Shown here: positions 1 to 40,187 of the stretch, one piece after another | Position numbering within the stretch: the first letter of the stretch is position 1 | Layout of the letters: each line of letters opens with the position of its first letter | Source: Deltaproteobacteria bacterium | GTDB taxonomy: Bacteria; Desulfobacterota; B13-G15; RBG-16-54-18 | Reading direction: 5' to 3' | Length of the DNA stretch: 40,187 nt | NCBI GenBank assembly: GCA_019308925.1 | Contig: JAFDHG010000034.1 | Coordinates: 1 to 40,187 of the forward strand | Position numbers and translations under genes: made by a program | Notes under the pieces: generated by a model | Told to the model about the DNA's origin: nothing | Databases searched by the model: none | What the model saw: the letters and a program-made list of their open reading frames with translations, nothing else

Positions 1-63
1 TCCGCCTCGCCTAGAGGCAACTCCTGCCTCGGAGAGGACCTTTTGCAGCCGCACCAGGACCAT
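1..63 (-). CDS. 23S/16S rRNA pseudouridine synthase, N-terminal fragment (RluB/RsuA family)
   Basis: Only the first 21 codons are inside the window; the gene runs off the left edge. The peptide starts MVLVRLQKVLSEAGVASRR, the usual opening of the S4 RNA-binding domain in RsuA/RluB/RluE pseudouridine synthases, which isomerise specific uridines in rRNA. It begins three bases after the scpB stop codon (TAG CGG ATG), so it is the last visible gene of the miaA-hfq-scpB operon. scpB followed by rluB is a common bacterial arrangement, which supports rluB over rsuA, but the catalytic domain is not visible, so the subfamily is left open. Confidence 0.8.
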   Translation of the reverse strand, partial: MVLVRLQKVLSEAGVASRRGG

Positions 64-66
64 CCG

Positions 67-606
67 CTATCCCTCTTCCCCTTTAAGGGATTCCAACTCC
101 TGAAGGGTGGGTAGTCCCTTCAGGTCCCGCAGCCCAAAGACCTCTAGAAATCGTCTGGTGGTTCCATATACCAGGGGTCTGCCTGGGGCATCCTTCCTTC
201 CCAAGATCTTGATAAGTCCCTTCTCCAACAGGGAGTTCAACACCCACCCCGAGTCTACCCCCCTGATCCGCTCGATCTCGGCCCTGACAATGGGTTGGCG
301 GTAGGCGACAATGGCCAAGGTCTCCAAAGCAGCTTGGCTGAGCTTTATCGGTCTTGTTTTCCTCAACCTCTGAATCCAGGGGGCATATTCGGCCTTGGTG
401 CGGAATTGATACCCCTGTCCCGCCTCTACCAAGTGGAAACTCCTCCCCATCTGCCTATACTCGGCCAGGAGTTCCGCAAGGACCTCTTTGATCACCCCCT
501 TTTTCACCTCATTCCCCACTATCTTCCATATATTATCCAGGCTCAGGGGATGGGGATGGATGAACAGGAGGGATTCTACTATCCGTTTGAGCTCCTCCTT
601 CTGCAA
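67..606 (-). CDS. scpB: Segregation and condensation protein B
   Basis: A 179-residue protein of normal ScpB length. ScpB is the kleisin-partner subunit that, with ScpA, joins Smc to form the bacterial condensin acting on the nucleoid. Two winged-helix domains are recognisable. The N-terminal one covers the stretch around RIVESLLFIHPHPLSLD. The C-terminal one contains the family signature LSQAALETLAIVAYRQPIVR (about residues 89-108), followed by IRGVDSGWVLNSLLEKGLI. The start is TTG at 606, preceded by GGAGG at good spacing and only one base after the hfq stop, implying translational coupling. scpA is usually the immediate neighbour but is not visible here; hfq occupies that place. Confidence 0.93.
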   Translation of the reverse strand: MQKEELKRIVESLLFIHPHPLSLDNIWKIVGNEVKKGVIKEVLAELLAEYRQMGRSFHLVEAGQGYQFRTKAEYAPWIQRLRKTRPIKLSQAALETLAIVAYRQPIVRAEIERIRGVDSGWVLNSLLEKGLIKILGRKDAPGRPLVYGTTRRFLEVFGLRDLKGLPTLQELESLKGEEG

Positions 607-607
607 C

Positions 608-817
608 CTATTCCTCCCTCTCCATAGGTGATATGACGGCGATGGCGTGTTTGTAAATCAGTTGCTCTCCATTCCCCTTTAGGTGGATGCAGAAATTGTC
701 GAATCCAGAAACAGTTCCATGAAGCTTTTCACCTGAGATCAGCTCCACCGTCAGCCATATCCTGTCTCTGCGCACCCTGTTGAGGAATTGATCTTGGATA
801 TTGATGGGTCCCCTCAA
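608..817 (-). CDS. hfq: RNA chaperone Hfq
   Basis: A 69-residue Sm-like protein that forms hexameric rings and pairs small RNAs with mRNAs. The Sm1 region (LTVELISGEKLHGTVSGFDN) and the Sm2 motif YKHAIAVISP are intact. RNA-contact residues Gln8, Phe42, Tyr55, Lys56 and His57 fall at the same numbers as in E. coli Hfq. The acidic C-terminal tail seen in enterics is absent; the protein stops six residues after the Sm2 motif. Translation appears to begin at TTG (815-817), because AGGAGG lies 7 bases upstream and no other start fits. It is 20 bases downstream of miaA, the classical miaA-hfq order, although hflX is divergent here rather than following hfq. Confidence 0.95.
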   Translation of the reverse strand: MRGPINIQDQFLNRVRRDRIWLTVELISGEKLHGTVSGFDNFCIHLKGNGEQLIYKHAIAVISPMEREE

Positions 818-837
818 TATAACACCTCCTCACCCTT

Positions 838-1761
838 TTAATTCTCCCAAAACCCCTTGATCATCCTAAATATGAGGTCTCTATCCCTGGGGTATTCAGC
901 CCAGTAAATCTGGGTATCGGCCGTAAACCAGGTGATCTGCCTCTTGGCATATCTCCTGGTGTCCCTCTTTATGCGCCTAATGGCCTCGGAAAGGTCACAA
1001 TATTCCAGGAGATGCTCTACCATCTGTTTGTAGCCCAGGGCCTGCATCGTCTTGAGGGAGGGGGAATAGCCCATCTCAAGGAGTCGCCGTACCTCCTCCT
1101 TCAACCCCCGCTGGATCATCTCATCGACCCTCCGGTCGATGCACCTGTATAACTCCCCCCGCTCCAGGATCAAACCTATCTTCAGCACTCGATACGGCTC
1201 CTCTTGGAAAAGGTGCCTCTGACGAAGGACCGAAATGGGACGACCTACCCTCTCATAGACCTCCAGCGCCCTGATTATGCGGTAGGTATCATGGGGGTGA
1301 AGTTTGGAAGCGGTAATCGGGTCCACCTCCCTCAGGCGCTGGTAAAGCCGCTGCCTCCCCTCTTTTTGTACCTCCGATCGCAGCCGCTCCCTGATGGCGT
1401 TATCCACCTCCCCCCCCTTGATCAGCCCTGAGGTCAAGGCCTTGATATAGAGGCCTGTACCTCCCCCCACCACTACCCTTCTTCCTCTCTTGTTCAAATC
1501 CGCTATCACCCTCTGGGCCTCCTCTCGGAAGAGGGCGGCGCTAAAGGCCTCATCGGGGTAGAGGAGATCGATGAGGTGATGCCTTGTTAACCTCCTTTCT
1601 TCGAGAGGAGGTTTGGCAGTGCCGATATCCATATACTTATAGACCTGCATAGAGTCGGCACTGATAATCTCCCCCCCGAAGTGCCCTGCCACCTCCAATG
1701 CCAAGGCGCTCTTGCCGCTGGCGGTAGGGCCAGTTATCACCACAATTTTGGGCCTGCCCAC
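838..1761 (-). CDS. miaA: tRNA dimethylallyltransferase
   Basis: A 307-residue IPP transferase that adds a dimethylallyl group to N6 of A37 in tRNAs reading U-starting codons. The P-loop GPTASGKS is at residues 11-18. It is followed by SADSMQVYKYMDIGTAKP (substrate tRNA A37 and DMAPP site), HHLIDLLYPDE, and VGGTGLYIKAL. The C-terminal part carries LKTMQALGYKQ and TRRYAKRQITWF, all family hallmarks. The likely start is GTG at 1761, giving VGRPKIVVITGP; no convincing Shine-Dalgarno precedes it, but the length matches the family and the P-loop position is right. It is the first gene of the leftward operon, divergent from hflX over a 135-bp intergenic region. Confidence 0.95.
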   Translation of the reverse strand: MGRPKIVVITGPTASGKSALALEVAGHFGGEIISADSMQVYKYMDIGTAKPPLEERRLTRHHLIDLLYPDEAFSAALFREEAQRVIADLNKRGRRVVVGGGTGLYIKALTSGLIKGGEVDNAIRERLRSEVQKEGRQRLYQRLREVDPITASKLHPHDTYRIIRALEVYERVGRPISVLRQRHLFQEEPYRVLKIGLILERGELYRCIDRRVDEMIQRGLKEEVRRLLEMGYSPSLKTMQALGYKQMVEHLLEYCDLSEAIRRIKRDTRRYAKRQITWFTADTQIYWAEYPRDRDLIFRMIKGFWEN

Positions 1762-1843
1762 AAAAAAAGTTTAAACTACGAACCGATTTTCTTCAAGAAG
1801 AAAGTGAAGAGGGATGATTGATTGACCTATTAAACAGCTCTCA

Positions 1844-1872
1844 TTGACAGCAAGGGGGCAATCTGTTAAATT
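1844..1872 (+). promoter_or_regulatory. Predicted sigma70-type promoter for hflX
   Basis: TTGACA at 1844-1849 is a perfect -35 box. A 17-bp spacer leads to TAAATT at 1867-1872 as a partial -10 box. Transcription would start near 1879, giving a leader of only about 18 bases before the GTG start of hflX, with no clear Shine-Dalgarno in it. This is pattern recognition only. Confidence 0.5.
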
Positions 1873-1896
1873 TATATAGACAAGATTTCTATTAAC

Positions 1897-3615
1897 GTGA
1901 GGGGACTTATTAGAAAGGTATACGGTAATACCAACGGCCTTAGAGCGAGTCAGATAAAGGCCTTAGAAAGGGTCTACAGACGGAGGGTCCCTCCCCATCT
2001 TATCATTACCCCTGAACTTGCTCGTTACCTCACTGAACTTTCCCTGGAGATAAGGCGCCAGATAGGGATTATCATAAACCGCAAAGGGGAGATCGTCTTC
2101 ACCATTGTCGGGGATGATAAAGAGATCCTCATCCCCGACCTCAGCAGGTACCGGGGGGGGAGAGGCCGGCTCCGGGGATTGATGTGTATCCACACACACC
2201 TGAAGGGAGAGGACCTCTCCCAGGATGACCTCACCGACCTGGCCCTCTTAAGGCTTGACCTCATGGCCGCCCTGGAAGTAAATCCTCAGGGGCTTCCCGG
2301 AAAGGTCTTTTTGGGATACCTGCTGCCCGGGAACGAACAGGAGGGAGTGTGGCGGGTGGAAGAGTATAGAGGCCTCGCTGACCTCAACCTCAACTTGCTC
2401 GACTTTATCCACTCCCTGGAGGATGAGCTCCAAAAGGGTTTTGGGGTCCTTCAGGTGGACGGCAAGGAGAGGGCCATTCTGGTAAGCGTTGTTCCGCATG
2501 GGAGGCCTTACCCCATTGAAGACTCCCTGGAGGAGTTAAAAGAGCTGACCCTTTCCACCGACCTCGAGGTCATCGATGTGGTGGTGCAACGCCCCAAGAA
2601 GATCCACCCCAAATATCTCATGGGGGAGGGTAAGCTCAAGGATCTGATCATAAAAGGGCTTCAATCGGGTGCGGACATCATCGTCTTTAACCACAATCTC
2701 TCTCCTGCCCAAGTAAACGCTATCGCCGAGGTGACCGACCTCAAAGTCATCGATCGCACCCAGCTCATTCTCGATATCTTCGCCAAAAGGGCCCATAGCA
2801 GAGATGGAAAGGTGAGGGTTGAACTGGCCCAACTGAAGTACCTCCTTCCCAGGTTGACAGGGAAGGGGACCGCCATGTCCAGATTGATGGGTGGAATAGG
2901 GGGAAGGGGGCCAGGAGAGACCAAGTTGGAGATCGATCGACGGCGTATCAAGGACAGGATCCATCACCTGGAAAAGCAACTAGAGCATCTGGGCAAAGGG
3001 AGGTGGCAAAGACGCACCAAGAGGCTAAAACAAGGTCTCCCCATTGTCTCCATTGTGGGTTATACCAATGCCGGCAAGTCCACCCTCTTGAACGCCTTGA
3101 CCAACAGCGAGGTAGAGGTGCAAGATAAGCTCTTCGCCACCCTGGATACCTCCAGTCGTCGCCTCAGATTTCCCAAAGAGAGGGAGGTGATCATCACCGA
3201 CACAGTAGGCTTTATCCGAAATCTCCCTCTTGACCTCCTGGGGGCCTTCCACTCCACGTTGGATGAGCTGCACGATGCGGATCTCCTTCTGCATGTGATA
3301 GATATGGGTAATCCCAGGTTTGAGGACCAAATGGTCTCTGTAGAAGAACTGTTAAAGGAATTGGACCTCTGGCACATCCCCCTTTTACGGGTCTTCAACA
3401 AAGAGGACACGGTGGGATCTGAATTTGCCGAGAAGGTCTGCCAGCGCTTTGGGGGGGTATCTATATGTGCCCTGGATAGAGAAACCTTCTTCGCCTTGCT
3501 CCAGAAGATCGAGGATATCCTCTGGGGGAAAAAAGAGGGGGTGAAAGGAGTGTTCAATGGAGGAAATGATAAGGGAGACCATCGAGAACTTGCGGGCCCA
3601 CTTCTTTTGCGTTGA
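1897..3615 (+). CDS. hflX: GTPase HflX, long form with N-terminal extension
   Basis: A 572-residue ribosome-associated GTPase; HflX splits or rescues stalled 70S ribosomes under stress. The HflX domain has the glycine-rich linker GGRGPGETKLEIDRRRI (about residues 334-350), a coiled-coil segment, then the G domain with G1 GYTNAGKST, G3 DTVGFI and G4 NKED. It is about 150 residues longer than E. coli HflX because of an N-terminal domain (about 1-190) containing EIRRQIGIIINRKGEI and IHTHLKGEDLSQDD. The start is GTG. The last about 25 residues (after WGKKEG) do not look like HflX and overlap the start of the next reading frame, so the gene may have lost its native stop. It is divergent from miaA-hfq, its usual neighbours. 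Confidence 0.93.
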   Translation: MRGLIRKVYGNTNGLRASQIKALERVYRRRVPPHLIITPELARYLTELSLEIRRQIGIIINRKGEIVFTIVGDDKEILIPDLSRYRGGRGRLRGLMCIHTHLKGEDLSQDDLTDLALLRLDLMAALEVNPQGLPGKVFLGYLLPGNEQEGVWRVEEYRGLADLNLNLLDFIHSLEDELQKGFGVLQVDGKERAILVSVVPHGRPYPIEDSLEELKELTLSTDLEVIDVVVQRPKKIHPKYLMGEGKLKDLIIKGLQSGADIIVFNHNLSPAQVNAIAEVTDLKVIDRTQLILDIFAKRAHSRDGKVRVELAQLKYLLPRLTGKGTAMSRLMGGIGGRGPGETKLEIDRRRIKDRIHHLEKQLEHLGKGRWQRRTKRLKQGLPIVSIVGYTNAGKSTLLNALTNSEVEVQDKLFATLDTSSRRLRFPKEREVIITDTVGFIRNLPLDLLGAFHSTLDELHDADLLLHVIDMGNPRFEDQMVSVEELLKELDLWHIPLLRVFNKEDTVGSEFAEKVCQRFGGVSICALDRETFFALLQKIEDILWGKKEGVKGVFNGGNDKGDHRELAGPLLLR

Positions 3616-3688
3616 TTACGCTCCCAACAGGGAGGAAGCAAAGGATCTGGTTTTGGGCCTCATACCCCTTTCTCAACATCCATCTTGA
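3557..3688 (+). pseudogene. Truncated LUD-domain (LutC-like) protein, N-terminal fragment
   Basis: A 43-residue frame starting MEEMIRETIENLRAHFFCVD, with AAAGGAG seven bases upstream, in a different frame from hflX and overlapping its last 59 bases. The segments ENLRAHFFCVDYAPNREEA and DLVLGLIP resemble the opening of LUD-domain proteins (DUF162, LutC-like), where a helix, a strand and an EEA..VL.LIP stretch precede the conserved glycine-rich motif. The frame then ends at TGA just where that motif should begin. It is best read as the stump of a deleted LUD gene. The match is from memory of the family and short, so a chance resemblance remains possible. Confidence 0.45.
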
Positions 3689-3709
3689 ATTATATAAAGG
3701 AGGTCATCT

Positions 3710-4312
3710 ATGGGGAAGATAAGTCGTGCCTTGGTGAGTGTCTCGGACAAAAGGGGGGTGGTGGAGTTTGCTCAAGGGCTGGTTGATCTAGGGGTGGAGA
3801 TCCTCTCCACTGGCGGCACAGCCAAAAGCCTCAGGGAAAAGGGGATCCCGGTGATAGAGGTATCTGATTATACAGGTTTCCCTGAAATGTTGGAGGGGAG
3901 GGTAAAAAGCCTTCACCCCAAGATCCATGGGGGGATCTTGGGGAATCGGAGCAAGGAGGAGCACCTCTCCCAGATGATGGCACAGGGGATCAAGCCTATA
4001 GATATGGTGGTGGTAAACCTTTATCCCTTTGAGTCCACTGTGGCCAAGGAGGGCTGTACCCTTGAAGAGGCCATTGAGAACATCGACATCGGCGGCCCCA
4101 CCCTGATCAGGGCGGCAGCCAAGAACTCCCGAGATGTAACAGTGGTGGTCGATCCCGATGACTACCCCAAGTTGGCCCAAGAGCTGAAGGAGCATGGAGG
4201 GTCCATCTCCTTAAAGACCAACTTCGCGCTGGCGAAAAAGGCCTTCCGGCACACCCACCACTATGACGGGGTCATCGCCAGGTATCTGGACACGGTGAAG
4301 GTGGAAGGATGA
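3710..4312 (+). CDS. purH: IMP cyclohydrolase, stand-alone PurH N-terminal domain
   Basis: A 200-residue protein equal to the MGS-like IMP cyclohydrolase half of bifunctional PurH. It closes FAICAR to IMP, the last step of purine synthesis. Recognisable motifs are [59 protein letters not shown] and [17 protein letters not shown]. The AICAR formyltransferase domain that normally follows (about 300 residues) is missing, and the gene ends cleanly in an ATGA overlap with purD, so this looks like a natural single-domain form rather than truncation. AICAR transformylation must be encoded elsewhere. A perfect AAAGGAGGT lies five bases before the ATG. Confidence 0.93.
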
Positions 4313-5589
4313 AGGTCTTGGTGATTGGAGGTGGAGGACGGGAACACGCCTTGGTCTGGAAGATCTCTCAAAGCCCCCAGGTGACGGAGGTCTATTGCGC
4401 TCCGGGCAATGGGGGGATCTCCCAAATAGCCCACTGCCTCGACATAGAGGCCACCGACCTAGAGGGGTTGGCCCGCTTCTGCAAGGACCATAAGATAGAG
4501 CTAACAGTGGTGGGGCCAGAACTCCCCTTGACCATGGGGATTGTGGACCTCTTCCAAAGGGAGGGGCTCAAGATCTTCGGGGCAAACAAGGCTGCTGCTC
4601 AGATCGAGGGGAGCAAGGCCTTCGCCAAGGACTTGATGAAGCAATACGGTATCCCCACTGCTGAATACCGGGTCTTCAAGGACAGGGATGAGGCGGCGGC
4701 CTATATCAGAAAAAAGGGGCCGCCCATTGTTGTAAAGGCCGATGGCCTGGCCGCTGGGAAAGGAGTTATGGTTGCAGAGACGGTCCAAGAGGCCTTGGAG
4801 GCCTTGGATCGCACTATGGTTAAGAAGGTATTCGGCGAGGCAGGCAAGAGGGTGTTGATAGAGGAGAGATTAGTGGGGGAGGAGGCCTCTTTTATCGCCT
4901 TCAGCGATGGTGAAAGGGTTCTGCCCATGGCCTCCTCCCAAGATCACAAGCCCATCTATAACAATGATAGAGGACCCAATACAGGGGGGATGGGGGCCTA
5001 TTCACCTGCCCCTATGGTTACCCCGGAGGTCCACCAACGGATCATGCAGGAGATCATGATCCCGACCATCAAGGCCTTGGCTGCAGAAGGTTACCCCTAT
5101 CAGGGGGTCCTCTATGCCGGCCTGATGATACAAGATGGGGCACCCAAGGTCTTGGAGTTCAACTGTCGCTTTGGGGACCCTGAGACCCAGCCCATCCTTA
5201 TGAGGATGAAGGGAGATCTGATCCCTATCTTGGAGGCCTGTATCGGGGGAGACCTCGCCGGCCTGGAGATCTTATGGGATTCACAGGCCGCCATCTGTGT
5301 GGTGATGGCCTCCCAAGGTTATCCCGGCGCCTATGAAAAAGGAAACATAATCCAAGGACTGGAGGAGGCCGAGAGGATCAAGGGAGTGTGCATCTTTCAC
5401 GCTGGCACCACCTTTGAGGACGGGAAATATCTGACCGCCGGAGGAAGGGTGCTGGGGGTGACGGGCCTGGGGAAGGGGATAAAAGAGGCCATAGAGATCA
5501 CCTATGGGGCCGTCTCCAAGATACGTTGGGAAGGGGTCCATTACCGGAGGGATATAGGGAGAAAGGCCCTCTCCTGGCTGGAGGAATAG
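4309..5589 (+). CDS. purD: Phosphoribosylamine--glycine ligase (GARS)
   Basis: A 426-residue ATP-grasp enzyme making glycinamide ribonucleotide from phosphoribosylamine, glycine and ATP, step two of purine synthesis. It opens [18 protein letters not shown]. It carries [12 protein letters not shown], the ATP-binding stretch [36 protein letters not shown], and [14 protein letters not shown] with the metal-binding Glu/Asn region. The length matches E. coli PurD (429). It overlaps purH by the four bases ATGA and is followed four bases later by purE, so the three purine genes form one transcription unit. Confidence 0.97.
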
Positions 5590-5593
5590 AGGC

Positions 5594-6091
5594 ATGAAAA
5601 ATCCATTGGTAGGCATCGTTATGGGGAGTTCCTCTGATCTCTCCATAATGGAGGAGGCCGCAGGGATCTTAAGGCGTTTCGAGGTCCCCTATGAGATGAC
5701 CGTAGCCTCAGCCCACCGCTCACCTGAAAGGACGAGGGAGTACGCCCTATCTGCCCAACGGCGTGGCCTACAGATCATCATCGCCGGCGCAGGTGGGGCC
5801 GCCCATCTGGCCGGGTTTATCGCTGCCGAGACCGTGATACCGGTCATCGGCGTTCCTATCGACTCTACACCTCTGAAAGGGGTGGATGCCCTCCTGGCCA
5901 CTGTCCAGATGCCTGCCGGTGTACCAGTGGCCACCATGGCCGTGGGAAGCTCTGGGGCCAGAAACGCAGGGATCTTGGCGGTGCAGATCTTATCCCTCCA
6001 CCGGCCGGAGCTGAGAGAGAAGCTCCTGGAATACAAGGAGGAGATGGCCCTCCAGGTGCAGGAGATGGAGAGAGAACTGAATACGGAATGA
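5594..6091 (+). CDS. purE: N5-carboxyaminoimidazole ribonucleotide mutase, class I PurE
   Basis: A 165-residue class I PurE that moves the carboxylate of N5-CAIR to carbon 4 to give CAIR. The signature MGSSSDLSIMEEA (residues 10-22) and SAHRSPERTREYA (about 39-51) supply the substrate-binding Ser/Asp and catalytic His. IIAGAGGAAHLAGF, LLATVQMPAGVPVATMAVG and GARNAGILAVQIL complete the class I pattern. The length and motif set exclude class II PurE. Class I normally works with PurK, which is not in this window. It is preceded by GAGG and lies four bases after purD. Confidence 0.96.
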   Translation: MKNPLVGIVMGSSSDLSIMEEAAGILRRFEVPYEMTVASAHRSPERTREYALSAQRRGLQIIIAGAGGAAHLAGFIAAETVIPVIGVPIDSTPLKGVDALLATVQMPAGVPVATMAVGSSGARNAGILAVQILSLHRPELREKLLEYKEEMALQVQEMERELNTE

Positions 6092-6139
6092 CCTTTTTAG
6101 AAACTTGGGGATCAGAGTTCCCCAGAGAGATGTAGAAAG

Positions 6140-6763
6140 ATGGCCAAGGTCCTGATGATAGATCATCTAAGACCGTCTTCCAAACTCATTGAAGAGGTAG
6201 CGGAGGTAATAAAGAAGGGAGGGGTGGTGACCTATCCCACCGAGACCCTCTACGGTCTTGGGGCCAACCCATTTTACCCCGAGGCAATAAAGAGGTTATA
6301 TGAAATAAAGGGAAGGGATGAGGCCAAACCCGTTCCCTTCTTGATCAAGGATCTGCAGATGCTAGCGGCCCTGGTCGAAGAAGTCCCACCCCTGGGAAAA
6401 ACCTTGATAAAGAAATATTGGCCTGGTCCCCTAACCCTCATCTTCCGGGTCAAAGAGGGGCTTCCCTTCCCTGTCCAGTGGGAGGAAGGGAAGATAGGTC
6501 TGAGGATCTCCTCCCACCCTATCGCCAGGATGATCTTGGAGACCTTGGAAACCCCTCTCACCTCCACCAGTGCCAACCTTGCAGGGACTGAAGATCTCAC
6601 CGATATCCAAACGCTCTATCAATTCTTCGGAGATAAAGTAGACCTGATAATCGATGGGGGGAAAGTACCGGGGATAGGTTCAACAGTAGTCGATCTGACA
6701 CTGACTCCCCCGAAGATAGTCCGGGAGGGCATGCTCAAAGGACCCTTGTTAGAGGAGGAATAG
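6140..6763 (+). CDS. L-threonylcarbamoyladenylate synthase (Sua5/YrdC/YciO family)
   Basis: A 207-residue YrdC-domain protein. This family makes threonylcarbamoyl-AMP from threonine, bicarbonate and ATP, the first step of t6A37 tRNA modification. Typical motifs are GGVVTYPTETLYGLGANP (about 28-45), IKGRDEAKPVPFLI with the KxR-like basic patch, KYWPGPLTLIF, GLRISSHPIA and TSTSANLAG. The length matches YrdC/YciO-type proteins without the C-terminal Sua5 domain. YciO homologues share the fold but may not carry the activity, so the gene symbol is withheld. It lies 48 bases after purE and its stop codon directly abuts the leuB start. Confidence 0.9.
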   Translation: MAKVLMIDHLRPSSKLIEEVAEVIKKGGVVTYPTETLYGLGANPFYPEAIKRLYEIKGRDEAKPVPFLIKDLQMLAALVEEVPPLGKTLIKKYWPGPLTLIFRVKEGLPFPVQWEEGKIGLRISSHPIARMILETLETPLTSTSANLAGTEDLTDIQTLYQFFGDKVDLIIDGGKVPGIGSTVVDLTLTPPKIVREGMLKGPLLEEE

Positions 6764-7831
6764 ATGGAGAGATCATATAAGATCGCCGTGATCCCAGGTG
6801 ATGGAACGGGACCAGAGGTAGTGGGGGAGGGGGTAAAGGTCCTCAAGGCTGTCTCTGGGGTGGAAGGGTTCAAGGTGGAACTCATCTATTACGATTTCGG
6901 GGCAGAGCGCTACCTCAAAACAGGGGAGATGCTGCCGGATTCTGCCCTGGAGGAACTGTGTCAAATGGACGCCATCTACCTCGGTGCCATTGGCTACCCC
7001 GCGGTCAAGCCGGGTATCCTGGAAAAGGGGATCCTTTTGCGGATTAGGTTTGAGCTCGATCTATATATAAATCTGAGGCCGGTCAAGCTCTACCCTGGGG
7101 TTCAGACCCCTGTTAGGGACAAGGGACCGGAGGATATAGACTTTGTGATCATTAGGGAGAACACCGAGGGGCTTTACGCCGGTGCAGGGGGATTTTTGAA
7201 GAGAGGGACCCCTGACGAGGTGGCCATTCAGGAATCCATCAACACCCGCAAAGGGGTGGAACGCTGCCTCAGATACGCCTTTGAGTTTTGCCGCCAGCGC
7301 GCAAAGGGCAAAAGGCTCACCCTCTGCGGCAAGACAAACGTCCTTACCTATGCCTTCGACCTGTGGGAGAGGGTCTTTCAAGGGTTGTCCCGAGAATATC
7401 CTGATGTAAAGACCGACTATGCCCATGTAGACGCCATCTGTATGTGGATGGTAAAAAACCCCGATTGGTTCGACGTCATCGTCACCGACAATATGTTCGG
7501 AGACATCATCACCGACCTGGGGGCCATGATCCAGGGGGGAATGGGCATCGCGGCAGGAGCAAACATCAACCCTCAGGGAGTCTCCATGTTCGAACCCATC
7601 GGGGGATCCGCCCCTAAGTATGCGGGGAAAAACATCATCAATCCCCTTGCAGCTATATGCGCCTGCCAGATGATGGTTGATCACTTGGGCGAGGCAGGGG
7701 CTGCCAGACGGATAGAGGAGGCGGTAATCCAGGTATTAAAGGGACACCTAAAAGGCCTCTCGGCCGGTGAAATGGGATATAGTACCGCCGAGGTGGGGGA
7801 CCTGGTAGCTGAGTATGCCGCGAAGATTTAA
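6764..7831 (+). CDS. leuB: 3-isopropylmalate dehydrogenase (isocitrate/isopropylmalate/tartrate dehydrogenase family)
   Basis: A 355-residue beta-decarboxylating dehydrogenase. The N-terminal AVIPGDGTGPEVV, the substrate arginines in RFELDLYINLRPVKLYPGV, ENTEGLYAGAGGFLKRG, the Lys/Asp active-site regions (CGKTNVLTYA and VTDNMFGDIITDLGA) and the NAD loop EPIGGSAPKYAGKNIINP are all present. It most resembles the LeuB/tartrate-dehydrogenase branch used as 3-isopropylmalate dehydrogenase in deltaproteobacteria, so leucine synthesis is the best guess; tartrate or D-malate oxidation cannot be excluded. No leuA, leuC or leuD lies beside it here. The start ATG immediately follows the TAG of the Sua5-like gene. 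Its stop overlaps the convergent GAF-Fis gene by three bases. Confidence 0.85.
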   Translation: MERSYKIAVIPGDGTGPEVVGEGVKVLKAVSGVEGFKVELIYYDFGAERYLKTGEMLPDSALEELCQMDAIYLGAIGYPAVKPGILEKGILLRIRFELDLYINLRPVKLYPGVQTPVRDKGPEDIDFVIIRENTEGLYAGAGGFLKRGTPDEVAIQESINTRKGVERCLRYAFEFCRQRAKGKRLTLCGKTNVLTYAFDLWERVFQGLSREYPDVKTDYAHVDAICMWMVKNPDWFDVIVTDNMFGDIITDLGAMIQGGMGIAAGANINPQGVSMFEPIGGSAPKYAGKNIINPLAAICACQMMVDHLGEAGAARRIEEAVIQVLKGHLKGLSAGEMGYSTAEVGDLVAEYAAKI

Positions 7832-8589
7832 GGTAGAGAAATACCCAATTCTTTGATCTTTTTGCGCAGGGTGTTTCGGTTTATGCCCAAAAAGCGGGCA
7901 GCGGTTACCTGAATATAGTCCGCCTTCTTCAGGGCGGTAATAATAAGAGTTCGCTCTACCAGGGAGATGATATCTTCCATAAGGCTCCCCTGGCTCTCGG
8001 TTTGCAAGTCCATGCGTTCGACTGCCACCCCCAATTTGCGCCTCAGGATCTCATCCAGAGATGTCTCCTCACCCCAGCGCATCCTCACCAAGGCAGGGGA
8101 GATAAAGGAGGCGACGGTGCTCAATAATTTTAACCCCTCCTCCCCTTCTGAACGGTGGGGGTGATCTATCCCCAAGATACCCAGAGAGATATCCCCCCAC
8201 CCCAGGGGTGCGCACATAAAAATGAGCTCAGAACGCTGAATATCCTCATTCACCCCCTGCAAGAGGGGTTCTTTCAATACGTCCGAAATCACCATGGGGC
8301 AACCAAGACGGATGACCTCACCACTTTTTCCCTCATCCACCTTGCACCGGTTTCCCTTCAGCCCCTGTAGGCATGGCCCATAGACCTCTTCGACGATCAC
8401 CTCCTCTTTTGTCCTATCAAAGAGACCAAGCAGCCCATTTTTGGTCTCTAGAATATCTTCCAAAAAGGCCATGGCGCTATGGAAGATGGAGTTTGCATCC
8501 TTAGCCGAGGTCAGGGCCTGGTTAAACTCATATAAAAGGGAGAGACGAAGCATAGAAAGATTTTCTCTCCGGTTTTGGGAGGATGGCAT
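7828..8589 (-). CDS. GAF-domain sensor with C-terminal Fis-type helix-turn-helix, no AAA+ domain
   Basis: A 253-residue predicted regulator. Residues about 15-170 form a GAF domain (SLLYEFNQALTSAKDANSIF, then LLGLFDRT, CAPLGWGDISLGILGIDHPH). The C-terminal 50 residues are a Fis-type helix-turn-helix of the NtrC/NifA kind (ALKKADYIQVTAARFLGINR then NTLRKKIKELGI). The sigma54-contacting AAA+ module normally between these two parts in NifA-like proteins is absent. It may therefore bind DNA as a sigma54-independent regulator or antagonist; targets are unknown. The start at 8589 is chosen because AAGGA lies 8 bases upstream; an ATG 19 codons earlier has no ribosome site. Its stop overlaps that of leuB. 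Confidence 0.75.
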   Translation of the reverse strand: MPSSQNRRENLSMLRLSLLYEFNQALTSAKDANSIFHSAMAFLEDILETKNGLLGLFDRTKEEVIVEEVYGPCLQGLKGNRCKVDEGKSGEVIRLGCPMVISDVLKEPLLQGVNEDIQRSELIFMCAPLGWGDISLGILGIDHPHRSEGEEGLKLLSTVASFISPALVRMRWGEETSLDEILRRKLGVAVERMDLQTESQGSLMEDIISLVERTLIITALKKADYIQVTAARFLGINRNTLRKKIKELGISLP

Positions 8590-8671
8590 AACAAGTATCC
8601 TTTTTAAGGGAAACAAACGAGGACATCTTATCTCCCTCCTCCCCATTTTTCAAGGGGAAATTTAACAGGAC

Positions 8672-8803
8672 TGTAATGCCTCAGTTATCAGGGGAGGAGG
8701 ACCTTTCCTGCTCACCCTCGGTGGGTGCCCCACCGCTCCCAGCAACTTCGCTCGGGGACAAGAGGCCCTTTGAAACCCATCCCACCAAGACTGAGGTATT
8801 ACA
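8672..8803. repeat. MITE-like element with 14-bp terminal inverted repeats (copy 1)
   Basis: TGTAATGCCTCAGT at 8672-8685 is matched, with one mismatch, by its reverse complement ACTGAGGTATTACA at 8790-8803, bounding a 132-bp segment without a credible gene. Inside is the hairpin GGTGGG-TGC-CCCACC. The first 31 bases of the element after T (8673-8703) and the stretch 8705-8721 recur exactly at 40042-40072 and 40171-40187. It lies upstream of the GAF-Fis gene, whose promoter it may influence. It could be a non-autonomous transposon or the solo end of an IS200/IS605-like element. Confidence 0.6.
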
Positions 8804-9098
8804 CAGGACTTTCCTTATTGACCACCTTGAAGTAAGCAACCTCCATATGTTAGGGTTAATAAATAAGGACCTTCTCCAATTTAGGGGGTGGTGTTGAAAG
8901 GGCTCAAGGGGTCAAAATGAAGGGTTCTAGGATTCTAGGGCTTGCGGCGAGCTCAGCCGAGCCGAGCGGTTCTAGTGTATTTTACTCGACCACCGGACCC
9001 CTTGGCCGCTGGAATCCTATGAGATGAATCCTTGGGCTTTTTTGGCAACTTTTTTTTGAGAAGAATAATCAATAGAGGGTAATAGAGGGTGACCATAG
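8804..9098. other. Non-coding stretch with degenerate intergenic repeat
   Basis: No credible gene. It contains CAAGGGGTC (near 8903-8911) and its inverse GACCCCTTG (near 8997-9005) flanking a CTAGG-rich segment with GGTTCTAGGATTCTAGGG and GGTTCTAGTG. Similar phrases (AGGATTCTAGGATTC, GGGTTCTAGTG) recur at about 31988-32052. Just before the next gene the ten bases AATAGAGGGT are repeated in tandem (9071-9080 and 9081-9090), duplicating the purine-rich ribosome-binding stretch. Confidence 0.45.
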
Positions 9099-9851
9099 AT
9101 GGAATTAATTATCCTGGGCTCAGGAACAGGGGTGCCCTCCCTTAAAAGGGGCTCGCCAGCCGCCCTGATAAAGGCGGGCGGTAAATCCTTACTTCTGGAC
9201 AGTGGTTCAGGGGCCATGAACAAGATGTTAAAGGCAGGGGTGACCTATAAGGATTTGGATATCATCCTCTACAGCCACATCCATCCAGATCATGTAGCTG
9301 ATTTGGTTCCCTTGATCTTCGCCTGCAAGTACAAGGAGGACCCCAGAGAGAAAGACCTCTTCATTATCGGTGGTAGAGGATTCCAGGACTACTTCGAGGG
9401 ATTGAGATGGGTCTATGGAGGCTGGGTAGAACCCGAGACCTTCCGCATCCATATTAAAGAGGTCCTCGCCGATGATATGGACCTTGGGGACATTCGGATC
9501 ACCACACTTCCCTTGGAGCATACGCCTGAAAGTGTTGGGTATCGGATAGAATCTCCCCAGGGGATGACCTTGACCTATTCAGGTGACACCGATTACTGTC
9601 GCAACATCGTGGAGCTGGCCAGGGGGGCGGATCTCCTCCTTTTAGAGGCCTCCTTCCCGGAGGGGATGAAGGTAAAAGGACATCTCACCCCTTCGCTGGC
9701 GGGCCGCATTGCCCATGAGGCAGGTTGTAAGAGGCTGATCCTCACCCACTTTTATCCTCTCTGTGACCAGTCCGATATAAAAGGGGACTGTCAGAGGATA
9801 TATCAAGGGGAGGTTATCCTGGCCTATGATATGATGAGGATAGAGGTCTAA
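9099..9851 (+). CDS. MBL-fold metallohydrolase, RNase Z-like
   Basis: A 250-residue metallo-beta-lactamase-fold protein. The di-zinc motif SHIHPDHVADL (His60, His62, Asp64, His65) is intact. It is followed by LPLEHTPESVGYRI (third metal-binding His), YSGDTDY (bridging Asp) and LTHFYP (last His). The opening MELIILGSGTGVPSLKRGSP is that of RNase Z/PhnP-type phosphodiesterases. It lacks the long flexible arm of true tRNase Z, so a general ribonuclease Z-like or cyclic-nucleotide phosphodiesterase role is equally possible. It is preceded by a duplicated AATAGAGGGT and is convergent with the MFS gene. Confidence 0.85.
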   Translation: MELIILGSGTGVPSLKRGSPAALIKAGGKSLLLDSGSGAMNKMLKAGVTYKDLDIILYSHIHPDHVADLVPLIFACKYKEDPREKDLFIIGGRGFQDYFEGLRWVYGGWVEPETFRIHIKEVLADDMDLGDIRITTLPLEHTPESVGYRIESPQGMTLTYSGDTDYCRNIVELARGADLLLLEASFPEGMKVKGHLTPSLAGRIAHEAGCKRLILTHFYPLCDQSDIKGDCQRIYQGEVILAYDMMRIEV

Positions 9852-9852
9852 G

Positions 9853-11067
9853 CTATCGCTGGGGGAGCCTTCTCAGGATCAGGAGGCCCAAGCCAAAAAA
9901 GAGGGTCAAGGAGAGGATGGCGATACGGTACTTCCAACTACCTAGGGGCTCACAAAGTTTCACTAATACCCCCCATTGGATGGGGCCGATGATGGCGGCG
10001 AGCTTCCCGGAGAGGGAGTATAGGCCGAAGAATTCACCATACATCCCGGGGGGAGAGAGGCTGATGAGGAGAGGGCGGTCGCACGTCCACACGCCGGCGA
10101 GGGCAAAACCTATTACGGGCCCGATGACCCAAAAGGTATACTTTGTCGCCGCCAAGGCACCCATAGTGGTGGTCAAGAGGAAGATCAAAAGGACCAGGGA
10201 AAGGGTCCTCTTATGGCCCCAGCGGTCTGTCACCATGCCCCAAGCAATGCCTCCCAAAATGGCGAAGACGGTGGAGACGATAAAGAAATCTTGCACCTCA
10301 CCTTTCCCACTGAACCCCACTATTTTCACCAGGTATATGGACATAAAGATGACGACGGTGTTGATTCCATCCAGGTAAAAAAACCTGGCGAGGAGAAACC
10401 TGAGGATCTGGGGATGGTCCTTGACCTTGATCAATGCCTTCCAGATCCCTTTCTCCTTCCACAACCTTCTTCCCCCGTCCTCCTTTACCCAAAGGAAGAT
10501 GGGGAGGGAAAAGAAGAAAAAGAGGAGGGCCGTGGGGAGAAAGGAAGCCACATTTCCACCCTCTGCGAGAAAGGGGACCTCCCAGCCCCAAAGTCTCCCG
10601 GAGACAAAGGGGGTGACCATGACCACCCCTAAGATGGCCCCCAGATAACCGAGTCCTACCCCCAGCCCCGATACTCTCCCCACTGTCCCCTCTCCGGTTA
10701 CCGCAGGCAAAAGGGCGTTGTAAAAGACCAGCCCCCCTTGATATGCATAGTTTGCCAAGGCAAAGCAGACAAGGGCTAAGGGAAGGGTAGCCAAAGAACC
10801 CAGCCCCCCTGTGGCGGATGTACAGGCCAAGGTGAACAGAAACAGAAGGGGCTTCCTCTTGCCCCACTTGTCGGACATGATCCCCAAAAGGGGCATGGTC
10901 AAGGCCACCGTCAGCATGGAGGCGGAGATGGCCAGGCTGTAATGGATATCTTCGCCTCCCAACTCCTGGGTCACCCAGAGGGGGAAATAGATGGAGACAA
11001 CATTGGCTGAAAAGATGGTGTTGGCAAAATCATAGAGGCCCCATGAGACGATCTCTATGCGTTTCAC
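9853..11067 (-). CDS. MFS transporter, UMF1 (Atg22-like) family
   Basis: A 404-residue inner-membrane protein with about 12 hydrophobic segments. The opening KRIEIVSWGLYDFANTIFSA is the hallmark of the UMF1 branch of the major facilitator superfamily, related to the yeast vacuolar effluxer Atg22. The MFS loop 2-3 motif is seen as GIMSDKWGKRKPLL and its repeat as GMVTDRWGHKRTLS. The substrate is unknown; amino-acid or small-metabolite efflux is guessed from Atg22. The start is taken at GTG 11067, with GGGGA before it, because this is where family members begin; the frame is open another 39 codons upstream but that part is not membrane-protein-like. Confidence 0.85.
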   Translation of the reverse strand: MKRIEIVSWGLYDFANTIFSANVVSIYFPLWVTQELGGEDIHYSLAISASMLTVALTMPLLGIMSDKWGKRKPLLFLFTLACTSATGGLGSLATLPLALVCFALANYAYQGGLVFYNALLPAVTGEGTVGRVSGLGVGLGYLGAILGVVMVTPFVSGRLWGWEVPFLAEGGNVASFLPTALLFFFFSLPIFLWVKEDGGRRLWKEKGIWKALIKVKDHPQILRFLLARFFYLDGINTVVIFMSIYLVKIVGFSGKGEVQDFFIVSTVFAILGGIAWGMVTDRWGHKRTLSLVLLIFLLTTTMGALAATKYTFWVIGPVIGFALAGVWTCDRPLLISLSPPGMYGEFFGLYSLSGKLAAIIGPIQWGVLVKLCEPLGSWKYRIAILSLTLFFGLGLLILRRLPQR

Positions 11068-11205
11068 ATCATTCCCCAAGTTTAACCTATAACAAAATCC
11101 CCGCTTCCCCTCAACGCCTTTTTTACAGCCGTTAACCTTGTGGAAAGAGAAATTATATGTTAATATCATTAAGCCTTTTCTCAAACCTGCTGCAAGGATT
11201 AAGGG

Positions 11206-11487
11206 ATGTTTGGTATAGGTATGACAGAGCTATTGATCATCTTGGGCCTTGCCCTGATATTGATCGGCCCGAAAAAACTCCCCGACCTAGCCAGATCCTT
11301 GGGCAAGACCATGGGGGAACTCCGCAAGGCCACTGATGATTTAAAGGAGACCATCTCGGAGGAGATCGAACCGATCAAGAAAGAGATCCCAGATAAAGAA
11401 GAGTTGGAGGAGGCCCTTAAAGAAAGGTTCTTAGCCGAGGAGGAAGAAGATAAAGATGACGAAGCCAAGAAAGGTCCTCAGACTTAG
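11206..11487 (+). CDS. tatA: Sec-independent translocase subunit TatA/TatB
   Basis: A 93-residue single-span protein. The opening MFGIGMTELLIILGLALILI is the short TatA/TatB membrane helix. The hinge and amphipathic helix GPKKLPDLARSLGKTMGELR follow, then a highly charged tail rich in Glu and Lys. The role is to form, with TatC, the twin-arginine pathway for folded proteins. MFGIG at the start is often TatB-like, while the FxxxxPKKLPxLxRxxG pattern is shared by both; with only one such gene beside tatC it may serve both roles. It ends six bases before tatC, so the two are one operon. Confidence 0.9.
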   Translation: MFGIGMTELLIILGLALILIGPKKLPDLARSLGKTMGELRKATDDLKETISEEIEPIKKEIPDKEELEEALKERFLAEEEEDKDDEAKKGPQT

Positions 11488-11493
11488 GAACTG

Positions 11494-12234
11494 ATGGAGG
11501 AGAAGAAACAGACCTTCATAGAACACCTGGAAGAGCTCCGCAAGAGATTGATCATCTCCTTGATCGCCGTGGGGATAGGCTTTGGCATCTGTTACATCTT
11601 TTCCAAAGAGATCTTCCAGCTATTGATGATCCCCCTCAAAAAGACCCTCCCTACCGGGGCCAGCATGATCTACACCAGCCTCCCCGAGGCCTTCTTCACC
11701 TATCTGAAGGTCTCACTCTTGGCAGGGATCTTCCTGGCCTCTCCACTAATCCTCTATCAGATCTGGATCTTTGTCGCGCCGGCCCTCTATAGCCATGAAA
11801 AGAGATACGTGATACCTTTTGTCACCCTCTCAACCTTTCTCTTCATCGGCGGGGCCGGCTTCGGCTATTTCGTCGTCTTTCCTATCGGTTTCAAATTCTT
11901 CCTCGGCTTTGCGACGGACCTCATAAAACCGGCGCCAAAGCTCAAGGAATACCTGTCCTTTTGTTCCATGCTCTTGTTCGCCTTCGGCCTGATCTTTGAG
12001 CTACCCCTCTTCATCCTCTTCCTCGCCAAGCTCGGTATAGTCGATGCCCGGATGCTGGCCCGCAACAGGAGATATGTAATTCTGGTCATCTTCGCTGTTG
12101 CGGCCATCTTGACCCCCCCAGACGTAGTCACGCAGTTAATGATGGCCGGCCCCCTTTTGATCCTCTATGAGGTTAGCATCTGGGTGGCGAAGATCTTCGG
12201 CAAGAAGAAAGAGGTAGAAGAAGCATCCGATTAA
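11494..12234 (+). CDS. tatC: Sec-independent protein translocase TatC
   Basis: A 246-residue, six-span inner-membrane protein that recognises twin-arginine signal peptides. The N-terminal cytoplasmic stretch KQTFIEHLEELRKRLI contains the conserved HLxELRxRL and its Glu residues. The loop before helix 2 carries LPEAFFTYLKVSL, and WIFVAPALYSHEKRYV follows, including the conserved FxxPGL-like segment. FGLIFELPLFILFLAKLGIV is helix 4, and TPPDVVTQLMMAGPLLILYE closes the family pattern. The length is normal. Stop TAA at 12232-12234 is followed by a 222-bp intergenic region holding the dcw promoter. Confidence 0.96.
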   Translation: MEEKKQTFIEHLEELRKRLIISLIAVGIGFGICYIFSKEIFQLLMIPLKKTLPTGASMIYTSLPEAFFTYLKVSLLAGIFLASPLILYQIWIFVAPALYSHEKRYVIPFVTLSTFLFIGGAGFGYFVVFPIGFKFFLGFATDLIKPAPKLKEYLSFCSMLLFAFGLIFELPLFILFLAKLGIVDARMLARNRRYVILVIFAVAAILTPPDVVTQLMMAGPLLILYEVSIWVAKIFGKKKEVEEASD

Positions 12235-12394
12235 TTCCCTTTGAACTATTCTTTAATACCTTATATACAACGGGTATCTATTCATTTTCCTTTAACATAG
12301 CGGAGTTAACGAGTTTTTCACAAAGTTTTCCACAGTTTTTGAACATACCCTGTTGATTTTCTCCTCTCTTTTTAAAAAAAGTTGAAAAAATTGC

Positions 12395-12422
12395 TTGACA
12401 AAGGTGTCTTTTCAGATATAAT
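12395..12422 (+). promoter_or_regulatory. Strong sigma70-type promoter of the dcw cluster (Pmra)
   Basis: TTGACA (12395-12400) and TATAAT (12417-12422) are both perfect consensus boxes separated by 16 bp. The predicted start is near 12429, inside the first MraZ repeat, so repressor binding would block RNA polymerase directly. The DNA upstream (12370-12390) is an A/T-rich tract that could act as an UP element. It is the only clear promoter seen in front of the 16-gene cluster. Confidence 0.85.
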
Positions 12423-12427
12423 TTGTG

Positions 12428-12452
12428 TGGGATGAAGTGGGATAAAGTGGAG
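12428..12452 (+). promoter_or_regulatory. MraZ operator (three MraZ-binding repeats)
   Basis: TGGGA at 12428-12432, TGGGA at 12438-12442 and TGGAG at 12448-12452 are spaced exactly 10 bp apart, one helical turn. MraZ proteins are known to bind tandem TGGGN repeats with 5-bp gaps between their own promoter and start codon. The third repeat doubles as the GGAG ribosome-binding site of mraZ. This predicts autorepression of the dcw cluster by MraZ. Confidence 0.85.
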
Positions 12453-12456
12453 CAAA

Positions 12457-12903
12457 ATGTTCAGAGGTAGATTTGAACACATCATAGACGACAAGGGAAG
12501 GGCAAGCGTCCCTGCCAAGCTCAGGGAGGTCTTGAAGCGGGAATACGGCAGTGACCAGCTGATCATCACCATCTTTGACAGTTGCTTGGTGGCCTACCCC
12601 ATTGAGGAATGGCAGGTCTTCGAAGAGAAGATGAAAGACCTATCCCTCCTCAAAAAAGAGGTGAAGTTTTTTCTTCGCTATTTTTATTCTGGGGCCATAG
12701 AGTGTGCCATCGATGACCATGGGAGGATCCTTATCCCCTCCCAATTTCGCGACCATGCTCACTTAAAAAAGGAGATCGTCTTTGTGGGTGTGATGAGGGG
12801 TTTCGAGATATGGGACAAGGGTGTCTGGGAGGAAGAAGTTGAAAGATATAAAGAGACCTTTGATGAAATAAGCGAGAGTATGGCCGAGTGGATGGGGCTT
12901 TGA
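12457..12903 (+). CDS. mraZ: Transcriptional regulator MraZ
   Basis: A 148-residue protein with two swapped-hairpin AbrB/MraZ repeats: HIIDDKGRASVPAKLREVL (about residues 8-26) and CAIDDHGRILIPSQFRDHA (about 80-98), each carrying the DxxGR motif used for DNA contact. MraZ forms a ring-shaped oligomer that binds its own promoter and represses the division cluster. The TGGGN repeats directly upstream match this. The length is normal. The ATG at 12457 follows GGAG in the last operator repeat. It overlaps rsmH by 16 bases. Confidence 0.97.
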   Translation: MFRGRFEHIIDDKGRASVPAKLREVLKREYGSDQLIITIFDSCLVAYPIEEWQVFEEKMKDLSLLKKEVKFFLRYFYSGAIECAIDDHGRILIPSQFRDHAHLKKEIVFVGVMRGFEIWDKGVWEEEVERYKETFDEISESMAEWMGL

Positions 12904-13838
12904 GGGAATATCTCCATACCCCCGTCTTGACAAAGGAGGTGATCAAATACCTAAAATGCTCAGGGGGAGGGACATTCGTCGATGCCACTGTAGGAGAAGG
13001 GGGACACGCCCTGGATATCTTGCGGGCCTCGCAGCAGAGTAGGGTTATCGGGATCGATTGGGATGAAGAGATCCTTGAGAAGGCGAGAAAGCGGTTAGTG
13101 GAGTATTCCGAAAGGGTGACCTTGATCCACGATGACTTTGTTCATCTCCCGCACATCCTGCGAGGGATGGGGATAAAGACGGTCGACGGCCTCCTCTTCG
13201 ACCTAGGGGTATCCACCTTTCACTTTAAAGAAGAGAGGCGGGGCTTCAGTTTTCAAAAAGATGGCCTCCTGGACATGAGGATGGACAAAAGGAGGAAGTT
13301 GACGGCCTATAACATAGTCAACCATTTCTCCCTGGAGGAGATAGAGGAGATCTTGAAAAGATATGGCGAAGAGAGATGGGCCAAGAGGATAGCCAAGGCC
13401 ATAGGAGAAAAGAGGCGCCAGAGCAGCATCCAGACCACCACGGAATTAGCGGAGATTGCCTCTCAAGCCATTCCGAAACAGTATCGTCCCCGCAGGGTAC
13501 ACCCAGCGACCAAGACCTTTTTGGCCCTAAGGATAGCAGTAAACGAGGAGCTAAAGAAGATAGAGGAGGTCCTCAAAGAAGCCCCCCTCCTGCTAAAAAG
13601 AGGGGGGAGGATCTGTGTGATATCCTTTCATTCTTTGGAAGACAGGATAGTCAAGGAAGGCCTCAAAAGGATGGAAAGCACCTGCATCTGCCCCCCTACC
13701 TTCCCGCAGTGCGTCTGCGGGGGGAGAGAGAAGGTCTTGCAGATAATCACCAAAAAACCTCTCACTCCCCCTCCAGAGGAGATGGGGAGTAATCCCCAGG
13801 CGCGAAGCGCAAAGCTAAGGGTGGCAGAGAGGGTATAA
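12888..13838 (+). CDS. rsmH: 16S rRNA m4C1402 methyltransferase
   Basis: A 316-residue SAM-dependent enzyme (old name MraW) that methylates N4 of C1402 in the 16S rRNA P site. Family motifs are LHTPVLTKEVIKYL, FVDATVGEGGHALDIL (SAM-binding glycine loop), GIDWDEEIL, FDLGVSTFHF, RRGFSFQKDGLLDMRMD, RRVHPATKTFLALRIAVN and ICVISFHSLEDRIVK. A Cys-rich segment CICPPTFPQCVCG near the end is typical. The start is most likely GTG 12888, inside the end of mraZ; TTG at 12900 is a second option. No strong ribosome site precedes either, suggesting coupled translation. Confidence 0.96.
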   Translation: MDGALREYLHTPVLTKEVIKYLKCSGGGTFVDATVGEGGHALDILRASQQSRVIGIDWDEEILEKARKRLVEYSERVTLIHDDFVHLPHILRGMGIKTVDGLLFDLGVSTFHFKEERRGFSFQKDGLLDMRMDKRRKLTAYNIVNHFSLEEIEEILKRYGEERWAKRIAKAIGEKRRQSSIQTTTELAEIASQAIPKQYRPRRVHPATKTFLALRIAVNEELKKIEEVLKEAPLLLKRGGRICVISFHSLEDRIVKEGLKRMESTCICPPTFPQCVCGGREKVLQIITKKPLTPPPEEMGSNPQARSAKLRVAERV

Positions 13839-13853
13839 AAAAAGGGGTGTACT

Positions 13854-14207
13854 ATGGGCAACTCCACTGTTTCTGTTCACCCCATCGATGAAACCAAAGT
13901 TTTACAGAAACAGAGGGTTTCCTCAAGGGTAAGGGTGAAGACCCAAGGACCTTCTATCATGCTGTCAGGTCTCTTTCTCCTCCTCATCTTGAGCATCATC
14001 TTTTATGTCTGGACGAGGGTCCAGGTGGTACAGTTCGGATATGAAATCTCCTCGGCATTAAATGAGAAAGAGGCGGCCATCATCGCCCACAATGAATTAA
14101 AGTTGGAGATCGCCACCCTGCGCTCAGCACAACAGGTGGAAAGGGAGGCCAGAGAAAAACTGGGGATGGATCTCCCCCGCAAAGATCAGCTTATAATAAT
14201 AAGATGA
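13854..14207 (+). CDS. ftsL: Cell division protein FtsL
   Basis: A 117-residue bitopic protein: a cytoplasmic N-terminus of about 35 residues, one membrane helix (SGLFLLLILSIIFYVWTRV, about 38-56), then a periplasmic coiled coil (EKEAAIIAHNELKLEIATLR) ending LGMDLPRKDQLIII. FtsL forms a complex with FtsB and FtsQ that activates FtsW-FtsI. Sequence identity in this family is always low; the call rests on topology, size, the leucine-zipper-like stretch and the position between rsmH and ftsI. AAAGGGG precedes the ATG, and its stop overlaps the ftsI start as ATGA. Confidence 0.85.
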   Translation: MGNSTVSVHPIDETKVLQKQRVSSRVRVKTQGPSIMLSGLFLLLILSIIFYVWTRVQVVQFGYEISSALNEKEAAIIAHNELKLEIATLRSAQQVEREAREKLGMDLPRKDQLIIIR

Positions 14208-16095
14208 AAGATCGGGCCAAATATTATTTTAAGATTCGGTTGTTCCTGGTTTTTATAGTCTTTATCCTCTGCTTTGGCCTGATAGCCGTGCGCGCCTATC
14301 AGCTGCAGGTCTTAGAGAGGAACAAATCCCTCAAGTTGGCCCATCACCAATATTATTGTAGAAGAATCAGTTTGGCCCCCCACCGGGGGACCATCTATGA
14401 CGCTAGGGGGAGGGAGTTGGCGGTGAGCATTATGGTCAACTCCCTCTATGCACAACCCGCAAAGATAAGGGATAAGGATAAGGTTGCTGCCAAATTTGCA
14501 CCTATCCTTGCCATCGATGCCCGCAAAATCCGCAGGCTATTGTCGAGCCCCAAATCGTTCGTCTGGTTGCAGAGAAAGATAACCCCTACCCAACAGGAGA
14601 AGATCGAGGCCTTAGGGTTCAAAGGGGTGGGTTTCATCCCCGAAAGTAGGAGGTTCTACCCCAACTCCGAGCTGGGGGCCCACATAATCGGTTTTGCAGG
14701 GATGGATTCCCAAGGGTTAGAAGGGCTGGAAAGGGTGTATGATAGGTACCTGAAGACCTTGGATAAATATGTGGTATTGGACAGGGATGCCCTGGGAAGA
14801 TGGATATACATCCCGGCGCTGGAGAAAGGACTGAAATCTCCTTATGATATCCATCTTACCCTCGACCTGCGCGTTCAATATGTGGTGGAAAAGGAATTGA
14901 GGCAAGGGGTCATGGACTTGAAGGCCCGTGGGGGGATGGTGGTGGTTATGGAACCCTTTACTGGGAAGATTCTGGCTATGGCGGTCCAGCCTTCCTTTAA
15001 CCCCAACCTATTTGGAGAGTATAGCCCAGATAGGTGGCGGAATTGCATCGTCACCGACCCATTTGAACCTGGTTCCCTCCTCAAGGTCTTTCTCCTGGCC
15101 GCCGCTTTAAAGGAAGAAATAGTAAAGGAGGACGATATATTCTTTTGTGAAAATGGAGTCTATAAAATAGGGGGAAGTACCATCCACGATATGAAACGCC
15201 ATGGATGGTTGACGTTGCGGAACATAATAAAGGTCTCCAGCAACATAGGTGCCAGTAAGGTGGGAGAACGCTTGGGGGCCAAGAAGTTCTACCACTATTT
15301 GGGTGCCTTTGGATTCAATGAAAAGACGGGGATCGCAATATCTCCTTTGGACAGGGGGTATCGGTTACGGCCCTCCAACTGACCACTGCCCTCAGCTGCA
15401 TTGCCAATGGTGGAAATTTGCTGAGGCCTTATCTCGTGGAGAGGATAACCGACAAGAGGGGAAGGGTGGTGGTAGAATTCTTCCCCGAGGTGAGGAGGAG
15501 GGTCCTTTCAGAGGGTACATGTCACTGGGTCACCTCCGTCTTAAAGGGTGTGACGAGGAGAGGAGGGACGGGGGCCTTGGCCCATCTGCCAGGTTATGAG
15601 GTGGCGGGCAAGACCGGTACCTCCCAAAAGGCCGATCGCGTCAAAGGTGGATATTCAGAAGACAAGATCATCGCCTCCTTTATGGGGTTCATACCTGCTG
15701 ATGATCCTAGGGCGGCCATCCTGGTGGTCTTGGACGAACCAACCAAATCCTCTTACGGGGGGGTGGTGGCAGCACCCATCTTTAAGAGGATTGCCGAAGA
15801 ACTCATGCGCTATATGGGTGTCCCCCCCAAAGAAGGGGGTTTGGACAAGGGGGTAAATTTGGTGAAGGTCAACCTCCCTAAAGAACTGAAGGACAAAAAA
15901 GAGAAGAAGTTTCCCCATCACCTGATGCCCAATCTACGCGGCCTCTGTATGAGAAAGGCCTTGGCAAGATTGGAAAGGGAAAAGGTGAGGATCAGATTGG
16001 TGGGAAGCGGAATATTGATGGGCCAAAGGCCGAATCCAGGGGCCCCCTTGAAAGAAGGGGAGGAGGTCTTTCTGAGATTCGCCCCCACCAAATGA
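14204..16095 (+). pseudogene. ftsI: Peptidoglycan transpeptidase FtsI (PBP with PASTA domain), frameshifted
   Basis: Septal class B penicillin-binding protein in two frames. The first (14204-15382) has a membrane anchor (about 11-30), the PBP dimerisation region (APHRGTIYDARGRELA), the catalytic GSLLK (SxxK) and the SSN motif. The second, from about 15337 to 16095, carries NISFGQGVSVTALQLTTAL, AGKTGTSQK (KTG box) and a C-terminal PASTA domain (MPNLRGLCMRKALARL). At 15332-15339 the first frame reads GFNEKTGI and the other continues with NISFGQG. The roughly 20 residues that family members carry between these (a DLPGE..G.lRPP..W stretch) are missing and the frame changes. Otherwise domain order and length are normal. 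As ftsI is essential, this may be an assembly error or a real lesion compensated elsewhere. Confidence 0.9.
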
Positions 16096-16105
16096 GGGGA
16101 AAATC

Positions 16106-17584
16106 ATGCAGTTGGCCAAGCTGATCCGTTCATTGGACGTGATAGAGTCGAGAGGCAAAACAGAGCTGGATATTATGGATATCTCTTACCACAGCAATCG
16201 GGTAAAAGAAGGGGATCTCTTTGTAGCTATTAGGGGTACAAAGAGTGACGGACATCATTTCGTAGAGGAGGTTGCTAAAAGGGGGGCAAGGGCCATCATC
16301 GTGGAGAGAATTCCCCCACACCCTATCGACGTCCCCTTAGTATTAGTAGCGGATACCAGAAAGGCCCTGGCCCTGATCTCGGCGGAATTTTTCTCCCACC
16401 CCTCTCAGGAGATAAAACTGGTGGGGATAACGGGAACCAACGGAAAGACCACCACCTCCTATCTGGTAGAGTCGATCCTCAAAAGGGCGAGGAAGAGGAC
16501 GGGGTCTATTGGAACCATAAGCTACAGGTTTGGAGGGAAAGAGCTCCCTGCTCCTACCACTACCCCCCAGTCCTATGACCTGCAACGATTGTTGCGTGAA
16601 ATGATTACGGGCGGAACAGAGTATGTGGTGATAGAGGTCTCCTCCCATGCCCTGGATCAGGAGAGGGTGAGGGGGTGCCATTTTGATATTGGGGTCTTCA
16701 CCAACCTCAGCCCAGAGCACCTGGACTATCATGAGGACATGAATAGATATTTCGCCGCCAAAAAACGCTTCTTTCAAGAGATCTTGGTTGAGGCGGAGAA
16801 GGACCCCTGGGCCATCATCAATCTGGATGACCCTTTGCTGAGAGAGCTTAAGAGGGAACTCCGCCCCCTAGGGGTGATGACCTATGGCCTTGACCAAGGG
16901 GAGGTAAGAGTGTCACGCAAAGAGGTCTCGCTGAAGGGGATAAAGGCCGCCCTTTCTACCCCTGCGGGACCATTGGAGATAAAGACTTCCCTCATTGGTG
17001 AATACAACCTATCCAACATCATGGCGGCAACCGCGGTGGGGATCTGCCTGGGGATTCCCCCGGAGACCATACAGGGGGGGATAGAGGGGTTCTCCCGGGT
17101 ACCAGGGAGGATGGAGAGGGTCGGAGACGGGAGACCGTGGGTACTCGTCGACTATGCCCATACCCCTGACGCCTTAGAGAAGACCATAAAGGGGATGAAA
17201 AGACTTGTAAGGAGGAGGTTGCTAGTCGTCTTTGGTTGCGGTGGGGACAGGGATAGGAGCAAGAGGCCCCTTATGGGGAGAATTGCTGTGGAATGTGCGG
17301 ATCTGGCCATCATCACCTCCGACAACCCACGCACCGAAGATCCCCTCAAGATCATCGAGGAGATAGAGAAAGGGGCCAGGAGAGCCTCTGCCCATCGCTA
17401 TCTAGTCATCCCTGACAGAAGGGAGGCCATCAACAAGGCCATCTCCCTGGCCGGCCCTCAGGATTTGGTGCTCATCACTGGCAAGGGGCACGAAAATTAC
17501 CAAATTATGGGGGAGGAGAAATTACCCTTTGACGATCGCGAGGAGGCGCAAAGGGCCTTGAAGAAAAAAGGTAGGAGGGCATAG
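16106..17584 (+). CDS. murE: UDP-MurNAc-L-Ala-D-Glu--meso-diaminopimelate ligase
   Basis: A 492-residue Mur ligase adding the third residue of the stem peptide in the cytoplasm. The ATP loop GITGTNGKTTTSYLV is at about 111-125. YVVIEVSSHALDQERV, TNLSPEHLDYHEDM and the carbamylated-Lys region follow. The motif SDNPRTEDP (about 411-419) contains DNPR, which marks meso-diaminopimelate as substrate rather than lysine, so the wall is Gram-negative type. Three-domain length is normal. It starts 10 bases after ftsI with GAGGGGA before the ATG. It is followed by a large inverted repeat before murF. Confidence 0.97.
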   Translation: MQLAKLIRSLDVIESRGKTELDIMDISYHSNRVKEGDLFVAIRGTKSDGHHFVEEVAKRGARAIIVERIPPHPIDVPLVLVADTRKALALISAEFFSHPSQEIKLVGITGTNGKTTTSYLVESILKRARKRTGSIGTISYRFGGKELPAPTTTPQSYDLQRLLREMITGGTEYVVIEVSSHALDQERVRGCHFDIGVFTNLSPEHLDYHEDMNRYFAAKKRFFQEILVEAEKDPWAIINLDDPLLRELKRELRPLGVMTYGLDQGEVRVSRKEVSLKGIKAALSTPAGPLEIKTSLIGEYNLSNIMAATAVGICLGIPPETIQGGIEGFSRVPGRMERVGDGRPWVLVDYAHTPDALEKTIKGMKRLVRRRLLVVFGCGGDRDRSKRPLMGRIAVECADLAIITSDNPRTEDPLKIIEEIEKGARRASAHRYLVIPDRREAINKAISLAGPQDLVLITGKGHENYQIMGEEKLPFDDREEAQRALKKKGRRA

Positions 17585-17586
17585 GG

Positions 17587-17673
17587 AAGGGGTCAGGTCT
17601 TGCTTTTTGCTCCTCTTAAAAAGTGTTAGCGAGGTTTAACATAAAGATAGCAAAAAGCAAGACCTGACCCCTT
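17587..17673. repeat. Perfect 24-bp inverted repeat between murE and murF
   Basis: The 24 bases at 17587-17610 (AAGGGGTCAGGTCTTGCTTT and four more) are the exact reverse complement of 17650-17673, separated by 39 bases. The RNA would form a long stem of the size of a REP/BIME or MITE unit. GGGTCAGGTCTTG-type palindromes are reminiscent of REP elements mobilised by IS200-like RAYT transposases, but none is in the window. The right arm ends two bases before the murF ribosome site (GGAGGA, 17675-17680). Confidence 0.8.
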
Positions 17674-17684
17674 TGGAGGACGAC

Positions 17685-19064
17685 ATGCTCTCAGTGAAGG
17701 CGATCTTGGAGGCCAGCAAAGGAGTCCTGGTACAGGGGGGCCTACACACCTCCTTTGCCGGTGTCTGTACCGACTCCAGATCCATCAAACCGGGGGAACT
17801 CTTCTTCGCACTGAAAGGGGAGAAATTCGACGGGCATCAATTTATTTCTGAGGCAGTAAAGAGGGGGGGAAGGGGGGTGGTGGTGGAGAGGCAGATCCAA
17901 GGGATCCTGGAAGAGACCATCCCTGTGATAAAGGTGCCGGATACCCTCCAGGCACTGGGGGATTTGGCCGACTTTTGGCGGAGAAGACACCCAATTCCCC
18001 TCGTGGCCATTACAGGGAGCAATGGCAAGACCACCACGAAAGAGATGTTGGCCTGGATCCTGGGGAAAAGCTACAAGGTATTAAAGAATCCAGGAAATTT
18101 TAACAACCTCATTGGGCTCCCCCTCTCCTTGTTGAAAATGAACTCCCAGGACCAAGTGGCGGTCCTGGAGATGGGGATGAACCGTAAAGGGGAGATACGA
18201 AGGCTGGCCCAAATAGCAAAACCTGATTTGGGGATATTGACCAACATCAGCCCTGTCCATTTGGAGGGATTGGGGTCTCTAAGAGGGGTGATGGAGGCCA
18301 AAGGAGAGCTCCTAGAGGTCATGGGACAAAGGGGGAGACTCATACTCAATGCCGATGATCCCAGGGTGATGGAGTTAAGCAAGGGGTTCAGGGGAGACAA
18401 GACATCCTTTGGGATAAAGAACCCCGCTGACTGGGTGGCGACCGATATAAGCAGGAGGGGAGACGGAGGGGTCTTTTTCCAGTTAAACGGACCCATGGGG
18501 AAGACCTCCATCTCCTTAAGGCTCATGGGAAGGCACCAGGTATACAATGCACTGGCAGCATCTGCAACTGTCTCTCACCTGGGGGTGGAACTGGAGAAGA
18601 CCAAAAGGGGATTAGAGACGTTCCAACCCCCGCCCATGAGGATGGAACTGATCATTATGGGGCAGGGCATAAAGATCATCAACGACGTTTATAACGCCAA
18701 CCCCAAATCAATGGAGTACGCCCTGTGCACCCTAGAGGAAGTAAAGGGGGGGAGAAAGATCGCTGTCCTTGGGGACATGTGGGAGTTGGGAGAATACGCA
18801 CAGCAGGCACATAGGGAGACCGGCAGCTGGGTGAAAGGAAAGGGGGTAGAACTCCTCTTTCTCCTGGGGGAGTTCGCCCCTTATGTGGCCCAAGGGGCGA
18901 CGGAGGCGGGGATGGACCCCAAAGCCATCTTTATAGGTAAAGACCACCAAGACCTGAGTCATCATCTCGCCCGGTCCTTGAGGGACGGGGATTGGGTGTT
19001 AATCAAGGGTTCGCGAATAATGAAGATGGAAAGAGTCATTGAAGGCCTGAGGGAAAAATTATGA
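17685..19064 (+). CDS. murF: UDP-MurNAc-tripeptide--D-Ala-D-Ala ligase
   Basis: A 459-residue Mur ligase that adds D-Ala-D-Ala to the UDP-MurNAc tripeptide. [20 protein letters not shown] is the N-terminal UDP-binding motif. [18 protein letters not shown] is the ATP loop. Further motifs are [48 protein letters not shown] and VLGDMWELG. The start is taken at ATG 17685 because GGAGGA lies 4 bases upstream; a TTG four codons earlier falls in the end of the inverted repeat. It ends in an ATGA overlap with mraY. Confidence 0.96.
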
Positions 19065-20131
19065 TCTATCACCTCCTTTACCCCCTTTATACCACGCATA
19101 TCATCTTCAATGTCCTGAAGTACATCTCCTTCCGGACTATCTCGGCCACCATCACCTCCCTCCTTATCAGCCTCGTCCTGGGGCCATGGCTCATCAAGAA
19201 GCTCAGGGAACTCCATGTCGGGCAGAGGGTGAGGGAAGATGTCCCCTCCAGGCACCAGGAGAAGGAGGGGACCCCGACCATGGGAGGGGGCCTGATCATC
19301 ATTGCCGTTATCGGATCCACCTTGTTGTGGAGTAACCTGAAAAACCCCTATGTATGGCTGATCCTGTTCACCACCGCCACCTTTGGCCTGCTCGGGTTCA
19401 TGGACGACTATAAAAAGGTAAAGGGTGGGAAAGGGGTCTCCGGCCGATGGAAGATGGCCTTTCAAGCCGCCATCGCCTTGGTGTGTGGGGGCATCATGTT
19501 TACCTTTCCAGACTTTGTCCCCCAATTGACCTTTCCCTTCTTTAAAAATCTCCGTCCCGATTTGGGTGTTCTTTATCTCCTCCTCATCATCCTTGTCCTT
19601 GTGGGAACCTCCAATGCCGTAAACCTCACCGACGGACTGGATGGATTGGCGATGGGACCAGTAATGATCACGGCAGGCACCTTTGCGCTGTTCACCTATC
19701 TGGCAGGACACCATGAGTTCGCTCACTACCTCCAGATCCCCTTTGTCCGCGGGTGCGGGGAACTGAGTATATTCTGTGGGGCCATTGTGGGGGCGGGATT
19801 GGGGTTCTTATGGTTCAATGCCTATCCCGCTCAGGTCTTTATGGGGGACATAGGGTCCCTTTCCCTGGGGGGGGCCTTGGGGATGGTGGCCGTCATCTCC
19901 AAGCAGGAGATCTTATTGGCCATCGTGGGAGGGATATTCGTCATCGAGGCCCTCTCGGTGATCATCCAGGTAGGGGTCTTCAAACTCAAAAGGAAACGGG
20001 TCTTCATGATGGCCCCCCTCCACCATCACTTCGAATTAAAGGGGTGGGCCGAACCAAAGATCATCGTGCGCTTCTGGATAGTTGCCATCATCCTGGGGCT
20101 TATGGCCATAAGCACCTTAAAGTTGAGATGA
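19061..20131 (+). CDS. mraY: Phospho-MurNAc-pentapeptide transferase MraY
   Basis: A 356-residue polytopic inner-membrane enzyme that moves phospho-MurNAc-pentapeptide onto undecaprenyl phosphate to make lipid I. Conserved catalytic segments are [23 protein letters not shown] (the DDxxK motif), [28 protein letters not shown] and [14 protein letters not shown] (the triple-His loop). About ten hydrophobic segments and normal length. It overlaps murF and murD by ATGA at both ends. Confidence 0.97.
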
Positions 20132-21522
20132 AGGCCAAGACGAAGATAGAGGACCTTAAAAAAGGGCTCAGGGGAAAGAGGGTAGTGGTGGCGGGGATGG
20201 CCAGGACAGGTATGGCGGCAGCGGAGTTTGTCTCCAAGATAGGGGCAGAGGTCATCGTGACCGAGATGAAGACCGAGGACGAATTGGGGGCCTCCCCCTA
20301 TAGACTTCGCTCCTTGGGGGTGGAGGTGGAGTTGGCAGGACACTCCCCGCAGACCTTTCTCAGAGGAGATTTGATCATCCTCAGCCCTGGGGTGGATCCA
20401 TCCATTCCCCCTTTGGAGGGGGCGAGGTTAAAGGGGATCCCCATCGTGAGTGAGATTGAGCTCGCCTCTTGGTATCTGCGCCCACCGCTGATAGCGGTCA
20501 CAGGGACCAATGGGAAAAGTACCACCACCTCCCTCATTGGCCATATCCTCTCCCACTGGGGGAAAAAGGTATTTGTAGGGGGTAATATCGGGACACCCTT
20601 GTCGGAGTATCTCCTGCAAAGGGGGGAGGCGGACTACATCGTCGCTGAGATCAGCAGCTTCCAACTGGAGGCGATATGTTCATTCAGGCCATGGATTGCC
20701 CTCCTGCTCAACCTGGGCGAAGACCATCTTGACCGCCACCCCACCTTCTCCTCTTATGCAGAGGCCAAAAGGAAGATCTTCCTCAATCAAGGGCCAGGAG
20801 ACTGGGCGGTGGTCAACAATGATGATGCAGCCGTGAGAATCCTTATGCCTCAGATAAGTGCTCAATTGCTCCCCTTTGGCATAAGGGGGGCAGGGGGAAA
20901 GGGGGTATGGTTGGAGGCCGAGGGGGTCCTCATCTATAAAGGGGAAAGGGACGAGGAAAGGTTCTCCCTGGAACGCTTGAAGATCATGGGGATGCACAAT
21001 GTCGAGAACATCATGGCTGCCATTGGGGCGGTCAAGATATGCGGTGTACCACGGGAGGCAATACAGGAATCCCTGGAGTCCTTCGCAGGCCTCGAACATC
21101 GCCTTGAGCTGGTGGGGGAATGGAGGGGGGTGAGTTTCTACAACGACTCAAAGGCCACCAATGTAACTTCCACCCTTAGGGCCCTGATGAGCTTTGAGCG
21201 ACCGATCATACTGCTGGCAGGTGGGAGGGATAAAGGGGGGGACTACTCCCCATTGAGGGGGGCCATAAAAGAGAGGGTGAAGGCCTTGATACTTATGGGT
21301 GAGGCGAAGGAGCGGATGGAGAAGGCCTTAGGGGGCTTGGTTCCCACCTATCTGGCGAAAGAGATGGAGGAAGGGGTGGGGTTGGCCTGTGAGATGACCC
21401 GCGAGGGAGATGTGGTCCTGCTCTCACCAGCATGCTCCAGTTTTGACATGTTCCAGGACTATAGGGAGAGAGGTAGGACCTTTAAGGAGATCGTCCTTGG
21501 CTTAGCAAGGAAATGGGGATGA
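20128..21522 (+). CDS. murD: UDP-MurNAc-L-alanine--D-glutamate ligase
   Basis: A 464-residue Mur ligase adding D-Glu to UDP-MurNAc-L-Ala. The Rossmann-like N-terminal motif is [36 protein letters not shown], the ATP loop [47 protein letters not shown] and [16 protein letters not shown] complete the family pattern. The start ATG overlaps the mraY stop (ATGA). The frame is open 125 codons further upstream, but that part lies inside mraY in another frame and is not MurD-like. Confidence 0.96.
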
Positions 21523-22619
21523 AAAAGAGATATGACCATACCCTCATCTTTATTGTCCTGACATTGTTGGCTATTGGATGGATAATGGTCTATAGCTCCA
21601 GCGCCGTAGTGGCGGAGATCACCTATCACGATGGTTTCAACTTCTTGAAAAGGCAGGTCCTCTTCTCGCTGCTCGGCCTGCTAGCCATGCTGACGGCCAT
21701 GCAGATCGATTATCGGAAACTAAGTGTGTGGACCTATCCCATCCTTGCCCTTAACATCCTCCTTTTGGTCCTGGTCTTGATCCCCGAATTCGGTTTAGGC
21801 CTCAAGGTGGGCTTAGCGAGAAGGTGGCTGAGGACCCCCTGGTTTACCTTTCAACCATCTGAGCTGGGGAAGCTGGCCTTGGTAATCTTTGTTGCCTATT
21901 CACTGGCCAAAAAGGAGGACAAGATCAAAAAGTTCTTCCTGGGATTTCTCCCCGTCATCGTCATCTCCGGGATAATGATCCTCTTGGTGGTCATGGAACC
22001 AGACATGGGCACGGCCATCTTCATGGGGATATTGACCATGGTCCTACTCTTCATAGGGGGGACGAAGCTTTCTTACCTTTTAACAGCCCCCTTGTTCGCC
22101 GCCCCGGGGCTGTACTTCTTTATTACCCACTTCCAGTACAGCCATCGCAGGATCATGGCCTTCCTTCACCCCTGGGAGGACGTGCAAGGTATGGGATTCC
22201 AGATCATTCAGTCCTTTGTGGCCTTAGGTTCGGGAGGGTTGTGGGGGGTGGGGCTCGGGGATGGAAGGCAGAAGCTTTTCTTTCTCCCCGCTGCCCATAC
22301 CGATTTCATCTTCGCCATCTTGGGGGAGGAAGTGGGCTTTTTCGGGATAATGGGCATCATCATCCTCTTTGCCCTCCTGATCTGGCGAGGTGTAAAGATC
22401 GCCCTCAGGGCAGGGGATACCTTTGGCGCCCATCTGGCCATGGGGATCACCTCCATGATCGCCCTGCAGGTGATTATCAATATGGGAGTGGTGCTGGGGC
22501 TTTTGCCCACCAAAGGTCTCACCCTCCCCTTTATCAGCTATGGGGGGACCTCCTTGGTGGTGAACCTCTTGGGAATAGGGATATTGTTGAACATCTCGGC
22601 CAAAGGGGGGAGGGAATGA
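21519..22619 (+). CDS. ftsW: Septal peptidoglycan glycosyltransferase FtsW
   Basis: A 366-residue SEDS-family polymerase with about ten membrane segments; it polymerises lipid II at the septum together with FtsI. Opening YDHTLIFIVLTLLAIGWIMV with VYSSSA, then RRWLRTPWFTFQPSELGKLA (the SEDS signature before the catalytic Asp region), VVMEPDMGTAIFMG, GSGGLWGVGLGDGRQKLFFL, AHTDFIFAILGEEVGF and LPFISYGGTSLVVN. The start at 21519 is preferred over an in-frame ATG six bases earlier because it gives the cluster's usual ATGA overlap and puts AAGGA at 7-base spacing. Confidence 0.95.
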   Translation: MKKRYDHTLIFIVLTLLAIGWIMVYSSSAVVAEITYHDGFNFLKRQVLFSLLGLLAMLTAMQIDYRKLSVWTYPILALNILLLVLVLIPEFGLGLKVGLARRWLRTPWFTFQPSELGKLALVIFVAYSLAKKEDKIKKFFLGFLPVIVISGIMILLVVMEPDMGTAIFMGILTMVLLFIGGTKLSYLLTAPLFAAPGLYFFITHFQYSHRRIMAFLHPWEDVQGMGFQIIQSFVALGSGGLWGVGLGDGRQKLFFLPAAHTDFIFAILGEEVGFFGIMGIIILFALLIWRGVKIALRAGDTFGAHLAMGITSMIALQVIINMGVVLGLLPTKGLTLPFISYGGTSLVVNLLGIGILLNISAKGGRE

Positions 22620-23701
22620 AGGCGAAGGTGGTCATCACCGGAGGGGGCACAGGAGGGCACCTTTTCCCTGGCATAGCCCTGGCTGAGGAGTTTGTCCGTA
22701 AGAAGGAGGGGTGGGAGGTTGTCTTCATCGGGACAGAGAGAGGATTAGAGAGGAAGATCCTGCCCAAATGGGGGTTTGAACTCAGGACTGTTCCCTCTGC
22801 CCCCTTGAAGGGGAGGGGTTGGTGGGGGAAGACCGCTGGGCTTGCCACCCTTTTGTGGGGGATATTGTGGTCCATAGGGCTTTTGCGCAGGATCTCACCC
22901 CAATTGGTCATCGGTCTGGGGGGATACTCATCTGGACCTGTGCTGCTCGCCGCCTACCTGCTTGGGATAAAGAGGGTGATCCAGGAACAAAATGTCCACC
23001 CTGGGTTTACTAACCGGGTGGCCTCAAAGTTCTCCCAGCGGGTATTTCTCTCCTGGGCGGAGGGGGCAAGGTTCTTTCCCCCTGAGAAGGTGAGGGTGAC
23101 GGGGAATCCCCTGCGCAGAGGGGTCCTAAAGGGGAGGGGGGAGAAAAGAGAGGGAAAGGGCTTCACCCTCCTCATCCTTGGGGGCAGCCAAGGGGCCAGC
23201 ACCGTCAACAGGGCAATGATAGATAGCTTGAAATTTTTGGAGAAAATCAAAGGGTATCTGAGCATCATCCATCAAACCGGAGAAGGGGACCAGCTATGGG
23301 TGAAAAAGGAATATGAGGGGAGGGGATTTAATGCCTCTGTCCGCCCCTTTATCGAGGAGATGGCCGCTTGTTATCGGAAGGCCCACCTGGTGGTCTGTAG
23401 GGCCGGGGCCACCACCTTGGCCGAGCTATGTGTGTGGGGGAGGGCCTCCCTCTTGATACCCTACCCCTATGCCACTGACGATCATCAGCGCAAAAACGCC
23501 CAGGCCTTAGTGAAGGAGGGTGCAGGGAGGATGATCTTGGAAGATGATCTTGCAGGGGAGAGGCTGGCCCTGGAGATCCTCTCCCTTTATCATAGCCGAA
23601 GGGAATTGGAGGAGATGGAGAGGCGGGCTGCTGCCTTGGGGCGACCTGAAGCTGCGGCCCTGATCGTGGATGAGTGCTACTGGTTGCTGGGCCTGAACTA
23701 A
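22616..23701 (+). CDS. murG: Lipid I GlcNAc-transferase MurG
   Basis: A 361-residue GT-B glycosyltransferase acting at the inner face of the membrane to make lipid II. The first glycine loop is ITGGGTGGHLFPGIALAEE, followed by FIGTERGLE and IGLGGYSSGPVLLAAYLL. The second-domain loop is LLILGGSQGASTVNRAM, and the UDP-GlcNAc site is VVCRAGATTLAELCVWGRA then YPYATDDHQRKNAQALV. The start overlaps the ftsW stop (ATGA); the longer open frame upstream is inside ftsW and unrelated. Confidence 0.97.
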   Translation: MKAKVVITGGGTGGHLFPGIALAEEFVRKKEGWEVVFIGTERGLERKILPKWGFELRTVPSAPLKGRGWWGKTAGLATLLWGILWSIGLLRRISPQLVIGLGGYSSGPVLLAAYLLGIKRVIQEQNVHPGFTNRVASKFSQRVFLSWAEGARFFPPEKVRVTGNPLRRGVLKGRGEKREGKGFTLLILGGSQGASTVNRAMIDSLKFLEKIKGYLSIIHQTGEGDQLWVKKEYEGRGFNASVRPFIEEMAACYRKAHLVVCRAGATTLAELCVWGRASLLIPYPYATDDHQRKNAQALVKEGAGRMILEDDLAGERLALEILSLYHSRRELEEMERRAAALGRPEAAALIVDECYWLLGLN

Positions 23702-23710
23702 GGGGAAACA

Positions 23711-25093
23711 GTGTACAGGAGGAAGATCCACCAGGTGCACCTCGTGGGGATTGGTGGGATAGGGATGAGTGGGATAGCTGAGGTCCTCCTCAACCTCGGC
23801 TACAGGATAACGGGATCGGATTTGAGGCAGACGGAGATCACAAGGCGTCTGAGTCAGTTGGGGTCCAGGATAGTCTATACCCATCGTAGGGAGAATGTGG
23901 AAGGGGCCGATGTGGTGGTGATCTCCTCGGCCATCAAAGGGGACAACCCAGAGGTTCAGGAGGCAAAGGCGAAAATGATCCCCGTGATCCCGCGCGCCGA
24001 GATGTTGGCGGAGTTGATGAGGATGAAGTACGGCATCGCCGTGGCTGGTACACACGGCAAAACCACCACCACCTCCATGATAGCCACCGTTTTGGCCCAT
24101 GGAGGGTTGGACCCCACCATGGTGATTGGGGGGAGGCTAAACAGCTTGGGGAGCAACGCCAAGCTCGGGGAGGGGGAATTTCTGGTGGCTGAGGCCGATG
24201 AAAGCGACGGCACCTTCCTCAAGTTGTCCCCCACCATCGCCATCGTCACCAATATAGATCCTGAACACCTGGACTACTATGGTGACATAGAGCACCTCAA
24301 GAGGACCTTCTTGGAATTCGTCAACAAGATCCCCTTTTATGGGAGTTCCATACTTTGTCTCGACCACGAAAACATCCAGGCCCTGATCCCTTATGTGGAA
24401 AAGAGGTATATTACCTATGGCCTCAGCCGTGAGGCCAACCTGCGGGGGGAGGGGATTGCCGCCCGCGGATGGGGGATCGACTTCCATGCCTACTGGCAGG
24501 ATCGACCCCTGGGAAAGGTGATGCTCAGGATGCCCGGGATCCACAACGTATATAATACCTTGGCTGCCATTGCCTGTGGGGTAGAGTTAGAGATAGAATT
24601 CCCCATCATTCAAGAGGCCTTAGAAGGCTTTCCAGGGATCCAGAGGAGGTTTCAACTAAAGGGGGAATATGCCGGGATCACGGTCATAGACGACTATGCC
24701 CATCATCCCGTAGAGATCAGGGCCACCTTGGCGGCGGCAAAGGCACTGGGCAAGAGGCGGATTGTGGCCGTTTTCCAACCCCACAGATATACCAGGACAA
24801 GGGATCTCTTCGGTGACTTCCTCTGCTGCTTCCCGCAGGCCGACATCGTCTTCATCACGGACATCTACCCGGCGGGAGAGGACCCTATCCCAGGGGTGAG
24901 TGCCGAGGTCCTCTTTGAAGGAATTAGGAAAGAAGGTCATACGAAGGTCCATTACATCCCCGATAGAGAGATGTTGGCTGAAGAGGTCCTGCAGGTCTTG
25001 GGACCTGGAGATATCGTCATCACCTTGGGGGCGGGGAACGTCTGGGAGGTATCAGAGACCATAGTGGAGACCTTGAGGAAGAGGTCTAAATGA
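23711..25093 (+). CDS. murC: UDP-MurNAc--L-alanine ligase
   Basis: A 460-residue Mur ligase adding the first L-Ala. The N-terminal loop [18 protein letters not shown] and [16 protein letters not shown] are typical. The ATP loop is [19 protein letters not shown], where the His is characteristic of MurC/Mpl. [46 protein letters not shown] and [12 protein letters not shown] follow. The start is GTG at 23711 with AAGGGG before it, nine bases after the murG stop. ATGA overlap with murB. Confidence 0.97.
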
Positions 25094-26013
25094 CCAACGG
25101 AGTCCTGGAGGAGAGGATCAGAAAAGAGGGGTTCAGGGGGGATGTCCGACGACAGGTCCCCATGAGAGAGATCACTTCCTTCAGGATTGGGGGACCAGCG
25201 GACCTCATCCTCTTCCCCCGAGATCTGGAGGACCTGCAGGTGTTGATAACCCTCTTTCAACGAGAAGGGGTAAGATACCTACTGCTCGGCAACGGGACCA
25301 ACCTACTGGTATCGGACAGCGAGGTGCGAGAACCCCTGATAAGCCTCTCCCAAGGGTTCACAGAGATAAAAAAGGAGGGGGCAAAGATCACGGCAGAGGG
25401 TGGGGTGGGACTTTCTCAACTGCTCCATTTTTGTGCGGAGAACGCCCTCAGCAATCTAGAGCCTTTGGCCGGTATCCCTGGTACAGTAGGGGGAGGGATA
25501 AGGATGAACGCCGGCAGCGGTGGTGTGGAGATGGGGGATCTAATATCCTCCCTGATGGTAATGGACCATCTGGGGCAGATCAGGCGGCTGAAAAGATGGG
25601 AAGTAAGTTTTGGTTACAGAAGTGTCGGCCTGTCCCCAGAAGACATAATCCTCCAGGGGGAATTCTCCCTGCAAATGGGAAAAAGGGAAGAGATCATGGA
25701 AGAAATGGAGGACTTCCTGCGAAGGAGGAGGGGAACTCAGCCCCTCTCCCTCCCCAGCGCCGGTTCGATCTTTAAAAATCCCCAGGGGATATCGGCTGGG
25801 AAGTTGATCGAAGGGGTGGGATTAAAGGGATTCCGCCTGGGGGATGCAATGGTCTCTCCCATGCACGCAAACTTCATCGTCAACCTGGGGGCAGCCCGGG
25901 CACGGGATGTTTTGAGGTTGATCGATTTGATAAAGGAGAGGGTATATCGAGAAAGGGGAGTAAGGCTTGAATTGGAGGTGGTGATCATAGGTGAACCGGG
26001 TGTGGTGGGATAA
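25090..26013 (+). CDS. murB: UDP-N-acetylenolpyruvoylglucosamine reductase
   Basis: A 307-residue FAD-dependent reductase that turns enolpyruvyl-UDP-GlcNAc into UDP-MurNAc. [16 protein letters not shown] and [12 protein letters not shown] bind [23 protein letters not shown] is the family core, FGYRSVGL holds the catalytic Tyr/Arg region, and [10 protein letters not shown] the active-site Ser. [20 protein letters not shown] and HANFIVNLG close the pattern. The length and GIPGTVGG type suggest MurB type II. It ends inside the start of ddl (23-base overlap). Confidence 0.96.
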
Positions 26014-26920
26014 ACGCATCGGAGTGTTGATGGGGGGGGTCTCTCATGAGCGGGAGATATCTTTGAAGACCGGCACAGCGGTACTTAATGCCCTGCAAAA
26101 ACAGGGATATAACACGGTGGGGATTGAGGTCTCCTTCGATATCGTAAAACGCCTCCTGGAGGAGGGTATAGATGTGGCCTTCATCGCCCTGCACGGCCGT
26201 TGGGGTGAGGATGGAACTGTTCAGGGGCTCCTCGAACTGTTGCGGATCCCCTACACCGGATCCGGGGTGTTGGCCAGTGCCTTGGCCATGAACAAGATCA
26301 AGGCCAAAGAGATCTTCCTCTATCATGGTATCCCCACCCCGGAGTTCGTCACCCCTCAGGAGGAGGAACCAGAGGAATTACCCTTCCCTCATCCCTGGGT
26401 AGTCAAACCGGCCTCGGAGGGGTCGACCATTGGGGTAACTATAGCGGAGGACAAAAAGGGGTTGGAGGAGGCCCTGCGCCGCGCAAGACGCTATGATCAA
26501 CAGATCCTCATCGAGCGGTTCATAGTGGGAAAGGAGCTCACTGTAGGGATCCTCAAAGGGGAGCCCCTCCCGGTCGTCGAGATCGCCCCCAAAGACGGTT
26601 TCTATGACTACCAAGCGAAATACACCCCTGGGATAACGGAATACATAATCCCCGCTAGGATCGCCGAGCAAGAGCAACAGGAGGTACAAAGAGTAAGCCT
26701 GAAGGCCTATCATGTCCTGGGATGTAGCGGCTGTGCCAGGGTGGATCTCTTCCTGAGTGAAGGAGGAGAGGTCTTTATTACAGAGGTCAACACCTTGCCA
26801 GGGATGACAGAGACCAGCCTTGTGCCCAAGGCGGCGGCCCACAATGGGATATCCTTTCCCCAACTGGTGCAGATCATTTTGGAGGAGGCCTCTTTGAAGA
26901 TCGAGGCAGGAGAGAGATGA
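25991..26920 (+). CDS. ddl: D-alanine--D-alanine ligase
   Basis: A 309-residue ATP-grasp ligase providing the D-Ala-D-Ala dipeptide for MurF. Family motifs are IGVLMGGVSHEREISLKTG, FIALHGRWGEDGTVQGLLEL, YTGSGVLASALAMNK, WVVKPASEGSTIGV, ERFIVGKELTVGIL and ITEVNTLPGMTETSLVPKAA. The active-site Tyr of the D-Ala-specific group appears in EYIIPARI/YDYQAKYTPG. The start GTG 25991 lies within murB; the protein begins [17 protein letters not shown] overlap with ftsQ. Confidence 0.95.
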   Translation: MNRVWWDKRIGVLMGGVSHEREISLKTGTAVLNALQKQGYNTVGIEVSFDIVKRLLEEGIDVAFIALHGRWGEDGTVQGLLELLRIPYTGSGVLASALAMNKIKAKEIFLYHGIPTPEFVTPQEEEPEELPFPHPWVVKPASEGSTIGVTIAEDKKGLEEALRRARRYDQQILIERFIVGKELTVGILKGEPLPVVEIAPKDGFYDYQAKYTPGITEYIIPARIAEQEQQEVQRVSLKAYHVLGCSGCARVDLFLSEGGEVFITEVNTLPGMTETSLVPKAAAHNGISFPQLVQIILEEASLKIEAGER

Positions 26921-27654
26921 AAGGAGGGGGAAAGTTGTTAATCTGGGGGATAGGGGTTGCCCTCATCGGCTCCCTCTGGGGTTTGGAAAGGGGTTCTCGG
27001 CTGCTGCTTACCCCCCCTCTATGGGTGGAGAAGATCGAGGTGAGGGAATGCCAGCGCATGGACCGCCAGCAGATCTTGGATGCCGCCTCTATTCCACCCC
27101 AAGCCCCTATCCTCAAACTCGATCTCAAGGAGATAGCCCAAAGGGTAGAATCTCTTCCATGGGTCAGGTCCTGCGAGGTGCGCAGGATCCTGCCGGACAA
27201 GTTGTCGTTGCGAATAGTGGAGAGGAGGCCAGCGGCCTTGATCCACATAGGGAGGCTTTGGTACGTGGATGAGGATGGCACCCCCTTTAAGGAGCCCTCC
27301 CCTGGTGAGACCTTAGACTACCCTGTCCTGACCGGATGGGAGGATCAGGGGTGGAAGAAGGGTGAAGGGGAAGAGTTGATCCAGGAGGCCTTGGGGTTTT
27401 TAAGGGAGGTGCGAAACTACCCTCATCTCACCCAGGAGGGAGTATCCGAGATCCATCTGAATGAGATCGGCGAGTTGACCATCTTTACGGCGAAAAGGGG
27501 GGTGATGATCAATCTAGGTCGGGGGGACATAGGACTCAAGCTAAGGAGATTGGAGGAGGTCTGGAAGAGGATGATAACGAGACACCTCCCTGTGAAATAT
27601 ATACTGTGTGAGTGCAACGACCGCATCGTGGTCGGGCTGGCGGAAAGGGGGTGA
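26917..27654 (+). CDS. ftsQ: Cell division protein FtsQ (DivIB), POTRA protein
   Basis: A 245-residue bitopic membrane protein. The N-terminal helix is LLIWGIGVALIGSLWGL. The POTRA domain begins at about residue 35 (VEKIEVRECQRMDRQQILD, LKLDLKEIAQRVESLPWV, VRRILPDKLSLRIVERRP), followed by the FtsQ beta domain with WYVDEDGTPF and LDYPVLTG. It recruits FtsL/FtsB and later division proteins. The cytoplasmic tail is unusually short (about 5 residues before the helix). ATGA overlap with ddl; four bases to ftsA. Confidence 0.9.
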   Translation: MKGGGKLLIWGIGVALIGSLWGLERGSRLLLTPPLWVEKIEVRECQRMDRQQILDAASIPPQAPILKLDLKEIAQRVESLPWVRSCEVRRILPDKLSLRIVERRPAALIHIGRLWYVDEDGTPFKEPSPGETLDYPVLTGWEDQGWKKGEGEELIQEALGFLREVRNYPHLTQEGVSEIHLNEIGELTIFTAKRGVMINLGRGDIGLKLRRLEEVWKRMITRHLPVKYILCECNDRIVVGLAERG

Positions 27655-27658
27655 GAGG

Positions 27659-28885
27659 ATGAGTAGAAAGGAAGAGTTCATCGTGGGGTTGGACATCGGG
27701 ACGACCAAGATCTGCGCCATCGTGGGTGTACCTTCTGGCAAGGGTGTAGATGTCATCGGGATAGGTACGCATCCATCGCATGGTCTCAGGAAAGGGGTGG
27801 TGGTCAATATCGAGAGCACGGTGCAATCGATAAGGAGGGCAGTAGAGGAAGCGGAACTGATGGCCGGTTGTGAGATCACATCTGTCTATACCGGGATTGC
27901 TGGGGGACATATCAAGGGGTTTAACAGCCATGGGATCGTCGCAGTAAAGAGCCGTGAGGTGACCGAAGGGGACATCAGAAGGGTCATCGATGCCGCCAGT
28001 GCCATCGCCATCCCCATGGACCGGGAGGTTATCCATATTTTGCCCCAAGAGTACATCGTAGACGGCCAAAATGGGATCAAGGACCCCCTAGGGATGAGCG
28101 GGGTCAGGTTGGAAGTCAAAGTCCATATCGTCACAGGGGCAGTCACCTCGGCGCAAAACATCATCAAGTGCGCCAACAGGGCAGGGTTGGAGGTCAACGA
28201 CATCATCTTACAGCAACTGGGCTCCAGTGAAGCGGCCCTCACCCCTGAGGAAGAGGAGCTGGGTGTGGCACTGGTGGACATCGGAGGTGGGACCACTGAC
28301 ATCGCCATCTTCCACCAAGGAAGCATAAAACATACATCGGTCATGTCTCTGGCCGGCGACCATATCACCGGCGACATCGCCATTGGCCTCAGGACCCCCA
28401 TCGAAGAGGCGGAGAAGATCAAGAAAAAACACGGATGTGCCCTGATCTCTCTCGTGGGAAAGGAGGAAAAGGTGGAGGTCCCTGCTGTGGGCGAAAGGAA
28501 GGCTAGGGTCATCTCCAGACAGACCCTAGCGGAGATTATAGAACCCCGGGTGGAAGAGACCTTATCCTTGGTGCAGAGGGAGGTCATCACCTCTGGATAT
28601 GAAAACCTCATCGCCTCAGGAATTGTCCTCACCGGAGGATCTGCCCTCCTGGAAGGGGTGACGGAGCTGGCGGAACAGATCTTCAGCCTCCCCGTACGCA
28701 GGGGCTATCCCAGGGATGTGGGGGGGCTTACGGACATTGTCAAGAATCCCATCTACACTACCGCAGTAGGGCTCGTCTTATATGGGAAGAGGGGACGCAT
28801 AGGTGAGGGTTTCTCACCTGGTGAGGAGAATATCTTTGATAAGGTCACCCGTAGGATGAAGGGTTGGTTTAAGGAGTTTTTCTAG
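27659..28885 (+). CDS. ftsA: Cell division protein FtsA
   Basis: A 408-residue actin-like ATPase that tethers FtsZ to the membrane. Phosphate 1 motif [15 protein letters not shown] at the start; SHS2/1C domain with [16 protein letters not shown] and [20 protein letters not shown]; phosphate 2 [16 protein letters not shown]; adenosine motif [15 protein letters not shown]. The C-terminus [11 protein letters not shown] is the amphipathic membrane-targeting helix. The start is ATG 27659 with GAGAGG upstream, four bases after the ftsQ stop; the frame is open 17 more codons upstream but lies in ftsQ. Confidence 0.96.
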
Positions 28886-28967
28886 ACAAAGGAGACTGGA
28901 GATGATCGAACTGGAGGAAATGGCCAACGATTTCCCTGCAAGGGGATTTATAAAGGAGGTCTTAGAG

Positions 28968-30125
28968 ATGTTTGAGCTAGAGGAAAACCAAAAATTGGGG
29001 GCAAGGATAAAGGTAATAGGTATTGGTGGAGGTGGCTGTAATGCGGTAAACACCATGATCGATCTTGAATTAGAGGGGGTCGATTTCATCTGCGCCAACA
29101 CCGATGCCCAAGCCCTGAAGGTCTGCCAGGCCCCCCTGAAGATCCAACTGGGGGAGAGGCTTACAGGGGGCAGAGGCGCAGGTGCTGACCCCGAGATCGG
29201 CAGGAGGGCCACCATGGAGAGCGTGGACCAGATCAAAGAGGCCTTGGGAGGAGCGGACATGGTCTTTATCACCGCCGGGTTGGGAGGGGGGACAGGTACT
29301 GGAGGGGCCCCTATTGTGGCCAACATCGCCAAGGAATTGGGGGCCTTGAGTGTGGCCATCGTCACCAAACCCTTCCTTTTCGAGGGGCGCAAGAGGCATC
29401 GCCAGGCGGAGGAGGGGTGGTATGAGTTAAAAGGATTTGCCGACACCCTCATCACCATCCCCAACCAGCGGTTACTCGCCATCAGTGGCAAGAGCATGCC
29501 CTTGCTTGAGGCCTTTAGGAAGGCGGACGAGGTCCTCTACCAGGCGGCCAAGGGGATCTCAGACCTCGTCATAGTCCCCGGATTGATCAATCTCGACTTC
29601 GCCGATGTCAAGACCGCGATGTCGGAGATGGGAATGGCCATCATGGGCATGGGGGTTACATCGGGAGAAAACCGCGCCATGGAGGCGGCACAGAAGGCCA
29701 TATCCAGCCCCTTGTTGGAGGACATCTCCATCCATGGGGCGAAGGGGGTCTTGATCAACATCACTGGGGGGGCGGACCTAACCCTCCATGAGGTAAGCGA
29801 GGCCTCCACCCTCATCCAAAAAGAGACCCATGAGGAGGCAAACATCATCTTTGGGGCGGTAGTAGATGAAAGGATGAAGGATGAGATCAGGGTAACGGTG
29901 ATCGCCACCGGCCTCGGCGAAGAGGAGAAAAAGAGGGAGAGGCTCCGCAGTCTGAAAGTGATCCCTGGTGAGTCTATGGAGGACATGGAGATCCCAACCT
30001 TCCTAAGGAGGGGAAAGGTCATAGATGAATTCTCTGGTTTCCGCTTCCACAAGGCCGAGGAACCCTTTCCCGAAGAGGAAGAGAGATACGACATCCCCAC
30101 CTTTATGCGGAAACAGGCGGATTAG
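28968..30125 (+). CDS. ftsZ: Cell division protein FtsZ
   Basis: A 385-residue tubulin-like GTPase forming the Z ring. [17 protein letters not shown], the tubulin signature [17 protein letters not shown], the T7 loop region [15 protein letters not shown] (catalytic Asp residues) and the C-terminal domain with [17 protein letters not shown] are intact. The C-terminus contains two FtsA-docking-like motifs, EIPTFLRR and DIPTFMRK. The start is taken at ATG 28968: a perfect AAAGGAGGT sits at 28952-28960, and the protein then begins [18 protein letters not shown] as most relatives do. An in-frame ATG at 28902, also with AAAGGAG, would add 22 residues; both may be used. Confidence 0.96.
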
Positions 30126-30274
30126 ATGTGCCATAGGCACATCTCTTGAGGGCTTCGCTCCCAGGTTCCAATAGGGAAAACCTCTTGGGGGTTTCAGGGG
30201 GTTTTACCCCCTGAAGTCAGGCTCAAAGGGACTATGGATCTAAAAGAGATCTCATAACTTCAAACTAATATCTC
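30125..30274. other. Intergenic region with two perfect hairpins after ftsZ
   Basis: GATGTGCC-ATA-GGCACATC (30125-30143) begins at the last base of the ftsZ stop codon. TTCAGGGGG-TTTTA-CCCCCTGAA (30193-30215) is a 9-bp stem further on. Neither is followed by a T tract, so they are not classical intrinsic terminators; they could be factor-assisted termination or mRNA 3'-end stabilisers ending the dcw transcript. No gene is seen in this 150-bp stretch. Confidence 0.5.
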
Positions 30275-31954
30275 GTGACAAAGAGAATTGTCCTCAGTCA
30301 TAGGCATCTCCTAGCGAAGGAAGAGGGGACCATCATCAAGAAATGGGAGGGAAAGATCCCTATCTGCCTCATTTTCCCCAACTACTATCATGTGGGGATG
30401 TCCAATCTGGGATTCCAGCTCCTTTATCGACACCTAAACTCCCTGCCAGAGGTAGTTTGTGAGCGGGCCTTCCTTCCGGAAAGGAAGGAATGGGGGGAAT
30501 ATTCTAGGAGCAACAGACCCCTTATTTCTTTAGAGTCCGGCAAGCCGCTTTCCCAATTCCAGATCATCGCCTTTTCCTTGCCCTTTGAGAATGACTTCCT
30601 ACATTTGTTATCCATCCTCCAACTGGCCAAGATTCCGCTGAAGGCCCAGGACAGGGATGAAAGGGTCCCCCTGATCGTGGCTGGAGGGGCGGCGGTCTCC
30701 CTCAACCCCGAGCCCCTAGCCCCCTTTGTGGACCTCTTCTTCATCGGGGAAGGAGAGGAGACCTTGATCGATTTCTTAAAGGCCTTCCAAGGAGGGGGCA
30801 GGGGTGGCAAGAAGGGCTTTCTGGAAGGGGTAGCAGGGACAGAGGGGGTATATGTCCCGACCCTCTATCAGGCGATATACGATCAACATGGTTTTATTGG
30901 AGAATTTTTCCCACTAAAGGGCAAGGCCCCGGAGAGGGTAAGGAGGAGATGGATCACAGACCCTAGCCGCTACCCATCCCACTCAGCCATCCTGACCCCC
31001 CTGACGGAATTCAAGGAGATGTTCCTCCTGGAGGTAAACAGGGGTTGTCCCAGGAGCTGCCGGTTCTGCGCTGCCAGGTCCCTTTACTTCCCCTTTCGCA
31101 ACAGAGGTATGGATACCCTGATTAGGGAGGCCGATCTGGGATTGCAAAGGGGAAGGAGGATAGGCCTGGTGGGATCTGCCCTGGCGGACCATCCCCGGTT
31201 TACAGAGCTTTGCGAAGACATTGTAGAAAAAGGGGGAAGGATATCAATCGCCTCCATCAGGGCCGACGCCATAACGGACAAACTGGCCAATCTCCTAGTC
31301 CTCAGTGGGCATCGAACCGTGGCCATAGCCCCTGAGACGGGCTCTGAGAGGTTGCGGAAAGTGCTGGAGAAGGGGTTCACAGAGGAGGAGATCATCAGTT
31401 CTGTCGAGATCCTCGCTGGCCACGGCATCAACAACCTAAAGCTCTACTTCATTATCGGACTGCCCACTGAGACCTGGGAGGATATAGACGGGATCGTCGC
31501 CCTGACCAAGAGGATAAGACACCAAATGGTAAAGGGAGGAAGGAGGGTGGGGGAACTCACCCTCAGCATTAATCCTTTCATCCCCAAGGCATGGACCCCC
31601 TTCCAGTGGCAACCATTCGAGGAGGTAAAGAGCATAAAGGAAAAGATCAGGGTCATCAAAAAGGGCCTCCAAAAAATCCCCCACCTACACGTGCTGCACG
31701 AACTGCCAAAATGGGGATATGTCCAGACCCTCCTTTCCATGGGGGATAGGAGGGTGGGGGAGCTCCTTCTGCTCGCCCTTCAGGCCAAGGGGAACTGGCC
31801 CTCTGTCTTCAAAGATTCTTATATCAACCCTGATTTTTGGGTATATAGAAAAAAAAGAAAAGAGGAGATCCTCCCCTGGGACTTTATCGACCACGGCCTA
31901 AAAAAAGACGCCCTATGGAAGGAATATAGGAAGGCAATAGGCAAACCCGCATGA
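30275..31954 (+). CDS. B12-binding-type radical SAM protein
   Basis: A 559-residue protein. Residues about 30-180 have the cobalamin-binding-like Rossmann fold seen in many radical SAM enzymes (CLIFPNYYHVGMSNLGFQLL, IVAGGAAVSLNPEPLAPFVD, FFIGEGEETLIDF), without an obvious DxHxxG cobalamin ligand. The radical SAM core starts with LEVNRGCPRSCRFCAARS, whose CxxxCxxC holds a 4Fe-4S cluster. ASIRADAITDKLANLL, AIAPETGSERLRKVLEKGF and KLYFIIGLPTETWEDIDGIV follow. It resembles the uncharacterised YgiQ/TIGR03960-like group; the substrate is unknown. The start is GTG 30275, with no strong ribosome site. Confidence 0.8.
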   Translation: MTKRIVLSHRHLLAKEEGTIIKKWEGKIPICLIFPNYYHVGMSNLGFQLLYRHLNSLPEVVCERAFLPERKEWGEYSRSNRPLISLESGKPLSQFQIIAFSLPFENDFLHLLSILQLAKIPLKAQDRDERVPLIVAGGAAVSLNPEPLAPFVDLFFIGEGEETLIDFLKAFQGGGRGGKKGFLEGVAGTEGVYVPTLYQAIYDQHGFIGEFFPLKGKAPERVRRRWITDPSRYPSHSAILTPLTEFKEMFLLEVNRGCPRSCRFCAARSLYFPFRNRGMDTLIREADLGLQRGRRIGLVGSALADHPRFTELCEDIVEKGGRISIASIRADAITDKLANLLVLSGHRTVAIAPETGSERLRKVLEKGFTEEEIISSVEILAGHGINNLKLYFIIGLPTETWEDIDGIVALTKRIRHQMVKGGRRVGELTLSINPFIPKAWTPFQWQPFEEVKSIKEKIRVIKKGLQKIPHLHVLHELPKWGYVQTLLSMGDRRVGELLLLALQAKGNWPSVFKDSYINPDFWVYRKKRKEEILPWDFIDHGLKKDALWKEYRKAIGKPA

Positions 31955-31963
31955 GGGTTTGCC
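31940..31963 (+). terminator. Hairpin across the stop codon of the radical SAM gene
   Basis: GGCAAACCC (31940-31948) pairs perfectly with GGGTTTGCC (31955-31963) around a 6-base loop that contains the TGA stop (31952-31954). No T tract follows, so efficient intrinsic termination is uncertain; a 3'-end protective role is possible. Confidence 0.4.
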
Positions 31964-32116
31964 TCATCCCCGCCCATGAAAAATACAGGATTCTAGGATT
32001 CGGGGGGTCAAATCATATGGTTCCAGGGGTCTAGGGGCCCAGGGTTCTAGTGAAAGACAAACCCCTTAAATCCTTCCCACAAAAAAAAGGAAATACCTTA
32101 AAAAATCCTCGCCTAA
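31964..32116. other. Non-coding stretch with CTAG-rich intergenic repeat
   Basis: No gene seen. It contains ACAGGATTCTAGGATTCGGG and GGGTCTAGGGGCCCAGGGTTC followed by TAGTG, phrases also present at about 8918-8970. This suggests a dispersed intergenic repeat family in this genome. A low-complexity A-rich stretch follows before the fmdB-like gene's terminator. Confidence 0.35.
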
Positions 32117-32161
32117 AAGCCCAATTTTACCGTGAATGAGTTTCACGGTAAACTAGGGCTT
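32117..32161 (-). terminator. Long stem-loop terminator for the fmdB-like gene
   Basis: On the minus strand an outer stem AAGCCC/GGGCTT and an 11-bp inner stem (TTTACCGTGAA pairing with TTCACGGTAAA, loop ACTCA) lie directly at the stop codon. The 3' arm is followed by TTTT. This is a good intrinsic terminator candidate for the leftward gene and a barrier against read-through from the plus-strand radical SAM gene. Confidence 0.65.
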
Positions 32162-32411
32162 AATCTTTGTCCTCGGGTTTCTTGTCCTTTTCCCCCTCAC
32201 TCTTTTGCGCTGTTTTTTCTCTCTTGCCCTTTTTGTCCTTATAATCTGTGGCGTACCAGCCACTCCCCTTCAATTGAAAATTGGTGAGGGAGATGACTCG
32301 TTGTAATTTCCCCGAACAGTATTTGCATTCTTGTAGTGGTTCGTCCGTGATCTTCTGCATCACCTCAAATTCCCGACCACAATTGGTGCATTGATACTCG
32401 TAGATAGGCAC
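32160..32411 (-). CDS. FmdB-type zinc ribbon protein
   Basis: An 83-residue protein starting VPIYEYQCTNCGREFEVMQ (GTG start at 32411). CTNC and CKYC form the zinc ribbon. KITDEPLQECKYCSGKLQRV and FQLKGSGWYATDY match the FmdB/putative regulatory protein family (CxxC_CxxC_SSSS). The C-terminal 25 residues are a charged Lys/Glu tail. The family's function is unclear; it is named after a gene beside formamidase or amidase. The GTG start is chosen because AAAGGTGA precedes it and homologues begin MPIYEY. The frame extends 27 codons upstream, but without homology. Confidence 0.88.
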   Translation of the reverse strand: MPIYEYQCTNCGREFEVMQKITDEPLQECKYCSGKLQRVISLTNFQLKGSGWYATDYKDKKGKREKTAQKSEGEKDKKPEDKD

Positions 32412-32433
32412 TTTGCTCTCACCTTTAATAAAA

Positions 32434-32462
32434 AAAATAATTTCTAGTTCCACCTTTGTCAA
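32434..32462 (-). promoter_or_regulatory. Predicted promoter of the fmdB-like gene
   Basis: On the minus strand TTGACA (32462-32457), a 17-bp spacer and TATTTT (32439-32434) match sigma70 boxes. Transcription would begin about 16-18 bases before the GTG start codon, and the ribosome site AAAGGTGA follows. It is close to, and divergent from, the nadE promoter. Confidence 0.6.
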
Positions 32463-32485
32463 GGATACAGATGTGCCATATTCTC

Positions 32486-32515
32486 TTGACATTATGATCG
32501 ATGCTGTGTTATTTT
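32486..32515 (+). promoter_or_regulatory. Predicted promoter of nadE
   Basis: TTGACA at 32486-32491 is a perfect -35. The best -10 is TATTTT at 32510-32515 (18-bp spacer); TTATTT at 17 bp is an alternative. This leaves a leader of about 25 bases to the ATG at 32548. The two divergent TTGACA boxes are only 23 bp apart. Confidence 0.5.
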
Positions 32516-32547
32516 ATACAAAAAATATGCGGGTGGAAGGAGAGGGT

Positions 32548-34290
32548 ATGAGAACCATAAGGATCGCCTTGGCCCAGATCAACACCACATTGGGGGATCT
32601 AGAGGGAAACGCTCAGAAGATAGTAGAGGGGATCCAAAGGGCCAGAGAGATGGGGGTGGATCTGCTCGCCTTTCCTGAACTGGCCATCACGGGCTACCCC
32701 CCTGAGGACCTCCTCCTCATGCCCAGATTTGTCCAGCAAAACCTAGAGGTCCTGCGCAAGATAGTGGAGACCGCCAGGGGGCTCACTGTCTTGGTGGGCT
32801 TTATAAACAAAACGGACGACATCTATAATGCCGCGGCCCTGATCCACGATGGGGAACTGGTGGATATCTATCACAAGGTCTCTCTGCCCAATTACGGCGT
32901 CTTCGATGAGGACCGCTATTTTCAGGCGGGGAAAGAGGCGCTGATCTTTGAACTAAAGGGGGTGAAGGTAGGCGTGAGTATATGCGAGGATATATGGCAC
33001 GCCGGTGACCCCCTGAAGACCGAGACCTTGGTCGGCGACGCCGAGATCGTGGTAAACATCTCTGCCTCCCCCTTCTACGCTGGCAAAAGGGGGTTCCGCC
33101 AACAGATGATCTCCACCCGGGCCATGGATAATACGGCAGTCATCGCATATGTCAATATGGTGGGGGGGCAAGATGAACTGGTCTTCGACGGCAACAGCAT
33201 GATCGTCGATCAAAGGGGAGAATTGATCGCCCAGGCCCATTCTTTGGAGGAGGACTTTCTGGTAGCCAATTTAGACGTGGACATGGTCTTCATGACCAGG
33301 CTACATGATCCCCGCAGGAGAAAGGAAAAGCTCACCTTCCCCTCAGACCACATCACCTTGAAGACTTTGAGCCTGACCGAGCTGAAAAAAGAGGTAGATC
33401 CCCTTCCAGCCCTCGAAAAACACCAACCGATCCAGTACGATAACTTGGGGGAGGTCTATCGGGCCTTGGTGTTGGGGACCCGCGATTATGTCCAGAAAAA
33501 TGGCTTCCATGAGGTGCTTATTGGACTCAGCGGGGGGATAGACTCCTCGTTGGTGGCCGCTATAGCCGTCGATGCCCTGGAAAGAGATAATGTCACAGGT
33601 GTGGCCATGCCCTCCCTCTATACCGCCAAGGAGAGCCTGGATGATGCCCAGAGGCTGGCCGATAACCTGAAGATAAAGTTGCTGAGGATCCCCATCTCCT
33701 CCATCTTTGACTCCTATCTGGAGACCTTAAGGCCCCACTTTCAAGGGGTGAAGGAGGATGCCACGGAAGAAAACATCCAGGCCAGGATCAGGGGAAACAT
33801 CCTCATGGCCCTCTCCAACAGATTCGGCTCATTGGTCCTGACCACCGGCAACAAGAGTGAGCTCAGCACGGGCTACTGCACCCTCTACGGAGATATGGCC
33901 GGGGGATTCGCAGTGATAAAGGATTGTCCCAAGACCTTGGTCTCTCAGTTGGCGGGCTATAAGAACAAGAAGGAGGACAAGGAGGTCATCCCTGCCCGCA
34001 TCATCCAGAAGGAGCCCTCGGCTGAACTGCGCCCCAACCAGAAGGATACCGACACCTTGCCTCCCTATAACATATTGGACCCCATCCTCCAGGCCTATGT
34101 GGAGGAGGACAAAGGGGCAGATGACGTAGTGGGCCTTGGCTTTTCCAAAGAGGTGGTCAGGGATGTCATCGAAAAGGTGGACCGCAACGAATATAAAAGG
34201 CGGCAGGCCCCGCCGGGGATCAAGATCACCCCCCGGGCCCTGGGCAAAGACAGGCGCCTCCCCATAACCAACAGGTATAGGAACTTTTAA
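32548..34290 (+). CDS. nadE: Glutamine-dependent NAD+ synthetase
   Basis: A 580-residue two-domain enzyme making NAD from deamido-NAD, ATP and glutamine. The N-terminal nitrilase-type glutaminase has its catalytic triad at Glu44 (FPELAITGYPPEDLL), Lys110 (YHKVSLPNYGVFDEDRYF) and Cys146 (VGVSICEDIWH). The synthetase domain has the P-loop GLSGGIDSSLVAAIA, TTGNKSELSTGYCTLYGDMA and the C-terminal KRRQAPPGIKITPRALGKDR. The start is ATG 32548 with GGAGAGGG before it; the open frame extends 45 codons upstream into the promoter region, which cannot be coding if the promoter call is right. Convergent with the epimerase, stops overlapping. Confidence 0.96.
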   Translation: MRTIRIALAQINTTLGDLEGNAQKIVEGIQRAREMGVDLLAFPELAITGYPPEDLLLMPRFVQQNLEVLRKIVETARGLTVLVGFINKTDDIYNAAALIHDGELVDIYHKVSLPNYGVFDEDRYFQAGKEALIFELKGVKVGVSICEDIWHAGDPLKTETLVGDAEIVVNISASPFYAGKRGFRQQMISTRAMDNTAVIAYVNMVGGQDELVFDGNSMIVDQRGELIAQAHSLEEDFLVANLDVDMVFMTRLHDPRRRKEKLTFPSDHITLKTLSLTELKKEVDPLPALEKHQPIQYDNLGEVYRALVLGTRDYVQKNGFHEVLIGLSGGIDSSLVAAIAVDALERDNVTGVAMPSLYTAKESLDDAQRLADNLKIKLLRIPISSIFDSYLETLRPHFQGVKEDATEENIQARIRGNILMALSNRFGSLVLTTGNKSELSTGYCTLYGDMAGGFAVIKDCPKTLVSQLAGYKNKKEDKEVIPARIIQKEPSAELRPNQKDTDTLPPYNILDPILQAYVEEDKGADDVVGLGFSKEVVRDVIEKVDRNEYKRRQAPPGIKITPRALGKDRRLPITNRYRNF

Positions 34291-35261
34291 GGCGATCCCT
34301 CTCCGCCTCTATCCCTAAACCAACGCACGAACCTCTCAATCCCCTCCTCTATACCCACCTGGGGATCATAGCCCAGGAGGCGTCGGGCCTTGGAGATATC
34401 GGCATAGGTGATGGGGACATCCCCGGGCTGTTCGGGTAACTCCTCAACCTCGGCCTCCTTGCCCAAGGCATCTTCCAAGAGGGAGATGAGCTCCCGCAAG
34501 GGGACGGTGAAGGATTCCCCCAGGTTAAAGATGTCATAGCCCCGCAGGTTTCTCACCGCCCCCATCACCCCTTCAATGATATCATCGATGTAGGTATAAT
34601 CCCGGCGCGATGTACCATCACCGTAAACAGGGATTCTCTCCCCCTGGTGGATGAGGCGGGTGAACTTGTGGATGACCATCTCAGGGCGCTGGCAGGGGCC
34701 ATATACAGTGAAGAACCTCAGACAGAAGACGTTCAGCCCAAAGAGGCAATGGTAGGCGTAACAGAAGAGTTCCCCTGCCCTCTTTGTCACGGCATAAGGG
34801 GAGATCATCGCCTCCAATCTATCATCCTCGGAAAAGGGGACCTTGCGGTTTCTGCCATAGACGGATGAGGAGGAACCGAAGATGAGGTTCAAGACGCCGG
34901 AATCCCGACAGACCTCCAGGAGATTCAGCGTCCCCTTGACGTTTACCTCCTCATAGAGGATGGGATGCTGGATAGAGGGCCTCACCCCCGCCCTGGCCGC
35001 CAGGTGGATTATCAGATCAAAGGATGATCTCCTGAACAGATCCTCCAGAAACCCCTTGTCCCTGATATCACCCTCCACCAACTGAAATTCCCCGTCCCCT
35101 TTGGTTGAGTTGATCTCCTCTATATTCCTTCTCTTTATCGCCGGGTCGTAAAAAGGGTCGAAATTGTCCAGGCAGACAACTCCATCCCCCTCCCGCAGGA
35201 GGCGCTGGCAGAGGTGCGAACCAATAAAACCAGCCCCACCAGTGACCAAGACCCGCTTCAT
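34287..35261 (-). CDS. NAD-dependent epimerase, UDP-glucuronate 4-epimerase-like
   Basis: A 324-residue extended short-chain dehydrogenase. The NAD loop is VLVTGGAGFIGSHL, followed by LDNFDPFYDPAIKRRNI (typical of UDP-glucuronate 4-epimerases), HLAARAGVRPSI, FGSSSSVYGRN, the catalytic SPYAVTKRAGE (YxxxK) and LRFFTVYGPCQRPEM. It makes activated galacturonate-type sugars for lipopolysaccharide or capsule. The start ATG 35261 gives the family-typical N-terminus; the frame is open 19 codons more, into the preceding gene. It begins 16 bases after that gene's stop, so the two are probably co-transcribed. Confidence 0.88.
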   Translation of the reverse strand: MKRVLVTGGAGFIGSHLCQRLLREGDGVVCLDNFDPFYDPAIKRRNIEEINSTKGDGEFQLVEGDIRDKGFLEDLFRRSSFDLIIHLAARAGVRPSIQHPILYEEVNVKGTLNLLEVCRDSGVLNLIFGSSSSVYGRNRKVPFSEDDRLEAMISPYAVTKRAGELFCYAYHCLFGLNVFCLRFFTVYGPCQRPEMVIHKFTRLIHQGERIPVYGDGTSRRDYTYIDDIIEGVMGAVRNLRGYDIFNLGESFTVPLRELISLLEDALGKEAEVEELPEQPGDVPITYADISKARRLLGYDPQVGIEEGIERFVRWFRDRGGEGSP

Positions 35262-35277
35262 GGACGCCTGTAATCCC

Positions 35278-35781
35278 TTATGGCTTGCCGCCTGTTTCCC
35301 TTTCGTCTCCATCTCCATCCAATTGCTGGAGCATGGGGAGAAATACAGTTACCTGACCATCCTTTTTGCGATCCATCAGGATGACGCTCATGCTCGTATA
35401 GATGTACCCCAGGACCTCCCCCTTATAGTTGACGATATTGAGGGCCCGCGGCTCAAAGGCAAGCCCCCAGGTGCGATCGATGTATTGATCCTCCAGACGC
35501 CTGATGGCGTATATAATCTCCTCCTCGCTGAGGGGTGATTCCCAGAACCTGCATGGAAGGTGGTAGTCGTCTTTGGGATCAAAAAGGAGCGCTGTGGGGG
35601 CCTCCTCAACCCCTGCCGAGTAGACGTCAAATGCATTGAAGAACTCCCGATCAAAGGCCCTTATCTTGACTGTCACCTCTGGGTTCACAGAGAGGTTCTT
35701 CGCCTGACCAAATGAAAGGTTAAGGGGGATAGAGGTAAAGACCAAGGAGATAAGGAAAAAGTTTATGATCATCTTTTTCAC
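35278..35781 (-). CDS. Secreted protein of unknown function
   Basis: A 167-residue protein with a clear signal peptide: KKMIINFFLISLVFTSIPL then NLSFGQA, with cleavage likely after the Ala of FGQA (about residue 27). The mature part (about 140 residues) contains KIRAFDREFFNAFDVYSAG, a DPKDDYHLPCRFW segment and a C-terminal hydrophobic strand LGYIYTSMSVILMDRKKDGQ; no family is recognised. The start is taken at GTG 35781 because AGGAGGT lies 7 bases upstream; a TTG two codons earlier is too close to that site. It precedes the epimerase with a 16-base gap. A single Cys gives no metal or redox hint. Confidence 0.7.
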   Translation of the reverse strand: MKKMIINFFLISLVFTSIPLNLSFGQAKNLSVNPEVTVKIRAFDREFFNAFDVYSAGVEEAPTALLFDPKDDYHLPCRFWESPLSEEEIIYAIRRLEDQYIDRTWGLAFEPRALNIVNYKGEVLGYIYTSMSVILMDRKKDGQVTVFLPMLQQLDGDGDERETGGKP

Positions 35782-36059
35782 CTTCAAGACCTCCTCTTAT
35801 TTTTTCTGGCTATAATTTTCGGTCCTTTGATTATCTTTATCCATTTTAACATAAAATTTTGAGGGCAAACAGCAGGGTTAAGGCGACGGTTTTGCGAAGC
35901 AAAAAATTCCGCATAATCGGCTCACGAAAAGGCATCAGACCGGCTTTCCGAAACCCCCAAAAATCGAAAACAATAACACAAGGATTAACGCTTGAATGAT
36001 CCAGCCGATGATGCAAACCCCTACAGCGCGTAATGTGCTCCGATAGTCAAGGGCTTGCC
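35782..36059 (-). other. Intergenic stretch with gene remnant and attC-like sequence
   Basis: No intact gene. On the minus strand a frame ending at TGA near 35937 reads ALDYRSTLRAVGVCIIGWII then QALILVLLFSIFGGFGKPV; it is membrane-helix-like but has no start codon, so it may be the tail of a lost gene. It overlaps CAAGCGTTAAT, similar to the right end of integron attC sites. The string TTTTGCGAAGCAAAAA at 35890-35905 recurs exactly at 37180-37195 inside the better attC-like repeat. Confidence 0.4.
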
Positions 36060-36251
36060 TTACCGCTGTTCGATGGCCACCATCAGCAGGACCAGCAGGA
36101 TACCACCTAGAAGGCAGAAAACTGCTATCCTAAGCCACCAAGGTACAACTGGATCGTCGGCAACGATCACGTATCATGGTATCCCGGCAAATATTGCAGT
36201 GAAGAGCCCGAGTACGAAGGCCAGCGAGCCGATCAGTCGAAGTGTCTTCAT
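36060..36251 (-). pseudogene. Small two-helix membrane protein interrupted by an in-frame TGA
   Basis: AAAAGGAGGAATT precedes an ATG at 36251. The frame reads MKTLRLIGSLAFVLGLFTAI FAGIP, then TGA at 36176-36174. It then continues in the same frame YVIVADDPVVPWWLRIAVFC LLGGILLVLLMVAIEQR to TAA. The two halves together look like a 63-residue protein with two membrane helices, in which TGA replaces what is probably a Trp (TGG). A single transition would cause it. Selenocysteine or stop-codon reassignment is unlikely, since the rest of the window uses TGA as stop. It lies just downstream of the SIMPL gene. Confidence 0.6.
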
Positions 36252-36295
36252 AATTCCTCCTTTTGCAATTGTCAAGAATCGCAATCCAAAATGTC

Positions 36296-36333
36296 AGTTA
36301 ACGCTTTGCACGTTTGCGAAGTGCCGCCAAAGC
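36296..36333 (-). repeat. Possible short attC-like site between SIMPL and small membrane gene
   Basis: On the minus strand CAAAGC-GTTAACT follows a GCTTTG arm; arms 36303-36308 and 36328-36333 pair, with an inner GCAC/GTGC stem around CTTCGCAAA. The 3' end CAAAGCGTTAACT resembles the right end of integron attC sites, but the left R'' box (RYYYAAC) is not convincing. Weak alone; reported because a stronger site lies one gene upstream. Confidence 0.3.
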
Positions 36334-36359
36334 TATCAGCCGATGTGCTAATTATGTGT

Positions 36360-37115
36360 CTATTTAAGTTCAAAACTTACTCTGACCCTTGCGTTGACAC
36401 TGATCTGACCAAGGGCAATACTACTTCCGGTTTCCAAAGGACCTCCACTGACATTTTGCATTACATTTTGGGCCATTCTCCTTCCACCTCCCCACCGTGA
36501 CCCCCACCAGCTATTATACCAATGCCACCAACCAGAATGTTCCTCACGAATGGTGTGAGGCTTGCCTATCTTTTGTCCAAGCTCCTTGGCCAAATCTTTT
36601 GCCTTTTCCTTGGCAGCCCTGATCGCAAGGGCACGTGCTTGGTCACGATACTCGCGGAGTTTTGTAGTCCGAAACTGGACTCCATGAACATAGTTGGCAC
36701 CGGCTTCGAGAGCACTGCTGAGAAGATCTTCAAACTTAGAGATATCTCTCAATCGAAAAACGATTGTCTTTCGTACAAAATAACCGATGAAGTTTTCGCG
36801 TGTATACCCATCTTTATACCGTGGTTCAATGCTGATGTGGTCTGTCTGAACATGTTTTGGTTCTATTTTGTACTTCTTGGCCAGAGCAAGGACCTTCTGT
36901 ACCCATTTGTCATTTTGCCTTTTCGCTATGGCAAGATCTTTATCCCATGTCTCCACTCCGAAGGTAAGAATGACCTCATCAGGAGCAACCCTGACCTCGG
37001 CATCACCAGTAACGGTAATGAGGCGTGGCCCTGGCTTATCTGCTGCACAAGCGGAAAATGAGAAAGCCAAAATGAGGACAAAAACAACAACACCCCTTCT
37101 CATGATTCCATGCAT
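36360..37115 (-). CDS. SIMPL-domain (DUF541) exported protein
   Basis: A 251-residue protein with an N-terminal signal (MRRGVVVFVLILAFSFSACA); FSAC is close to a lipobox, so it may be a lipoprotein or be cleaved by signal peptidase I. The mature part is a SIMPL/DUF541 domain: ITVTGDAEVRVAPDEVILTF at its start, GYFVRKTIVFRLRDISKFED in the middle, and ARALAIRAAKEKAKDLAKEL before the last strand SSIALGQISVNARVRVSFEL. A Trp-rich insert (GWWHWYNSWWGSRWGGG) before the end is unusual. SIMPL proteins act in the envelope, some in oxidative-stress tolerance, mechanism unclear. The start ATG 37115 has AAAGGAGGG 7 bases upstream. Flanked by attC-like repeats. Confidence 0.85.
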   Translation of the reverse strand: MHGIMRRGVVVFVLILAFSFSACAADKPGPRLITVTGDAEVRVAPDEVILTFGVETWDKDLAIAKRQNDKWVQKVLALAKKYKIEPKHVQTDHISIEPRYKDGYTRENFIGYFVRKTIVFRLRDISKFEDLLSSALEAGANYVHGVQFRTTKLREYRDQARALAIRAAKEKAKDLAKELGQKIGKPHTIREEHSGWWHWYNSWWGSRWGGGRRMAQNVMQNVSGGPLETGSSIALGQISVNARVRVSFELK

Positions 37116-37153
37116 CACTCATCCCTCCTTTCCTGATAAATTATCAGCATGTA

Positions 37154-37241
37154 TGTTAACGTTCCAGCATAAAAGATGTTTTTGCGAAGCAAAAATTCAG
37201 GTGAGTGCCGTAAGGCACGAACCTTTTATGCTGTGTTAGAT
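37154..37241 (-). repeat. Integron attC-like inverted repeat (88 bp)
   Basis: Read on the minus strand (gene direction): ATCTAAC (fits the R'' consensus RYYYAAC) at 37241-37235; the arm CAGCATAAAAG (37233-37223); a central region with two small hairpins (GTGCCTTACGGCAC and TTTTTGCTTCGCAAAAA); the perfectly complementary arm CTTTTATGCTG (37175-37165); then GAAC and GTTAACA (37160-37154), an imperfect R'. The upstream gene's TAA stop lies inside R'', as in many cassettes. Box order, spacing and CTTCGC loop resemble attC sites of gene cassettes, but no integrase is in the window. Confidence 0.5.
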
Positions 37242-38282
37242 GCTGCGACGTCGAACAGCTTCCTCTATCCATTCTCTTGCTTGTACTTCGTTTGTGAGCA
37301 TTCGGACATCATTATTCTCGATTTCAGCCATACAAGCACTAAAAACTACACGTATATCATCAGTATGTGCATGTGGGTGCAACGGATCAACGAAAAAGAC
37401 AACAATATGGCACCGACCAAACAGGATTTCTGTCGCAATCTCAATATCCCCGCCTTTTATCCCAGATAGGCACCTCCTGACTTTATTGAGTTCGCGTAGC
37501 TTCTTACAAGCGTTTTCGACATCTTGCCCTGTGGTTCCGGTTGCTAAAATATACCGGAACTTACTTAACTCATTTTCATATTGAATAGCAAAATCAACCA
37601 TCCGGCTTTTCATCGCATCATGGGCAATCAATGCTATTGTCTGTTTTTCAAACTGCGTGGTCCAAAACTCTTCAGAGTGCCTCTCACGTTTTGGTGATCT
37701 AACTTTGTAATATTTCTTGTTATATTCAAGTTCTGCCTCAGGCCAAGGGTTATCTGCCTCAGGGGTGCCCAAAGCTATCTTCAACGGTATTTCTTGAGGG
37801 TTTCGTCTAATGTCCCTTTTGGCCTCGTCACGAAACCAAGCCCTTACAGATTCAGCATTCATTAATCGCTTAGCATTCCATAGATCACAAAGCCGCATCA
37901 TGGCAAGATGCTCCGGGTTGAGCCAGTGTACTGTAATCGGGCTCAAAAAAGGCCAAATAATACTACATTGACGTTGTACAATTAGGTTAGCCAAAATCGT
38001 TACACCACCCTTCTTTCGATCAGGCAGAACTGTTGCATTGGATTTTATAAAGTTGCTTACGTCTTTTCTTATAGGTTTTAGGTCTCGTCTGGGCGGAACC
38101 TCTGTATCCTTTCCGAGCACTAAACGACTGAAAGTGCCTCCAGTGAAGAAAAAGTGAAACTCGCTCAACCTTTTCTTGTTGTTATTGTAAAGTTCCTCGA
38201 ATAGGCAAGCCAACTCGTTATTTTTTCTGACACTGTCATGGCTCGTAAGGACTGCAATCAGTGTTTTTCTAACTTTATCCAT
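37236..38282 (-). CDS. Tandem methylglyoxal-synthase-like protein (N-terminal domain degenerate)
   Basis: A 348-residue protein of two MGS-like domains. The C-terminal one (about 212-342) matches methylglyoxal synthase MgsA: IALIAHDAMKS, LATGTTG, SGIKGGDIEIA, VVFFVDPLHPHAHTDDIRV. The E. coli catalytic residues His19, Asp20, Asp71, Asp91, His98 and Asp101 correspond to His221, Asp222, Asp279, Asp299, His306 and Asp309. The N-terminal one (about 7-150) shows the same order (IAVLTSHDSVR, FFTGGTFSRL, KKGGVTILANLIV, WPFLSPITVHWLNPEHLAMM), but the GGD Asp is Val and the DPL Asp is Ser. MgsA converts dihydroxyacetone phosphate to methylglyoxal; whether this does is unknown. The start ATG 38282 is preceded by AGAGGTG. 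Confidence 0.8.
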   Translation of the reverse strand: MDKVRKTLIAVLTSHDSVRKNNELACLFEELYNNNKKRLSEFHFFFTGGTFSRLVLGKDTEVPPRRDLKPIRKDVSNFIKSNATVLPDRKKGGVTILANLIVQRQCSIIWPFLSPITVHWLNPEHLAMMRLCDLWNAKRLMNAESVRAWFRDEAKRDIRRNPQEIPLKIALGTPEADNPWPEAELEYNKKYYKVRSPKRERHSEEFWTTQFEKQTIALIAHDAMKSRMVDFAIQYENELSKFRYILATGTTGQDVENACKKLRELNKVRRCLSGIKGGDIEIATEILFGRCHIVVFFVDPLHPHAHTDDIRVVFSACMAEIENNDVRMLTNEVQAREWIEEAVRRRSI

Positions 38283-38329
38283 CTCAAACACCTCTTTGTT
38301 TTTTCTCCTCTACTAATAAGAACAAGACG

Positions 38330-38460
38330 CCGTGGCATCGGGGCGGGTAAGCGAAGTTCGCTGCAAGGAAAGCTTGCTTTCATTCCTGCGGAAGATAAGC
38401 GTATTTGAGTAAGCGAAGTGTCCCGCAAACACGCTGATAATAATTAAAAAATGAGTTTTT
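38330..38460. repeat. Hairpin-rich junction upstream of the tandem MGS gene
   Basis: Minus strand: AGCGTGTTTG pairs with CAAATACGCT (one mismatch) around CGGGACACTTCGCTTACT. GAAAGC-AA-GCTTTC forms another stem with flanking AGGAA/TTCCTT-type pairing. GCGAAC-TTCGC forms a third. On the plus strand GTAAGCGAAG occurs twice (38346-38355 and 38410-38419). The structures sit where the DUF499 frame stops making sense and could be a decayed cassette or insertion boundary. Confidence 0.45.
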
Positions 38461-38559
38461 CCACCGCCAAAAGGGGGCTAGAGCGGCAAAGACATCCATG
38501 GTGGGTTTGCCCTCAAGTATGTCTCTGTGAGGTATGGCTATAGTTGAAAAGGGTTTCAT
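38380..38559 (-). pseudogene. DUF499 ATPase, N-terminal stump
   Basis: A 59-codon frame whose first about 26 residues read MKPFSTIAIPHRDILEGKPT MDVFAA. This is the conserved opening of large DUF499 (COG1483-like) ATPases, where ..VAxPHxDILEGxLTMDVFAADLW.. leads into the P-loop region about 60 residues on. After MDVFAA the sequence (LAPFWRWKNSFFNYYQR..) no longer fits and the frame ends at TGA, so about 1000 residues are missing. A perfect AAGGAGGT is placed 7 bases upstream and the ATG overlaps the hepT stop (ATGA), so it was the fourth gene of the HepT/MntA operon. DUF499 proteins recur in anti-phage gene clusters with DUF1156 methylases. Confidence 0.65.
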
Positions 38560-38945
38560 TTCTCTACCTCCTTAGCTTTTTGAACAAAATCTTTTACAAT
38601 ATCTAACAATTTAACTATCTCCGCAAGTTCATCCTCTTTAATTTTATAGTATTCGTGAGCTATCAGATTTCTTAAAAACATCAGCCTTTTTGTAGCATTG
38701 AATATTTCATCCACCATCATCTGGTTTCGATGAAGCAGCTCAAATATTTCCCTGTAAGTTGACGGAAAGCCAAATCGCTTCTTGGTGACTATGTATTCCC
38801 CAATTTCAATAAGCGCATTCACAGCCTGAAAACATTCCATGGCAAGTGTGTTATATACAAGATAATCCGCAATATCTTTCTCAGTCAATTTTTTTGCATT
38901 CTCAAAGTGGTTCTCAAATCTAAGAATGTTTTCCAAAAGCTTCAT
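38556..38945 (-). CDS. hepT: HepT-like HEPN ribonuclease toxin (DUF86)
   Basis: A 129-residue all-helical HEPN protein. The catalytic RX4HXY motif is intact as RNLIAHEY (Arg92, His97, Tyr99). LAMECFQAVNALIEIGEYIV and STYREIFELLHRNQMM match the DUF86/HepT family. HepT is the toxin of type VII toxin-antitoxin pairs: an RNase neutralised when MntA attaches AMP units to the motif's Tyr. The start ATG 38945 is chosen because AGAGGTG precedes it and it overlaps the mntA stop as ATGA; the frame is open 12 codons more. It is followed, again by ATGA, by the DUF499 stump. Confidence 0.92.
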   Translation of the reverse strand: MKLLENILRFENHFENAKKLTEKDIADYLVYNTLAMECFQAVNALIEIGEYIVTKKRFGFPSTYREIFELLHRNQMMVDEIFNATKRLMFLRNLIAHEYYKIKEDELAEIVKLLDIVKDFVQKAKEVEK

Positions 38946-39349
38946 CTTAACACCTCTGATGCTATTCTTTGGTAAATCCATGAAGTCTCCAAGTAATTCC
39001 TCAAAACTTCCAATTTTTTCTCAAAGAGATATTCCTCATCTCTACTGAAGATCTCTCTTCCATATTTTAAGACTTCAAACTGGATATGAACTGGAAGACG
39101 GTGGAAGAGCACAACATCAATTTCTTGGGAATATAGGCTTCCGATTTCAGCCTCTGCTTCAGGATCAGGATTCTTCAGAATTACTGCTATGTCCACATCA
39201 GATAATGGTTTTTCTGTATCTTTTGCATAAGAACCAAAGAGAAATACTGCTACTGCTTTGGAACAGGTTTTTATCTGCTCCACTATCTTCTCCAACAATC
39301 CTTCGAGTATATCCGCATCGGATATTGTTTTGATTGAGAAATTCCTCAT
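38942..39349 (-). CDS. mntA: MntA-like nucleotidyltransferase antitoxin
   Basis: A 135-residue minimal nucleotidyltransferase. The signature GS-X10-DxD reads GSYAKDTEKPLSDVDIAV (Gly39, Ser40, Asp51, Asp53), with a third Asp in SQEIDVVLFHRLP (Asp78), as needed for two-metal AMP transfer. MntA antitoxins inactivate HepT by AMPylating the Tyr of its RX4HXY motif. The unusually complete active site suggests a functional pair. It overlaps the upstream unknown gene and hepT by ATGA at both ends, so the three genes are translationally coupled. Confidence 0.92.
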   Translation of the reverse strand: MRNFSIKTISDADILEGLLEKIVEQIKTCSKAVAVFLFGSYAKDTEKPLSDVDIAVILKNPDPEAEAEIGSLYSQEIDVVLFHRLPVHIQFEVLKYGREIFSRDEEYLFEKKLEVLRNYLETSWIYQRIASEVLR

Positions 39350-39684
39350 TTTCCCACCTCTCTTTTAATAAAATCTTCCAAGTCTGTTTCAAATCTATCC
39401 TTGAAAGCCTTTTCTGCAAGTTTTTTAAATTCTGGCTCAATATAAAGTATTTCTGCTGTGTGTTTGCCAAGTTTCGGAGTCAAAACACTCTGCCCATTTA
39501 CATAGACAATATGAGATGCCCAGGGTTTACCCCGTGAGATATCTTCTCCTATCTCACGGGGTGAAAGTTCTTTGATGATAAATTCCTTATCTCCTTTAAA
39601 CTCATCCTCGCTCCAATTATCTTTGTATTCTCTCCAGACAATAGCTATATCCTTTCCCTCTTTTTCACCAAGAAAGGAAGCCAT
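39346..39684 (-). CDS. Unknown 112-residue protein, first gene of the HepT/MntA operon
   Basis: No family recognised. The protein is charged and soluble, without signal or membrane segments: DIAIVWREYKDNWSEDEFKG, then KELSPREIGEDISRGKPWAS, YVNGQSVLTPKLGKHTAEIL and a helical Lys/Glu-rich end (PEFKKLAEKAFKDRFETDLE). It overlaps mntA by ATGA, so it is a third member of the toxin-antitoxin operon. The coding sequence contains a perfect 12-bp palindrome (39530-39541 with 39550-39561) that can extend to about 16 bp with one G-U pair. The start is ATG 39684; TTG at 39687 is an alternative, and the ribosome site is weak. It could be an accessory antitoxin, a regulator or part of the lost DUF499 system. 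Confidence 0.6.
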   Translation of the reverse strand: MASFLGEKEGKDIAIVWREYKDNWSEDEFKGDKEFIIKELSPREIGEDISRGKPWASHIVYVNGQSVLTPKLGKHTAEILYIEPEFKKLAEKAFKDRFETDLEDFIKREVGK

Positions 39685-40041
39685 CAAGGAGTTTCTTCCT
39701 TTATATTACAAAGGAATTTTACAGGGGACGAAAAGAAAAGACCTTTTTGCCAAAGGTCTCAACATGAAAACGGATTGCAGACTCTGCTACAATCTTATAT
39801 TGCCTCATAAAATCCCCCCTTCTCTGATACTTCACAATAACAATGGTACCATATTCTTTGATTTTTCAAGAGCGAGAATATTCCTTTCAGCCTCCCTTTT
39901 CGCTACAAAATTTTCCCACAATTTTTCCAAATTGTCAAATTATTTTGGTTTTATTGAAGGGCAATGAAAGCCTTCATTGGCTTTAAACTTGAAGAGAAAG
40001 ACCAAGGGGGGTACCATGTACCGTCTCATCCTAATTAAACC
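39685..40041. other. AT-rich upstream region of the HepT/MntA operon
   Basis: No credible gene in 357 bases. It should hold the operon's promoter, but no box pair close to consensus stands out. AGACCTTT-TTGCC-AAAGGTCT (39739-39759) is a perfect 8-bp stem about 55 bases upstream of the start codon, possibly an operator or leader hairpin. AAAGCC-TTCATT-GGCTTT (near 39967-39984) is a second small stem. Confidence 0.4.
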
Positions 40042-40187
40042 GTAATGCCTCAGTTATCAGGGGAGGAGGACCCCTTATCCCCTCGCTTCAGAGCTTTCGC
40101 GGTGACCCTTTCGGGGTTCGCAGGCGGGGAATACTTGCCCCTTCCCCGCTCTAAAGGCGGGGCTTTCCCCTTCCTGCTCACCCTCGG
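40042..40187. repeat. Second copy of the 8.7-kb repeat, with about 98 extra bases (cut by window end)
   Basis: 40042-40072 is identical to 8673-8703 and 40171-40187 is identical to 8705-8721. Between them this copy has about 98 bases that copy 1 lacks, containing the stem CCCCGC-TCTAAAG-GCGGGG and several other G/C-rich stems (CTTTCGCGG, CCCTTTCGGGG). The hairpin near its end resembles the right-end structures of IS200/IS605 or TnpB-type elements. Copy 1 may be an internally deleted form. The right terminus is outside the window. Confidence 0.65.

Follow-up and report, generated by a model that had tools for sequence, protein, structure and literature searches.

The last four kilobases of the window, by which we mean the whole 40,187-nucleotide stretch of DNA that was analysed, hold a gene for a tandem methylglyoxal synthase (MGS)-like protein, set between a gene for a SIMPL/DUF541 protein and a pair of genes with HEPN and minimal nucleotidyltransferase motifs (Table 1). 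The ATG start at 38282 is preceded by an AGAGGTG ribosome-binding site, with an in-frame GTG at 38291, and the stop codon is TAA. The encoded 348-residue chain carries two MGS domains, not the single one that characterizes MgsA. In an AlphaFold model of the full chain (pLDDT 77), the order of strands and helices is identical in the N-half and the C-half; Foldseek searches with this model returned MGS matches of ~130 columns, corresponding to one domain, evidently the C-half. The initial annotation had described a fused pair of MGS domains, with an active-looking C-half and a pseudo-enzyme N-half, and this description is borne out by NCBIfam and profile matches and by residue comparison, as well as by the structure prediction that it had proposed as a check.

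Table 1. Features at and around the tandem MGS gene (window positions).
Feature	Positions	Strand	Remarks
SIMPL/DUF541 protein, downstream neighbour	36360..37118	(-)	low GC3 too
Structured element at the gene's 3' end	37150..37240	(-)	attC-like; 11-bp stem CAGCATAAAAG/CTTTTATGCTG
Tandem MGS-like protein, whole gene	37236..38282	(-)	348 aa plus stop, ATG start
C-half, residues 214-345	37248..37643	(-)	MGS domain, full active-site set
Linker, residues 161-213	37644..37802	(-)	low model confidence; 22% amino acid identity to orthologue
N-half, residues 5-160	37803..38270	(-)	degenerate MGS domain with GGV and SPI; His98 is L, Asp101 is E
Broken DUF499 ATPase gene, first 26 codons	38482..38559	(-)	overlaps HepT stop codon by ATGA
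HepT-like HEPN ribonuclease	38556..38981	(-)	RNLIAHEY (Rx4HxY) motif
MntA-like minimal nucleotidyltransferase	38942..39349	(-)	GSx10DxD motif (GS-x10-DVD)

The C-half matched NCBIfam model NF003559 (E=9e-31; 106.5 bits, above the cut-off of 84), and PDB entries for MGS aligned with residues 216-340 of the protein (best 4e-15). Its score against TIGR00160 was below the cut-off (89.8 versus 146.9 bits). A PF02142 search of each half, suggested earlier as a check, gave a mixed outcome: the C-half fell short of the Pfam cut-off of 24.1 in the window protein (19.4-22.4 bits) and passed it in the one orthologue described below (32.3 bits), and the N-half had no Pfam match. Residues H221, D222, K225, T248-G-T-T-G252, S273-G274, G277-G278-D279, D299-P300, H306, and D309 occupy canonical invariant positions, such that the E. 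coli set (H19, D20, K23, T45-G49, S65-G66, D71, D91, H98, and D101) is fully present, in agreement with the earlier claim that the E. coli MgsA catalytic positions are kept in the C-terminal domain. The active-site roles of D20, D91, and D101 are established background; those of the remaining MgsA residues in the set are described in PMC7843640. In the orthologue, the sole change to this set is R for G46 (ATRTTG for ATGTTG). The window C-half is nevertheless divergent, scoring 76 bits where the phylum's full-length canonical MgsAs mostly score 180-266, and has GIKGGD in place of GP.GGD. Judging from the retained residues, the C-half most likely converts dihydroxyacetone phosphate (DHAP) to methylglyoxal, with an activity that could be altered, given its divergence.

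Searched alone, the N-half matched only two NCBIfam models, TIGR00160 (2.2e-4) and NF003559 (3.5e-4), both of them MGS models. We also built a custom MGS profile from 29 MgsAs, against which the N-halves of the window protein and its orthologue scored 18.5 and 17.2 bits, respectively, compared with 5.8 bits for the best of 4000 shuffled N-halves. Alignment of the N-half with MgsA by hhalign (6e-5) and a profile-profile comparison with its own C-half concur. A match of this half to another fold would have counted against the pseudo-enzyme reading, and none appeared among the NCBIfam matches. By these comparisons, the N-half is a remote second MGS domain. An AlphaFold run on the isolated N-half (two sequences) reached a pLDDT of only 38, so the fold of this half in the full-chain model is supportive but not independent evidence.

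In the N-halves of both the window protein and its orthologue, the catalytic base Asp71 is replaced by valine (V94, turning GGD into GGV) and His98 by leucine (L121). Further losses affect D101 (E124), the phosphate lysine K23 (R or E), and S65-G66 (D88-R89); the TGTTG loop is reduced to TGGTF, and there is an extra insertion of ~20 residues around residues 57-80. On residue comparison, then, the catalytic base and His98 are gone from the N-half, as are most of the residues that bind phosphate. The GGV and SPI motifs in this domain were as annotated. An HD pair, said to be kept here, is indeed present in the window protein but is not a feature of the family, as the orthologue has WD; the orthologue also keeps the DP aspartate where the window N-half reads SPI. 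The most conserved part of the N-half, residues 84-142, covers the loops of the former active-site pocket and not the outer helices alone, and the conserved pocket motif reads LPDR..GGVT..AN..V.RQCSIIWPFL.P...HWLNPE.LA..RLCD.W.

A single full-length orthologue was found in the collections searched, in a metagenome-assembled genome of an uncultured member of the Bryobacteraceae (Acidobacteriota; locus L004). It is 50% identical to the window protein and has both halves, on an unrelated contig, which rules out a frameshift or fusion artefact joining two genes. In an MGS tree, the two N-halves pair and the two C-halves pair, as separate and fully supported clades, indicating that the halves were already fused before these lineages separated; the N-half branch is very long, and the tree fixes these pairs, not the relation of N-half to C-half. 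Between window and orthologue, identities at codon positions 1/2/3 were 0.54/0.70/0.42 for the N-half, 0.69/0.84/0.30 for the C-half, and 0.36/0.42/0.31 for the linker. For this family, defined by two sequences only, the codon pattern indicates that both halves are under purifying selection and the linker far less so. The N-half is thus a maintained pseudo-enzyme, not debris.

We then asked how common the architecture is. An MgsA-type match was present in 39 of 395 genomes of the window's phylum, with the tandem form in the window protein alone: the 42 other MgsA places in this sample had a single MGS match per frame, and the one frame of 411 residues among them runs from stop to stop with MGS at its end only. 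A row for genome G154 in the N-half profile search of the 395 genomes was discarded as a chance match containing stops. No further tandem case came from a full-protein search of 99 relatives, no tandem architecture was seen in a 23-genome class, and no N-half homologues were found in plasmids, phages, or IMG/VR. Together these searches rule out a widespread tandem family; two-domain homologues that were widespread housekeeping enzymes would have undercut the initial annotation, and the surveyed collections held the one orthologue. None of the other MgsAs in this survey had the tandem pseudo-domain architecture, and the literature searched contained no papers on a tandem or pseudo-domain MgsA. 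We conclude that the tandem MGS is a genuine and rare form of a known enzyme. It is also the sole MgsA-type protein detected in its genome, and may therefore carry the cell's MGS activity. The other MGS-like domains of this genome belong to one PurH-type and one CarB-sized protein, and a search of the genome for a glyoxalase I partner gave no matches over the cut-off. Elsewhere in the window (3710-4312, plus strand), a PurH-type protein of 200 residues, encoded directly before purD, combines an MGS domain with a match to the first 59 AICARFT model positions; it is apparently a stand-alone IMP cyclohydrolase.

The tandem gene was predicted to lie in accessory DNA, and base composition supports this. 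GC3 is 0.35-0.43 over the last four kilobases (the SIMPL, tandem, HepT, and MntA genes; 0.40 for the tandem gene), compared with 0.66-0.72 for core genes, marking the segment as accessory. The rest of the contig is mostly housekeeping (e.g., purD, a Mur ligase, and NAD synthetase), making a contaminating contig unlikely. In the HEPN-MNT region (38556-39687, minus strand), the pair is preceded by an overlapping ORF of 113 codons that has no Pfam or PADLOC match. The fragment between the pair and the tandem gene aligns with four plasmid proteins (three carry the DUF499 annotation) from their starts and ending at the same residue in each, through matches that are short and individually weak. DUF499 ATPases are the centres of BREX-related defence systems (PMC12839542). 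These alignments indicate that a defence-type DUF499 ATPase was lost at this point. The neighbouring toxin-antitoxin or defence "remnant" of the initial annotation is thus only partly accurate: the gene does adjoin a HEPN-MNT pair, but that pair is intact by motif, and the broken gene is the DUF499 one, of which the start is left.

This setting bears on the suggestion that methylglyoxal production serves defence, for instance by forming the toxic product upon phage infection together with the HEPN-MNT module. An intact pair on the same strand, with the tandem gene 274 bases downstream, and the accessory location would suit such a role. The broken DUF499 start in the intergenic DNA makes the adjacency look like a product of rearrangement, however, and the position of the tandem gene just past the rearrangement point already accounts for its having defence genes nearby. 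Examining the neighbours of two-domain homologues, the check proposed for this idea, told against it: the orthologous gene has a FliW-like gene on one side and a PadR-ABC permease pair on the other, a flagellin gene also near (neighbours named by eye from translations), and no toxin-antitoxin or defence genes beside it. No PADLOC model matched the tandem protein, and the N-half is absent from the plasmids and phages searched. We therefore regard a defence or toxin role as very improbable.

A further question is whether the gene was once an integron cassette. Repeats like attC had been placed on both sides of it, which is half right: there is a structured element at its 3' end, but we found neither an upstream element nor an array. 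The first box of the 3' element, ATCTAAC, fits the attC consensus RYYYAAC and includes the stop codon, an arrangement seen in many cassettes; at the far end (GTTAACA) only the GTT core is present. This 90-base element folds better than shuffled sequences (z -4.15), whereas the upstream stretch taken for a second element does not (z -0.87). A strict R-box/L-box scan for attC found nothing above background but also misses the visible 3' element, which makes its negative outcome weak evidence. The genome does encode a full integron integrase near a contig end (C25:25963-26895; L109 7958-9196; 404 bits, cut-off 265), and a second, shortened copy lies at C11:15020-15412; the end of the tandem gene's contig and that of the integrase contig share no words of 14 bases or more. 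The locus therefore resembles an integron gene cassette in its low-GC gene, in a stop codon that falls within an RYYYAAC box of the 3' structure, and in an integrase elsewhere in the genome, and differs from one in having no second matching site, array, or link to the integrase contig. A cassette origin is possible on these features. A small hairpin, TTTTTGCTTCGCAAAAA, present at 37175-37191 and 35885-35905 of the window and around 772-796 of L018, recurs at several places in the genome.

How would a live and a dead MGS domain work in one chain? We think it probable, with moderate confidence, that the protein is a two-domain MGS in which the C-half makes methylglyoxal and the N-half is a regulatory or structural partner in cis. 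The C-half would convert DHAP to methylglyoxal and phosphate by normal MgsA chemistry, as its retained residues suggest. The N-half would be an ancient sister domain that lost catalysis, kept the fold, and was retained in cis; that it matches the C-half in age within this lineage and is still under constraint speaks for a function of some kind. Three chains would most likely assemble into a single MGS-like pseudo-hexamer in which three sites are live and three dead, and the dead site, with its own pocket motif, may either bind an effector or simply hold the live site in shape. We favour a regulatory or ligand-sensing role for the N-half. In its strongest form, a self-regulated enzyme whose dead domain senses a metabolite other than DHAP or phosphate and gates methylglyoxal production in cis, this idea is tentative. 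A purely structural N-half, which would bind no effector and supply half the interfaces in the hexamer of an obligate tandem enzyme, is likewise possible but doubtful. It would agree with the hexameric state of MGS enzymes (multi-chain PDB entries; hexamer modelling, PMC7843640), with the common release of one copy from catalysis after tandem fusion, and with the matching element order of the two modelled halves, but would leave unexplained why conservation peaks over the pocket loops (residues 84-142), with a motif unlike that of MGS.

Two further alternatives concern activity itself. The N-half might have acquired a catalytic activity towards some other substrate, phosphorylated or carboxylated. 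In its favour, polar residues of the pocket region (D16, T47/T50, D88-R89, N99, R104, H119, N122, and E124) are strongly conserved in both orthologues; with valine at the general-base position in both, matches to MGS only, and no homologues with another activity found, we consider this unlikely. Conversely, MGS activity might have been lost from the whole protein, leaving a chain that serves in binding or sensing, or an accessory gene in the course of being lost. The divergence of the C-half, the accessory setting with a broken DUF499 gene adjoining, and a GC3 well below that of core genes are what such a protein might display, but the active-site residues are retained in both C-halves, and identity of 0.84 at second positions with third positions saturated points to ongoing purifying selection. 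We judge this, too, to be improbable.

The two-domain reading can be set beside several known systems. The C-half resembles MgsA (EC 4.2.3.3; NF003559, TIGR00160; PDB 1b93, 1wo8, 6f2c) in fold, active-site set, and sequence family, and the N-half is a remote homologue of it with the same element order. Canonical MgsA differs in having one domain of about 120-170 residues, where here there are two, one without the catalytic base, and the E. coli type has a long C-terminal tail that the C-half is missing. The PF02142 domains of CarB (allosteric) and PurH (IMP cyclohydrolase) belong to the same superfamily, and in CarB a non-catalytic MGS-like domain acts as a ligand-sensing regulator; unlike these domains, the N-half matches MgsA models, with no PurH or CarB models among its matches, and is joined to an MGS enzyme, not to a synthetase or transformylase. 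MgsA of B. subtilis is reportedly controlled by a partner protein, Crh (6f2c; Dickmanns 2018, listed among the references of PMC7843640); Crh is an HPr-like protein. Control by a bound protein partner, putative here, would be common to both cases, with the difference that the partner here would be a fused sister domain. Because methylglyoxal is toxic, how bacteria gate MgsA is a real question; inhibition by phosphate is one answer known so far, and Crh, in Bacillus, is the other. If correct, our reading would provide a simple and testable case in which a dead paralogue controls a live MGS in cis, and one more MGS-like sensor domain beside the few known, such as that of CarB, with a reach limited by the family's two members.

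Three observations fall outside this argument. There was little in the literature searched on phage-borne methylglyoxal synthases; in the viral collection, we saw MgsA relatives on at least 338 stretches (IMG/VR, e.g., L021-L100), some of them on contigs of about 270 kb, and these matches make phage-borne enzymes possible. The contig end (40100-40187) carries a GC-rich palindrome, AAAGCCCCGCCTTTAGAGCGGGG, that resembles an IS200/IS605-type or REP-like end. Finally, a perfect 25-bp inverted repeat, AAGGGGTCAGGTCTTGCTTTTTGCT, lies between two genes at window positions 17587-17673 and has 15 matches across the genome, located on contigs C12, C30, C34, and C76, identifying it as a member of a dispersed palindromic repeat family.
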